DNA of 64,000 bases from Basidiobolus meristosporus CBS 931.73 (Eukaryota; Basidiobolomycota; Basidiobolomycetes; Basidiobolales; Basidiobolaceae), in the NCBI GenBank assembly GCA_002104905.1, contig MCFE01000441.1, forward strand, positions 1 to 64,000, read 5' to 3'. A program made the translations under genes and the position numbers. How positions within the stretch are numbered: position 1 is the stretch's first letter; each line of letters starts with the position of its first letter. The notes under the pieces are model-generated. The model was not told where the DNA came from. It ran no database searches and worked only from the letters and a program-made list of their open reading frames with translations. Shown here one piece after another: positions 1 through 64,000 of the stretch.

Positions 1-29
1 TGATAAGGACATATGTATATATCAGCCTG

Positions 30-1170
30 ATGAGCTTGCTGACCAAGATAACCCCCATATGGTATGCAAGCTGAAAAAATCTCTATGTAGTCATAAGCAA
101 ACTCCAAGAGTCTAGATTTGCATGATAAACTCTTGTATGTGATCCCTGAGTTTTCAAAGAAGTACTACAGACCAGAGGACCTATTATAAGCCAGGTAGAG
201 CAAATTCAGCACATTGGGTGAAACATAGGGGCTGCTTTGCATGAAAATGAAGAACTATGCTTCACACTCTGTGGCCAAATTTAGGTCTGCAATGCCTCTC
301 TGGCACACAATGGCACTATTTGGCACTCATGGCTCCATATGGCACAATCCAACAGAACAAGTCTGATACCTATAGAGACAGTTCTTCATGGACAGAAATA
401 CCCATAAAATAACCCTAAGTCAGTCCAAGTATATTCAAGATAAACTTATGAAGTGCCAAATGAAAGAGTGTAAACTGGCAGCTACCCCAATGGAAACAAA
501 CCACAACTTGTTCAAAACTTAACTAAATCAAGGGTTCTTGGTGCCATCTTAAGGCCCAGATTTGCCTTACCAATATATGAATGACAGTTTGATGTATATC
601 ATGCTATGAGCATGTCAGGGTATCTCATATTCAGTTTGAGCTTTCAGCCACCATAGCCAGATCAATGGAACCAATCATATTTCATCAGTCAAGCCCATTT
701 TAGATACTTAAAGGGGACTGCTGATATCTGCTTAAAGTGTGCTTATAAGGGCTCCAAAAAGGATCTGATGCTGATTGAGGCAAAATTTAGAAAACATAAG
801 ATCCACTACTGGATCCTCCTTCTTTTACTGTGAAGGAGCAACATCATGGAATTCAAGAAAGCAACCAATTGTAACCCTAAGCAGAGTTTAAGGTGGCCTA
901 TAAGGCTACAAGTAAAGCATTGTGATTGAGAAAGCTCCTTAAAGACTTGGGCTCATATCAGAAAGCCCCTACTACTTTATTTTATGATAATCAGGGATGC
1001 ATGCAATTATGTAGAAATCCAACTTTTCATACCAGAGCTAAGTGCATAGATATTAGACATCCTTTCATATAGGAAGCTATAAAGGCTAGCTTAGTTGCCT
1101 GTCCTACAGATGAAATGATTGCAGCAATATCTAACAAACCATTAGCCAGAGACAAATTTGAATATCTCAT
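30..1170 (+). mobile_element. Decayed Ty1/copia retrotransposon polyprotein (reverse transcriptase and RNase H part)
   Basis: No open frame survives, but translated pieces follow the order of a Ty1/copia pol. Near 60-115 the frame reads VCKLKKSL then KQTPR, as in the reverse transcriptase VxKLxKSLYGLKQAPR block. Near 440-510 there is a KxECKLAATPME piece matching the 'DCKPVSTPM' block. Near 705-770 a YLKGT-like piece and a DADW-like piece occur. Near 980-1075 the RNase H block appears (YDNQGC, then NPTFHTRAKCIDIRH). Near 1110-1165 there is ISNKPLARDKFE, the 'TKPLPRxKFE' end of pol. Stop codons and frame changes separate the pieces, so this is an inactive fossil on the plus strand. The 5' part (gag, protease, integrase) would lie left of the window. 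Confidence 0.85.
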
Positions 1171-1339
1171 ATCTCTGATAGGATTAGTTAATATAAGTAT
1201 TTAGCCAAATGGAAGTGCTGTAATGTTTGTACTATATCTAAATACTCCCCTAGCTTAGTCACTAAAATCAATACACCCAAATCTAAGAGAACTTTTATCA
1301 GATCCATGCCAGAACAAACACATAGAGTATGCTTAGAAA

Positions 1340-2630
1340 GGCTGCAGGAATGTATGGGTAAAGCTTGAGGCTGTTTGGACAACTTCTCAAAATTTCATGT
1401 TCTGGATACCTGACATTCTGATGATAATGTTCCAAGTAGATCTCAGCAAAACCATGCAAAGATGCAAGTACTACTTTTATACTGAATCAATTATGGTATG
1501 AAATGCATATAGTTTACTTGTTCTCCCAATCACTCCCAACATCTCCAAAACTGTCACAATATTATTGAATGTAGAAGTAGAATTTTTATTTTTGCATGTT
1601 CTTAGCAAAAAAAGCGCATAGAACATTCTTATGAAGGCTCCAAGAGCATGTGTGCAAAGTTTGGGGCTGTTTGGACAGCTTTGAGAATTTTCATGCTCTG
1701 GGTACCTGATGTTTTTGTGAAATAATTTGAAGTAAGTCCAATTAAAGAATTTATACAGAACTCTCTAAGCTTTGTAGGCAATGAGCAAAGTGACTAAGAT
1801 GGGCAAATATTTAGATGTAATTACAAAATTTATAACACTGAGTACCTGATATTCTGGTGAAATATTCCAAGTAAAACCCAACAAGGAACCTGGGCCAAAT
1901 TCTCCAAGATTTGTATACACTGATCAAAGTGTGCTGCAAAAATTTGGAATTCCACCTAGATGTTCACCTAACTTAGTCACTTAGATCATGACCTACAAAT
2001 CTTAGAGAATTCTGACCAAATTCCTTGTTGAGATTTACTTCAAATTATTTCACAAAAACATCATGTACCCAGAGCATGAAAATTCTCAAAGTTGTCCAAA
2101 CAGCCCCAAACTTTGCACACATATTTTTGGGACCTTCCTAGACATACTATATGTGTTAGTTATGCCAAGACCATGTAAAAGTATAAACACTACTTTTACA
2201 TTTGATAAATCATTAAGTGAAAACCACATATTCAAATTGTTTGCCCAATCACTTCCAATATCACCAAGATTCTTACAGCACCAAGAACATGTGGGCAAAG
2301 TTTGGGGGTGTTTAGACAACTTAACAAGACTTCATGTTCTATGTACCTAATATTTTGCTGAAATATTCCAAGTAAGTCCCAACAAGGAATTTGGTCAGAA
2401 TTCTCTAATATTTGTAGGCAATGCCCAAAGCGACTAAGTTGGGCAAATATTCAGGTGTAATTACGAAACTCACAACACTGAGTACCAATATTTCGGTGAA
2501 ATATTCCAAGTAAAACCCAACAAGGAGCCTGGGCCAAATTCTTCATGATTAGTAGAGTGCGATCAAAGTGAACAAGTTGAGTGAGTTTTAGGTGTAACTA
2601 CAAGATTTACAACATGAAGCGCCTCTTCTA
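1340..2630. repeat. Cluster of diverged direct and inverted repeats downstream of the copia fossil
   Basis: A segment of about 90 bp with the core GTTTGGGGCTGTTTGGACA occurs near 1656-1745, as a weaker direct copy near 1362-1440, in inverted orientation near 2040-2122, and again direct near 2290-2370. A longer unit that contains 'GGCAAATATT.AG.TGTAATTAC' and 'CCAAGTAAAACCCAACAAGGA' is found near 1800-1930 and again near 2430-2560. The copies differ by many substitutions. No long coding frame is present. These are most simply old LTR or MITE-like pieces nested or rearranged next to the copia fossil. Confidence 0.7.
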
Positions 2631-3036
2631 GACAGCTGAACATGGCATGTAGGTGGTTTCCATCACTTTGCATCCAGCTTACCAACTTCCAGGACTTGAC
2701 TAATTCTAAGAGTTGGCCAATATCTTATGAGCCAAATCTCAAGTAAGTAATCCACGACTTAGCAATAAGCTAAATAGAATCTTTAGTTATATGAATGGTT
2801 TAGGTGTGAACTCATGGAAGTGGGAATTTTATTTTAGAATACTAGCTGGGACTTCGTATATTAAATGGACATCAAGCTGTGAGGTATATTAACCCTAACT
2901 GCGTGAGGTGAGGTGGATTTGGATCTGCGGTTGTTATTATTATTCACATGGGGTTTATTAGGGGAAAGCTACATACCAAATGAAACATGTTGGATGAATA
3001 CTACAAATGATACAAGGGTCTAGGAATGATCACTCT
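2631..3036. other. Non-coding stretch between repeats and the DnaJ 3' end
   Basis: AT-rich sequence with no convincing gene. It separates the repeat cluster from the 3' end of the minus-strand DnaJ gene and presumably includes that gene's 3' untranslated region. Confidence 0.5.
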
Positions 3037-4104
3037 CTAAGGGAATGCGCTGTTCATGGCTTGTTTTTGTGCGGCGGTGAGGTGGGAGGGGAAACGGACG
3101 TTGAACTTGACGATCAGGTCCCCCTTGCGACCGGGCTCCTTGGACTTGGGCATGCCCTCCCCGGTGATTCTCATCTCCTGTCCCGGTTGAACCACCGGCG
3201 TGGGGTTCTGGACCTTGAGGGTACGGCCGTCGAGGGATTTGATCTCTTTGGTGAAGCCTACTAGCGCCTCCTTGATGCTCAGATCTACGTTGGCGATGAG
3301 ATGCTCCGCGTCGCGCTTGAATGTGGAGTGTGGCTTCTCATCCAAGAGGAACTCGATATCCTGTGCACCGCCTTCTGGAAGCTCGTCTCCTTCGTTGGCG
3401 AACCGAATCTTCGTTCCTTTCTTCCAGCCTGGCTTGATGTTGATGGTGAGGACCTTCTCGCGGGTGGAGCCGTCCAGCTGACGTCTGGTGACCTTGAGTC
3501 GCTTCGTAGCACCTTTGTAGAGGTCCTCCAAGGCGACGGCAAGGGTGCGTTGGATGGTGGGTTTGGCCCTTGGCTGTTTCGGTCTGCCGGCGGATCCGGG
3601 GAAGTTGCTAAAGGTGAACCCGTCATCTTCGTCATGCATCCCCATGAATGGGTTTCCTTTCATGCCGGCCCCGCCTCTGCCTCCACCCGCGCCGCCCATT
3701 CCACCGAAGCTGAAGAATTGGGAGAAGATGTCGTCCGCATTGCTCGGGGTGAACGGGCGGAAGCCACCGCCCGGACCGCCTGCGCTGGTAAATGTGAAAG
3801 TGGTGCCGCCACGGCCACCAGGGAATCCTTGGAAACCACCGGTGGGATCGGGCCCCGGTCCACCACCGGGCATACCGCCCTTGAGACCCTCTTCGCCGTA
3901 CTGGTCGTATATGGCACGCTTGTTCTTGTCACTCAAGACCTCGTACGCCTCCGAGATCTCCTTGAATTTCTTTTCGGCCGTCTCCTTGTTGTTGGCGTTA
4001 CGGTCGGGGTGCCACTTCAAGGCCAGCTTGCGGTAGGCCTTTTTGATGGCGTCTTCGTCGGCGTCCTTGGGGACCCCGAGGATGTCGTAATATTTTCCGC
4101 TCAT
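3037..4104 (-). CDS. Type II DnaJ co-chaperone (Sis1/DNAJB-like)
   Basis: Intronless, 355 aa. Residues 1-70 form a J domain with the HPD motif at 32-34, which stimulates the ATPase of Hsp70. A Gly/Phe-rich region (about 75-165) follows, with [10 protein letters not shown] and a Gly/Met-rich part, then two carboxy-terminal substrate-binding barrels (about 180-345). There is no CxxCxGxG zinc repeat, so it is type II (Sis1, DNAJB1/4/5) and not Ydj1-like. It probably acts in cytosol and nucleus in protein folding, translation initiation and disaggregation. The gene is more GC-rich than its surroundings, in line with high expression. The start is the only ATG before the conserved KYYDILG block. 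Upstream lie a TATA element and heat-shock elements. The likely Hsp70 partner is encoded at the far right of the window. Confidence 0.95.
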
Positions 4105-4218
4105 TGAAACGTCTATTGTGGTTTAAAGGGGGTCGTAGAGGAGGAGATGTATGTTACAAGAAAGTGGATTTGTTGCGGAAAGTGGATTCTGATGGCGTAG
4201 TGTGGGATTGATTATACA

Positions 4219-4224
4219 TTTATA
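4219..4224 (-). promoter_or_regulatory. TATA box of the DnaJ gene
   Basis: TATAAA on the minus strand, about 115 bases before the DnaJ ATG, inside the motif GGTATAAATGTATAATC. Confidence 0.55.
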
Positions 4225-4303
4225 CCTTCGACGCATCCCTCCCCAACACGGACCTAGATGGCATCCTACTGGCGAATCGACTCGAATCCACCACAATATA
4301 CCA

Positions 4304-4311
4304 GAATATTC
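4304..4311. promoter_or_regulatory. Two-unit heat-shock element (GAATATTC)
   Basis: A perfect GAAnnTTC inverted pair about 200 bases upstream of the DnaJ start codon. Alone it is a weak signal. Together with the three-unit element at 4544-4556 it supports Hsf1 control. Confidence 0.45.
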
Positions 4312-4543
4312 ATCTCGGCTCGTCGAATCCACACCCGACCTCATGGAATCACGTCACTCAATGGTTGACGTAGTGTCAACGTCAAATAGATTCGAATAAC
4401 ATTGGACTACTCTTCAGGTGATTGGTGAAAATCTCAGCCATACGCTGTCCGGTAAAGGGAATTCGGCTCGTCAGGGAGATCTAGGATAAGGCCGATTCGG
4501 CCGGATAAGGCATTCCTGTAGTGTAGTGGTGTGGTGGTTTGGA

Positions 4544-4556
4544 GAAGGTTCTAGAA
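4544..4556. promoter_or_regulatory. Perfect three-unit heat-shock element
   Basis: GAAGGTTCTAGAA matches the Hsf1 consensus GAAnnTTCnnGAA exactly in all three units. It lies 440 bases upstream of the DnaJ start codon and 54 bases past the stop codon of the penta-EF-hand gene, which is on the same strand. The obvious target is the DnaJ gene. Confidence 0.65.
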
Positions 4557-4610
4557 TGATGGAACAAAGCAGGTTTATTGGGTTTCGGATCACCACCGTT
4601 AGGTGGACAG

Positions 4611-5399
4611 TCAGTGCATATTGGAAGTGATCAGCTGAAGGTACTGCTCGTAGCTAAGGGTGACTTGACCGTCCAGGTCTCCGTCAAATTGCTTGAACGA
4701 GTCGGTAAGCATCTTCACGGTGATGCAGGTTTTCAGGAAGGTCTCGAAGTTCACCTGGGAGGCCTGGGTCTGGTTCGGGCTTTTGACATCTAAAGAGAGA
4801 GGCAGTTTACCACAGGGACCAAGTGAAGTAATGAAATAAAAGTTGGGTTACCATGCTTGAGGAATTTCCTAACAATGCTCTGGATGGAAGGGAGGGTGAG
4901 GTTATAACCAAAGGTTCGCAACGCAGTTTGCAACTCGTTGAGCTCAATGAAGTTGTTACGGTTGACGTCGAAGTTGACGAAACACTTTTGCCAGTCACTG
5001 ACGTATTGCCATAAACCAAAGAACTCGTTCAGCTCTATGGTTCCTGTGTCATCCTTGTCGAACATGTCTATCATCAACCGAACGGTGGAGATGTGGAAAC
5101 GGCTCCAGTCCCCTGGAAGAGAAAGTTGAGTGGTGATAGGTAAGAAGCCTCGTCATTCAGCAAGGTACCGTTGAGCAAGGCTTTCTGAAGCTCCTCAGCT
5201 GAGATCCTCCCACTTCTATCACTAAGCGGACGGCAAAAGCAACGAGTGTGAGTGGATTCGCTCGACTCCAACACCCCACGCTCTACTTACGTGTCGACCT
5301 GTTGGAAGAATTGTTGGACTTGGCTTTGATCTTAAAGGAAGGGCTGGCTTTAGTATGGCCTGAGAGTAGGCTTGGTGGGGTTTGCTTACTTATGCTCAT
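4611..5399 (-). CDS. Penta-EF-hand calcium-binding protein (ALG-2/Pef1-like)
   Basis: Five exons (5390-5399, 5291-5330, 5169-5221, 4852-5112, 4611-4789) splice to 180 aa. Introns are 56-69 bp. The first has a TACTAA branch site and an AAG acceptor. The product reads FFQQVDTDRSGRIS (EF1), LQKALLNGDWSRFHISTVRLMIDMFDKDDTGTI (EF1/EF2 linker and EF2), FVNFDVNRNNFIELNELQTAL (EF3), then LDGQVTLSYEQYLQ (EF5). This is the PEF layout (family length about 170-190 aa), but the usual Gly/Pro-rich N-terminus is missing, leaving only a few residues before EF1. PEF proteins bind calcium and act as adaptors in membrane traffic, ESCRT function or polarity. The very short first exon is the least certain part, and an alternative upstream start cannot be excluded. 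Confidence 0.85.
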
Positions 5400-5645
5400 T
5401 GGAAAGGATTCACTGGGATTTACTGAACGCTGAGTGGAACACACTCAACTTTATCGTATTTAAGTTGGCATCACATGAAATGGTTTCATTGGGTAATCAA
5501 ATGACAGTATCCATCCGTGGTAACCTAGGTAACGGACCCTTGATAGGGCGAATGTGTTTATTATCTTAGTTTAGTAAACTAATGGGTGGATGAGTGAGAA
5601 TCTAATGATTGTAGGCAAGGGAGGAAAGAGAAGGGTGGAGGGAGC

Positions 5646-8600
5646 TTAAGCTTCAATGTTGCGGAAAGCGAAGGATGGCTCACCAGGGATTGAAGCCTCA
5701 GCAGCCTTCTGGTCAGCTTCCTCAATTTGTCCATCAGTGCTGATGATCTCGACCTCATCGAATCCAAGGCACTTCTTAAGGTAGGTCTGAACCGAGGTCA
5801 AGGTGTCAAATTCCTTGAACAACAGAGTACGATTGAATGCTTGGGGACCAAAGGCCAGGACTCTCTTCTTGATCTCCTGGATGAATGGCATCATCTTCTT
5901 GTCCTTGAGCAAACCTTGCTTGGCCAAGGTTTGCTTGACCATAGCATCATCGACACTGGCAGTCTCGGTGTTGTAAGCCTCTTGGAGGATCGAGATGCCG
6001 GCGTCTTGCCACTCGGGGAACTTGGAGGCAACGAAGATCTTGAGAAGCTTTGGCTTGGTGGGATCGTAGGTGTCGGCGTTCTTACCCTTCTTACCCTTCT
6101 TCTTGTTGAGGGCGATCTCATTGTCACGGACGGTCTTGATGAGTTTACGGACATACTCGGCAGCCATGAGGACGGGCTCGTCGTTCTCCGCAGGAACCTC
6201 TGGCCACAATGACTCGACAATGGGTTGGGGTTTCTTCAAGACGTCGGTCCAGATGTATTCAGACCAATGGGGAGTGATGGGGGAGAGAAGGAGAGTTTGA
6301 AGCTCGATGAATCTCATGACGAGATCGTGGTGCATACCCTCGCTGGCGGTGGCCTCACGATACCAATCACGAGCGGTTTGGAACTCGTAGAAGCCGTTCT
6401 TCAAGGCCTCACGGAACAACATGTTGGAGTAGGCAGCATCAGTGAGATTAACAAGCTTGTTCATCTCAGCCAAGAAGACACGATCATGGAAGGAGTCCAT
6501 AGGTCCGGTGCGGAGCTCGCCAGCCTTGGCAACGACTTCCTCAATCCACTCCATCAATGTGTGGAGTCTCAAGATAGCGGCGTTAGCGGTAGCCTCCTCG
6601 AAGTTGGCGTCTTCTACACTGTCACCAGCATCAGCCAAGGCAAGACGAGTGGCATCGGCACCGAATTTTTCCAGAGCATCGCTCAAAGTAAGGAAGTTAC
6701 CAGTACTCTTGGACATCTTCTCTCTGTTCAACAACAAATGGCCGTTAGCTCTGATACCCTTGGGCCAGTTGTGCTTGGGGAAGATGGCAACGTGGTTGTA
6801 AATAGCGAAGGTAAGATGGTTGGGAACAAGATCCTTGCCGGAAACACGGACATCCAAAGGATAGAAGTAGTCAAATTCACGCTTCAATGCCTTCAAGGTC
6901 AGCTCGGGGATTTCGGTGTCGGTGGGCATGGGGGCATCACAGAAGAGGTAATCCCAGACAGAGTCGGTCAATTGCTCAGGACGGATTTGGGCAGGACCAA
7001 GCTCAGTGCCTCGGAGGGATCCATTATGCAACATCTGAGCCACTGTGTAGTAGGCCATGTAGATGGTCGAGTCGGAGAGAGATTCGATCAAAAATTGCTC
7101 ATCCCAAGGAAGCTTAGAACCAAGACCGAATGAACGAGCACAAGCCCATTTGTTGAGCCAGTCAAGAGTCTTCTCGAATTGGTTACGGGTTTCCTCGCAG
7201 TAGGTGTTCATTTTGCTGACACACTCTTCGGCTTGAGCCTTCCAGGCCTCCTCTCCGTAGTCCAGATACCACTGGTCGCACAAGTTCACGACACACTCGT
7301 CGCCAGAGCGAGAAATGACCAGACCCTCGGGTTCGTTATAGACGAAGCCTTCGTTTTGAGCAACGAGGTAATCTCTGATAAGTGGCTTGGCTTGTTGGAC
7401 GGTGCGGCCTTTGTATTCACCAATCAACATAACGCCGCTATAGAAACCTTCCTTGTAAGCAATCTCCTTGGCCTCGGCAAGCTGGACCTTGTCCTTTTGG
7501 CTGTTGATCTTCTTTTGCTTACAGATGGTGGGGGCACACAAGTTACCGAAGTTGGGGGTTTCGATGATGGGCACGGGTTCGAAGGTCTCGACCCAAGAAG
7601 GCTCGATCTTATAATAAGCAGGCTTCTTGATGAGATCTTGCAGAGTGGCGTAGTCGTCAGGGGAGTCGGATGGGACGGAGGTTACGACACCAGTACCCTT
7701 GGTGGCCAAGACATTCTCCATTGGAAGAACATACACATGATCGTAAACAGACAAAGGAGCCTTGACCTTGGTGCCGACCAATTGCTCGCCCTTAATGGAG
7801 CCGAGTTTAACGTGGACGCCCTCCTGCTTGGAGAAGCCTTGGAAGCACATGTTACGAGCGGCGCGTTCAGTCACAACAAAGACATCGGTGTCGTTCACTT
7901 CGAAGAAACCGTACTCAAGTTCGGTACCAACAAAGCAGTTAGTCTGGCCGTACATGGTCTCGGGTCTCAAGGTAGCAGCAACCAAGAAGATGTTCTTGCC
8001 CTCCAAAGCAGGGTTAGACTTGATATACTCCTTGGCGTTGTCTCCGAATTCAACAACACGCATCTTGATACCAGTGTACTCTTGTGGGCCAACACCCTCA
8101 CCACTAGCACGGTCGTGGTCCATACAGGGCTGTCCATCCAATGGAGAGTAAATGGTGTAGCGCTTGCCAAACTTGACCTTTTGGAGCTCCTTGAGCTTTC
8201 TGAATTGCCATCTGGCGAAGGAGTCATAGAATGGATTGGCATCGGTGGTAAGGAAGGAACGACGCCAGTCAACCTTACAACCCAAAGCCTTGATGTCCTG
8301 GATAGCCAAAGGTGGGAAGTAAGAGAGCCAGTGCATAGGATCGGCGAATTTGGCAATCTCCTCGTTGGGAACGCCGTTGGATCTCATGATTTGATGCTGG
8401 TATTTGGCACCGGTAGACTTAGCAGCCACCTTTCCGGGCTGTGTTCAGAATATCGGGGTTAAACTAAGGGGCGAGAACTATGCTTATGTCCGAGTAAACG
8501 TACCTTCTTGACAACCTTCTCATCCTTCAAGGAAAGGTTTTGGACGTCGTTTTCTATTTCTTCAAGCTCAAAATTAGCACTTGGATCAGGGAATGAAAAG

Positions 8601-9151
8601 TACTGTGGTCATCTACCTTCAGGGACAATGAATTCAGGTCCGAATTGCTCAATTTCACGGGCGAGCTTATCAGCGCAGGCCTGAGGTAGAGAGGTACCAT
8701 GGTTAGCCGAGGGAACAAGGAAACACTAGCTGGGCGTTGGATTTACCTTGATTGGCATACCAGTACAATGGAAACCGAAGGGGAACAGAGCTCTACGTCC
8801 CTTCAAACGCTCGTAACCGGTAGCGAATTCAACTTTGGTGAAGGTAAAGGTATGTCCCAAGTGGAGACGACCATTCATGTAAGGATAAGGGAAGGTAGCA
8901 AAGAATTTTGGGTATTTCTTGTGAAGAGCTTCCACATCCAGATCAGGCTCCTCTTCGATGGTAGGAGCATTCACCTCAAATGAGTGTCTCTCTTCCCATA
9001 TTTTCTGGGCCTTCTGTTCCATGGAACGAAGAACATCCCTTTTCAGGGTCTATATGTTTGGGATGAGTCACTGGGAACAATGGAAACTGATCATCAATAC
9101 AATCTCTACCTTCTTGGGTTCAGTATCGCTTGCCGGAGGTAGAGCAGACAT
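5646..9151 (-). CDS. Cytosolic leucyl-tRNA synthetase
   Basis: Five exons (9110-9151, 8747-9049, 8618-8680, 8504-8560, 5646-8438) give 1,085 aa, close to yeast Cdc60 (1,090). Introns are 57-65 bp. The class I signature HLGH (in [16 protein letters not shown]) lies in exon 2 and KMSKS (in [13 protein letters not shown]) in the last exon, with the CP1 editing domain between them. The C-terminal extension is of the archaeal/eukaryotic cytosolic type. It charges tRNA-Leu in the cytosol. Exon 1 encodes only 14 residues and intron 1 contains TGAGTCA, the Gcn4/Cpc1-type site. Intron 3 uses an AAG acceptor, chosen because it alone keeps the frame. Divergent neighbour: homoserine kinase. Confidence 0.96.
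9064..9070. promoter_or_regulatory. Possible Gcn4/Cpc1-type site inside LeuRS intron 1
   Basis: TGAGTCA is an exact core of the general amino-acid control element. It sits in the first intron of LeuRS, about 80 bases inside the gene and 474 bases before the divergent homoserine kinase start. A 7-mer can occur by chance. Confidence 0.25.
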
Positions 9152-9543
9152 AGTGAATGAGGAGAGGTTCCGGTGCTGCTGGGCACACTTTGATCAATCC
9201 GATTTTTTTTTATCAAATCAAGTTTGATTGGCAATTTGTAATTGATTTTTTGAAGAGCACTTATTGTTGCCTTTATCGTCGAGATCAAGTGAGAATTTCC
9301 CTCGGCCTATCACTTTACTCAGGATTCTTGGTTCTGGTTAGCCCATTTCCAAACGGAACTGCAATTTTTTGGCGATTAGTTTATGAATGAAATTTGTCAA
9401 AGTGAGCCAAAACTGGTCAATAACGTGTAACCAATTGAGATTTCGCTCCCCTATCGCTCGAATTCTGTCACCAGGTATAAATTCGTTGCCATGTGAAGAT
9501 TACGAGGTTGTCGAATTGTCGTTTTGTTTTTAAAAGTAGAGAT
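9152..9543. promoter_or_regulatory. Divergent promoter of LeuRS and homoserine kinase
   Basis: 392 bases between two start codons. A TATAAA lies at 9476-9481, 63 bases before the homoserine kinase ATG, and a CCAAT at 9431-9435. A T-rich run is present near 9203. No other gene is visible. Confidence 0.5.
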
Positions 9544-10669
9544 ATGACTCAAGCTAACTTTGCAAGAATCACTGTCCCTTGCACCTCAGCTAACATTGGC
9601 CCAGGTTTCGATGTATTGGGGCTTGCCTTATCCTTATATTTAACGGTTGAAGTCACAGTATATCCCCCCTCGTCTGAGGGCTCGGTAACAGTCACCTACG
9701 AAGGAGATGGTGAAGAGAACATGACGCTGGAGCCCAAGAAAAATCTGGTTACAAAAACTGCTCTGTACGTACTCTCTTGTTTCGACAAAACTTTCCCCAG
9801 CCGGCTGTCGATTCACATCAACAATCCCATACCCCTGGGCCGCGGTTTGGGCTCTTCTGGATCTGCCATTGTTGCTGGCGTGGCTCTCGCAAACTTTGTA
9901 GGTGACCTTAAGTTGTCCAAGGACAGAATGTTAGATTTCATTCTACAGGTGGAAAGTCATCCTGATAATGTCGTGGCTGCTTTGATGGGTGGTTTCGTAG
10001 CTGGCTATCTTCGCAACCCCCCGGCCTCACTTACCAAAGAGCCACCTGTGGGCGTAGGCTCATACGCACAGTTGGGATGGGCCAAGGAGATCAAAGCAAT
10101 CGCCATTATTCCTCAATTCGAGCTATCCACCGAGAAAGCCCGCAAGGTTTTGCCTCAGGAGTATGTCAAGAGTGACGTCGTAAGTATATTGGGTCAATTC
10201 AAGCCTCTTTGCTGGCCACTAAAGATTTTGCCTGGATAGATTCATAACCTCCAACGACTGGCAATCCTCACCACAGCCCTGGGCCAATCTCCACCAAATG
10301 CGGAGGTGATCTACGAAGCGATGCAAGATAAACTGCATCAGCCATATCGTAAACATCTGGTAAGCACACTAGTGCGTACATGTGGCGGGTGAGCATATAT
10401 TAACGATGGATTGCTAGATTCCCGGCCTTCCCGAGATCATCTCCACCATAACACCATCTTCCCACCCGGGCTTGGTTGGGATCTGTCTGAGCGGAGCTGG
10501 CCCTACCATGCTAGCCTTAGCTACACATAACTTTGACAAGATCGCCGCCGACGCACAGGCAATATTTGCTCGCCAGCCCAACGGTGGCATTGATACCGTC
10601 GTCAAAGTGCTCGATATTGTAGAAGGGGGATGCCAATGCCATGTTGAGCAAGTCGAACTTGAGCTATAG
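9544..10669 (+). CDS. Homoserine kinase
   Basis: Three exons (9544-10179, 10240-10359, 10418-10669; introns 60 and 58 bp) give 335 aa, near yeast Thr1 (357). It belongs to the GHMP kinase family. The N-terminal motif VPCTSANIGPGFDVLGLAL and the ATP-binding loop PLGRGLGSSGSA (about residues 98-110) are intact, as is the C-terminal SGAGPTMLAL motif. The enzyme phosphorylates L-homoserine on the way to threonine in the cytosol. The ATG was chosen because the family motif begins a few residues later and a TATA box lies 63 bases upstream. An in-frame ATG at 9493 would add residues unlike the family. Confidence 0.95.
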
Positions 10670-11753
10670 ACCATTCGTACTAATTATCTCGGTGCAGCAT
10701 GATATTTCCTCATTCAAGTTTCTAGATAGTCATTGTGTGACAGAAATCCCCTCCTGTTTGGATGACTCATTCTTAGTAAAATAGACTATATATGACTCTA
10801 CCCATGGAAATTGGCTCATGTGATTAATTTCGAATTGCTTCTTGTTAAACGTATTATCTTGTGAGATCATATTGAAGCTAGCATACCGATCGGTGACTAT
10901 AAAAGCGTTTGCAAAGGATGGTAACACTAATTGGATATCCATTCTTCATTTCGTAGTAACCCTCCCCGGTTGCACACAGCCTATTGGTTTCTATGCATTT
11001 GGGCTTATCGATCCTATGACCACCAATCATTAGTCACCGTTGGATTCATGCCTGTTAGAAATAAGGTTCATCACACCTGCGATGAATATATCATTATGCT
11101 AAAGTGAGTTCATCTAAACCAACTGGTGTGCCTGAAATCTCAAACTGTGGCTTAGCCTCATCTTACGATTGGACCAATCCACCTTGGATTGCACACCTTT
11201 GCTGCTACCTGAGATTTGGCCAATAATTGACCAAGTGTCTTAAACCACACTAGATGTTATAGATAGTAGCAGGTCCACGTCCTAGAGCAATGGGAGCGTG
11301 AGGCTTCATAAGTGGTTAAATGTCTCTTCAAATTATGTGGATGTAGTTAGAGATAAACAATATCTTGAGAGATTGACTAATCAACCCGTCTTGCAAACGA
11401 GAGTATGTTCGACTCGCGGGCAGTTCTTGGCGGCAATCTCCCTTGAGAGGGGCCAAAAGAAAGGGTAAAGGCTTCCTTGGGCATTAGTGGACCTAAAGAA
11501 AGCGGAAACAACCATCTAGTCGCGCTCTAGTGACGTGCGTTATCCTATTAAAACATCCAGAACAAATTTACGAAATGCGTGACTGCTAGAATTACCTTAT
11601 CCAAACAAAAAGATTCCCGGCTATTTTTTCTACTTAGTGCGATGATATTTAACCGTCCACGTTTTCCTTTTGCTATCTCATGGTAAAAGTTGACTTCCTT
11701 ATCGTCCCTCCAAAGATAGCTTCTCAGAATCCAAATCCCCAACTATTTGATTA
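10670..11753. other. Intergenic region without a recognised gene
   Basis: About 1.08 kb between homoserine kinase and the methyltransferase fusion gene. No long or family-like frame is seen. A decayed tRNA-like stem-loop near 11383-11440 was considered and rejected. The 3' part should hold the promoter of the fusion gene, but no clear TATA element close to its ATG is visible. Confidence 0.5.
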
Positions 11754-14700
11754 ATGAACGAATTCTCCACGTTTGAGCGTTCCCTCTGCGATGCCTGCTT
11801 GCTTCTCATTTATTCGGAGAGTCGCGAACCGCTAGAGTTTCTTGATATTTGCGTGCAGTGTGCTCCAAAGATAGTACCAAAAAACGTCTGGCCCCCCTTG
11901 TTGAAAAATATTCAAGCTCCCACCGGAAAGCGGAAGAAAGCCGCGAAACCCATTTTTTCAAGAAGCGAGCTCGAGTCCGGGGTGTGTGACTGCTGTTCTA
12001 AAAACAGCTTGGTCCAGTTTATCGGGGAAATACCGCTTTGCCATGAATGTTCCACAACTTTCATAGCTAGCAGCGCTTCATTAAGGTCAGGGCGTCTACC
12101 TACCTTTGCGGAGACGAAGGATATAGTCGGTCGTAAAACTGCTTCCTCAAAGACTATCTGCTATTTCCCCGAGTCTTCTGACACAGACACTGACGAGCAA
12201 TTATATGAAGAGTGCCTGGAATATAATTATTCGAGGCTATTCAGGGATATTGCTCAGGAATACCTCGAAGAAAACGGTCGAGATTTTGAGGACTGTTTGA
12301 TGGCTTGCGGGCTGCTTCCTGTCGTATTCAAAAGTGATAAGGTGAAGGATGAAGTGGCAGAGACAAGCCTTAACCATGACGATATATTGCCTTCCGATGC
12401 GTATCTTGATAAATCGGGATCACCATCAATTCCCGAGCATTCAGATCTGGCGGTTGGTTCTCAGTGTACAGCAATGGCGACTACCACCGATGAGCTAACT
12501 GTTGAAGAAAATTGTCCAGAGGAGACCGATCCGCGTTCTCCCATGAATGTTGCGGAGAATAGACCAGAAAACGATAGTGAGAGTTACCTGGATGACGGAT
12601 TGGTAAACTTTGTGAAGATAGAAGAGGGCGCACCAAGTTTTGAGGGGCAAATTCAAAGTGAGGCCTTCATAGATTCAGAAGAGTTGCCTGCCATAGCGAA
12701 ACCGAGCACTCCCTCTTTGCAAGATAATCACGAGCATACTTATGTCGGTGCTGTGGATATATCTGAGCTTCCTGAAGGCGTAATCTCAGTGGAACCAGGG
12801 CCAATTCCAACAGAGCCTGCGGTACCTTTGAAAGTAGAGAGTCCCAGACCTTTAGCATTGGAGCCAGCCGATCTCCATTGTAATTCATGGACACAATGTG
12901 ATGCAACGGATACTGAGAATAAACCATTCCACACTACACCCTCAACTAGTGTTCAAGTAACCCCGCGAAAACGAGGCAGGCCGAGGAAACATCCGATCAT
13001 CGAGCAAAACACACCTCTTACCACCGGGGTATCAACAAAAACTGCCGATTCTGTGAGTGGCAACAAGGAACCACTAGACAACGATTCAACACTACCCACT
13101 CCACGAAAAAGAGGGAGGCCAAGAAAATATCCCGTCGCGGAAAATCCTGTCCCTAAAAGACCACGAGGGAGACCAAGGAAGTATCCTTGCGGCGATAGTT
13201 CCAATCCACGCGTATCATTGGACATCACCGCAGGTGGCTCAGCAAAACAACCAGTGCCAAGAGAGCGTCCACAGGTGGCATCAGCTCAACATCCCCTTCC
13301 AAGTTCTCAAAGCAAGGCCACAGCTAGTTGTTTCTTGACAAGAGGAACAACCAGCAAAATATCGAAACTGGTTGAGAATGAGCTCGACGTGCATCGTTTC
13401 GAGAAACATCGCAGGGTCAAAGTGCTATACAATGACGGCATCTGGTATATCGGTAGAATGATGGAAATAAGCCATGGTAAAATCCGCATACATTACGATG
13501 ACTGGGATGAAACTCATGATGAATGGATCGACTCTCACAGCAAACGGATCTATATTTTTACTAGCGAAGAGGATGAAGGGCCTGTGAGCCGCAGACAAAA
13601 GCGATTGGCAATCCAGAGTGTGGTCAAGCTTGAAGACATGAATGAGCTGGCTTCCCTGGTAAAGCAGGAGCCCATCATTCCAGAAATTCGTAACTACGAA
13701 TCAACCGGCGCAGATCAAGGGATAGTCGAATATATTGAGGAAAGAACTAGAGAGAGATCAACCATCTCTGTCTCCGCGTCCAGTGTTGATGAGTCGTCTC
13801 CTCTTCCCGAAGAGCAGCTTGAGGAAGCAAGTGAAAAATACAATGCACCAGGCTCAATAATGCTATACGAGGAGCACAGATCGATCAGTCAAGACATAAA
13901 TGAGCCAAACTTCATAGACGCGTGGAGAGACTCTGCGGTAAGCGAACAGGATATGTCGAAGCAGAAAGTCCCGGGAATCGCCGATCTTTCTCGTGGGTAC
14001 AACCTCCGGAGCTCAATGAACCTGGATACAGAATCGACTGTAGATAGCCCAGAGAGCGCTACCGCAAAAGAGTCCAAAAAACGCCGTACCTCTCACAATA
14101 TATTTAAGGACCGGTTCAAAGTTGGATCAACTCTTGAGGTCAGAGATCGTCTGAAGGAATGGTGTACTGGGGTGGTTATGGCAATCAAAGGATACCGTGT
14201 ACTGATCCATTACGAAGGTTGGCCAAGCACACACGATGAGTGGATTGAAATAAACAGCAAACGTTTGAAGCCCAACACTGTGATCGAGAAACAGGAGAAA
14301 TTCGAGGAGAAGGAGTTGGATCGCTTGGTTGAGGAGCAAATTGCCGACATCGAAAAGAGGGTAATTATCCGAAGGAAGAAACCAGATCAGAAAGAGGAGC
14401 CTGTTCTGATGGCTGAATATTTCGACGAATCAAACATCGTTGAGGGAGTTGGTGAGTACCCATTGGTATGGCATACTTGGTTACATTATTGAGCATTATC
14501 ATTAGAAAGCGAGAAATGGAAGGTCTACTGCAACCAGTGCAAGGTAGTAATCAAACAGATAAGGTAATGCCCAGATCTAGTTGACCTCTGTCCAGACTCT
14601 GATTAACCCTCCTACTAGATATTACTGCACCTACTGCGAAAATCCATCCGAAGGTTACGACTACGAAAGCTTTGACCTATGTTTATGGTAAATAGTGAGG

Positions 14701-17700
14701 TTGACTCCCTCCCCCGTAGGCCATTGACCAATTTTCTGCATAGGTGCTTTTCACGAAAATTCCCAAGGAAACACCAACACCCGCGCTCCTCGTTCGCTGT
14801 GGAATACATCATGGAAGATGCCAACATCGAGCTGGCTCCCATCATCGGGGAGCTGGTAACGAAGTACGAAAAGGATATCTTTGATGAAAGCTACACGGAG
14901 ATAGATGGGAAACCCTACATGCAAGCAGTCTGTTGTGAGGAAGATAGGAGTCATATTTCCTTATTGAAATGGAAAAAACGAAAGATCTGCGCCTTCTGTA
15001 ACGACGAAGACCCAAACATACTGGGGGGTTTCATTGGCCCTAAACCTTTTGTATACATCAAGGTAACCAACGAGGGAAACAAGAAGAGAAAGAGCTTCTG
15101 GACCCATGATGCGTGTGCTCGATATTCACCTGAGGTGGTTCAGACCAAAGAAGGGGATTGGTATAATGTCAGCATGGCATTAAACAGAGGAAGAAAGATG
15201 GTTCGTACGGAATTGTAACCAAGTGCTACACTGAACGGCTTTCTAACAGGCTCAATAGAGGTGTGCAGTTTGCAAAGAGAAAGGAGCCACCATCGGGTGT
15301 TTCGAAGCCAAATGTCCAAAGAGCTATCATATTCTGTGTACCAAAAAGCCCATGCCACACTTCGAAAAAGGGGTGATATTCTGGTGCCCTCAGCACGAGT
15401 CAATAAGAAGCAAAAAAGGTAATAAGTAATGAACGTCCTAAACCACTGCGTCACCCTCTTAAACGCTGCCTACTTGCTAGAAAAATACAACGACGTATTC
15501 AGCTGCGATGTATGTAATCGAAGCTTTCAAGATGACAGCTGGTTCACATGCATTCCTTGCAGTGACGACTACTTTTCATCCTACGATCTGTGTACCGAGG
15601 TAATTGACTTTGTCGGAGCGCATGAAGGAATATCTGTTAAGGCATTTGTAGTGTTATGAACAAGGTTTTCCCCAATCACACCCGCATCTACCGGTAGATT
15701 TCAAGAAAACTTGTAAGGAGATCAACAACTTGTCGTCACACTGTAGGCTAATCATATCCTTCTAGGCTTGAACGACATACTCGAGGCCCAGGCCATTGAG
15801 GATATCACGAAAGGAAAGAATGAGAAATCATGTTTGTACCTTACAGTTGGAGAAGCTTTATCCAACCATTCGCCTAACATCCTGTCCATAGCACGGAAAA
15901 AGAACTTCACTCCCAAGCACTTGCGTCGCGGGGATAAGATATGCTCCTATTGTTCATCTACAACTTCATCCGTTTGGAGAAAGGGTTCGATTTGGTTTTA
16001 TTCTCATTGTGCTCTACGTTTCTGGGACTCAACTCAGTTTCCGGATAGGCTTTAACGGGGTGCTGATGTGCGGAAATTGCTTTCAATTATCCCATGTACA
16101 GAACAACCATATTAAATCCGAAGCCGGGGCTATCTCTGTGGAAGAATACACCAGCCAGCTGTGCAACTACGAGGAGTGCGTTGATGACTACACTCACAAT
16201 CCATATTTAACCAGAATCGCTTGTACGGATACTCTTTTCGACAACAACATCAAAACCCTATACTTGGATAGTTACGCTCCAACTGAATGCCATCTGTTCT
16301 CCCTCACCATCGATAGCACCTACTACGATGTCCCCGGAAGAGCACCAAGATGTAAACGAGTCTTCATACTTTCACTCAGGTAGCCACTAACGCTCGACAC
16401 CTGTAGGGGCTACTCACTCTGGCACGGATTATCATGGTTGGTGGTATTGATTTCGGTTGCTTGGTATCTGTATGTAATTAACCTGGATTCCAGGAACCTG
16501 GTTGCCTCAGAGCGTCAGAAGGTAGTCTACGCAATCCCTTTCTCATGCCATAGGACAGACTGTAACGTCAGCAGAGCATTGCAGAAGTACACGCGGCCCA
16601 ATGAACGGATTCTATCGAACTTTCTTGGACGAGGTACTGGGCCACAACATTAAATATTTGGAGAGGTTATCAGGCTTAACAAGAAATTAGGGACCGACGC
16701 CATCGAGAGTTTTTTACTCGCAAGAAAGTATGCTACCATAAACTTATCGTCATTCGCTGGCCTGAGCTAACATTAGATACGTGGTAGATGCATCGGACTA
16801 GATATCAATCCAGTAAGTGGACATGTTGTTCTGGTGCTGCGCTGCCGATACTCAATGATTTCTAGGCTGCCGTAGCACTCTCAAGAAGAAATTGCTCGTT
16901 CGCCATTCCTCCCGATCTTGGGATCACCGCCGAGCATCGACCCACTGTTATGCAGGGCGACTCCCGATATCTAGTTGGGCCGCTCTTTGAAGATGAGTCG
17001 TTTGATCACGTGCTTTCCCACCCACCATATAAAGATTGTGTAGCATATTCTACTCACATAGAGGGGGACTTGTCTAGGTTCGCCTATTCTGAAGATTTCT
17101 TGATAGAATACAGCAAAGTCGTGGATGAGACTTGGAGGTGAGCACTGAGTGACCTGATTGTGCCAGCATACTCAACCTCGTTCAACAGGGTCCTAAAGAT
17201 GGGTCGTCGCTGTACTTTGGGAATAGGCGACAACAGAGAGCATTGCTTCTACATTCCAGTAGGATTTCGAATGATAAGCAAGTACATTGAGCGTGGCTTT
17301 GAATTGGAAGAATTGGTAACCGTACGACAAAAAGTTCCTCTTATCTCTCTTCACTGAAGCATGATCTGTTAGATTGTCAAACGACAACGATATTGTTCCG
17401 CTTTTGGGTTAGGCACCTATCTCTGCGTCCAGTATGATTTCCTGATATTTACCCATGAGTTTTTGGTAACCTTACGGAAAATAGACCCTGAGAAAGTGCA
17501 CACGCCAGCTGCATCAGGTTTAAGACGAGTTGGTGTATCCGTTTCGTGAGTGGTGGCTAATACTCATACTCTTAGATGATCAGGATGGTATTCATGAGAT
17601 GACCATCACTGAGACTGTTCGTGGCATCCCATATTGCCCCATTGCTAGGAAAAGTGTGGTGATGGGGACAGTTTGGACATTTAAGCCATCAGCCGAGTTC

Positions 17701-18640
17701 TCATTTGTATCACTCTGTACATCCAGGATGGTAGAGAGGTTCGGAAAAAATGGGTACAACTGGGAAGAAATCCGGATTGAGTTTGCCAAACAAAACGTGA
17801 TCCCCCTTTGTTCCTGAGAATTGTCTTTAAGCATCCTAACAAGAATGTGATCTAGGACCGCCTTCAAGAGAGTCGCATGGTGGAGACACAGAATGGTATT
17901 ACCATATCGCGTCTTTTGTACAATCTCTTGACTAACCCAATCTTTTCAGAAATCTACTCGGAAATGGAAATGTCTCCCTACGAGAGGAGTCGTCTACGAA
18001 GGATCCAGGAGAACAACCAGAAGTTGCTGGCCTTGGTAAGCCTTGCTAGTCCTTACCGCATTGTCTACGCTTCTCATTCAAAAGCCGATATTTAGGGGGT
18101 TATTTCGGACTTAAGTGAAGAATCTGATGACATTTCACACTGCGAAAAGTTACAAAATCTTGAACCTCACCCTCCGCCTGCGCCCTTACTTCTGGTTGTT
18201 ATTCCTCACATACCTAGTACGGTGATCCTTGAAAGCCAGCTATCGGAGTATCGAGCAACCATCCTGAGATGTGCTAAACAAGCGGTAGAAAAACTCCCAC
18301 CATACGGCGATTTGATTGTGGGGGCTCAAGATGTCCGCTTAGAACAAGACCGGCTGTATCCATTGGGAATCCGCATCATGGAAGATATTACAAACAACGT
18401 CCCGGAATTTCGCCTGAAGGAGCTTATCGTGACGGTTCCGGACGGATACGCCAAAGATCGTCGTAAACAATGCAATTGGGAGGAATTCGAAGATCAGAAA
18501 TGCGCCTTGGAAGAGGCAGTGGAACATGTACCAATAGTTCATGTAAGTGCATTCAATTGGAATCTATGAAGCATTGTGCTAAATCGCTGGTTGAATAGGC
18601 ATATTATTTAGTGTTTATGAAAAGACCCGATATAAGTTGA
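11754..18640 (+). CDS. Chromatin-reader / DNA methyltransferase fusion protein (AT-hook, Tudor, ZZ, ePHD, GATA finger, N6/N4-MTase)
   Basis: Twenty exons splice in one frame to 1,937 aa: 11754-14451, 14506-14563, 14619-14687, 14744-15200, 15259-15418, 15481-15599, 15652-15712, 15766-15984, 16049-16351, 16407-16440, 16494-16633, 16691-16727, 16788-16812, 16866-17137, 17189-17315, 17373-17517, 17576-17796, 17856-18035, 18096-18542, 18599-18640. Order: Cys-rich N-terminus (CDCC...CHEC, 78-100); three AT-hooks (RKRGRPRK, 400-476); Tudor/chromo-barrels at about 546-600 and 787-840 (both ending in HYxxWxxTHDEWI); ZZ finger (903-960); extended PHD (1020-1140); second ZZ (1148-1207); GATA-type CX2CX17CX2C (1264-1287); methyltransferase with FLGRGT (about 1437), IGLDINP and SHPPY (about 1510), then GDLSRF and VLKMGRRCTLGIGD. 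A second half-domain (about 1800-1937) lacks PPY. It probably methylates an exocyclic amino group in chromatin DNA; target base unknown. Donors at exons 4 and 8 are GTTCG. Exon 11's first 60 bases might be intronic. Confidence 0.85.
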
Positions 18641-19254
18641 ATTAAGTAAATAAAAGCCAATAAATATTGTCACCATTGAAAATTTTCCACCAATAAACGG
18701 AGAATTTCTTTCTGGGGTACCCTGAAGAGGTTTCTAATAAAATTGGCCGGAACACCCGGAGTTGCACACTACCCTATCCTCTAATGAACTAGACATCTAG
18801 GTAAGCCTTCGAGCAATGTTTCTTATTTCCACTTTACATGATGCTTAAGAATCGCTACACTGAAACTGACCTGGTCAGTCATGTTGAGTCGCCCTTGTGG
18901 CACTTTTTTCCCTGATACTTCTCATTTATTTCCAAATGACAGCATTCATCTGGCCAAATCTAACAGCAATTTCTGGATTAGGTACCGTAAGTCATCTGGA
19001 GTAATGTATATACTATGGTAGGTAACAGTCGTGTACTTGTGGAGTCGCTGATGATGGTATAAGAATCGCTACACTGAAGTGCATCGATCTGCTTTGTTGG
19101 ATCGATCCGATGTAGATATTGGCTTTGCCAAAACACTGAGGCGACTCGTTCTTCATTTCAAGAATCCCATTTCTAACAGTTGAACAACTTCTAGATGAGG
19201 CCGATTGTAAATACGTTAAATAAATAAAACCGCCAATTTCTAAAAATTCCCTGT
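18641..19254. other. Convergent intergenic region with a short repeated element
   Basis: The region lies between the 3' ends of the methyltransferase fusion and the WDR25-like gene. An 18-base string AAGAATCGCTACACTGAA occurs twice (near 18847 and 19061) in the same orientation, with partly similar flanks (GTGCATC/GCACTT type). Otherwise it is AT-rich and non-coding. Confidence 0.45.
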
Positions 19255-21022
19255 TCAGTTCCATATCTTTATTCTACCATCCCAACCACAACTAGCCACG
19301 ATATCACCTCGAAGCGGGTGCCAAACCACATCAATGGCTGCTTCACGATGGGCATTCTTGATGATTTTGAGAGGTCTCGAAGTGCTCCAATCGTAAAAGT
19401 AAAGTGAACCGTCGGCCGATCCTGTTGCGACATATTTTCCCTTTAGGGAGAAGTTGCACTGAATATGATATCCCGACACCTGGTGCCCCTCAAAGCGCTA
19501 AGAAGGTCCGTTATATATGGAATCCAGCAAATTCTCCGCCTAATTTCATACCTTACGCTGATTCATCTTCCATGGCTTTTCCATGTTGAAGATGGCGATG
19601 TAATTTCCATTGGTTTGCGCAACAAAGCAGTGTTGATTCGGGTGGATGCTCAGGCACGTGCAGGAAAATCCCTCCTGGTATATTTGATTAGAGTGAACGG
19701 TCCCCTTGGAAGTATGTGTCAGTCAAGACTCCAACCTCGTGAAATACCCTTGGTAGATGACTTACCGAATCGTAATCCCAAACAACGATTGATTTATCTG
19801 AGGCGTTGCGCAAGACAAAATCCGAGCAAGTCATGAAAAACTTGGAATCGGGCAGAAACTGCAGATCTTGCACTTGGCCAAAGAATCGCGAATACGTTCG
19901 AACAATCCTAGAAACCACACGGTGAATACGTTTCCACATGACCTCGATACATATCCTTGTCCTTACTGGTTACTACGAATATCCCAGGCCAGGAGTCCCC
20001 CTTTAAACATCCCCGACAAGAAGACGTTCGGATCAGTGGCGTGAAATCTCGTCGTGGCTATGTATTCTGGGTGATCGTAGGTCTACAAGTTCGGTTATTC
20101 GAAAAGATCTAGGATTCGAATGGTCTGAAGAAGCGCGCTGTAGACTCACTTGAGTTACTGTTCCAGTTGATATATCGGAAAGGGTAACTTTTTTATCAAA
20201 TCCACCGGAAATTAATCGATGTCCATCATGGTTCCAATGGCAGTCCTTGACTCCTCCTTGTTGGTTTGAACATTTTCAGGAATAGAGTCTTTAGTGGCTA
20301 TGCTGAACAACTGTTGTAAATACGCACCCGTATGGTTAATGGAACAAAGTGCTGATTTTTCGCGGAACGCGTCGTATATCTTAACACTTCCATCCATGGA
20401 AGCTGACGCGAGCAAGTGAGCTAAAATCAGTGAGAAGAGTTGAAAACTCTGTGTAAATCCAATTACGCATCGAGAGTCGGATTAAAAAAAACATACCGTA
20501 TTGCTCATTCCAACGCAACACGTTTATCCCTTTCGTATGATCATCGAATTGAAGTATAGTTCGAGAGGGTATTCGCTCAGCAGAAGAGTTGGAATGTAGT
20601 TCTTCCGGCAGTTCGAGTATCCTTTTGGAAGTAAACATTTCTGCCGAGATGAAGTCAATTCAACCACTGATTCCATCGTTGGAGTGAGAATCTTAGAATA
20701 AGCTACCACTAACTAGCATCTCTATCCTAGTGCTCTGCCTTGCGCTACCCTCGTCAGCGGAGGATTGCCTTTTCCTTTTGGAAACATAAGGTCTGCTAGC
20801 TTTGAGATTACATTTCAACCGTTTCACAGGAAAATTTTCACCGGTTACATGCTGCAAGTTGACAGCCAAGAATAGATTAGAACAAAATCCCGATTGTCAC
20901 TAAGCTACCAAGAGGAAAGTTACATCCGTAGCCTTCTCTAGTTTCGGGGGAATATTTGGCTCGATCTCTACTTCGTCAACCGTTTCTGAATCACTGGAGG
21001 AATACACAACGAGTGAATCCAT
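19255..21022 (-). CDS. WD40-repeat protein, WDR25-like (Prp17-related)
   Basis: A multi-exon minus-strand gene. The N-terminus MDSLVVYSSSDSE resembles the start of WDR25. WD repeats follow: INVLRWNEQYG near 20500, LASASMDGSVKIYDAF near 20370, a repeat ending DKSIVVWDYDS near 19770, then RFEGHQVSGYHIQCNFSLKG and VASCGWDGRIKIWN at the C-terminus. The pattern (RK-R-xEGHxVxGY followed by GSADGSLYFYDW and a final CGWDGxIKIW) is that of WDR25, a relative of the splicing factor Prp17/CDC40. The role of WDR25 itself is poorly known, so a link to mRNA processing is inference. The last intron (donor after QRK at about 19551) is well supported. The other exon edges are approximate. Confidence 0.75.
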
Positions 21023-22492
21023 CAAATACTGGATGTATGTGTGGGGATATAGAGTCGGGGGAATATCAATATGCTCAAGGTAAGCGAGAGTTAGAATTCC
21101 ACAATGATATATTCCGAAATAGGAGTTCAGTTGCAGAAAAAAGTGACAAGTATCCACGGGATATTCAAGTTCATTCAATCAGAGTGTATCTTGGGAAAGA
21201 ACATCAAGCAATGGATAAAAATAAGGATAAAAATGTGAATTCCATCTCATCTGATCACCTAACCACAAACATGTCCAATTGCTAACACAAGTCGACAATT
21301 TGAGGCGAAATAGACTCCTAATCAGTGGTTTACCCCTAGTGCTAGCTTTCCCTATTATTACTTGTTTTGATGTTTAAGAAACGATCATCTTTAGTCAGCA
21401 TCCCCCACTCCCCAGTTCAAGATCACTTGCATGCTGGTTTGTTTGGTTGGGTTTGAATACAGCGGCAATGGTTCTATTGGTGAGCTTAAAGAAGTGGACT
21501 ATATGGAGTCAGCCTTAGTTTTACTACAATCTCGATACTTCAAATAAAAGGATTAAAATTAACTCTGCCTCTGTCAGCCATGGTGATGAAGGCCAGAAAT
21601 ATGAACAAATTGGATTGGTACGCTCAGGAGAAGCAATAAAATTCCAAATTCGAAAATTTGATACTGTGCGAATGGTGTTTGTTATCAGCGTGCTCCATCC
21701 GTGAGATTTCTTGTTTGCGTAGCCTCGCCACATGTTCCCGTGTTTAAGGGGATCGGTTCAGCGACAACCACTACAAGACATGAGCAAAGGGATATTAATT
21801 TGTTATGGTATACAGTTCAACTGATCGAGTGATTCTGTATCAAGGAGACTTTACAGCCACTGTTGACTTTGAGAAGCGATGTAGCTAGCCTGAATCCAAA
21901 CAACCTCTTGCTAACCTATGAATGATTGGTTGGGTTCTGGAGTAATTAAACATAGAATTTTCTTTACAAATAAGATTCCGCTACCGAATGGCCGAATCTA
22001 GAGCACATTTTTATATAGACAGGCAGTCCAAGGGAGAAGTGGAAAGTTTAAGGGTCGTGGATACCAAAAGTGGCGCATCTCATTAGTTATAGCAAATGGA
22101 GTCAAGTTGAAATCCAAAAGAGCTAAATCTACGAGAGTTCTAGAGAAGCAGCGTTCTACTGAATCTAGACTGGTATTAGGGAAAGTGCCATATCCACACG
22201 CTCAGTGCTGGAAATCGGTATTTTTACGCACAATTAATTTCACGTCGTGACTGGAACTATTTTTGTGACCATCATGATTCTACTCAAAATAGCCTAGTTT
22301 CAGATTTGATGAAATCATCGTCTCCTCAAATACTAAGTATTACCATAGCGATCATTTCTATTTGACGATTGGCCAAGTCGGCCAAGAAAAGTAACCTGTG
22401 TAGACATATAAATACCCTGCCTCTCCTCCGGGTAGTCCAAGTTTATCTATTCATCCTTGCCCTTGGTATTTGCCCTATCGATTCATCCACCC
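21023..22492. other. Divergent intergenic region, about 1.5 kb
   Basis: The region between the starts of the WDR25-like gene and the dual-CRIB gene is AT-rich. Short open frames are present, but none resembles a known protein or has plausible splice continuation. No tRNA or repeat family was recognised. It presumably carries both promoters. Confidence 0.45.
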
Positions 22493-23439
22493 ATGGCAAG
22501 CTACGAAGTAGATTGGGTAGCTCCTTTGGCTGGTCCAATACATCCACCTAAGCACATCAGCCTTCCCCCGGCATGGCGGAAGCGTGAAGCAGTGAACCAT
22601 GGTCGTATGCGTAAATCCAAAAGCCAGTACCTCCCGGATGCACACATCCGTTGGTCCAAAGCCGGGGGGTTCAATGATGAGCCCGCCGCGCATCCGGAGA
22701 AAAGCAAAACCAACCGCTTTTCGACCATCATACAATCCATGGGCAGTAAGTACGCATGCAGCACTCGTGCTAGAAATTCATCTAATCTGGTTACTCCATA
22801 GATCTTCTGAAACGAAGCAGGAAGATGGACATCTCATCGCCCTTCAACTTTTTACATTGTGGCCATGCAGGCGTTGACCCAATCACGCAAGAGATTGTTG
22901 TAAGTGAAACTATACGGATGGTCAAATTTCACACTGACTAATTTGGTTGTCGCTACATAGGGATTGCCTACGAATTCATTAAACCTGGTTCCACTAGATC
23001 AAATCACAACCTCTTATCTTGACGATAAGCCACTCCCACCCACACCTGACGAAAGCGTGACGCCGAGGACGAGCACACCTACGCCAAAGTCTGGTGTACC
23101 GGTGTACGACAGAGCAAAGCTGAAGCGGAGCACAACATGCATCAATAGCCCTTCGATTCAAAGAGACTCTGGCGTTCGCTGGTCTCTCCAATCCAATCGC
23201 GATGAAAGGCAATTACGAAGAGCTTCCAGTCTTCGATCGAGCATGTATTCCCCCAGAAATCGCAAGGTACATTCCCATATTATCTCTGTACACTTCCCAC
23301 GCGCTAACTTGCTCCAAAGAATTTGGAAATCTCGTCCCCCTTTAATCCGATCCATGTCGCCCACATTTCGTTCACAAAGGAGGGAGCGTTGGTAGCTATG
23401 CCGCTGAACTGGAGACAGAGCCTAGCATACGAACTATGA
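22493..23439 (+). CDS. Small protein with two CRIB (Cdc42/Rac-binding) motifs
   Basis: Four exons (22493-22745, 22802-22899, 22961-23266, 23320-23439) give 258 aa. After a basic N-terminal region (PPAWRKREAVNHGRMRKSKS) comes a first CRIB-like motif, MDISSPFNFLHCGHAGVD (about 95-112), with the ISxPxxFxHxxHxGxD pattern. A Ser/Thr/Pro-rich, Arg-rich linker follows (PLPPTPDESVTPRTSTPTP). A second motif at the C-terminus, ISSPFNPIHVAHISFTKEG, is more divergent (HIS instead of HVG). There is no kinase domain. It could be a Gic1/Gic2-like effector or adaptor of Cdc42/Rac in polarity. The arrangement of two CRIBs in one short protein is unusual. The last intron uses an AAG acceptor that keeps the frame into the second motif. 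Confidence 0.75.
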
Positions 23440-23868
23440 TTTTTCTACTTTAACAACGTCATAGTAGACTATGTTGTGTAACCACTCAGAATGTAGATAT
23501 ATCCGTACGAGAATTGAATGAATCAAGTGATCCGATTTCAACATGTATAAATAAACCCAGTTTAACCAGTACGCAAGCAAATACTTGTCAATGGTCGATA
23601 TCGTCCTACTTTGGGATATGGTTGCTTTGAATGAATGGACTTTATATCCAGTGTGGGGCAAAGCAAGTTGGACAAAGCTTTTCATGCGCCTTGACATCAT
23701 TGCAGCCTTAACGGTCCATTAGACATGCCGGCAGGATATTCGATTCTGGATAGATTTATTAAGATCAGGAATGCCACGACCAATCCAGGGTTTCCGAGCT
23801 TTCAAGGTACCCAAGTGGTGGATCCTTCCATGGATGCGCTTGATGAGTAAATATGTATATATAAATAT
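23440..23868. other. Convergent intergenic region
   Basis: 429 bases between the 3' ends of the dual-CRIB gene and the C2H2 factor on the minus strand. AT-rich, no gene seen. Confidence 0.5.
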
Positions 23869-24921
23869 TCAATGCTCTGGAGGACCGAAGACCACTCTGC
23901 ATTCATTGCCCATTAGATAGTGTCGTTTCAGACCATCACCCCTGGCAAAGCTCTTACGACATGTCGTACACAGATACGGCTTCTCCCCCGTATGAATACG
24001 AAAGTGTCGTTGTAAATCGTGCTTTCGAGAAAACGATCGTGTGCATTTTTGGCACTTGTATGGACGGGTATCTGAATGGGTTTTCAGGTGAGTTTTCAGT
24101 GTACTCTGCCGATGAAAGGTTCGTGTACACATAGGGAACTCACATTTGAATACAAATTGGCCATTCGCCCTTTTGGTCTTGGGAAAGTCGGTGTTATCTG
24201 GAAATTGGACATAGGCGACTTTCTTCTCTTGACTACAGCGGGGTTGGTATACTAGTTGTGCATTAAATAGCGATCCAGATAGATCCCCCGACCCAGTTGA
24301 TGTTGGTATTTGTGGAATATCGTTGACCACTGAGTTTTCTAATATGTACAATGCAGCATCGTCTAGGAGCCTTGCTGGTAAAAGTGTAGGGTCCAGAAGG
24401 GCCATTTCAGCATTAATGTCATAACCATCCAAGTAAGTGATTGGATGGCCAATTGAGTACAACGGAGCTTCAGTGGATAAGTACGGACTGCCAACAAATT
24501 TGTCACATTGATATGGGTCTCCTAGAGGACGAAATGAATTACTGCTCTCCGTAGGCGGGTAAATAGACATCGAAGTTGTAGGTTGTGTTGGTGACACACT
24601 GTCAAATGTAAAGATCGAAGGTAAAGAGGAGAAATCATCTGGAGGATCCTGTGACTTGTCGCTTGCTATGAAGTTTGGATGCGTGGTGTTATCTTGTAAG
24701 GCTACCGGAAAGTGGGAAAGAAAATGCTTGCTCGTGTCTTGGATTCCCTCACTCTCTATATTGGTCGCTAAGAAGGAAATACTATCTGCGTAGTAATCCA
24801 TAAAGAGTATACTAGGGTAAGATGTTTGTGAACCAGTGTCGAGAATAGCCGCTTTATATGGAATCCATGGCATGTCTGTGTACCAAAGGCTTATACTGAA
24901 TTTGAAATGATTAAGCTTCAT
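23869..24921 (-). CDS. C2H2 zinc-finger transcription factor (three fingers)
   Basis: Intronless, 350 aa. The N-terminal about 250 residues are Ser/Thr/Pro/Asp-rich with no known fold and probably hold activation or repression regions. Three fingers lie at the C-terminus (about 258-345): FKCEFPMCTRTF...HLKTH, YKCQKCTRSFSRKHDLQRHFRIH, and YLCTTCRKSFARGDGLKRHYLMGNEC. TGEKPY-type linkers join them. The last finger ends H-x6-C instead of H-x3-H, so it is C2HC. The RKHDLxRH helix is typical of fungal stress or development factors, but the DNA target cannot be read from this. A paralogue with the same C2HC end lies at 28381-29163 on the opposite strand. Confidence 0.85.
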   Translation of the reverse strand: MKLNHFKFSISLWYTDMPWIPYKAAILDTGSQTSYPSILFMDYYADSISFLATNIESEGIQDTSKHFLSHFPVALQDNTTHPNFIASDKSQDPPDDFSSLPSIFTFDSVSPTQPTTSMSIYPPTESSNSFRPLGDPYQCDKFVGSPYLSTEAPLYSIGHPITYLDGYDINAEMALLDPTLLPARLLDDAALYILENSVVNDIPQIPTSTGSGDLSGSLFNAQLVYQPRCSQEKKVAYVQFPDNTDFPKTKRANGQFVFKCEFPMCTRTFHRQSTLKTHLKTHSDTRPYKCQKCTRSFSRKHDLQRHFRIHTGEKPYLCTTCRKSFARGDGLKRHYLMGNECRVVFGPPEH

Positions 24922-25194
24922 TCGTCAAATTCATGTGCTCTTTGTTTGAATGGTAATGCACACACACTTTAGTAACACCGGTTGCCATTTGATCGAGATT
25001 CCTCGATTTCCCCTCAAACCAGCAGATCCGTCGCATGCCTCCAATGGCCGTAGAAACTATCGTGCGAGGGAGTTTTCTTGGCAGTGATACCCACTCGCAC
25101 GAAAGAACTTCCATCCGAAGTGGGTTGGGAAATTGCTTTGATAGAATCCATTTTACTCTTTTATGTATAATGCTACAACAGGCTTGAATTGCAC

Positions 25195-26079
25195 TTAGAC
25201 ATCGACTAAAGCGATCTCGCGTTCCACATGTCTACCGTATATCACAAACAATCCGAGTTGCAATCCTGTTAGCAGTGTCCCAAGTGAATTGGGAATGATT
25301 ATAAAATAATTTACAAGAACAGATCCATACGTAAGCCATAGGATGCAGTTGACAAATGAAGTTGCAGATAACGGAAGTGATAGCGATATGGTGGACTTGG
25401 TTCTGATAACCTCAAACTAGAAGCAAGTATTTGGTTACAATGGTCCTTAGATGAAAAAACTCATTTAGGAACCTACCACAGTTACCAGAGGCGCTGCGTA
25501 CATACAAACTGAAGCACAGGAGGAGCATAACCCCAGAATATATGTAACATTGTCCGAGGCTAAACTCTTGATTAAAACTAAGCCGCTGAAAAGGAGTATG
25601 GCTATGAGGATAAGTGTTTTTCCGAGTTTTCCCTGAAAACCAGTATTGTCAGCACACACCATGGATGTCGAACTTGGTAGGTAAAGCAAAAATACCTTCT
25701 CTTTGGCATAATGGTAGTATACAAGAATACACATGCCTGAGGTTGAGATGCCGACAGTGCTAACAAGGGTAAGAACTACATCTCCTATTAATATACCATA
25801 TTGTAGCCATAATAGAGAGCTACTCACGTTAGTAAGAAATTCAAAAGGATAGTTAAAGTGTATAATACCTGACAAAGGTCGAAATAAAGGGGTACACTGA
25901 TACTGAGCCAGTTTTCTTTTCTTTCACAAATCGCCAACAAAGGGATCTAAAAGATTTATAGACGCTTGTGTTAGGATCAGGCCATTTCACGGTTGTATTT
26001 TGATACAGGGGATTTACAGGCTTGAAAAGAACATGGCAAGATTGAAAACGGTGGTTAGGAAGGACAGGATTAGCAGCAT
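25195..26079 (-). CDS. SWEET-family (MtN3/saliva) sugar transporter
   Basis: Five exons (26018-26079, 25869-25946, 25696-25822, 25477-25632, 25195-25416) give 214 aa, the usual SWEET length. Two MtN3 repeats are visible. The first runs from MLLILSFLTTVFNLAMFFSSL through KKTGSVSVYPFISTFVSSSLLWLQYGILIGD. The second begins APLVTVFEVIRTKSTISLSLP and contains SFVNCILWLTYGSVLVNYFIIIPNSLG and LQLGLFVIY. The family motifs (P at helix starts, FxNxxLWxxYG, PNxxG) are kept, giving seven predicted membrane helices. SWEETs passively move sugars across plasma or internal membranes. The second intron is only 46 bp with a GTGAG end, so that junction is the weakest. The Tda10-like kinase starts divergently 261 bases away. 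Confidence 0.85.
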
Positions 26080-26340
26080 TTTGATACCACAGTTAGATTT
26101 ACAGGTGCTAAGTTGACAAGAAGATACTTCATAGCCCAAGTTAGCAAAGCCATTGACACGATAGGAAGAAACCAAGTTTGGAAATAGCAGTAATCATTAT
26201 GTCATTCAACATGTATCAGTATTAGATAGGCAAAAGCGTGCCTAGCCTCTGATTCCAGGTAATGATAATCTCGCTTCCATTGATATATCTTCATCGGTCT
26301 TAAAAACTGACCGTAAGAATTGACCAGTTGAATCGTAACA
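26080..26340. promoter_or_regulatory. Divergent promoter of SWEET and Tda10-like genes
   Basis: 261 bases between two start codons on opposite strands. No perfect TATA box is seen. The short shared spacer suggests possible co-regulation. Confidence 0.4.
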
Positions 26341-27369
26341 ATGGCCTCACCCAAGTTGCGAACTGCGGTTGACCATATCCTTCGTCATCTGCCCAAACCC
26401 GGAAACCACAAGCAATTACCCTTGGTTGTTGGATTGTGCGGGCCACAGGGAAGTGGTGTGTATACTTAGGCTGCATTTTCTCTGCACTTCTCCAATATAA
26501 CCAGTCTTTTCACCCGTTCAATAGGAAAAACCACGTTGACGCGTCAACTGGTCACTACTCTTCAAGGCTCACCATACAACCTCAATGTGGTTTCCTTTTC
26601 AGTTGACGATCTGTACCTACCGTTCGAGCGTCAATGTGAGGTAGCTTCCAGCAATCCCAAAAACCGACTTCTTCAGTATCGTGGTAACGCAGGAACACAC
26701 GATCTTGATCTTGGCCAACTCACATTCGAAAGACTGCTCAAGTCTCACGATCAGTACGTTCGAAAGCACATTGCGGATCCAGTTCCCATTCCCCAATATA
26801 ACAAAGCCTCCCGCAATGGGCGAGGGGATCAAGAACCCTTGAGCAATTGGCCGAAGGTATCCCCGCCTTACGACATTATCCTGTTTGAGGGTTGGATGCT
26901 AGGCTTCAAGGCACTACCTGAACAAGAGCTTCGGAACATTTATGCGCGGTCACCGGCGAACTCGCATGTTCGAAAATTTAATATTGAAGAAATAATTCCA
27001 GTGAATGATTATCTGAGATCATGGAGCCTACAAGTCTATTCCTATCTTGATGTCTTCATTCACATCGATACCGAGGATATCGATTTTGTGTACGACTGGA
27101 GATGGGAGCAAGAAGAGCATATGAGAAGCGTGGCCAACAATCGAAACATCGGTCTGACTAGCGAAGAAGTGAAAGATTTTGTGGATAGATTCATGCCAGC
27201 ATACGAGCTGTACCTACCCAGGTTGCGAAATACCAATCTGTTTGTCGATTTGCCTGAACCCAACCGCTCCATCAAAACACAGCCATGGGGTAGGCATTTG
27301 AGGCTGCTAATCGACAAAAACAGAAACATGCTAAGCAGCACCTTAGTGGACGGGAAGAGCAACCTGTAA
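26341..27369 (+). CDS. P-loop kinase of the Tda10 / D-glycerate 3-kinase family
   Basis: Two exons (26341-26455, 26525-27369) give 319 aa. The intron splits the Walker A codon run: GPQGSGKT at residues 34-41 is restored by splicing. Further family blocks are VVSFSVDDLYLP, RGNAGTHDLDLG, IPQYNKASRNGRGDQ, YDIILFEGWMLGF and the C-terminal region with WRWEQE. This is the pattern of yeast Tda10 (YGR205W) and plant D-glycerate 3-kinase (GLYK). Plant GLYK phosphorylates glycerate. The substrate of fungal Tda10 is not settled, so only ATP-dependent small-molecule kinase activity is claimed. Confidence 0.9.
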
Positions 27370-27373
27370 TCGA

Positions 27374-27661
27374 ATGGATACCAAAATAAACACTCTGCTG
27401 CACAGGTGGAACAAAAAGCCCTTAAACAGTAGTATGCAAGCAACCATGTCATCCAGACTTGTAGCGGATCCGAACGAAATCACATACCTATGTCATAATG
27501 TGCAAGACCAACCGCTATCTTGCTTTGGATGTTGGGATTGCAACAAGCTTGACTTCATGCCACAAGACATATATCGGGGATTATTCTCCGCATTCAGGGT
27601 CGAAAACCTGTATCCCGAAAGATCTCTGAATCGTCGATCAAGCATTCAGTCAGAATTCTAA
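27374..27661 (+). other. Unassigned 95-codon open frame just after the kinase gene
   Basis: An ATG-started frame begins 4 bases after the kinase stop codon and contains CHNVQ and CFGCWDC. No family is recognised and no promoter fits between. It may simply be 3' untranslated sequence of the kinase mRNA. It is kept only because of its length and Cys pairs. Confidence 0.2.
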
Positions 27662-28329
27662 CGGCAACACTGATTGCCCCTCCTTTTATCACTGAGTTTG
27701 AACGTCGTGTGATTGGTTTGTTTGTTAATTGGTTCCAGATACAGCGCTTAGGCCAAGCCTAGGCCTCGCCTCTGCAAGGCTCAGTAGCATTGCAGAAGGC
27801 ATACACCATACAAATCCAGGACATGTATTCTTCGGCTGACCCACGCGCAATCTCCAGTGCCCAAGGCATCAGCGTAAGAGTGGAATGAGGAAATGGCTAT
27901 GCACTTGGGAATATGGATTGTATGTAAGAGGAGGGGACATGAATCTTATGTATGAGTAGGGAATATGGATTGTACGTATGAGGAGGGAGCATGAGGAAGG
28001 AATATGATTTGAAAGCTTTGGAAGGAAGAAATGACTATTCACTTGGGAATATGAAACGTATATATTGGATATAACTTGTATGGATCGCGGAGGCTTCCTC
28101 GTTTAACCATATCAGTTCATCCATCGGTCGATTCAAAGGAGTCTGAGAAAAATATATAGTTATAATTATCAGGATTGGACAAACATGAGATGCAAAGATC
28201 AAGCAGGCCAAAAATGGGGATTTATGGGGAGGCACCGATAGTGCTTTGGCTAAGGAAACACTGGGGAAACATGCACTATGCAGACAAGTGGTTTAGAACA
28301 ACTTGGAAAGACACTGGGTGGTTGGTGAA
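27662..28329. repeat. Intergenic region with imperfect tandem repeats
   Basis: Between about 27880 and 28075 a unit of the type TTGGGAATATGGATTGTATGTAAGAGGAGGG recurs two to four times with drift (near 27905, 27958, 27995 and 28043). The rest is non-coding and leads into the promoter of the second C2H2 factor. Confidence 0.5.
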
Positions 28330-28337
28330 TATAAAAG
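28330..28337 (+). promoter_or_regulatory. TATA box of the second C2H2 gene
   Basis: TATAAAAG, 51 bases upstream of the ATG at 28381. It also decides the start: an in-frame ATG at 28303 lies upstream of the box and is therefore unlikely to be used. Confidence 0.6.
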
Positions 28338-28380
28338 TGGCTTCAAGTACGTTTTCATCCCATCAATTTTAGACTCAATC

Positions 28381-29163
28381 ATGGACAACCCACTCATCCC
28401 CTCCACATACATTTCCAAAAAGCGTAAATACTCCGCCGAGTATAGTGACTCCTACTTTCTCGACACCACCTCGCTCATCCCCACTCCCCCACTCACCCCA
28501 ACTGACATCCCGAGCAATTTACCTGAGCTAGAGGAAGACTTTGGTAGATTTCCATGCCAAACACCAATAGAGCCTATCTTCCACATGTCCGATTTACTTG
28601 CAAATCACTCTACTCTTGTGGCAAATCCTTTAGAATATGGCCTTTTTGGAGCTCCTGACGAATTTCCAAGCGGTGACCTGGCACTCTTAGAAAACCCAGA
28701 TTCTTCCTTCCCTAGCAATGATCAAGGGTGGGTGGCATTTCCATATCAGGCTGACCTGGCGCAAGCTCTACAACATCACTTGGCTTCACCACACCACATT
28801 TTTTCTGAATCTCCCTTGGCATACTACCCAGTAAGTTATCTGTATCATCAGCAAGGTCTGTATATGCCAAGCCAGCCCTCCACTCCCAGCCCATACATGG
28901 GATACTCTGGAAACAAGGATGAGGACTACTTTCGCCCAAGCCCTTCTCGCCCATACCAGTGCGGCTATTGCTCAAGGTCTTTCGCACGCAAACACGATCT
29001 CAGACGCCACACCCGCGTTCACACCGGCGACCGTCCATATAAGTGCCGTAGCTGCGGCAAAGCGTTTTCTAGAATAGACGCACTTAAAAGACACTTGCGA
29101 ATGGAAGTCAAATGCTTCAAGGTTCTGGAAAAGTCCGAATATTATCCAAACTCGTGTTCGTGA
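28381..29163 (+). CDS. C2H2 zinc-finger transcription factor (two fingers)
   Basis: Intronless, 260 aa. The first 195 residues are rich in Ser, Pro, Asp and Tyr, with an acidic patch (LPELEEDFGRF) and a PTPPLTPT stretch. They look like a disordered regulatory region. Two fingers follow: YQCGYCSRSFARKHDLRRHTRVH and, after TGDRPY, YKCRSCGKAFSRIDALKRHLRMEVKC. The last ends H-x6-C, as in the factor at 23869-24921. Finger sequence and gene structure make the two genes likely paralogues. The target is unknown. The start is set by the TATA box 51 bases upstream. Confidence 0.85.
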   Translation: MDNPLIPSTYISKKRKYSAEYSDSYFLDTTSLIPTPPLTPTDIPSNLPELEEDFGRFPCQTPIEPIFHMSDLLANHSTLVANPLEYGLFGAPDEFPSGDLALLENPDSSFPSNDQGWVAFPYQADLAQALQHHLASPHHIFSESPLAYYPVSYLYHQQGLYMPSQPSTPSPYMGYSGNKDEDYFRPSPSRPYQCGYCSRSFARKHDLRRHTRVHTGDRPYKCRSCGKAFSRIDALKRHLRMEVKCFKVLEKSEYYPNSCS

Positions 29164-29891
29164 TGGAATCCATCGGTCGAACCTCCACAATTACTTAGAA
29201 TAGACGAACCGATGTAACTAATATTTTAGAGATTTTGTATTATTATTAATTACCGTTGTATAATAGACCCCGTCCCAACAGCAAATAAACGGCTTCCTGA
29301 TGTGGCAAATATCGAGTTTTGCAACGCTGCATTTGGCCTGAGCGGCTGATTATCGAAGTGGCACTAGCATCAGTCTATCACAACATACGAGTTGTTGTAA
29401 GAATTGGATCACAAAAGGGGTCCGTAAGAGCTTCTCTACATGATACTGCCAATCTCTAATTTATGTAGGGGGATGGAATCGCGCAACTGGATAATGTATT
29501 TTGTGCCTCTCCTTGACAGCATTGGGAAATACCAGGGTTGAATGTTCCACCCCCCAAGACTAGAATATAGCGATCGTGGAATGCTGCTAGTACTAGTGAG
29601 TTCGAAGTATTATCCCGAATCATCGTAACATTTGCGTCAAAAGCTCCTAACATTCGGTTTATGTTAGGAACGAACATCCAAACACAATGAGCACGATGCA
29701 AGCGCCTTCCGTTGAAAAGTAATTGGTTGCGGATTTCGTTGCTTTCTTGAACAATGACAAAGCGATGCAGGAGAGCGTCGCATCTTATTTCGTGCGTTCA
29801 ACCTCGGCGAATGCCAAACCTTATTTGGATGGATATATATATACAGCCCTGTTGGCACTACTGTCACGGGTAAATTAAAGCACTAGCAAAT
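29164..29891. other. Intergenic region before the LPMO-like gene
   Basis: 728 bases. A minus-strand frame near 29456-29701 contains a Gly-rich string (LVLGGGTFNPG) but matches no family I recognise, so it is not called. A TATATATA run at about 29834-29843 lies 50-60 bases before the next ATG and is a plausible TATA box. Confidence 0.45.
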
Positions 29892-30573
29892 ATGACGTTT
29901 AATCACAAAATAGTAACTCTGCTCCTGTTGCCATTATTGGTATACTCCCACATGGAAATGAAATCCCCACCTGCCAGACATTCAGTCTTCAGCAAATATT
30001 ACCGCGACCATGACCCAGATTGGGACATCACATCACCACTGGGTGGTAAACGGGTATGTTCAACCAACATATTCGCCACAATCACACTAGCTTCTAACAT
30101 GCAATCAGACATATCCCTGTCAAGGTTACAAGAAGGGGCCCATCCAAGGTACTTACAAAGCCGGACAATCCATCCCTATCGAAATCGTTGGTCCAAATAC
30201 CCACAAAGGCGGGCACTGTCAATTTAGCATATCATTTGACGACAAGAAATTCGTGGTGATCAAGGATGTGATGCACACCTGCTTGACAAAGAGCGGAACC
30301 AAATTCTCCATCAAGTTGCCCTCCTCGAGCCCCAACAGCAACAACGCCACACTAGCATGGTCGTGGATTAACGCCGAGGGGAATCGTGAGTATTATATGA
30401 ATTGTGCCGATATCCGGATCACTGGTGGAAAGAAAGATGGCTATATCAAAGGACCCGAGCTCCTGGTTGCCAACTACAAAGGCTACCCAACAGTCGGCGA
30501 ATTCTACTTCGAATGGGAAGATGACGGCCAAGATAAATTCGACAAGCGGCGAATCATAACCATCCGTGCGTAG
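29892..30573 (+). CDS. Secreted LPMO-like copper protein (putative lytic polysaccharide monooxygenase)
   Basis: Two exons (29892-30053, 30109-30573) give 208 aa. Residues 1-19 are a signal peptide (hydrophobic LLLLPLLVYS). Cleavage would expose His20, the start of HMEMKSPPARHS, as in LPMOs, whose N-terminal His forms half of the copper brace. Other conserved-looking blocks are SPLGGKRTYPCQGY, AGQSIPIEIVGPNTHKGGHCQFS (candidate second copper His), DVMHTC, WSWINAEGNREYYMNCADI and GEFYFEWEDDGQD. It resembles fungal extracellular proteins related to AA-class LPMOs, acting on chitin, cellulose or cell-wall glycans. The exact AA family is not assigned. A TATA run lies about 55 bases upstream. Confidence 0.7.
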
Positions 30574-30800
30574 AGCATTCAACCTGCAGAAGCCGAATCA
30601 CCCGGATACCCATCGGCTTCTATCATTTTGCTGGCAATGACCATGATTAACAAATATATTGCACTGGATAGTCTCCATTCCTCATAATCAACACCTCCCC
30701 TAGTAAAGAGAAATAAAGTTATGGCTAAAAAGATTTATTGTCGAGTTCACTTGGCAAGCTCTAGGGGAATCTAGTGAAACCAAATAGAGATAGCACAAAC
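30574..30800. other. Convergent 3' region
   Basis: 227 bases between the stops of the LPMO-like gene and uS11. Nothing coding is seen. Confidence 0.4.
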
Positions 30801-31340
30801 TTACAAACGACGACCACGACGACCACCCTTTCTACGAGTACTGTCAGTGGGGATAGGAGTAACATCCTCAATACGGCCGATTCTCATACCAGCTCTGGCC
30901 AAGGCACGAAGAGCCGATTGAGCACCAGGACCAGGGGTCTTAGGGCCGTTACCACCAGTAGCACGAATCTTAATGTGAAGGGCAGTGATGCCAAGCTCCT
31001 TGCAGCGCACAGCAACATCTTGAGCGGCCAACATGGCAGCGTAAGGGGAGGATTCGTCACGATCAGCCTTCACCTTCATACCACCAGTGACACGGACCAT
31101 AGTTTCACGACCAGTCAAATCAGTAACATGAACAAAGGTATCGTTGAAAGAAGCGAAGATGTGAGCAACACCGAAGACGAGTTCACCTTCGCGAACTTGA
31201 GGACCAAGGGAAATTGGTTCCTGGGTTTTCTGTACTTTTCCGGCTTTCTTAGACTAAACATTACAAATAGATTGAATACGTTGTCGAAAAGCGTTGTCAG
31301 GCGGAAAACCTTTCTCTGTTCTATGCGTACTACTTACCAT
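30801..31340 (-). CDS. Ribosomal protein uS11 (Rps14), small subunit
   Basis: Two exons: exon 1 is only the start codon (31338-31340) and exon 2 is 30801-31253, giving 151 aa. The 84-bp intron (31254-31337) begins GTAAGT directly after ATG and ends TTTAG. The product reads [20 protein letters not shown] then [46 protein letters not shown], and the basic tail [14 protein letters not shown]. It matches Rps14 along its full length. uS11 sits on the 40S platform and is needed for 20S pre-rRNA cleavage. The start is fixed because no other ATG leads into the conserved N-terminus. Confidence 0.96.
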
Positions 31341-32221
31341 GATTAGATGGATGCCAACCTGTCAGCAATATGGATAAGGAAGGGGAACCAAAAGGTGCAA
31401 GAAGGAGCCCGAACCTCTGTGTAAATTTGGTAATTAAGATTACCCTCACTTAACGTCCCCCAAAATATAGGGATCTCTTGCTATTATATCCTTCTCAATG
31501 ACAACCGACTGCCTATATCTGATTGGACCACCAGAAATATTCAACGGGTATACGTATTAATAATGCAACACAGTAACATAGAAAAAGATCGCTCCTCTTC
31601 AACAATTGGTGGGCTAAAGTGAGGATAAGAGAACATATTCACGAAGCAGCTGTGAATGTATTCTGAAGCTCAGCTTCAACCTAGCGTTTGCATACGTATA
31701 TATAGCGATCTGTATGGCCAATCAACGCGCGATATAGTTTCTCCTTTGAAGCAGATATCAACACTCTGGTGAGGTAAGCTTGAATCAATGCAAATTTTTG
31801 GTTAAGAAACAATAAATTTCAGGAAATCTGGCTATTTTTAACCAATAATATACCGGGTTTTGTCACATATTAGGGCGTACTCTAATGCATTAGAATCGTT
31901 GAATGGCGTGGTGCCATTAAGACTTCAGGATTGCTTCCCCACTTAGAAATCCAAAAAATTCTATAACTACTTTTCTAACGCGTGGAGATAAAGTTACGCT
32001 GTAACGATCTTGGCATCGCCGACCGCTTTAAACGCTTCAAAACTATCAAACGCGAACGTCAGATATATTTCTAGCGATCTACCAACCTAGTTCGGTCGAC
32101 TTCATACCGCTAGTCTAGAATATTTTATTCTATATATTTCCCGTCACTCATTCAATTCCGACCCGAGTGATCTACAACCTATACTACCAAAGGAGACTTT
32201 GTTTGGCGATTGGATCCAAGC
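31341..32221. other. Divergent intergenic region
   Basis: 881 bases between uS11 and the guanylyltransferase-like gene. AT-rich, with several T-rich runs usual for ribosomal protein promoters. No gene is recognised. Confidence 0.45.
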
Positions 32222-35200
32222 ATGTCGACCTCACAGCCTCCTACTAATCCGAATACAGAGAGCCTTGGAATGCTTGTCGACCCAGCTTACGAGCGAACTT
32301 TGCAAAATCGTGTTAAAGATTTACTCGGCTGGCGACATGATAAGTAGGTTTTTTCCTTTTGGCTCAAGACAGAGTCGGTTTTCTCAACTTTCTTGCTGGA
32401 AACAGTTTCCCTGGCAGTCAAGCATCTTACTTCGAAACTGCTCACCTAGAATATCTTAAAAGCGAAGATTACTTCGTATGTGAGCAAAACGACGGAATTC
32501 GTTGTCTTTTATTTACAACAATCACACCCAAGGGCCCTGCTACCTTTGTGGTAAGTCCAAAGCCAAACTATACTTCATTATTGTCATCAATCGTCCAATT
32601 GGAATTCATTTCTTTATTCCTCCGAAGATCGATAGCAAGAATAGTTTCAGGTATTTGTCTGCAGGCTTGCCTGTCAGAGATCAGCCCACTTTTCAGCATG
32701 AAACTTTATTAGATGGGGAACTGGTGATTGAAAAATCTGGTGATCAGGTTTGCCGTATATTCATTCTCCTTGTTACCATATTTTTATTCACCTTGTCTTG
32801 TTATCTAGAAGCTCTACCGATACCTCATTTGTGATCTAATAGTCCTCAATAAGGTTTTAGTTGCGCACAAATCTTTCAACAACAGGCTTGGGGTATATCT
32901 ACATTATGCTCTTCTATTTTAATTATATACTAATATTATCGAAAAGATGCTCAACCAAGAGGTGATACTCCCCTTCAATCGGATGATAAGTAACGACCCA
33001 AGTAAACGGCCACCATTCAAGTGAGAAGATCAACCTCGAGCATTTTTAATGTGCAAGTTCTGATTTCCATTTTGATTAGACTGGAGCTAAAGAAGATGGA
33101 GCGATCATATGGCCTCAAGGTTGTATTAGAGCACAAAAATAATGGGCTTCTGTTCACACCAGTTCGATCTCCATATACTTGTGGTCTGTCTCGGAAGCTG
33201 TGAGTATACCTACAAGGAGATAATGCGCCAATGACCCGTACTAATCAGATGTCCTATTAAAGTCTCAAGTGGAAAAACCCTCTATCTTACACGGCAGATC
33301 TCAAAATCAAAGTGACATACAACGTTGACCGGAAGCCAATTTATTCAGTATTAGCGACGTGTAATTTGAATCACAAATTCTTGGATCACTTGCAGCTTGA
33401 ACCTAGCTTGTTCACTGAGTATGTCACATGTTCTTATATATTAATGTTGATGTATTCATATTGATAATGTTTAGATGGCGCTCCTCACCTCCAGATGGAC
33501 GGATCGCAGAGTTTAGGTATGACTCGACGTTACTTGCGTACATAACTTTCATTTGATGCTTACATATGAATGTAATGTTAATTTAGGTGGGACTCACAAT
33601 GGCCAGTGACTATTTTTGAGAAGGGCTACGCACCAAAAACTCAGAAAGGCGGTTGGAGGTAATACCTCATGGGTATAATGCGAGTTTAGGTCATTAACCC
33701 GATTCTAGATTTGTCCGTTTCCGAGACGACAAAGATACTGCGAACGAGGAGGAATTCGCCAAATTGGTTAGAGAAGGGATGCCAAACGCCGTACCAAGAG
33801 ACGTGGTTTGTATAAAGATAGCATAAGCTTTTTTGAAATGATACTAAACGGAAAACGTCAAAAGCTCGAAAAACAGGTCGAGGAGATCCGTAGTAATTGG
33901 AAAATCCGCGAAAAATCTGGTATGCATCCGCCTAGCGGGCAGAGTGGAAGTTCGCACAGCCAACAAGCTTTACACGGATCCCACGAACGACGCCCTTCTT
34001 CAGATATTCCTGGTAACATTCCAAGAGAGTCCCCCTTACCTTCACCTCGACACGATCAGGGATTCAATCGTAGAAAAGGTTCTCATGATTCATCGCGAAA
34101 AGGATCTCAAGACTCGGTCAGTCGAAAAGGTTCACAAGACGAAACGGCTAAGAAAAGCTCGCCTCCTGAGGATCTTAATACTGGTGACAATGTAGCCCCA
34201 TCGGGCTCTTCAGGCATCCCACCGGAGTCTCTAAAGCCAGAGAAATCTCCTACCAAACTTGTATTTCCCACATCTACGGAAGTTTCTCATACGCAAAGTG
34301 AGACCAAAAGCCCTAACGACGTCCAATTAGATCAACCAAGCGCTGATCTTCCGCCACAGCAAGGTGAAAAATCTTCTCAGTTGCTGCCTAAAGCTCCAAC
34401 ACCCGGTTCAGAAGCTCATTTGGAAGAGCAAAACGAGAAAGAATCATCGACTCTAGCCACTGATATTGTAACCCAAAATCCAGATACGAATGCTACGATA
34501 CAGCAAAGTCAAGATGCCGAGGTTACGAAAAAACCATCATCACCTGAAGTAAGTACGCAATTCTGTGCGCATAATCTTGCATACAATCATTTAAAGCGTA
34601 TTTTTTTTTAAATTTAAGCCATCCGCGTCCAATTCTGAGGTTGTTCCGCCACAGGGCATTAGTAAAAAAGAGGACGAGGCAATAATTCAAAGTTCTGACG
34701 ACAAAGAGCTTAAGCCTGCCAAAATTGAGGATGATTCGTCCCCTCAACTTCAATCCGATTCAGTCTTGAAGCCGACTGAGAGCAATACGCTGGGTAAAGA
34801 CAACTCTAGCCAGGAAGTTGCATCAAATGACAAGTAAGTTGCCGAACATTCTTATACAACATTCTTTTTGGATTCATATATTTATTAACCCATTGCAGAC
34901 AACTAGCCCCTTTGGTAGTACGGCCCGAGAGTTCTGATAGCGTCACTGCACCTACAAAGGTGCAAAACCTAAATGCAGAGTCTACAGCTGTTGTTGAGAC
35001 TATTTCAGCTACTGCGGAGAAAGATGCTTTCGAGGTGCTAGCAAGCAATCCAGAGCATCTTAAAGCCGTCCACGCAGTCGAGGCAAACGGTAATAATCAC
35101 TTACCTGAAGTTACAGGTATTGCCGTTAAAAGGAAAAGCCTGGGAAACGAGAATCAGAATGAGCCACAAAAGTAATTGCCCATGAGATGATGCACAAGTA

Positions 35201-37119
35201 TTGTAATTGTTTTTAACTTTAACCCCAATAGGCATAAGAAATTATCTATCGATTCATCTCCTATTCAACGGGAACATACTAAGCAACAGCTGCAAAAAGA
35301 TCCTGATCAGCGAAAGCAACAGTCTTCAGCAACATCTCTTTACCAAAGCCCTATGTTCCAGCCGCAATTACAACCGATGAACCAAACGCAAATACAGCAG
35401 AATCAACAACCCAAAATTATACCAAATCAAAAGCAAGATCCAATGTCAGATCCACATCATGGTTTCAGTAGAGTCGAGCCAGCAAAGATGGCGCAGTCGC
35501 CCAATCAGCGACCCGTAAGTTCTGCCGATACTCCAAGCACCAACACTCGTATTTTTTCGGGACCACAAATTCTTTCATCGCGCGATCATGGCACCAAGAG
35601 TGAAGCTAATGTTGTTTCTGTTCAACCTGTTCATGAACAGACCTCGGCTACTACAATTCCCCCGACTAAATCTGCTGTTTCATACGATACTCGCATTCAC
35701 GGTGCCTCGCCAAATCTCTCAAGCCGCCCTTCGGTGGAAGCTCATTCTGGATCTGCCCCAGTACAAGATCCGTCGAGTCGTCGCGCATCAAGTGGAAATG
35801 AGACGTCGCTTCTAGACAGATTGTATAGAGTAGAGCCGTTACCTACCTCGCAAACGAACACTCAGAGTATTTCACATTCCGTGTCTAACCCCGATGCTGC
35901 CCGATTGACTAGGGGTGTTCCAGGAACAGCTCAGCCTATACAAACTGACCAGCCACAAAAGTCTCCACATCAATATTTCTCGAGTCCAAGTCATCCCAGC
36001 TTCCAGCCTGGTGCAAACCTGAAATCAAATGAGCATCAAATCCGTAGAGACTCTGCATCAAACCCCGCATCTTTTGATCGGAATAGCAGCACGGGATACA
36101 CACACCATCCAATTCCTAATTCACAAATCAATCCAATGCAGCCGACCTCAGATGTTCCGCAGGTTACTCCACAGTTGGGATACAATACTCCTAAAGAATT
36201 CCAGAGAGGCTCTCCTCGATATGGTGCAGGTTATGTTGCAAATGACAAGCAACCTCGACACTCGATATCGGACATCCAACATCACCCAGTTCATTCTAAA
36301 GGAGCTATAAACAACGACAACAGAGAGGCCTTGCGCCGATCGATGACATTTCCAAATATCCCAGGTGGATTGAAAAACGACACTTTCAATGCCAGTCCAA
36401 CCGCCGCAAATCAACAATATGGGAAGCAGAGTATTAATATGCATCCGGGTGAAGCGCACGAACGTGATAGCCGAGGATATAGGCCGCCGGTGGATGTCCC
36501 AGCCAGGCCATCACAGTATACTCCAATGATGGATTCTAATTCGCAAGCGTTAGGGAATAGATCACCGAGCCTTCTTCATCAAAACCCACTACCTGGCTAT
36601 CCTCAACGAACTATGGCCGGTCGTTCACAAACAGTGCCCCAAAGCGCCCGTCCCCCAACTCAGCCATCTGGAATACAACATGTTAGCCAATCTAGTGCTT
36701 CTTCACAGTACCCTCCACCGTATGACCAAGCGGAGATACAACGGAGACCACCCGCCCATTCAATGATGGCAATGCCCGGACAGTACTCGGTGTCAGCGTC
36801 GAAGTCACCCGGTTATAGACACTCCATTCCACATTCTCCTGGAGCCTCTGTTCAGAATTCACCTCAATTGGTGCCCACTAGGCAGGAAAATTGGCAGCCT
36901 ATGAAGGATGTTAGTATTGCAGCAGGATATCCCCATCAATCGAACCCACAATGGCCGGGAACGCAATATCCTTATCATCCATCCGTACCAGTGTATAACT
37001 CGCAACCAATTCATTCTACCCCCTCGCAACCACGAAGCCGAACGCAGTCCAAAGGAAAGCTAGATTTTATAATGAATTCTTCGGAAGAGGAGCCAGATTG
37101 GAGAAACACCCGACTATAA
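32222..37119 (+). CDS. mRNA guanylyltransferase-like protein with altered active site and long disordered tail
   Basis: Fourteen exons (32222-32343, 32406-32550, 32628-32747, 32809-32892, 32947-33020, 33080-33199, 33263-33418, 33475-33516, 33587-33658, 33709-33805, 33865-34548, 34619-34833, 34899-35171, 35232-37119) give 1,363 aa. Residues 1-350 follow Ceg1-type capping enzymes: NFPGSQASYF, EDYFVCEQNDGIRCLLF (motif I), TLLDGELVIEK (IIIa), NNGLLFTPV (IV), LLKWKN (V), DSQWPVTIFEKG and GGWRFVRFRDD. Motif I should be KxDG, with Lys taking the GMP. Here it is Q-N-D-G, with Gln68 encoded by CAA at 32485-32487. Motif III DR reads DS, and motif IV D/E-G reads N-G. Residues 351-1363 are Ser/Pro/Gln-rich and disordered, with RKGSxD repeats near 34060-34140. 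It may be a catalytically dead cap-binding or scaffold paralogue; a true capping enzyme should then exist elsewhere. Confidence 0.85.
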
Positions 37120-37529
37120 CTTGTTTGGTCATAAGTATGGCGGATCATATTATAATATTGTGAAAGGAATTTTGTACTTTTATGTAGCCTTCCTCATTCT
37201 TTCTCCAGCTGATTTTGTTCATTTAATTTCTCTCATTTTTGTTTTGAATTTCATTGCATCGGTCGCAGTTGTTAGTTTCTGATACACCCCATGTTAAATA
37301 GAATAGTTATGCCTTTTAGTGTGAAATAGCCCAGCATAACTTATCCTCTCAAGAGTGCGCAGTTTTTGTATAAAAGAGCAAAAGGAGAAATTTCACCGAG
37401 CAGAAGCAAACATTCATTGGAAATTAAATTAGAAGGCAAAAGATAGTCAACACCCGCACTTTTCAGAGACCATTGTCGGTAGTGCGAGATGACGCTTGCC
37501 ACGGCGCTTTTTACTTTATCAAACACAAG
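37120..37529. other. 3' region after the guanylyltransferase-like gene
   Basis: T-rich sequence consistent with a 3' untranslated region and terminator. No gene is seen before the 2-isopropylmalate synthase remnant. Confidence 0.4.
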
Positions 37530-38480
37530 GGTTTACTTCACCGGGTGCATCATCCCCTGAACTGACGCTTTGGATATCGAAATTGTTCCAAGCGAATACT
37601 GCGCCCAACCAGTCTATTGACGGCGTAGTAGGTCGCCTGGATGGGATCGTGTCCGATGGCAGCGTCGGAAAGTACTTTCCCATCCACTCTGCGATCAGCT
37701 GCACTCTTATCGATCAGAGAGACGCTGGCGGTGGAAAGGATATCACGACACTCTTTACCCTGTAGGTCTCGATCGCATCCTGGCTTAGACTCTGGTCACT
37801 AGCAAGTGCCAAAAGATCGCGTTCGGTGATCAGCTTTTTGGTGTCCGTAAGCTTCTTGAAGCTGGTGAAGAAGGTTTGAAATTCGGGGTCGTTGAGCACG
37901 ATTGCAAGTTCATGAAGTTTGTATTTGAGCGCATTGCGCCCCGAATGTTTGCCTAGCACCAGATTGTTCGATGGGACGTCTACAAGCTCAGGGGTGCTGA
38001 TCTCGTAGGTTCTCTTGTTTTTCGGTACTCCGTCTTGGTGGATCCCCGATTCGTGGGCGAATGCGCTCAAACCGACGATGGCCTTGTTCGCTTGACTAGG
38101 CATCCCGCTTTTTAATACCACCAGTTGGGAAACACGATATTGAAAGGTGGTGTCGATCTTGTTGAACACTGGATAGCTATTTGGGCGGGTGCGGAGCGCC
38201 ATCACAACTTCTTCCAGAGAAGTGTTCCCTGCACACTCTCCAATCCTATAGATCGTCAATTCCACTTGACGGACCCCATTGGAGATGGCAGCCAGTGTAT
38301 TGGCCGTAGCCAAACCTGGATCGTTCTGGTAATGTGCAGACCAGACGACCTTTTCGGATCCTCGAGTGTTTTCTCTTGGATAGTTGAAGAGCGCGCTATA
38401 CTCCTCCTCTGGAACACAGATGCCGACCGTATCAGGGATATTCAATGTGGCGGCTCCCGCCTTTCACCCACTCTTATTCA
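37530..38480 (-). pseudogene. Broken 2-isopropylmalate synthase (LEU4/LEU9-type)
   Basis: The frame from 38475 reads KAGAATLNIPDTVG, then NDPGLATANTLAAISNGVRQVE, GNTSLEEVVMALRTRP, FAHESGIHQDGV and NLVLGKHSGRNALKYKL, the second half of the catalytic domain and the linker of 2-IPMS. A TGA precedes KAGAA, and the first roughly 300 residues of the enzyme are absent. In the C-terminal leucine-binding domain the frame changes near 37719 (after VKSVVISF; the other frame carries STASVSLID and DAAIGHDPIQATYYAVNRLVG) and again near 37580, where the first frame family resumes as FDIQSVSSGDDAPGEV. Normally conserved residues are also altered (INGIGERAGN appears as IYRIGECAGN). No intron signals explain the shifts. 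It is therefore a truncated, frameshifted relic, and a functional copy must lie elsewhere. Confidence 0.85.
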
Positions 38481-40050
38481 TCTTCTATCTATCGAAAAAT
38501 CCCACTTCGTAGGGCATTTTGTGAGGGGAAGAGCCCGCCTATAAATAGAAAATGGTGGTAAAGTGATCACGCTAAGTTATCCAAGATCGCTAGTGGAGAT
38601 CAAGATTTGCGGGGATATCGTAACAAATACTAGGGATCTACACTCTTGTTTGTTTATGCTAACCCACCCATCATTCATTGGATTAACTTTAATCGAACAC
38701 CAATCCAAAATGTAGAATCCTGCTTAAGATTGACGTCCCTCCTGAACTCGGATTTTAACTGTTGAACGGATGATTGTGATGAGGTGCCAGGGTCAAGCAG
38801 AGGCAGTAAAATGGCGCCCACACACACACACTCCCACCGACTGAGGGTTTAGAAACGTTGCTCAAGATCCCTCAAAACTTTACCGGCAACTCCGCTAGAT
38901 TCGAAGGCGAAAAAGGAGAAATAAACGTACCACGGAAAATCCGATACTTCGGTTTCTTCAGGATTCACTCATAACTTGAGCCCATTCATTCCGGTGACTC
39001 TTGACCAAAGAAATCTCAACTTAGGAATTCCCATTTCGGTTTCTGTGTAACTCCAGACTGCATTTAACCAACTATGTACCAGTGATGCCATAAACACAGA
39101 AAGTTCATTTGTGCTAGGCAATTTAGCCTTTACTCGACAGAATGCTATATTACATATGGTGATGAACACTACTATCCCTGGCACTCAGAAAACCACTTAC
39201 AGTAAATATCAGGTAATTGGTGTCGAGATAGTTCCACAGCGAGAAATCCATGTAGGGCGGAAGCAACTCAACTGTTCAAGAAACCTCTTTGTCGTGCTTG
39301 ATTTGTAAAGCTCCATCGGTATTGATTTGGCCATATTTGTGTGTGTGAAAATATCCTGGATATCTAGACAGACCGAATAGCTGATTCATCTCGTTTGCTA
39401 TCAGCAGGACTTTTCTCCTGCACAAAGTAATTTGTCCCCCTGAAGCGTTGGTGTCCGAATCGCTGCACTTGCTGATCCATGGCTCAAAAACTGCGACCGA
39501 TGAGGGTTGTTACACCCGACATCCTATTGCTCCATGCCCTTTGGACCCTCAAACTCTCCACATATTGTTGCCATACGGAGGGTTATTCATGGACTTTACG
39601 ACATACACTGCATGACCTTGACAAGTGTAAACTTCGTTGGATTTCAGATGTCAACACCGCCACAGAGGAGCCTGCAGCCTCTGTATTGGAGACCGTGAGT
39701 GTGTGAACTTTCCAACGACCAGTATTGGCTTTGCGTGACCCTTTAACAAGACTTTTTTGGTGGTGTTAGCAAATAACCAATTAGGTAACTGTATCCTCGA
39801 CCCCACATTTGTCGTCACATGCTGTCGAGATGGCTCTTCAATTTGCCACATTTCTTTGATTGTGTGAAGTCCTCCGAAAGTGAGGGCCATCCTCAAATTC
39901 GTTTAAATACGAGACCTTGCCTCGGGGGATGCACCCAAATCTCCATCCGCACCTTCGTGAAGCCATTTTCGAACTCGCCTCTCTTTTCCCTTGCGCCCCC
40001 TCATACCGCCTGAGGTCTCCATCTGCGCCTTTCGAAACAGCAAGGCTAAC
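38481..40050. other. Intergenic region, about 1.6 kb
   Basis: It contains a short CA-type microsatellite (near 38818-38831) and several short frames without family resemblance (for example 39479-39706). No RNA gene was recognised. The 3' 300 bases presumably form the promoter of the Mig1-like factor. Confidence 0.45.
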
Positions 40051-40743
40051 ATGTCCAGTCAACGTGCGTCGGTTGTTCTGACGCGGCCGTACAAATGCGA
40101 CATATGCGACAAGGAGTTTGTGAGGCAGGAGCATGTACAAAGGCATAGACGAACCCACACCGGCGAAAAGCCATACCCATGCACCCACCCAGGATGCACC
40201 CGAAAATTCTCACGCTCAGACGAACTAACCAGGCATATTCGTATTCATACAAAGCCCATAAATGTACTCGATCGAAAGCCACTACATATCCATTTGCATA
40301 CCCCAGCCAGTCTAAATCCTTCATATTCCATCCCACTCATGAGAGATCCCCATTGTAGTAAGCCCTTCAAGCCAAAGCGCCCTTTGCAAGGGACAGGCAC
40401 CACATTCATCCACCACTCCCACCCATCCCTGTCGCCTGGCAGTGTAGCACCATCTGCTCCATCGAAGGTGCCATCTCGTTTGTGTATATCGCGAGACCGC
40501 CAGCTTCTAAATGAGGCAGAGCCCAGTGTTCCAGAACCCAACCGAAGGCCGCCGCCGAAACGTCCCTCCCCGTTTCCAGAGACGAAGCCAAAAAAATCCC
40601 TCAGACACTCCATCCACGCTAACCTGGATCGGGTATTTCAATCCAGCTGTCCTGAGGAACGAGTCCTACCCCCGCTGTCCGGCGGTCTGAGCCCGCCCCC
40701 ACTCAAAGACAGCACAAGTCGGTGGCTGCCTGTCTCTCTGTAA
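40051..40743 (+). CDS. Mig1/CreA-like C2H2 repressor
   Basis: Intronless, 230 aa. Two fingers open the protein (about residues 12-68): [31 protein letters not shown] and [27 protein letters not shown]. The recognition helices RQEHVQRH and RSDELTRH are those of the Mig1/CreA/Wilms-tumour class, which binds GC boxes (SYGGGG). The rest is Pro/Ser/Arg-rich ([38 protein letters not shown]) and disordered. By homology it would mediate carbon-catabolite repression in the nucleus. The first ATG in the frame (39991) would add 20 residues. The ATG at 40051 was preferred because fungal relatives start close to finger 1. Confidence 0.85.
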
Positions 40744-41043
40744 ACATTGCTTGATCCATAGAATTGGTCTTGTCGGTCGCAAGCCTGCTCTCTTTGTACA
40801 TTGGTCGCCTGTATACAAATCGACAACGGAGCCTGCTGTGTATACTGCTGGTAAATTCAAAACAATCCTCCTCCCAGATAGGGAATCCTTCATTGTACAA
40901 AGTCCACCACCACCCCTCTGCCTTGTCAAGAACTGGGAGAGCACTCCACCCAGGGAACCAAACCATCCACAGAAATAAAGCAAAAGGTGAATTCAACCGA
41001 GACATTTATTCATGATCCAAGAGATGAAATTTAATGGCTGTAT
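40744..41043. other. Convergent 3' region
   Basis: 300 bases between the Mig1-like and uL4 stop codons. No gene is seen. Confidence 0.4.
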
Positions 41044-42262
41044 TTAATCGGCACGCAAAACTTCCAAGAACTTCTTGCTGGTGGCGGTGTGAACCTTGGG
41101 TTGGTTCTTCTTGGTCTTGCCCAAGATCTCAGCACGCTTGACAACCTTGGAGTAAGGGTTCAAACGGAGCATGACACCGTTGTTGCGAAGAGGGTTCTTC
41201 TTTTGAGCAACGGAGCGCTTTTGGTGCTTGGTTCCGGCGGCACGGCAGACGGATTGGATCTCATCGGAGTTGATGATACGGGTAACATCGGGGTTGCTGA
41301 TGATGTGAGCAGGAAGATCGTAGTCCTTCTTCAAGGAAGATGACTTCTTGTAGGTACCGAAGAGGCTATCCAAAAGCTCGAAAGCACCTTGGGTCCAGAT
41401 GATGAAACGACCGAGGTGAGCACCAGGAGCCAATTGGAGAAGGTTAAGACGACGAACGTTAACCAACTCGACACCGGGAAGGTTGCGGAAAGCACGGACA
41501 ATACCGTTGTCCTCGTTGTAGACAACAAGGGGACCGCGTCTTTGTCTGTGGCGACGGTTTCTAAGCTTGCCCTTACCAGCGCGGATCTTGCGGCTGTTGG
41601 CAACCTTGACAACATCCTCATAGGCGTTGAGGGCCTTGAGAAGGGTGACGGCGTTCTTGGTCTTGGTGAGGGACTCAGCACCGTTGCCAATAACGAGGGG
41701 AACCTCCTCGATTTGCTCAATTCTGTGACCACGGGCCAAGACCAAAGCAGGGATGGCGGAAGCGGCCAAAGCGGAGGCAGTGGCGAAACGCTTCTGGTTC
41801 AAGTTGGTCTTAACGTGCCACTTTCTCCAGATCTTGGTAGGAGCGAACATACGACCACCACGGCACATGTTACCGAAGGCAGCTTGTCCGGAACGGTGGG
41901 TACCACCACCACCGACACGAGGAATACGAGCAACAGCACGACCAGTACCCCAGGACTCGGCAGAGGTTTGGTGACCAGCCTTGACGGAAACAGCGTAAGC
42001 TTGACGCTTGTTCTTGGCCATGTTGGTGTGGACGAAGCGCACGATATCAGGGCGGATAGGGGCCTTGAAAACGGCGGGGAGGGTGACGTTGGCAATGGTG
42101 CCATTGCCAGACTCGGAGTAGACGTTAATGACAGGTCTAGCGGCCGCGGACTAATGAGCAATTGAAGATTAGGGCATTGAAGAGGAATAGGGAGAGATGG
42201 ATGTGCGCTGAGCTCTATAGATGCAGTGGAAATGTGGCGTGATCGCGAACCATACGTACCAT
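41044..42262 (-). CDS. Ribosomal protein uL4 (Rpl4), large subunit
   Basis: Two exons: 42260-42262 (ATG only) and 41044-42150, 369 aa. The 109-bp intron starts GTACGT right after the start codon and ends ATTAG. The product begins [15 protein letters not shown] then [20 protein letters not shown], contains the tunnel-loop region [29 protein letters not shown], and ends with the eukaryote-specific tail ([20 protein letters not shown]...). uL4 lines the peptide exit tunnel of the 60S subunit. Length and sequence fit yeast Rpl4 (362 aa). The start was chosen because exon 2 has no ATG before the conserved N-terminal block. It is the second ribosomal protein gene here with an ATG-only first exon. 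Confidence 0.96.
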
Positions 42263-43562
42263 CTTGAATCCTTGAGATGACAAAGCGGGTGGAATAAAAG
42301 GAAAGAACCGAAATGACCGTCCAATGCCTATTATACTTGGCGAATGTTGCTCCCTCGAGGATTGCCGCCAGAGCGAGAATGATTGGACGGGCAATTTTGA
42401 TCAACGAAAAGAATAAAATTTTGTCGGGAAAATTTGCGTTTACCCAGTGGCTCATATCATCTGATTTAACCAACATGAATGTGTTTAAGCTAGTATGGTG
42501 CTGGAGTATGAAGGCTACGATTACATATGGTTTCGACTGGTTGGCTGTTGACTAGGCATCACTTGGTGTATCTGGACAGAGACGCCACACTCGAACCGGT
42601 GTCGAGCAAGATTGGCTCGTCCTACGAATATCATCTCTTTAGCACTGACAACTTCAACCATATTTTAGTTCGCATTCACATTGCCATTCGTTTTAAATCA
42701 ATGGAGATCATGGTTGCGGCATTATTTTCCAATCCATCTAATACAATTTTGGAGGTACTCTGATCTCGTTCATGGATCTTGATAGCGAAGAAAATAATAA
42801 TAGGTCGGCGACTCTGGTCAGCGACTCTAAATATATATATATGTGTCTATATCTGCAGATGCCATCGACCATGGATGTGGCTGAGTCGCTTAGGGTCTAT
42901 GGTGGTTGTTGCAGCCAAAACAACATCAATTTGGAGGCAACGGTAGCAAAGGCATTGAGGGAGTTTATATACAGACAGTAGTAAATATTGCCTCGTCATT
43001 TCATGGGAACGCAATCCATAATATAGTGCGACATTTGACCGAAATTTGGAAAAGCATATATTTACGAACACCGGTGGAGCAGATACAATGGAGATGCATT
43101 CAATTGACCTCGGTGCTACTACAAATCAATAAATGAAAAGTCAGACTAACTGCCTGGTTTGGCAGTTGGCTTTGATTTGTGTTCCCTATAGTTGTCTGTA
43201 GATGAAGAACGTGAATGAGCTTGGCCATTGGGCCGTTGTGAATATGACTGCCCTGAATATATTGGTGTAATGCCATTCTTAATGCGTTCAAGGCCTCTTT
43301 GTCCCCCTTTAATTCATATCCGCATTGTAAATCTCTGTGCCTTATTCAGAATTATCAAAGATCCTGGCTCTTGTTCCTCTTCGCTTCCGTTTCCTTGCCA
43401 AATTTCTTGGACTTGAGCTGTTTTGAGCTTTCGTTTCGACCAGACCTCAACAGCCTATATTGACCTCGGATAAAAGAGTGTGCTTCTTGTTCTCACAACA
43501 CTGCCTTCTTCCACTTCAGGACTCTTTGAACCCTTCATTCCCCGGTACAACCGCCACATACG
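42263..43562. other. Divergent intergenic region, about 1.3 kb
   Basis: The region lies between uL4 and the PAK kinase. Short frames occur on both strands but none is family-like. A TATATATATATG run near 42830 is present. The last 120 bases are rich in CT, as in many fungal core promoters. Confidence 0.45.
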
Positions 43563-45926
43563 ATGTCAACGGTACCCTTGAAAAAAGGCTACTTGACAGT
43601 AAAAGAAGAAGGGATACGCGCCTGGCTATGGTCCAGAAGGTATATGGTCCTTTGGGAGAGATCGCTGACTTTCCACAAAAATGAGGTACAGCCAACAACC
43701 CTCTCCAACTTATTTCATATCCGTCAGCCTTGCTTGGCTTCAAAAACTTTCGTTGTTTTCTGAGTAGTGTTGAGCCTTCCATCGAAATTAGAGAGCATAA
43801 AACTGACGGTCACCTTGGTTTTTGTTATTTCCAATTCATCCAGGAGACGCCGAGTCCGTTGGGCCTCATATTCATGAAGGAGATAGAGGGACTGAGCCGA
43901 AATGAGCTAAAGCCGTACAGTTTCGAGATTGTCACCCGAGACAAGACGTATTACCTTGCGTGTAGAAACGACGAGGAGTTATATTCCTGGATGGACGCCA
44001 TTTATTCGGTAATATGCACAATAGCTAGCATCCCCCACTCGCGCTAACAACATCTCATTCATGATTAGTACTCTCCGTTAATGACCGTCTCGAACCCTAC
44101 CAATTTCCAACATCAATTCCACGTCGGCTTTGACTCGGTTACTGGTGCTTTCACGGTAGATTGGTGTTGTAATGTAGCATATAGATACGGCGAATTTACC
44201 TGAATGTTGACACTAGGGACTCCCGGACGAGTGGACGAGGTTATTGGCTTCATCGGCCATCACCAAGGAGGATTATTCAAAGAATCCGCAAGCAGTATTA
44301 GACGTATTGGAGTTCTATACCGAGAATCAGAAGGAAACTCAAGGTTACCCTGCGCTACCTCCAAACAAGTTGGCAGGGCTACTTCCTCAAGTAAAGCTAC
44401 AGGTGCTATTGGAGTGGAAATCTGTTACTTACCCTATTGATTGTTAAAGCCACCAGGGAATCGACAACCAGCACCCAATCGCTTACCTACTGCGCCCAAT
44501 AATAACAAGATGAACGGATATCCAACGCCGCCATCATCAGTAGGCCAATTCTTTGGGTCTTTCACAAGCGGAGATGTTTTAATGCTTCCTCTCCTCTAGT
44601 TCTCTAAGCCACCCACAGATATGGGCAATGTTCAGATGCATAGACCGTCTCCAAATCCAAATCCGAAACCGATACCAATCAAGCAACTTCCAATTAGACA
44701 GCCGCCTCAAAACCTGGTCCCCAAGCCAATTCCAGTGAGGCAGAATCCACAGGCAATTACCCGAGATGATGTTGACATCAAGCCCAAAGCAAAGCTCAAG
44801 GATCAAAGGTTATCCACGATGACCGAGCCGCAGATTATGGAGAGATTGAGTACGTTGTTCGTGACATGTTCAATAATTCACCGAGGCGTTGTTACGAGCG
44901 AAAAAGGATTTTCCATTTACAGAGTCGATTGTTTCTCGAGGTGACCCAACAAGCATTTATGCAAAGATCAAGAAGATCGGTCAGGGGTAAGGGTTATTGG
45001 CGATTTGCTGGTTCTCAAGCCACGCACTCATGGGTTCGCTTGCTTTAGGGCTTCGGGTTCGGTGTATGTTGCTCGGTCGTTATCTTCAAACCAAAAGGTG
45101 GCGATCAAGCAGATGGATCTTGGGCATCAGCCACGCAAGGAATTGATCGTGAATGAGATTTTGGTGATGAAGGAGGCGCAACACCCAAATATCGTGAATT
45201 TCCTCGACAGTTTTCTCATCAACTACTCGGAACTCTGGGTGGTGATGGAGTTTATGGAAGGAGGCGCCCTCACTGACGTCATAGAGAACAACGCGCTGAC
45301 AGAAAAGCACATCGCCACCATCTGTCTAGAGGTAAGTCCATATTGTCCCAGCATTCTAGTAGCTACCTGAGCTCACCATCTTGTCAGACGTGCAAGGGAC
45401 TGTATCACCTTCATAGCCAAAACATCATCCACCGCGACATCAAAAGTGACAACGTGTTACTAGATGCGCAGGGCAATGTGAAAATCAGTAAGCTTCTTTT
45501 CCCCACCTGGTCCCATCATTGCTAGATATTCATCATCGTTATGCAACAGCTGATTTTGGCTTCTGTGCCAAACTCACCGAGCACAAAAACAAACGGGCCA
45601 CCATGGTTGGAACACCCTATTGGATGGCACCCGAGGTAGTCAAACAGAAGGAGTACGGGGAAAAGGTGGATATTTGGTCACTTGGGATTATGGCTATTGA
45701 GATGATTGAGAACGAGCCGCCTTATCTTGACGAAGAGCCTCTAAAGGCATTGTATTTAATTGCTACCAATGGTACGCCCACTTTGAAAAAGCCGGAATTG
45801 CTAAGCCATGAATTGAAGAGCTTCCTGGCCGAGTGCCTCTGTGTCGATGTGAAAAGCCGAGCTGATTCGGCCGAACTTTTGCGGGTAATGTTGAAAGGGG
45901 AACGATTTTTTCCGGCAATTGATTAA
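43563..45926 (+). CDS. p21-activated kinase with PH domain (Cla4-like)
   Basis: A multi-exon gene. The PH domain starts at once ([35 protein letters not shown]). After an intron of about 150 bp it continues [19 protein letters not shown] and ends [19 protein letters not shown] motif follows (ISNP-like: [17 protein letters not shown], then GLPDEW). A Pro-rich linker ([16 protein letters not shown]) leads to the kinase: [20 protein letters not shown] (catalytic Lys), [30 protein letters not shown] and [12 protein letters not shown]. All catalytic motifs are intact. PH plus CRIB plus STE20 kinase is the Cla4/Skm1 layout. It works downstream of Cdc42 in polarity, septin assembly and cytokinesis. 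The small exon between SDNVLL and ADFGF is split by a short intron near 45488-45545. Most exon joins were checked only by frame. Confidence 0.92.
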
Positions 45927-46420
45927 CGAAGCCGGTTTACTCTAGCACGATTTCCTTAGAAAAGCCGGACCTCTCAGCCATTTGGCTTCCCTGCTGGCAT
46001 TCCGTAACGCCAATCCTTAGAAACCTGTGTTTGCTATATTCCATGTCTATTTCTTTTTTCTTTAATTTTTCATTGCGCGTCCATTCTCAGTTGTTCTATG
46101 GTATATTTTCGCATACATTTAAGAAATGAGGGCTGTTTTGAAAAGGAACAAGGGGCTCCAATGGGATATCTGCACTGTATACTTTGTTCTTAACGCCTTT
46201 CTTGGAAATAGTGTCCCCTTCACATCAACTGCATATACATAGCTGCACGCTCTTGACGCTACCAGCCACATCCCACTCCATCTCCCATCCATCTAGTCAT
46301 AAGAGCAATAAAATCTACGGTCTAGGTATTTGCACCAACAGGTTCTTATCGCCGTACAATATTAAATTTCATAAATTTGAAATCGCTGCTTAATAATGAT
46401 TTGAGGGAAACCAAGTATAA
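45927..46420. other. Intergenic region
   Basis: 494 bases between the PAK and CUE/Smr genes on the same strand. No gene or repeat is seen. Confidence 0.45.
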
Positions 46421-47924
46421 ATGGATTTTCTGCCTCAAAAACTATCACCACAGTTTGTAAAATTCTTACGCGAGATGGACGTAACCGCGAAGTTGGAAAA
46501 GCTCGATATCTCGGAGGACGAGAAAAAGGCTTTTGAGGAAATCGACACTCCACTGAAGTTTCTGAAAGTTTGTTTCCCCACCTATGACGACAAGCTTTTG
46601 TTAAGTAAGCTAGAGGCCTGTAACGGAGATGTCGAGAATACTGTCGACGTGATATCCAACGATGAACTAAGGAACTTGGAAATGTTCGAGTACGCTTCTC
46701 ATACCCCAGAGGAAACCGTTCCTACACCACCGAAAGAACCAGTAGTGGAGCCTACTAGACGTCAAGTCAACGCTCCGGGGAATTTCAGCAGGGCCCGTAA
46801 GCAACAGCGTGATACCCAACAAAGAATTCGTCCAGTCCTAAAGAAGGATGACTTCCCTGAATTGGTGTCCACTCCAAAGCCTACCAGCAACTCTTCCGAC
46901 TCCTCAAAGCCTCAGCAACCACCTCCACTGCCGCCCCTTCAACCGCGTATGACTATTCGCCATCAGGAGGAATTCGAAGAAGATCTCTCCCACCTAGCTA
47001 GCATTTTCCCGGACCATGATGTATCCGTTCTCTCCGTCATACTTCAAGACTCTACTAGTCTTGAAAACGCCATTGACAACGTGCTGCGAAACGTGGATAC
47101 GGCTAAACCATCCGACAAGACCAGTCGGGGTAGCACCAAAGCAAGACTGGTGTTTAGCGGGCAAAGGAATATTCGGGAGATCCATGATAATCCTGATCTG
47201 GAGATCCAAAGGGCCAAGAACGCGCCTAATCTCTCCGCCTACAGAGTTCAGAGTATCGAGGACCCGGAATATTGCCGTCGGAAGGCCATCGAGAATATCA
47301 CCAAGAGAAACGAGTTTTTCATGAAGGCCGCCAGAGCCTTTTCCGGTAGATCTTACGGTAGTGGTGGAGTGGCATTCTTTTACTCGCAAGAGGTTAGACT
47401 CTCTGTTGGCTATTTGTGCTTGAAGATACTGAGTAGTAATTTGTTATAAGGGCAAGAATTATGACGCCAAAGTCAAGCAATGGAAATCTCGTGCCGCGCA
47501 AGCAACGCTGATGCAGAACCAGTTAGTCTCTTTTCGAGTCGATATCTTCAACATGTGATAGCTAAAAGACTCCATCTATAGGTTGCGAGTCCAAGACCCT
47601 CATACTGTTGATCTTCATGGATTGACGGTTTCTGAGGCGTTAGCAGTAGTTAAAGACACAGTCAATGATTGGTATTCGCGAGAGGAGATGAAGTCAGGTA
47701 ATATTCTAGTGACTGCGTTGTATCTATACCATGTTATTCAATTGTGGTTCCTTGTAGGTCGCTCTTACTTCAAGCCTTTGACTATTGTCACCGGAGTAGG
47801 CCACAACTCGCCATCCTACAACTCTCGCTTAGGGCCCGCCGTAACCAAAATGCTAAACAAAGAAGGCTGGAAGGTGGATGCATCCAAAAAGGGCTTCGTG
47901 GTTGTGAAGGGAGTCAAGATGTGA
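46421..47924 (+). CDS. CUE- and Smr-domain protein (Cue2-like)
   Basis: Four exons (46421-47392, 47451-47521, 47582-47697, 47758-47924) give 441 aa. Two CUE-like ubiquitin-binding segments are visible: PLKFLKVCFPTYDDKLLLSKLEACNGDVENTVDVI (about 45-80) and LSHLASIFPDHDVSVLSVILQDSTSLENAIDNVL (about 190-225). Next comes a DUF1771-type helical block (ARAFSGRSYGSGGVAFFYSQEGKNYDAKVKQWKSRAA), then a Smr domain: VDLHGLTVSEAL, LTIVTGVGHNS and LGPAVTKMLNKEGW. HxxG and the DLHG motif are present. Yeast Cue2, with CUE and Smr parts, cleaves mRNA at collided ribosomes in no-go decay. By architecture this is the best candidate for that role here. Confidence 0.85.
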
Positions 47925-48166
47925 TTTCGAAGGTGGAAGTTTCGCGTTTACAGACAGAAAACTCCAACCCGCATTCATGGAGCCAGCACTCACCACGACT
48001 ATTGAGGCATGTACATATGATAGTATTTAGGAATAAATAATTGTTTAAGCCATTAAGTTATGCTTGATTGGACCTTGATTAGTTAGTTTGTATATCAATT
48101 AGTGGAATCTACCTTTTATTTGGGTTCTATCATGGAAATTAAGCTTACATTTAGCATGTGCATGTG

Positions 48167-49015
48167 CTATAGAATAGATTTGGTACTCATGGGTGGAGAT
48201 GGATAGCCTGTATCTATTTCTTCCTCAGTAGGAGCTTCTTTAGCTTTCTCCTGTTGCATCTTGGCCCTCATTTGTTTCTTCAAAGAGGCTATCGAGGGGC
48301 GTTTGATGGTGGTAACAGTAGCTTTCCGAGTTTGTGATTTCTCCAGAGTTTTAAGAGTAATGGGATCCAAGGTGCTTTTAAATGCCACCTCTCTTGATGT
48401 GTTTTTGGTGAAATAGCTGTTATACGTATTAAAAGCGATGTCCCGAACCTCCGGGGAGGCGTCAGATATGCCTGCTGCAATGGCTTTCTCGATCATCACG
48501 AATTCATCACCTAGACGAGACTCCCACAAATTTACCACACACTGCAACCCTTTGATCACACCAAATCTAATATCCTTATTCTCACTCGATTGCTCTTCAA
48601 GGAGGGAGGAGAACCAACTTGTGGGGCCTGACAAGGAGAGAATCTTGATGAGAGAGTCGACAGCTTTGGTGCGTATGATCTTGTTTGTGCGGCCACAGTT
48701 CTTCAGGATTACTGGAAGATAAGCGTTGGCCAGAGGGTCGAATTCAAATTTGAGATGTTGAACGAGCTCTACAATATATTCCATGGCCATATTACAGAGC
48801 TGTGTTCTTTCGCTTTTGACACAGTCTATCACACCTGGAGCAACCACTTTACAAAGCTCCATAAAGTTGCTGTATTTACAAACGTTGGGGAGAGCCTCTT
48901 TCAAAGCAGCCAAAACATCTCGACGCTTTAACCATTCTTCCTCTTCAGACTCGGCAAATGTTCTCGAATAGGAAACCACTTCCTGTTCGTAAGACTTTTC
49001 GCTTGGCCCCATCAT
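48167..49015 (-). CDS. Single TOG-domain (CLASP_N-like) protein
   Basis: Intronless, 282 aa. The body is HEAT-like helices: EEEEWLKRRDVLAALKEAL, TQLCNMAMEYIVELVQHL, NAYLPVILKNCGRTNKIIRTKAVDSLIKIL, and DASPEVRDIAFNTYNSYF. The W-x-x-R in the first HEAT loop and the RTxA/EVRxxA signatures point to a CLASP/TOGARAM-type TOG domain, which binds tubulin. A short basic tail (LKKQMRAKMQQEKAK) could bind microtubules or mediate dimerisation. At one TOG domain it is far shorter than CLASP, Stu1 or Stu2. The start is the second of two adjacent ATGs or the first; they differ by one residue. Confidence 0.75.
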   Translation of the reverse strand: MMGPSEKSYEQEVVSYSRTFAESEEEEWLKRRDVLAALKEALPNVCKYSNFMELCKVVAPGVIDCVKSERTQLCNMAMEYIVELVQHLKFEFDPLANAYLPVILKNCGRTNKIIRTKAVDSLIKILSLSGPTSWFSSLLEEQSSENKDIRFGVIKGLQCVVNLWESRLGDEFVMIEKAIAAGISDASPEVRDIAFNTYNSYFTKNTSREVAFKSTLDPITLKTLEKSQTRKATVTTIKRPSIASLKKQMRAKMQQEKAKEAPTEEEIDTGYPSPPMSTKSIL

Positions 49016-49449
49016 GCTTGGGAACTGTTTGTTGTGTGAGGTTTAGAAAATAGGAGCTCAAAGTTGGGATTTTTTCTTCCATTGGAAATCAAGCACTATT
49101 TATATGTACAAACAAGGACAATAAGCATACACCCTACACAATCACTCCCACTGAATCTCCTAAGGATTTTCAAGAATCCCGCATCATCCAGACATGCATC
49201 TCCCGTGGAATTAAGTGCGCGCACTTCAGAAGTACGCTAAATAAACGCCTATTGCTGCACATACATGTGCTTGAGATCTCGTTATTTGTTTAAATTAACC
49301 GCATTTTATGGGGAAACTCGATTTGCTCCATCTTGAATGTTGAGTGGCCCTTCACTCAGGGAATGTTTTTATTTATTGTTGATATTCTTCAACCTTTATA
49401 TTCGGAAAACAACAACACCACACTGAGCTCTCCCCTTGAATACTGCAAG
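49016..49449. promoter_or_regulatory. Divergent promoter of the TOG and Dad1 genes
   Basis: 434 bases between two start codons. No perfect TATA box close to either gene. Both products are microtubule-associated, so shared cell-cycle control is possible. Confidence 0.35.
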
Positions 49450-49777
49450 ATGCTGACCATTGAAAGAACCACGAACCACTCACAAACCGCTAACTTCCAG
49501 CAAGAGAAAGAAAAGGCTGCCAAAGATATAGCACAGGTGAGCCCATAGTCCTTTCCCCTACGATGTCTCAGCACTGATGTTTTTGGCTTAGGGTTTGGAG
49601 GAGCTAATAACCAATCTGACCATGTTGAATCGAAACCTTGAATTGGTGAATTCTCTGGGCAAGGATTTCGACCAGATGTCTCATCTGTGGTCAGGCTTTC
49701 GCCAGGTTTTTCTGGAGAAGGAGGGTACTGAGGTGGAAGATATGGAAGATGTTACTGTATCGGAAATGAGTCCCTAG
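49450..49777 (+). CDS. DAD1: DASH complex subunit Dad1
   Basis: Two exons (49450-49536, 49592-49777; 55-bp intron) give 90 aa. The conserved core reads FQQEKEKAAKDIAQGLEELI, then TNLTMLNRNLELVNSLGKDF and SHLWSGFRQVF, matching the Dad1 pattern (FEKERxxLxxEIxxGLExxxxNLNxLNRNLE...VGxEFxxVSxLWxxF). Dad1 is a coiled subunit of the DASH/Dam1 ring that couples fungal kinetochores to microtubule plus ends. An acidic tail (EGTEVEDMEDVTVSEM) follows. The ATG at 49450 was chosen since relatives have about 8-20 residues before the core; an in-frame ATG at 49333 adds unrelated sequence. Confidence 0.88.
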
Positions 49778-50193
49778 AAAACCGTAATATTCCAATAGAA
49801 TCCAATTTTCGTATTTGTAAAATAAACTGTATACCTTTCCCAACTTATCTTTCCAGTGACGCTCGAATTCAGTGAAAGTTACGGCTGTGAGTTGATTCGA
49901 AACACGAAACACGAAACACGAAACACGAAACACGAAACACGAAACATGCCTACGGAGTCTAGATCAAGATCACTGTAAAGGATTTGCCGGGCTTTCTCTG
50001 AAAATCTACATATGTTATAGCTATTTATGGAAAGCCAGCATCACTTCGAACAGGGGAAATGATGTTATTTGCGGTAAGTGGTTTTGCCAGGCCGGAGCAT
50101 TTATACGAGCGATCTGGTCTAGTCTTCAGCGTCTTTCTTTATCTCGTTAATTGTAATCGCTCTCCGCCAACGATCCCATTGAAGACAACGGTA
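49778..50193. other. Short intergenic region holding a 7-bp tandem repeat
   Basis: 416 bases between Dad1 and the TLC gene. Apart from the repeat at 49898-49946, nothing is recognised. Confidence 0.4.
49898..49946. repeat. Tandem heptamer (CGAAACA)x7
   Basis: Seven perfect head-to-tail copies of CGAAACA. The perfection suggests recent expansion by slippage. A telomere-like 7-mer was considered, but CGAAACA is not a known fungal telomere unit. Confidence 0.9.
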
Positions 50194-51222
50194 ATGGAGC
50201 CTCTTTCAACCTCCGAGGGATTTTTTGCTGCCATTGGACTCTCCAAGTTGGTCAACTACTGGCACGTTATGGTCTTGACTACTGTGGCCTGTCAGCTCAT
50301 TGCTTCCTTCTCGCGCCTTGCTTCTCCTATACTGTTCCCCAAAACTTATGGAAATCTGAAGGGTGTCAAACGTCTTAGTTGGGATATGCATGTGGTTTCG
50401 TTGGTGAACTGCATTGTAGTCTCCGTATTAGCCACCCCAATGCATTGGAACCATAGTCTTCCTCAAGATAAGCTGTTCGGATACAACGACCAAGTGGGCC
50501 TACTTCATTCAATTGCCTCAGGGTAGAGTTGCAAATCAAGCAATGACCGTAATTCTCTTGCTAACATTAATGTTGATCAGATATTTCTTGTGGGATGCCT
50601 TCCATCACATTAAATATGTCAAGGACTTTGGTATTGGGTTCGCCTTTCATGGAGTAGCCTCGCTCTTCTTGGGAGTCTATTCATTCGTAAATACGCTCAC
50701 TTCTTTCTGTATCTTTGTGCCGATATTGACTCAGGTTTATATAGCGACCATTCATTATGTACTACGGATGCTCCTTTTTGATGTTTGAACTCAGCACGCC
50801 ATTTTTGAATTTCCACTGGTTCATGGTAAGATCTTGATGCACTCATATGTTGGCGAGAAGCCAGCTCACCATTTCCCGCAGGATAAACTTGGCTATACTG
50901 GCAGCATGGCGCAGATAGTCAATGGGGTCATACTTGTTATCGTCTTCTTCTTTGCTCGTTTGGTTTGGGGTTTTTGGACCATGTACGATTTGATTGGTAA
51001 GGCCCCGGATAAGATATCCTCCATGATCACCAAACTCATCTTTCCTCTACAGTCACGGTCATTCCTCGCTTAGACCAGATTCCATGGTATGTTACGTTGT
51101 TTTTCGGCATGGCTTTCACGTGCCTGAACTTGTTGAACATCTACTGGTTCCGTAAGATGATCTTATCCGTTCGTGCAAGATTCCTACTCAATGACAAATT
51201 CAATAAGAACAAGAGAGAATAG
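50194..51222 (+). CDS. TLC-domain membrane protein (TLCD/TMEM56-like)
   Basis: Five exons (50194-50522, 50581-50686, 50745-50825, 50882-50996, 51053-51222) give 266 aa. About six or seven hydrophobic helices are seen. The TLC signatures are the WDMHVVSLVNC segment, YFLWDAFHHIKYVKDFG, then FELSTPFLNFHWFMDKLGYTGSMAQIVNGV and FWTMYDL. The Glu-x-Ser-Thr-Pro-x-Leu-Asn block identifies the TLCD4/TMEM56 branch and not ceramide synthase, whose Lag1p motif HH-x(n)-D is not complete. The role is likely in membrane lipid composition. The C-terminus is basic (FLLNDKFNKNKRE). Exon 3 is small and was found by matching this block. The start follows the upstream non-conserved region. Confidence 0.85.
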
Positions 51223-52358
51223 TTGTAGAGTAGATATTGGAGACCAGATATCTATCGATTTTTCCATTCCCCACTGTTTCCCGATTCCAATTCCAATCAT
51301 ATTGGCTTGTACATTAATAATAGTATTTCCGAGATACGATTTATCCGAGTTTTCTTCATCCATATATACCATGTTACTATGTGTTGCGCCAACTAAACCG
51401 AGACGAAGGAGCTACGTGCAACCATACCCACGTGTGGAGGTGCGTAAAATCCTCCTATCACTAAGCAATGTGAATGGTGAACCTATGAATAGAACAGTCC
51501 AGTTTTAGGCAATTTTATTGACAACATAATGCTGATGTGCGAACTGGTAATATGCGAGAAGTGTTGGCAAATCTTATGCTCCAGCAATGTCACGTGATGC
51601 CCAACATTTGTATCAGCAATCATAGTTAATTTATTCGAGCTTTCACACAACAATGGCAAAATAAACAGGATCAAATCAAAAAATATCGTGGCTACAGTCA
51701 ATTCCAATATAGAGGGGTTATGGTTTTCCAGAAAATCGATCCGTCGAATTTCAAGGTATCAGATGTAAAAACAACCAAAATTGGATAATCAGCTTCGCCA
51801 GGAGTAGGCATGGTTGAAAGTCCCGGCTATTAGTTTACCAAGTCAAAAAATCCCATATCAAGAAATTTCCAATGTATTCCACAATACTTGGCAGGGTCGA
51901 TGCACAGCTTTGGGTGGTTTCTATCAGTGGGATCTTTTGGATTGGTGAATTCTAACTTTATTATGGTTAGATTTACTCATCGCTTATTATTCAGGCGGGC
52001 TCCGTTTTTGCGGACAACTCAAAACGGCCGGAGAAACTCCGACTCTGCCAAGGTTGACAGTGAACTGACGGTCGCTGTTAGCAATAACTACTGTAATATT
52101 AGAGTAGAGTGTTTGTAGTTACAATGCCAAGTCCTTCGCCTCAAGCTATTTTCATGCTCGGGCTTTCCGCAGCTCATGGTGAATCCTCACTCAACATGTC
52201 CATGCCATGACCAAGGATTATTGCATGGTCAGTTATAAATATCATTACACTAATCGGGAATTCCGTAGTCAATTTTGTTGACTACCATATTGAGCACACG
52301 CACGAATGATTCCCATAAATACAGGTTGTACAGAGCTTGGTCGTATCCTGCAAACACC
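51223..52358. other. Intergenic region, about 1.1 kb
   Basis: AT-rich, with only short unrelated frames. It should carry the promoter of the ABC exporter. Confidence 0.45.
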
Positions 52359-55300
52359 ATGGCGTCTATTCCTGAAAAACGGGAAAATGAGAACAATGAG
52401 GAATCTACAACGCTAAACGACTTAGAGTTTACAGAGAAGGTGGAAGTCACTCCAAATTTAACCGAAGATGTTCCTGACGAAAAAAGCGAGAAAAAACCTG
52501 TCGAGCCGAAAGCCAGTATGCGAGAGCTGTTTAACTTCGCCACCAAACTCGATCTGTTCTTGATGGTCGTCGGCTTTGTGGCAGCAATTGTCGCAGGCGC
52601 TGGTATGCCTTTGATGACGTTAGTATTGTGTTTCTTTCCATGTTTATACATTAGCACTAACGTTGCGGAAAAATACGGAAAAATAGGGTGATCTTTGGCC
52701 AAATGATCAATATATTCAAGGTGTTCAATGTGAAGGCAGCCGAGGGATATATCTCCCCCGAAGATATCTCCACCTTCCGCTCCGAAATCAACAAATATGC
52801 CTTGTACTACGTCTACCTTTCAATCGGGATTTTCGTCACCACATACGCCTATATGTCTACTTGGGTTTATGCCGGTGAACGTCAAACCAGAAAAATTCGC
52901 GAATCCTATCTCGCTGCGGTGCTTCGTCAAGAAATAGCTTGGTTCGATAAGCTGGGTGCTGGTGAGATTACAACCCGAATCACTAGCGATACTCATTTGA
53001 TTCAGGACGGTATCTCCGAAAAATTCCCTCAGAGTTGCTCTTATGTAGCTACATTCATATCTGCTTTTGTCATCGCATTTACGAGAAGCTGGCAGCTTAC
53101 CCTAGTTCTTTGCTGTATTATTCCCATGATCGCGATCTCAGTGGGAGTATTGAATATGTTTACCAGCAAGTTTGTCAAACGGGCTCTCGATCACTATTCT
53201 ATCTCTGGTACGTTGGCTGAAGAGGTGATATCTTCCATTCGGACTGCAACAGCATTTGGCCAACAAAAGAAGCTTTCAGAGTTGTACAACAAAAATATCC
53301 TCTTGGCAAAGCAGGAGGGATTGAAGAAGGCGTTCTTTTCGGGTGCCGGAATTGGTGTGATCTACTTTATTATTTATGCCGCTTACTCTCTCGCTTTCTG
53401 GTTCGGTGGAAAGCTATTGAACTGGAATGATATTGACGTCGGCAACGTTTTCAATGTCTTCTTCGCTGTGATTATTGGTGCCTTTTCACTTGGTCACGTC
53501 GCTCCTAATCTCCAGGCCTTTGCTTTTGCACAAGGGGCTGCAGCAAAGCTATACGATGCAATTTATCGGGTCCCTGCTATCGACTCCTCCTCCGCAGAAG
53601 GCATCCAACCCACAGAGAGAACTAATGGCCTAATCGAAGCTCGTGATATTCACTTTACATATCCATCCCGTCCAGATGTTCCCATTCTCAAAGGAATCAA
53701 CCTAACTGTAGAGCCAGGAAAGACTGTTGCCTTGGTGGGAACCAGTGGTTCCGGAAAATCAACGATCATTCAGTTGTTGGAGAGATTCTACGATCCACTG
53801 GAGGGTGAGATCCTTCTAGACGGGCGACCTATTAAATCGCTAAATGTTCACTGGCTTAGACGCCAGATCGGATTAGTGTCCCAGGAGCCGACCTTGTTCA
53901 AATGTACTATTGCCGAAAACGTTGCTCACGGCCTGATAGGAACTGCCTACGAAAATGAAAGCGCAGAAAAGAAGATGGAGCTTATCGAAGAAGCCTGCAA
54001 AATGGCCAATGCTCATGGTTTCATCATGACTTTGCCGAACAAATATGACACCCACGTTGGTGAAAGAGGCTTTCTACTTTCTGGGGGCCAAAAGCAGCGT
54101 ATCGCCATTGCTAGGGCTATCGTCAAAGATCCTCGGATCCTCTTGTTGGACGAAGCTACATCAGCACTTGATACTCAGTCAGAGGGTATTGTCCAGCAGG
54201 CTCTGGATCGTGCTAGTTCTGGCAGAACTACCATAGTGATCGCCCATCGTCTTTCGACCATTCGCAATGCCGACCAAATCGTTGTAATGGAACGTGGCCA
54301 AATCATTGAGACAGGCACTCACAACTCTTTGCTTAACGAAAAGGGCGCCTATTATAGACTCGTCGAACTCCAAAAGATCGGTAATCAAGATGAAGAGTTG
54401 TCAGTTGTTCCTCCACCTGAAGACCAAAATATCACTGCTGCTACCACACAAGATTCACAATTGAGACGGCAAACTACACAGCACTCAGTTCTGTCGGTAG
54501 GCAGTAGGAAGGACGTCGAGGAGGGTGCTGAGGCAAAACACTCTTTCCTTTACGTCTGCTACCGCGTATTCCTATTGAACCGGCCGGAGTTGAAATTCAT
54601 GTTCGGTGGATTGTGTGGTTCTATAGTAGCTGGCGCCGTTTACCCCGTTTTCGCTATTATCTTTGCTGAAGTAATTACTGCACTAAGCATCGTGAACGAC
54701 GACGCAAAGCGTACACGCGAGATCAACTTCTGGGCCTTGATATTCCTAATCATTGCGATCGTAATGTTTATCGCCCAAACCGTTCAGGGGACTTTCTTTG
54801 GCATCTCTGGCGAAAAATTGACCGAACGAATCCGTGCTATGTCATTCGCTAATATGCTGAACCAGGAGATCGGGTGGTTTGATCGTGACGAGAATAACAC
54901 TGGCGCATTGGTATCTGCCTTATCCACCGATGCCACGCATGTGCAAGGGGTTAGCGGCTCTACATTTGGCACGATCTTACAAGTAGTGGTCAACATTGTT
55001 GGTGGATTTGTTGTTGGTCTCGCTTACGGTTGGAAGCTTACCCTAGTAGTGATGGGTTGCATTCCCCTTCTGATAGGTGCAGGACTCATTCGGATGAGAA
55101 TGATGAATGGCTATCAACAGAAAACCAAAGCTGCCTACGAACATTCCGCACAACTGGCATGTGAAGCTGCGTCATCGATTCGAACCGTCGCCTCCCTTAC
55201 TCGAGAACAGGATGTGTGCCGGGAGTATCACGCTGAATTGGAGGAACCAGTGAAAGCTGGTAAACGGAATGCATTTGGATCTTCCCTTGTGTTCGCACTT

Positions 55301-56335
55301 TCACAGGCCATTGTGTATCTAGTTAACGCGCTTGGATTTTGGTATGGAGGAAGGTTGTTATCTACGATAACCTATTCTGGAACTACCCCAATCCAGGAGT
55401 ATGATCAGAAGCAATTCTTTGTGGTGTTCATTGCTATTGTGTTCGGTTCCCAAAGTGCTGGTAACATATTCTCGTTTGTTCCAGATCTTAGCAAAGCTAA
55501 ACATGCTGCAAGCAGCATCATCGCCCTTTTGGATCGTCAGCCCCTCATTGATGTAGTTAATGCTCAAGGTGACAGAGTAGAGTCTGTCATGGGGCGTATC
55601 ACTTACCGAGATGTCCACTTTCGGTATCCTACTCGCCCAGGAGTTCCGGTACTCCGTGGCTTAAATATTGATATTAAGCCTGGCCAGTTCGCTGCGTTGG
55701 TGGGCCCATCAGGCTGTGGTAAGAGCACAGTGATCGGTCTAACGGAGCGCTTCTACGATGTTCTTGCTGGAAGCGTTATGATTGATGGAAAGGATGTTCG
55801 TCAAATGAATATCAACGATATGCGCAAGCATATTGCCTTGGTCGGCCAGGAGCCCACGCTTTACGATATGACGATTAGAGAGAACATCTGCTTTGGCTTA
55901 GTTGGCCGTGTCCCTTCTCAAGAAGAAATCGAACAAGCAGCTCGTGACTCCAACATTCATGATTTCATCATGAGTCTTCCTCAAGGTTACGATACTCCAC
56001 TTGGTGGGAAGGGCTCACAGCTTTCTGGCGGCCAGAAACAGCGTATTGCGATTGCCCGTGCACTAATTCGCCAGCCGAAGATATTGCTTCTCGACGAAGC
56101 CACTTCTGCCCTTGATGCTGCTTCGGAGAAAATTGTTCAGACTGCACTGGATAATGCCGCCAAGGGACGAACCACTATTGCGGTGGCGCATCGACTCTCG
56201 ACAATTCAAAAAGCCGATATTATATACGTATTCAAAAATGGAGTTGTTAACGAACAAGGCACTCATGATGAACTCATGGCCCTTAGGGGGCAATACTACT
56301 CTCTTGTTGTCCAACAAGACTTGAGCACCAACTGA
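52359..56335 (+). CDS. Full-size ABCB/MDR exporter (P-glycoprotein-like)
   Basis: Two exons (52359-52618, 52687-56335; the intron begins GTTAGT) give 1,302 aa in TMD-NBD-TMD-NBD order. Each half has about six membrane helices with the ABCB coupling motifs (RQEIAWFDKLGAGEITTRI; NQEIGWFDRDENNTGALVS). First NBD: Walker A GTSGSGKST (about 437), Q-loop SQEPTLF, signature LLSGGQKQRIAIARA and Walker B ILLLDEATSALD. Second NBD: GPSGCGKST (about 1092), GQEPTLYD, QLSGGQKQRIAIARA and LLLDEATSALD. All ATPase motifs are intact. It would export lipids, peptides or xenobiotics at the plasma membrane. It lies 549 bases upstream of the NRPS-like gene on the same strand and might move or protect against its product, but such exporters are common, so this is speculative. 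Confidence 0.95.
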
Positions 56336-56884
56336 GCTGATGCTTATCTAATACCTTTAGTGTAATATAATCCCCAAGCATATGTGACTTGGAATGCAAT
56401 AATAAATAAGCATGTGACGATAATTGGCTAAATTCTTGTATTGTCAGTAACAGCTTAATATGGTAGTAGATCATTTAATAAAGGCGGAGTTTCACCGAGC
56501 TGGACATCTCATTGTTTACTCGAAGCTGTAGTTCTTCAGATGATACGGTATTTAAAGGAGGGTCTCAAAATCATAATGATTGGTTACATCCGAGTGACAA
56601 CAGATCAATTGTCAGGGCTGGCATTTCTCCTAAATCCACATTCACATCCACACCACTTGCATCATCCGGGCTTTCGATTGTGGGTTTGATTGTGAGTTAA
56701 ACGATGTTCGATGACTCCTGATGAAATGTAGTGATGATGCACACTCGTGGGGGAATTGCTGAATGGCTGAATTTCGGAGCGTGCATGATATAAGCTGGCT
56801 ACCTACCCTCCGCATTGCACGTCCTGGCTGCTTGTCCAGTTTCTTGTCCTATTACTTTCTCAGTTGCTTGTCTTCACCATATAC
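56336..56884. other. Intergenic region between exporter and NRPS-like gene
   Basis: 549 bases, same-strand neighbours. No gene is seen. A pyrimidine-rich tract precedes the NRPS-like start. Confidence 0.45.
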
Positions 56885-59800
56885 ATGAACCATACATTAG
56901 TTCAGTCAGAGCAGCAATCGCTGCTTGAAGCTCTGTTACTTTCCATGAAGCGAGTGGACAAGCATCCTACATTGCCCGTTATATATTCTTCCACCATGTG
57001 CGCTCTTATGTTTCGATATACCAACTCACAGGTTTTCTCTCTTCATATCGGAAGTGAGCAGTCCCAAGTGTCGATTTCCCTGTGCCCTGATATGTCCCTC
57101 ATGGACCTCTTGAAAGTAACCGAGGATCGAATCGTGACGTCACTTCGTGGAAGACACCTCTCTATTTCTGAGTTGGCCATCCGCCTGTATGTCACGGATT
57201 CATCACCTGTTGTGAATGACAGTTCAGAGATACAAATGCATATTAGTTCCACAACCGGCCAGGTAATCGACAGAATCGGCATCAACAAATCTTTGCTTTG
57301 TAGTGGCACAGACGTTGTAGGCCATTGGAATGAACTGCTGAGGCGTTTTGTTGACCAACCAGATGTACCTATATCCGAAGTTGTCCTACTTCCCCCTGTG
57401 GAAGCGGAGCTTTTAACCTCCGACGGCTGGGCAACCACTTCCTTTGTTACCGATACACTGGCTCCATCCGTTGGAGTTTATCTTCACACGGTTTTTGAAA
57501 ATACCTCCAAAATGTATCCTGGGCGCACAGCGATACTGTTCGAAAAATCAACTGGCCAGGATGAGGTTTTCACTTACCAAGAAGTTGAAGCTATCTCTAC
57601 TACATTGGCCAAATACCTGCATGAGAATCACCCTACAGGACCAGGGGTGTATATTGGCCTATTAATGCCGCAAAAACCGACTGCATATATTGCAATGCTT
57701 GCCATCCTTAAGACTGGTTCGGCCTATGTCCCGATTGACCCAGCATGCCCCTCAGAGCGCATAGAATACATACTCGGCGATTCTCAAGCCGGATTATTGC
57801 TGTGTGAAAGGGAAGCAGTAAGAGATAATCTACCATGCCAGACATTAGCCTTGGATGATTGGCTGGCGGCCCAGTCATCCTTCAGTGAGAGTTTCAAGCT
57901 ACCTTCTGGAGTACTTCAAGTAGCAGATCCGGCCTATATGATATATACTAGCGGAACCACTGGTCGGCCAAAAGGTAAACCCAAGCCTATATAGATACTG
58001 ATGCTGATGGATGCTGACGACTGCATATTACAGGGGTTGTCGTTGAACATCAAAATGTTGTCAGCTTGGTCAACGCAGAGTATTCCATTTTCAAATTAAA
58101 TGCTGAAGATCGAGTATATCAGCAGTTCTCCCTTTCCTTCGATGCATCTATCGAGGAAATATGGCTACCGTTCAGAGTGGGTGGAACCCTTGTTCCAGCT
58201 ACTCAGAAGCCAGGTCCAGGACTCTCGGAAACTCTAGAAGCCAAGGGTGTAACTGTTCTTAGCTGTGTCCCAACCTTACTAACCATGCTGCCGGAAGACG
58301 AGAAGTTGCGAAGTCTTCGACTGCTCATTCTGGGAGGAGAAGCTTGCCCCAAATCCGTAGTGGAAAGATTCGGTATTGGCTGTCGGATTGTAAATAGCTA
58401 TGGGCCGACCGAAACAACGGTAAGTGATTATGCTCGGTCCATTTTGAAATCATAGAAACTCAATTTTGTTAGGTGATTGCGACATGGAAAGAATGCAATC
58501 CAACTGATGATATTGTGACAATTGGACGACCAATCCCTGGGTATTCGGCTTTCATCATGTCAGCACATAATCAACTTCAGCCTGTAGGGGTCGCAGGAGA
58601 ATTGGTTATTGGGGGTCCCGGTGTCACACGGGGGTATCACAACCTTCCCGAGCTTACAAGGAGCAAATACATCAAAAATACATCCCTGGATTCCGAGGGG
58701 CGGTTATACAAAACTGGTGATCTGGCTCGGTTTAATGCTGCCGGGGAAATTGAGTATTTGGGCCGTATCGATACCCAAGTGAAGCTACGTGGCTTTCGAA
58801 TCGAGCTTGCCGAGGTTAGCACCTTTCTGTTGTATGCATGGGATGTTCTGTCGTACTCAAGTACATTTCAGGTAGAATCAGCACTGCAAGCTTGCGAAGG
58901 CATACAGCTGGCTGTGGCTACTGTAGATGTGGATGTATTTAGCATGGAGCATCTAGTGGCATACGTGGTTCCGACTGGCAACGAGGCCTTCTTGGACTTT
59001 CAGGCCATAAAAGATAATCTTCAGAAAAAAATGCCTAGCTTCATGGTTCCCTCCACCTTCCAGGTAATACAAGATGTACCAACTTTGCCAAGCGGAAAAA
59101 TCGATCGCAAGAGTCTACCAAAGATGTCACCTGACGTTGCGGTCTCTGTAAAAGATGAATCCAAACCAACCATTGCCCCGAGAACCCCGACGGAGGCAAA
59201 ACTAGTGGACGTTTGGACCCGTTACTTCAACGGTAAAGCCATATCGGTATCGGATAACTTTTTTGATCTTGGTGGCCATTCGCTCTTTGCTGCTATGCTC
59301 ATCTCAGAACTACGTAGCAGTGAGTGCACAAAAGGCATCTCGATGGGACATATATATCAATTTCCCGTTCTAGAAAACCTGGCTGCCTTCCTTGACACTG
59401 GTTTATCCACTGAGACTAGGCATGTTAGCAAGAACAGTAATATAGATCGAGGAAACAGTGATGTTGAGAAGTTGAGCAATTTGGAGAGAGTTGATTTTCC
59501 ACCTACGCCTAGCTACTTGCATACTTTCGGTCGTATGATCTGTCAGCTCGCAGCAATACTAACGGTTTTCCTTGTAACGACACTACCAGTATCAATCTTG
59601 TACATGTTATACAAGTTCACAGAAACTCCGTTAGCCGTCGTGTTAGTGCTTTTTGCCCTGGATTTTTGTTGGATGGCTGTGATCGTAGTTGCTTTGAAGT
59701 GGATCTTGATCGGGCGGTACCGTGAAGGAAAATGGCCACTTTGGGGGGCCTATTACTGGCGTTGGTGGGTTGTAAGAAGCTGCACAAGAGTGCTCAAGTT

Positions 59801-61975
59801 GTATATCCTCGAGGGATCTCCACTCCTTAACCTTTTTTACAATCTTATGGGAGCAAAGATCCACATGACAGCCTATGTTGGAACCCGCCACGTATACTGT
59901 TTTGACCTCGTTACCATCAGGGAAGAAGCATCTATTGGTCTGAATGCGTATCTAAACGGATACAAGGTTGAGAATGGATGGCTTATCATTGGAGCGGGAA
60001 ACATCGTAGGCGCTGGTGCACGGGTTGGAAATAAGTCGCATTTGGGGCTGAATGCAGAACTCCAAGATGGGGCTAGCCTTGATGACTTATCGGTTCTCCA
60101 AGATGATCAACAAATCCCAACGAACGAAAGGTGGGCGGGGTCGCCGGCAAAGTTGGTAGAGCACACAAATGTCAGGGATAAAGAAGACTCCACATCTCAG
60201 TTGACTATCTGGATATTTTGCCTGTTGCATTTCATTGCCGCCATATTTGTAAACATCGCCTTTGGATTGTTGGCGTCACTCACAGGTAGGTGAATTCCGA
60301 AGTTGGTTATTTATGCCATGTCTCACAAAGCTTTGAATAGGGATCGTCGTGTTGGAAGCCATACCCGTCTTGCTGCCAACTTTCAATCCATATATTACAG
60401 TCATTTTGGCCACTCCGTTTGTTTCAATAATTGCCATGACTCTTTTCTGTCTTGGGGTAGTCTTGCTGAAGTTAATGATTCTTCCCAAGATATCTCCTGG
60501 AGAGTATACACTGAGGGGCTTATTTTACTTACGTAAATGGTAGACTGTCACTATCAAGTATAGCCTCGATCATATTCTCACACCTTTAGTGCTCTAGGTG
60601 CTTAGACATATTGATGCAGATCTCGCTTGAAATGACCAACTCAATCTATGGAACCCTATATGCACCTCACTGGCTTCGCGCCCTAGGTGCAAAAATCGGG
60701 AAAGCCTCTGAGGTTTCCACTATTACATATATATCCCCAGACCTTCTGAGAATAGGAGACGGGTGTTTCCTCGCGGATTCTGTGATAGTTGGCCCCCCAT
60801 ATGTTCGCCATGGGAAACTATCTCTTGACTATGCGACAGTAGAGGAGCGCTCTTTCGTTGGAAATGGCGCACTTTTCCCTGCGGGGGTAACAATGGGTAG
60901 GTTAGATTATTTTATGAAACTGGATGATCATTAACGTGGTTCAGGTAAGGATTGCCTCCTTGGAGTACTCTCAACACCAGGCCACGACAAGAGATCTTTG
61001 GAAGGAAACAGCTCCTGGCTTGGGTCCCCATCCATGTATCTCCCCAATCGACAAGCAGCTACCAAAAATTGGCCGAAAGAGCGTACCTATGCTCCTTCAA
61101 ATAGTCTATACATAGTTCGCTATTTAATGGAACTCTGGCGAGTCTTCTTGCCCAATATGGTCAATATCACGGCTTTCGTCATTGTGGTAATGATATTGGA
61201 GCTACTTTACGAGCGAACATCCAGTCGAAAGATTCTTTCCGTTGCAGATGAATTTATGTTGAGCAATGGTCTTTTCACCAACTTATCTCAAGGAGGTCTA
61301 ATTGCCTCGTTTCTACCAATCTTTCTGATAGTCAATAGTGTTGTGGCTGCGGGTGCTTGTGGGTTCGTCCTGATCATGAAATGGATACTAATAGGCACTT
61401 ATGCGAAGCGCGAAGTGCCATTGTGGAGTTCTTTCGTGTGGAGGTTGGTAATCATCCAGGATTCCCGATAACGTGCTCTCCGTTACTAAAATTCAATTAG
61501 GACAGAGCTAATAACAGCTCTACAAGAAGGAATAGCCAATAGGCAGTTACTTCAAAATTTGCGTGGTACTCCGTTAGTGTGCTTTTGGTTTAGAATGCTA
61601 GGAAGTCAGATAGGTGACCGCGTATGGATGGACACTTTACAAATCACTGAGGCTGACCTGATTCACATCGATGATGATGTCTGTATTGGTGAAGATACGA
61701 TACTACAGGTAGATTCCATATTTGCGTTAAGTGCATTGGCCCAAGATTTAAACAACCGCCATTTCTTGCAGACACATCTTTTTGAAGACCGAATCATGAA
61801 GATGGATAGCTTGAAGATTGGTTGCCGTTCTAATGTTGGCTCATCCTCAGTAATCTTGTATGGGTCTACTTTAGAGGAAGGTGTTTCGATTGGAGCTCTT
61901 TCTTTAGTAATGAAGGGCGAAAGATTACCATCCCATACTGGGTGGAATGGAATCCCTCTGAGCAATAACTGCTAA
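56885..61975 (+). CDS. Membrane NRPS-like enzyme, epsilon-poly-L-lysine synthetase (Pls) type
   Basis: Nine exons (56885-57974, 58034-58419, 58473-58814, 58872-60285, 60341-60539, 60598-60896, 60945-61443, 61501-61708, 61772-61975) give 1,546 aa. Residues 1-200 are non-conserved. The adenylation domain has YTSGTTGRPKG, NSYGPTETT, YKTGDLARF, GRIDTQVKLRGFRIELAE and LPSGKIDRK. Its pocket residues, aligned by eye to GrsA, read D-A-E-S-I-G-S-V-I-K, a lysine-type code. A carrier domain with LGGHS (Ser for phosphopantetheine) follows. Then come six membrane helices in three pairs (TVFLVTTLPVSILYML; FAIPVLLP-type; FVIVVMILELL) alternating with left-handed beta-helix acyltransferase-like domains (GLNAYLNGYKVENGW, WLGSPSMYLPNRQ, THLFEDRIMKMDSLKIG). 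There is no condensation or thioesterase domain. This is the bacterial Pls/PosA layout, also known from Epichloe VibA. Predicted product: a short epsilon-linked lysine polymer. Confidence 0.88.
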
Positions 61976-62740
61976 GGGTTTTCGTGTTATATAAGGCTCC
62001 ACATGAATCGCTAGGCATTAATTCGGGTGGTGGTACTATTCGCATTCAAGTGATTATGGTCAAACCATTATGTAAGGCTGGAAATTTATGAACCATCACT
62101 TTATGTCTGGATCGGAAGGACTGTAGTTACATCGAGGAGTTCGATGAACATAAGCCTCGCAATAGGCCTTCTTTACTTACCGGCTATACACTACCTGATC
62201 AACCATTTCCATTTGAAAGCTATATTGGATGGATTCAGCCTAATCCCGAATTATGGAGCCCATAAAAATAAACACAAGTCTGTTCAGCCTGGTAGCTGGA
62301 ACCACCTGAAGGTATTATATAGGCAATACACAAATGCCAAATATGGAGAAATGGTCATTCGTTTTCTAGCTTTAGTATCGAAAATCCCATTTTGACCACT
62401 TAGGGGTTAGGTAGAATTACATCATCAGAATATAGTAATCCAATGGTATTGTGGTGAAGCAGTTACTGAGGCTACTAAACTTGAGAAATCAAAGTGTTAA
62501 GTTGCTTTGTGAATTTATATATACCAGTCCTGTTTGTGGTATTCGTGCCTTGTATTGTTGAAAGCTTTATGTCTTGAACTTCTTTATAGATGTTACTCAG
62601 TTAAATAATAAGTCACATTAATATTGATATCAAAGTTTTATACATATCCGTAGCTCCGAAATTGTACTCTATCTACTCATTTGATTATGCTAGCAATGTT
62701 GAGACCAGTGACTACGATATGAATGAATAAAAATCAGGTA
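61976..62740. other. Intergenic region
   Basis: AT-rich. An 83-codon frame at 62144-62395 has no recognised family. Nothing else is seen. Confidence 0.4.
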
Positions 62741-63059
62741 TTAAGTGCCAGCTTGAACCGCTACGCCAGCAACCCGCTTTCCTTGAGCAAATATGCGTTC
62801 GCGGAGTTTATCATCATAGACACTCACAGTGACGGAAAAGACAGTGTAAGCACCTCGGAGAGCATTTTGGATCCGCGTCTGCTTCTTCCACCTGAGCACC
62901 CTTAGAAGCGAGGACTTATGCGACTGGCTTGGAGGCATTACGAGCAATGGCTCAGACTTTTAACTGGTGAGACAGGTTGGGGTCCATGAGTACATAGTCA
63001 ACGACAGATACGCCTTGCAGGCTGGTGGCACCAAAGACAACGAGGATGTTCTGAGACAT
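62741..63059 (-). pseudogene. NmrA-like oxidoreductase-fold protein, broken
   Basis: From an ATG at 63059 the frame reads MSQNILVVFGATSLQGVSVV then DYVLMDPNLSHQLKV, the Rossmann start of NmrA-like proteins (GATGxQGG). It is interrupted by TGA near 62956 and TAA near 62911. The frame then shifts near 62860, after which RGAYTVFSVTVSVYDDKLRE and GKRVAGVAV continue the family pattern (GAxxVFxVT...GKxxxDAA). The glycine motif is also altered. Only the first third of the family length remains. It is a dead copy. Confidence 0.8.
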
Positions 63060-63550
63060 GATTGGAATGTAGTTGCTGTTGTTTACGGAGTGGGAAGAAG
63101 TAGAATTGTCATATATTGCAGCCGATGTGCGGTTAAAGGAAATCTCGAGTTACTGTGTAAAACAAGCCCTTTTCTGTGCTTGTTACCAGTGAAATTGTCC
63201 GTGCTTGTTACTAGTGAAAACAAGCAGGGTTAGGTTAAGCAAGGATGACTATCTCTACCATTGATACGGATTATCCAGCAGCAGAGTTTTTCCACTGCCT
63301 TGATCTGCCACTGACGGTTAACTCTAGCTTGACACACGCTACCGCTTCAGCTGCATGTAAATCACAAGTCCTATTGATTATCCAATACTTAGTGATGATT
63401 GGTGGAATGATCGAGGAACAAGCTAGAATTTATGAGAAAAATCCCGAATTTCAGTTTAATATAAAAGCTCGCTAGCTCCGAACTGGTTCGACATTCAACA
63501 CATTCTAATACCATATACTATTACATCTATTCTTAATCACATAAATCACC
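63060..63550. promoter_or_regulatory. Upstream region of the Hsp70 gene
   Basis: 491 bases. Several GAA and TTC units occur near 63405-63500 (GAATTTATGAG, CCGAATTTCAG, CGAACTGGTTCG, CATTC), but no perfect GAAnnTTCnnGAA array was found. A short direct duplication, GTGCTTGTTAC(C/T)AGTGAAA, lies at about 63176-63220. A 76-codon frame at 63245-63475 has no recognised family and is not called. Confidence 0.4.
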
Positions 63551-64000
63551 ATGTCTAAAGCTGTCGGAATTGATTTGGGAACCACCTACTCCTGCGTTGG
63601 TGTCTGGCAAAACGATCGTGTAGAGATTATTGCCAACGACCAGGGTAACAGAACCACTCCCTCCTATGTTGCTTTCACAGACTCTGAGCGTCTCATCGGT
63701 GATGCCGCCAAGAACCAAGTTGCCATGAACCCCACCAACAGTGTGTTCGATGCCAAGCGCCTCATTGGTCGTCGTTTCAACGACTCCGAGGTCCAATCCG
63801 ATATGAAGCACTGGCCTTTCAAGGTTGTTGAGAAGGACTCCAAGCCCCTGATCCAAGTTGAATACAAGGGTGAGAGCAAGACCTTCACTCCTGAAGAAAT
63901 TTCCTCCATGATCTTGTTAAAGATGAGAGAGACCGCTGAGGCCTATCTCGGTGGTGAGGTGAAGAGCGCCGTTATCACCGTTCCTGCCTACTTCAACGAC
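63551..64000 (+). CDS. Cytosolic Hsp70 (Ssa-type), partial at window end
   Basis: The first 150 residues are present, with no intron so far. [19 protein letters not shown] and [16 protein letters not shown] are the N-terminal phosphate-binding signature and following block of cytosolic Hsp70. [20 protein letters not shown] and [11 protein letters not shown] follow. No signal or transit peptide is present, so it is the Ssa/Hsc70 group and not BiP or mitochondrial. Codon use is biased as in highly expressed genes. It refolds clients with J-proteins such as the DnaJ at 3037-4104. The gene runs off the right edge. Confidence 0.97.

Follow-up and report, generated by a model that had tools for sequence, protein, structure and literature searches.

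The first 64,000 nucleotides of contig MCFE01000441.1 of Basidiobolus meristosporus CBS 931.73, the whole stretch of DNA analysed here and referred to as the window, raise the question of whether a fungus has united a bacterial-type amino-methyltransferase with eukaryotic chromatin readers in a single protein and, if so, on which substrate such an enzyme would act. The answer that we regard as probable is a nuclear DNA amino-methyltransferase of early-diverging fungi, which would derive from a DpnII-like restriction-modification enzyme and would be guided by histone readers.

Gene structure

Splicing of the gene (forward strand, 11754..18640), supported by alignments with a protein of B. ranarum (P0119) and one of B. 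meristosporus (P0002), gave 22 exons and a single 1900-aa frame, running from the ATG at 11754 to the TGA at 18640 through 21 GT-AG introns of 51-64 nt. A sequence-only reading of this DNA had proposed 20 exons and 1,937 aa; these figures had to be revised, and the single frame across all domains held. The introns 16437-16493 and 16522-16574 are needed to hold the frame of the methyltransferase gene. Intron 19 (17896-17949) contains no in-frame stop and may be retained, adding 18 aa, and the deposited model P0002 indeed keeps it unspliced; introns 6, 8 and 14 likewise lack a stop, but their retention shifts the frame.

The B. ranarum protein (K7432_002643, 1846 aa) can be aligned with residues 59-1897; of the 1815 aligned positions 1323 are identical, so that both the gene and the domain order first noted are borne out. 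It gives residues 1-58 no support. The deposited B. meristosporus CBS 931.73 protein agreed at 562 of 565 aligned positions, skips exon 17 and spans residues 1287-1900 only. This late start is what would be expected if two adjacent genes, one for the readers and one for the methyltransferase, had been wrongly joined by splicing. We consider such an error extremely unlikely, as gene models made by others in many fungi cover both halves and a metagenomic protein (P0239) unites readers and an N6_N4_Mtase domain within 804 aa. Contamination or a recent bacterial insertion was ruled out as well, since GC3 is similar in the reader and methyltransferase halves (0.483 and 0.479) and the frames next to the gene show similarity to a GHMP kinase, to a class I tRNA synthetase and, weakly, to WD40 repeats. 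A protein search of the genome returned this locus alone, with no second copy at that sensitivity, and a whole-genome search with PF01555 gave no match, probably because introns split the gene.

Chromatin-reader modules

The protein comprises, in order, AT-hooks, two MBT/Tudor barrels, a ZZ finger, an extended PHD (ePHD), a second ZZ finger, a GATA-type finger, the methyltransferase and a C-terminal domain, all encoded on the forward strand. Homologue counts given here and below refer to simple motif patterns in the 120 listed of 158 long homologues. Ahead of the AT-hooks, two CxxC...CxxC pairs read from the sequence (11787..12053; aa 12-37 and 78-100) are possible zinc fingers; neither had a Pfam match, and the first lies outside the stretch aligned by the B. 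ranarum protein. The three AT-hook motifs, RGRPRK (12966..13187; aa 405-478), matched PF02178 below the cut-off (E=0.037); AT-hooks are also present in B. ranarum, and RGRP[RK] occurs in 37/120 homologues.

The N-terminal piece as a whole matched PF02820 with E=1.9e-12 (MBT, 47.6 bits, over the cut-off) in two stretches, only the best of which (aa 794-840) was placed by the search. That stretch falls in barrel 2 (14106..14276; aa 785-841), which also matched L3MBTL3 (3.1e-17 when its repeats are summed, 5.7e-4 for the best of them alone) and PHF20 (1.1e-7). Barrel 1 (13392..13556; aa 547-601) draws on PF02820 together with matches to Tudor_4 (aa 551-598) and SAWADEE (aa 560-599), both below cut-off, to L3MBTL chains (6e-14 as a sum of repeats, 0.0089 for the best one) and to PHF20L1 (4.3e-4). 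The ePHD (14979..15402; aa 1021-1142) exceeded the cut-off of PF13771 (E=4.1e-12, 46.6 bits) and matched a KMT2D-containing chain (8.7e-13); its motif was found in 111/120 homologues. It is flanked by ZZ-type finger 1 (14520..14795; aa 905-959), which is spread over three exons (PF00569, E=0.017, below cut-off), and ZZ-type finger 2 (15492..15702; aa 1152-1204), whose position was read from the sequence, PF00569 matching two stretches of the piece. The GATA-type finger CxxC-x17-CxxC (15939..16083; aa 1266-1292) matched PF00320 with E=0.012, also below cut-off. As Pfam scores for ZZ (15.3 bits) and GATA (15.6 bits) are each under the cut-off, yet the cysteine spacing fits and is conserved (90, 78 and 112 of the 120 homologues for ZZ-type finger 1, ZZ-type finger 2 and the GATA-type motif, respectively), we call these fingers ZZ-type and GATA-type only. 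The barrels and the ePHD are predicted histone readers and might bind particular marks.

Methyltransferase core

The core (16321..17486; aa 1372-1612) matched PF01555 (N6_N4_Mtase) with E=3.7e-8 and 34.0 bits, above the gathering cut-off of 26.7, a comparison that the sequence-only reading had proposed as a check; a PF01555 match is also precomputed for the B. ranarum protein. Four motifs claimed at the outset were located between aa 1417 and 1511: the SAM-binding FLGRGT (16621..16695; aa 1417-1422), split by the intron 16634-16690, IGLDINP (aa 1435-1441), SHPPY at the motif IV position (17016..17030; aa 1492-1496) and GDLS (aa 1508-1511); GIGDNR follows at aa 1543-1548. A bacterial-type amino-methyltransferase thus shares one frame with readers, as had been proposed, with the qualification that its catalytic motif is HPPY and not S/D/NPPY. 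HPPY, DLS and GD-R are invariant across an alignment (A2) of 57 fungal and prokaryotic rows, and HPPY and FxGxGT are found in 118/120 and 116/120 listed long homologues, which excludes a chance occurrence of the motifs. As a catalytic motif, the conserved HPPY of this family is unusual. The Basidiobolus protein carries FxGxGT, HPPY, GDLS and GD-R in this order, aligned throughout, together with the C-terminal half.

A family profile (A1; 18 rows, of which 4 eukaryotic, fungal members included) gave 506 bits for the Basidiobolus protein over its whole length, and 449 and 365 bits for a bacterial and a viral-contig member, both outside the profile. The same genome carries separate MT-A70, C5 and UPF0020 loci, as well as a MetB-like one (L014); the UPF0020 loci scored at most 14.2 bits, and MT-A70, MetB-like and D12 sequences at most 1.7 bits. 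In the Pfam search the protein gave no match at E<=1 to MT-A70 (PF05063), N6_Mtase (PF02384) or C5 (PF00145), and the three corresponding identities, MT-A70, MetB/N6_Mtase and C5-cytosine methyltransferase, were rejected. That the enzyme is neither MT-A70 nor C5, as the sequence-only reading held, agrees with this result.

In NCBIfam, the matches of the fungal core were weak and to methyltransferases of a generic kind, and PHROG matches were to phrog_498 and 18146 (DNA methyltransferase) and to 12517 (function listed as unknown). Fold searches showed no DNA methyltransferase among the 50 matches listed, which speaks neither for nor against such an enzyme. The AlphaFold2 model of a homologue (P0004) had a pLDDT of 84.4; a single-sequence fold of the prokaryotic member L055 reached 34 and was set aside. 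The core has a Rossmann fold, a trait shared with Trm11-type enzymes, and SHPPY aligns with the D-PPY of the tRNA guanine enzyme 5e71. One rival reading is an enzyme repurposed for RNA that would act at chromatin or in the course of transcription and modify, say, N2 of guanine in the manner of Trm11-type enzymes. We consider it unlikely: Trm11, TrmN and Trm14 have a THUMP domain and D/NPPY, whereas the Basidiobolus protein has no THUMP match in Pfam and shows HPPY in place of DPPY; the UPF0020 loci are separate and score very low on the A1 profile; and restriction endonucleases adjoin the prokaryotic relatives. Clustering with eukaryotic RNA methyltransferases, named beforehand as grounds for refutation, was not seen, at least as judged by 506 bits against no more than 14.2 for the UPF0020, MT-A70 and N6_Mtase loci.

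The C-terminal half-domain

The region 18180..18628 (aa 1767-1897), absent from the domain description in the earlier reading, was compared by hhalign with the catalytic half. The two alignments (50 rows for the C-terminal region and 80 for the catalytic half) matched with a probability of 97.9 and E=3.4e-13, and the reversed control gave a probability of 0.2. By this comparison, the C-terminal domain is a duplicate of the catalytic half without the active-site motif HPPY. A QDxR-like motif of this pseudo-catalytic half was found in 42/60 long prokaryotic forms.

Prokaryotic relatives and the methylated base

Prokaryotic enzymes of about 510 aa are homologous to the fungal enzyme end to end. 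Their loci were sampled by keeping 80 of at least 579 prokaryotic ones; 86 loci, viral ones included, were fetched and one (L090), without an HPPY frame, was dropped, leaving 85. A DpnII-family endonuclease is present at 24 of them, in 20 within 28 bp of the HPPY gene and on the same strand; a D12 adenine methylase occurs at 15/85 and an AlwI endonuclease at 3/85. The search models for DpnII, D12 and AlwI were built from 4, 2 and 1 of the counted loci, respectively, identified by Pfam. Phage and plasmid searches yielded distant matches with unspecific names, except for a Fusobacterium locus with, again, D12, DpnII, another gene and HPPY. The methyltransferases beside DpnII or AlwI (L055, L089, L092) share with the fungal enzyme the core with HPPY, GDLS and GD-R, and the pseudo-half is common to the fungal enzyme and many long prokaryotic forms. 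The latter begin with a helical segment, helix-turn-helix-like by eye, where the fungal enzyme has eukaryotic readers. These relatives point to DpnII-type restriction-modification, and their gene neighbourhood suggests that HPPY enzymes may methylate the DNA site of the partner endonuclease.

As to the base, our guess leans modestly towards 6mA rather than 4mC. N4-methylcytosine as the product, a sub-case counted within the preferred DNA methyltransferase reading, is in our view a tentative but serious possibility. The nearest solved protein by profile is 2zie, a putative modification methylase with SPPY (E=4.6e-19), and among the further matches are DNA cytosine-N4 methyltransferases (8s9n, 1.7e-7). 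Matches of a similar order, however, were obtained to the adenine enzymes MboIIA (4.5e-9) and DpnA (4e-7) and to 5e71 (2.2e-8). Also against 4mC, several relatives share their operons with genes for a D12 adenine methylase and a DpnII endonuclease, and the classical DpnII system likewise has an adenine enzyme as its second methylase. On the other side, a study of Mucor (PMC11258239) attributes much of its 6mA to known writers; it reports 6mA and 5mC, and in the portion of its text available '4mC' occurs once, in a reference title. A 4mC writer could have escaped notice, since that study covers the other two modifications.

Distribution in fungi

The fusion is found in Mucoromycota, Mortierellomycota, Glomeromycotina, Kickxellales, Dimargaritales and chytrids, and the order barrel, ePHD, HPPY is kept in 85/120 listed long homologues. 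Far from being an invention of one species, the family is spread over early-diverging fungi. In Paramicrosporidium (Rozellomycota), Pfam recognised the ePHD and the methyltransferase but no barrel or GATA finger, and ZZ-type fingers read by eye flank the ePHD on both sides. The metagenomic P0239 has one MBT barrel, an ePHD and N6_N4_Mtase by Pfam, and ZZ-type and GATA-like fingers by eye. No Dikarya name appears among the matches listed, within which the fused protein thus seems to be missing from that group. An orthologue is present in the genetically tractable Mucor lusitanicus.

In a quick tree, rooted on two viral-contig rows and with 42 of 105 inner branches left open, fungal rows formed one clade (SH-aLRT 100) whose subclades track fungal groups and whose stem branch is long. 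Such a stem would fit a chromatin scaffold in which the methyltransferase part has kept the binding of DNA and lost its modification, as would the fact that no modification is assigned to the protein in the available portions of the literature searched. The conservation of the SAM motif and HPPY among the listed homologues and the invariance of HPPY, DLS and GD-R from prokaryotes to fungi speak against it; unlike the core, the pseudo-half no longer has HPPY. We therefore hold a dead enzyme to be very unlikely.

Proposed function

Under the preferred reading of an active DNA amino-methyltransferase, the catalytic part would stem from a prokaryotic DpnII-like system, in which it served as the modification enzyme, and its capture and joining to chromatin-reading modules would predate the split of the carrier fungal phyla. 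The AT-hooks and the GATA-type finger may hold DNA, and the barrels, ZZ fingers and ePHD may recognise methylated lysines or histone tails and thereby direct the enzyme to particular regions of chromatin. The core would bind SAM through FLGRGT and flip a base into the HPPY pocket, where the exocyclic N6 of adenine or N4 of cytosine would be methylated. The pseudo-catalytic half might act as an inactive partner built into the protein, helping to bind DNA or to choose the target; a GATC-like target is more speculative. If this holds true, histone state would be tied directly to base modification within one protein, and a restriction-modification enzyme would have been converted into part of the chromatin machinery close to the base of a kingdom. 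It might represent an old, little-studied way of marking DNA in early fungal lineages.

Comparison with known systems

Searches of the literature for the locus tags of six orthologues returned no paper, and the HPPY family is not mentioned in the available portions of the literature on fungal and eukaryotic base methylation. A 2016 survey in BioEssays by Iyer, Zhang and Aravind, which may include it, reportedly describes how eukaryotes acquired bacterial adenine methylases many times independently. In the part available, PMC8557920 deals with a C5 enzyme.

The bdelloid N4CMT, initially taken as the nearest concept, is similar in that a eukaryote has fused a bacterial PF01555 enzyme to a chromatin reader of the royal family (PMC8885841, as far as its text was available). 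That likeness stands; the motif order differs. N4CMT belongs to the permuted beta class: its catalytic part comes first, a single chromodomain lies at the C-terminus, and it is reported there from bdelloids only. In Basidiobolus, by contrast, FLGRGT (1417) lies ahead of SHPPY (1492) and several readers occupy the N-terminal part, and the family extends across fungi. MetB is likewise a bacterial-type amino-methyltransferase of early-diverging fungi that forms a fungal clade apart from bacteria (PMC11258239). It belongs, however, to PF02384 and has an MmeI-like recognition domain, with chromatin readers unmentioned in the text available, in contrast to the combination of PF01555 and readers in Basidiobolus.

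The MTA1/AMT1 complex and AMT2/5 are 6mA enzymes of the MT-A70 type, present in early fungi (PMC12695648, in the part available). AMT2/5 also carry ZZ fingers, and the active/inactive pairing among these enzymes resembles that of core and pseudo-half; the Basidiobolus enzyme, however, has no sequence match to MT-A70. Fungal 6mA is attributed to the MT-A70 complex and MetB in the accessible literature on fungal base methylation. Beside these two, the enzyme described here might, with a likelihood that we place a little short of even, constitute a third ancestral system of amino-DNA-methylation in fungi: self-guided, DpnII-derived, with HPPY, a pseudo-enzyme partner and histone reading, shared by many early phyla and, going by the matches listed, seemingly by none of the Dikarya. 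It would then be a third bacterial-type amino-methyltransferase, extending from Rozellomycota to Mucoromycota.

Results

Splicing of the gene at window positions 11754-18640 (+ strand) through GT-AG introns of 51-64 nt yields 22 exons and a 1900-aa product. The sequence-only reading, with 20 exons and 1937 aa, was nearly right, since P0119, the Basidiobolus ranarum homologue (K7432_002643; a model predicted by others), aligns with residues 59-1897 of our product. Of the 1815 aligned positions, which cover the reader part as well as the methyltransferase, 1323 are identical. For B. meristosporus CBS 931.73, the deposited protein (P0002) matches our product at 562 of 565 aligned residues, which places the window in this species or a very close one. 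The P0002 model (window 16049-18640) is truncated, starting at residue 1287, covering the last third only and skipping exon 17. The assembly containing the gene comprises 89.0 Mb in 1311 contigs. Elsewhere in the window, an ABC transporter comprising two membrane stretches and two ATPase stretches (52661-56332, + strand) and a nearby AMP-binding open frame (58473-60290, + strand) possibly form a secondary-metabolite neighbourhood.

The bacterial-type amino-methyltransferase proposed in that reading was matched by Pfam as N6_N4_Mtase (PF01555, 34.0 bits; cut-off 26.7). Among the proposed readers, the MBT repeats (two stretches, E=1.9e-12) and the ePHD (PF13771, E=4.1e-12) were also matched, whereas ZZ, GATA and AT-hook scored below cut-off, although the cysteine or basic pattern of each is easy to recognize. 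Among solved chains, L3MBTL1/3 and PHF20/PHF20L1 match the barrels, and a KMT2D-containing chain matches the ePHD (8.7e-13). The L3MBTL E-values are low because they add up several repeats; taken singly, repeats reach no better than 5.7e-4 and 0.0089. Beyond what had been described, hhalign detects homology between the C-terminus and the enzyme's own catalytic half (probability 97.9, E=3.4e-13; reversed control 0.2). The C-terminal region has lost the catalytic motif HPPY, and the enzyme therefore carries a pseudo-catalytic half.

A search with residues 900-1720 returned 158 long homologues. Among the 120 of these that were listed, 118 have HPPY, 116 FxGxGT, 111 the ePHD signature and 112 the GATA-type finger, and 85 keep the order barrel, ePHD, HPPY. 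The matches listed include Mucorales, Umbelopsis, Mortierellales, Glomeromycotina, Endogonales, Calcarisporiella, Kickxellales, Dimargaritales and chytrids such as Spizellomyces, and no name from Dikarya; lineage was looked up for four species. Searching with divergent members added a homologue from Paramicrosporidium saccamoebae (Rozellomycota), in which Pfam identifies the ePHD and the methyltransferase, ZZ-type fingers are visible by eye, and barrel and GATA have no match. It also added the 804-aa P0239, where Pfam identifies MBT, ePHD and methyltransferase, and the ZZ-type and GATA-like fingers were read by eye. In a 108-row tree, built by a quick method that left 42 of 105 inner branches open, the fungal rows form a single clade (SH-aLRT 100) on a very long stem (5.38), with subgroups matching fungal lineages. 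The enzyme appears to be of great age within fungi. The N-terminal part of P0124, from Funneliformis geosporum, has four barrel motifs rather than two, which suggests extra MBT/Tudor barrels in some Glomeromycotina.

The analysis retained 80 loci from the prokaryotic matches, which numbered at least 579, and 6 viral loci; an HPPY frame is present in 85 of the 86. A DpnII-family endonuclease gene was detected in 24 of these 85, on the same strand and within 28 bp in 20, with a model built from 4 of the 24 (named DpnII by Pfam, E from 2.6e-15 to 9.7e-95); it was not detected in 61, within a flank that was sometimes short. D12 adenine methylases occur in 15 of 85 loci and AlwI-type endonucleases in 3; a Fusobacterium locus has the order D12, DpnII, a further gene, HPPY gene. 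Twelve of the 20 DpnII-adjacent enzymes are long forms resembling the fungal one. At 12 of these 20 loci the flank examined contains no detected D12 gene, and protection there may rest on the HPPY enzyme alone. The strongest support for DNA as the ancestral substrate comes from this restriction-modification neighbourhood. DpnII recognizes GATC and AlwI GGATC, and these neighbours at most suggest a GATC-like ancestral site.

Seven of the 85 prokaryotic loci (L021:8553-9098, L045:8488-9072, L063:8494-9063 and four others) carry a gene of about 185 aa downstream of the methyltransferase, at most 114 bp away in 6 cases. This gene might encode an undescribed endonuclease or partner; a Pfam search with the L021 copy gave no match. 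On two predicted viral or proviral contigs (L101 and L103), AlwI-type restriction endonuclease genes lie about 280 bp from short HPPY methyltransferases.

Discussion

The gene product is most likely a chromatin-guided DNA amino-methyltransferase, producing 6mA or 4mC. The gene forms a single reading frame; its SAM and catalytic motifs have stayed conserved for long periods, its reader modules are recognizable by sequence, and its relatives lie in restriction-modification neighbourhoods. The enzyme would methylate DNA, guided by its readers, and the pseudo-half would assist target binding.

Basidiobolus, formerly classed in Zoopagomycota, also has MT-A70 loci, C5 loci and one MetB-like locus. 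The latter, L014 (G000:C365:27813-28187), is an N6_Mtase/Eco57I-like gene with NPPY (PF02384, 2.2e-13), by which we assign it as a MetB-like enzyme. MetB loss has been inferred for most Zoopagomycota (PMC11258239). In Mucor, symmetric sites are made by Mta1/P1, and 70-75% of 6mA was gone after metB deletion (PMC11258239); these findings speak against a large 6mA role for the HPPY fusion. The genes deleted in that study were metA, metB, metC, mta1, p1 and the demethylase dmt1; the portions available to us describe none as PF01555 and contain no 4mC measurement (PMC11258239).

Capture of a bacterial amino-methyltransferase by a eukaryote, as this protein appears to represent, is a known kind of event. 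The bdelloid N4CMT, already named as the nearest concept, is still the nearest, but it is of the permuted class and has a single chromodomain (PMC8885841, as far as available), and MetB belongs to a different Pfam family. Because of these differences, and since the accessible parts of two reviews, of 2026 on fungal DNA methylation (PMC13297926) and of 2021 (PMC7862722), and of a 2025 eukaryote-wide 6mA study (PMC12695648) make no mention of the HPPY fusion family, we set it apart as distinct. What is new compared with these systems is the distinct catalytic family, the distinct architecture and the great age in fungi.
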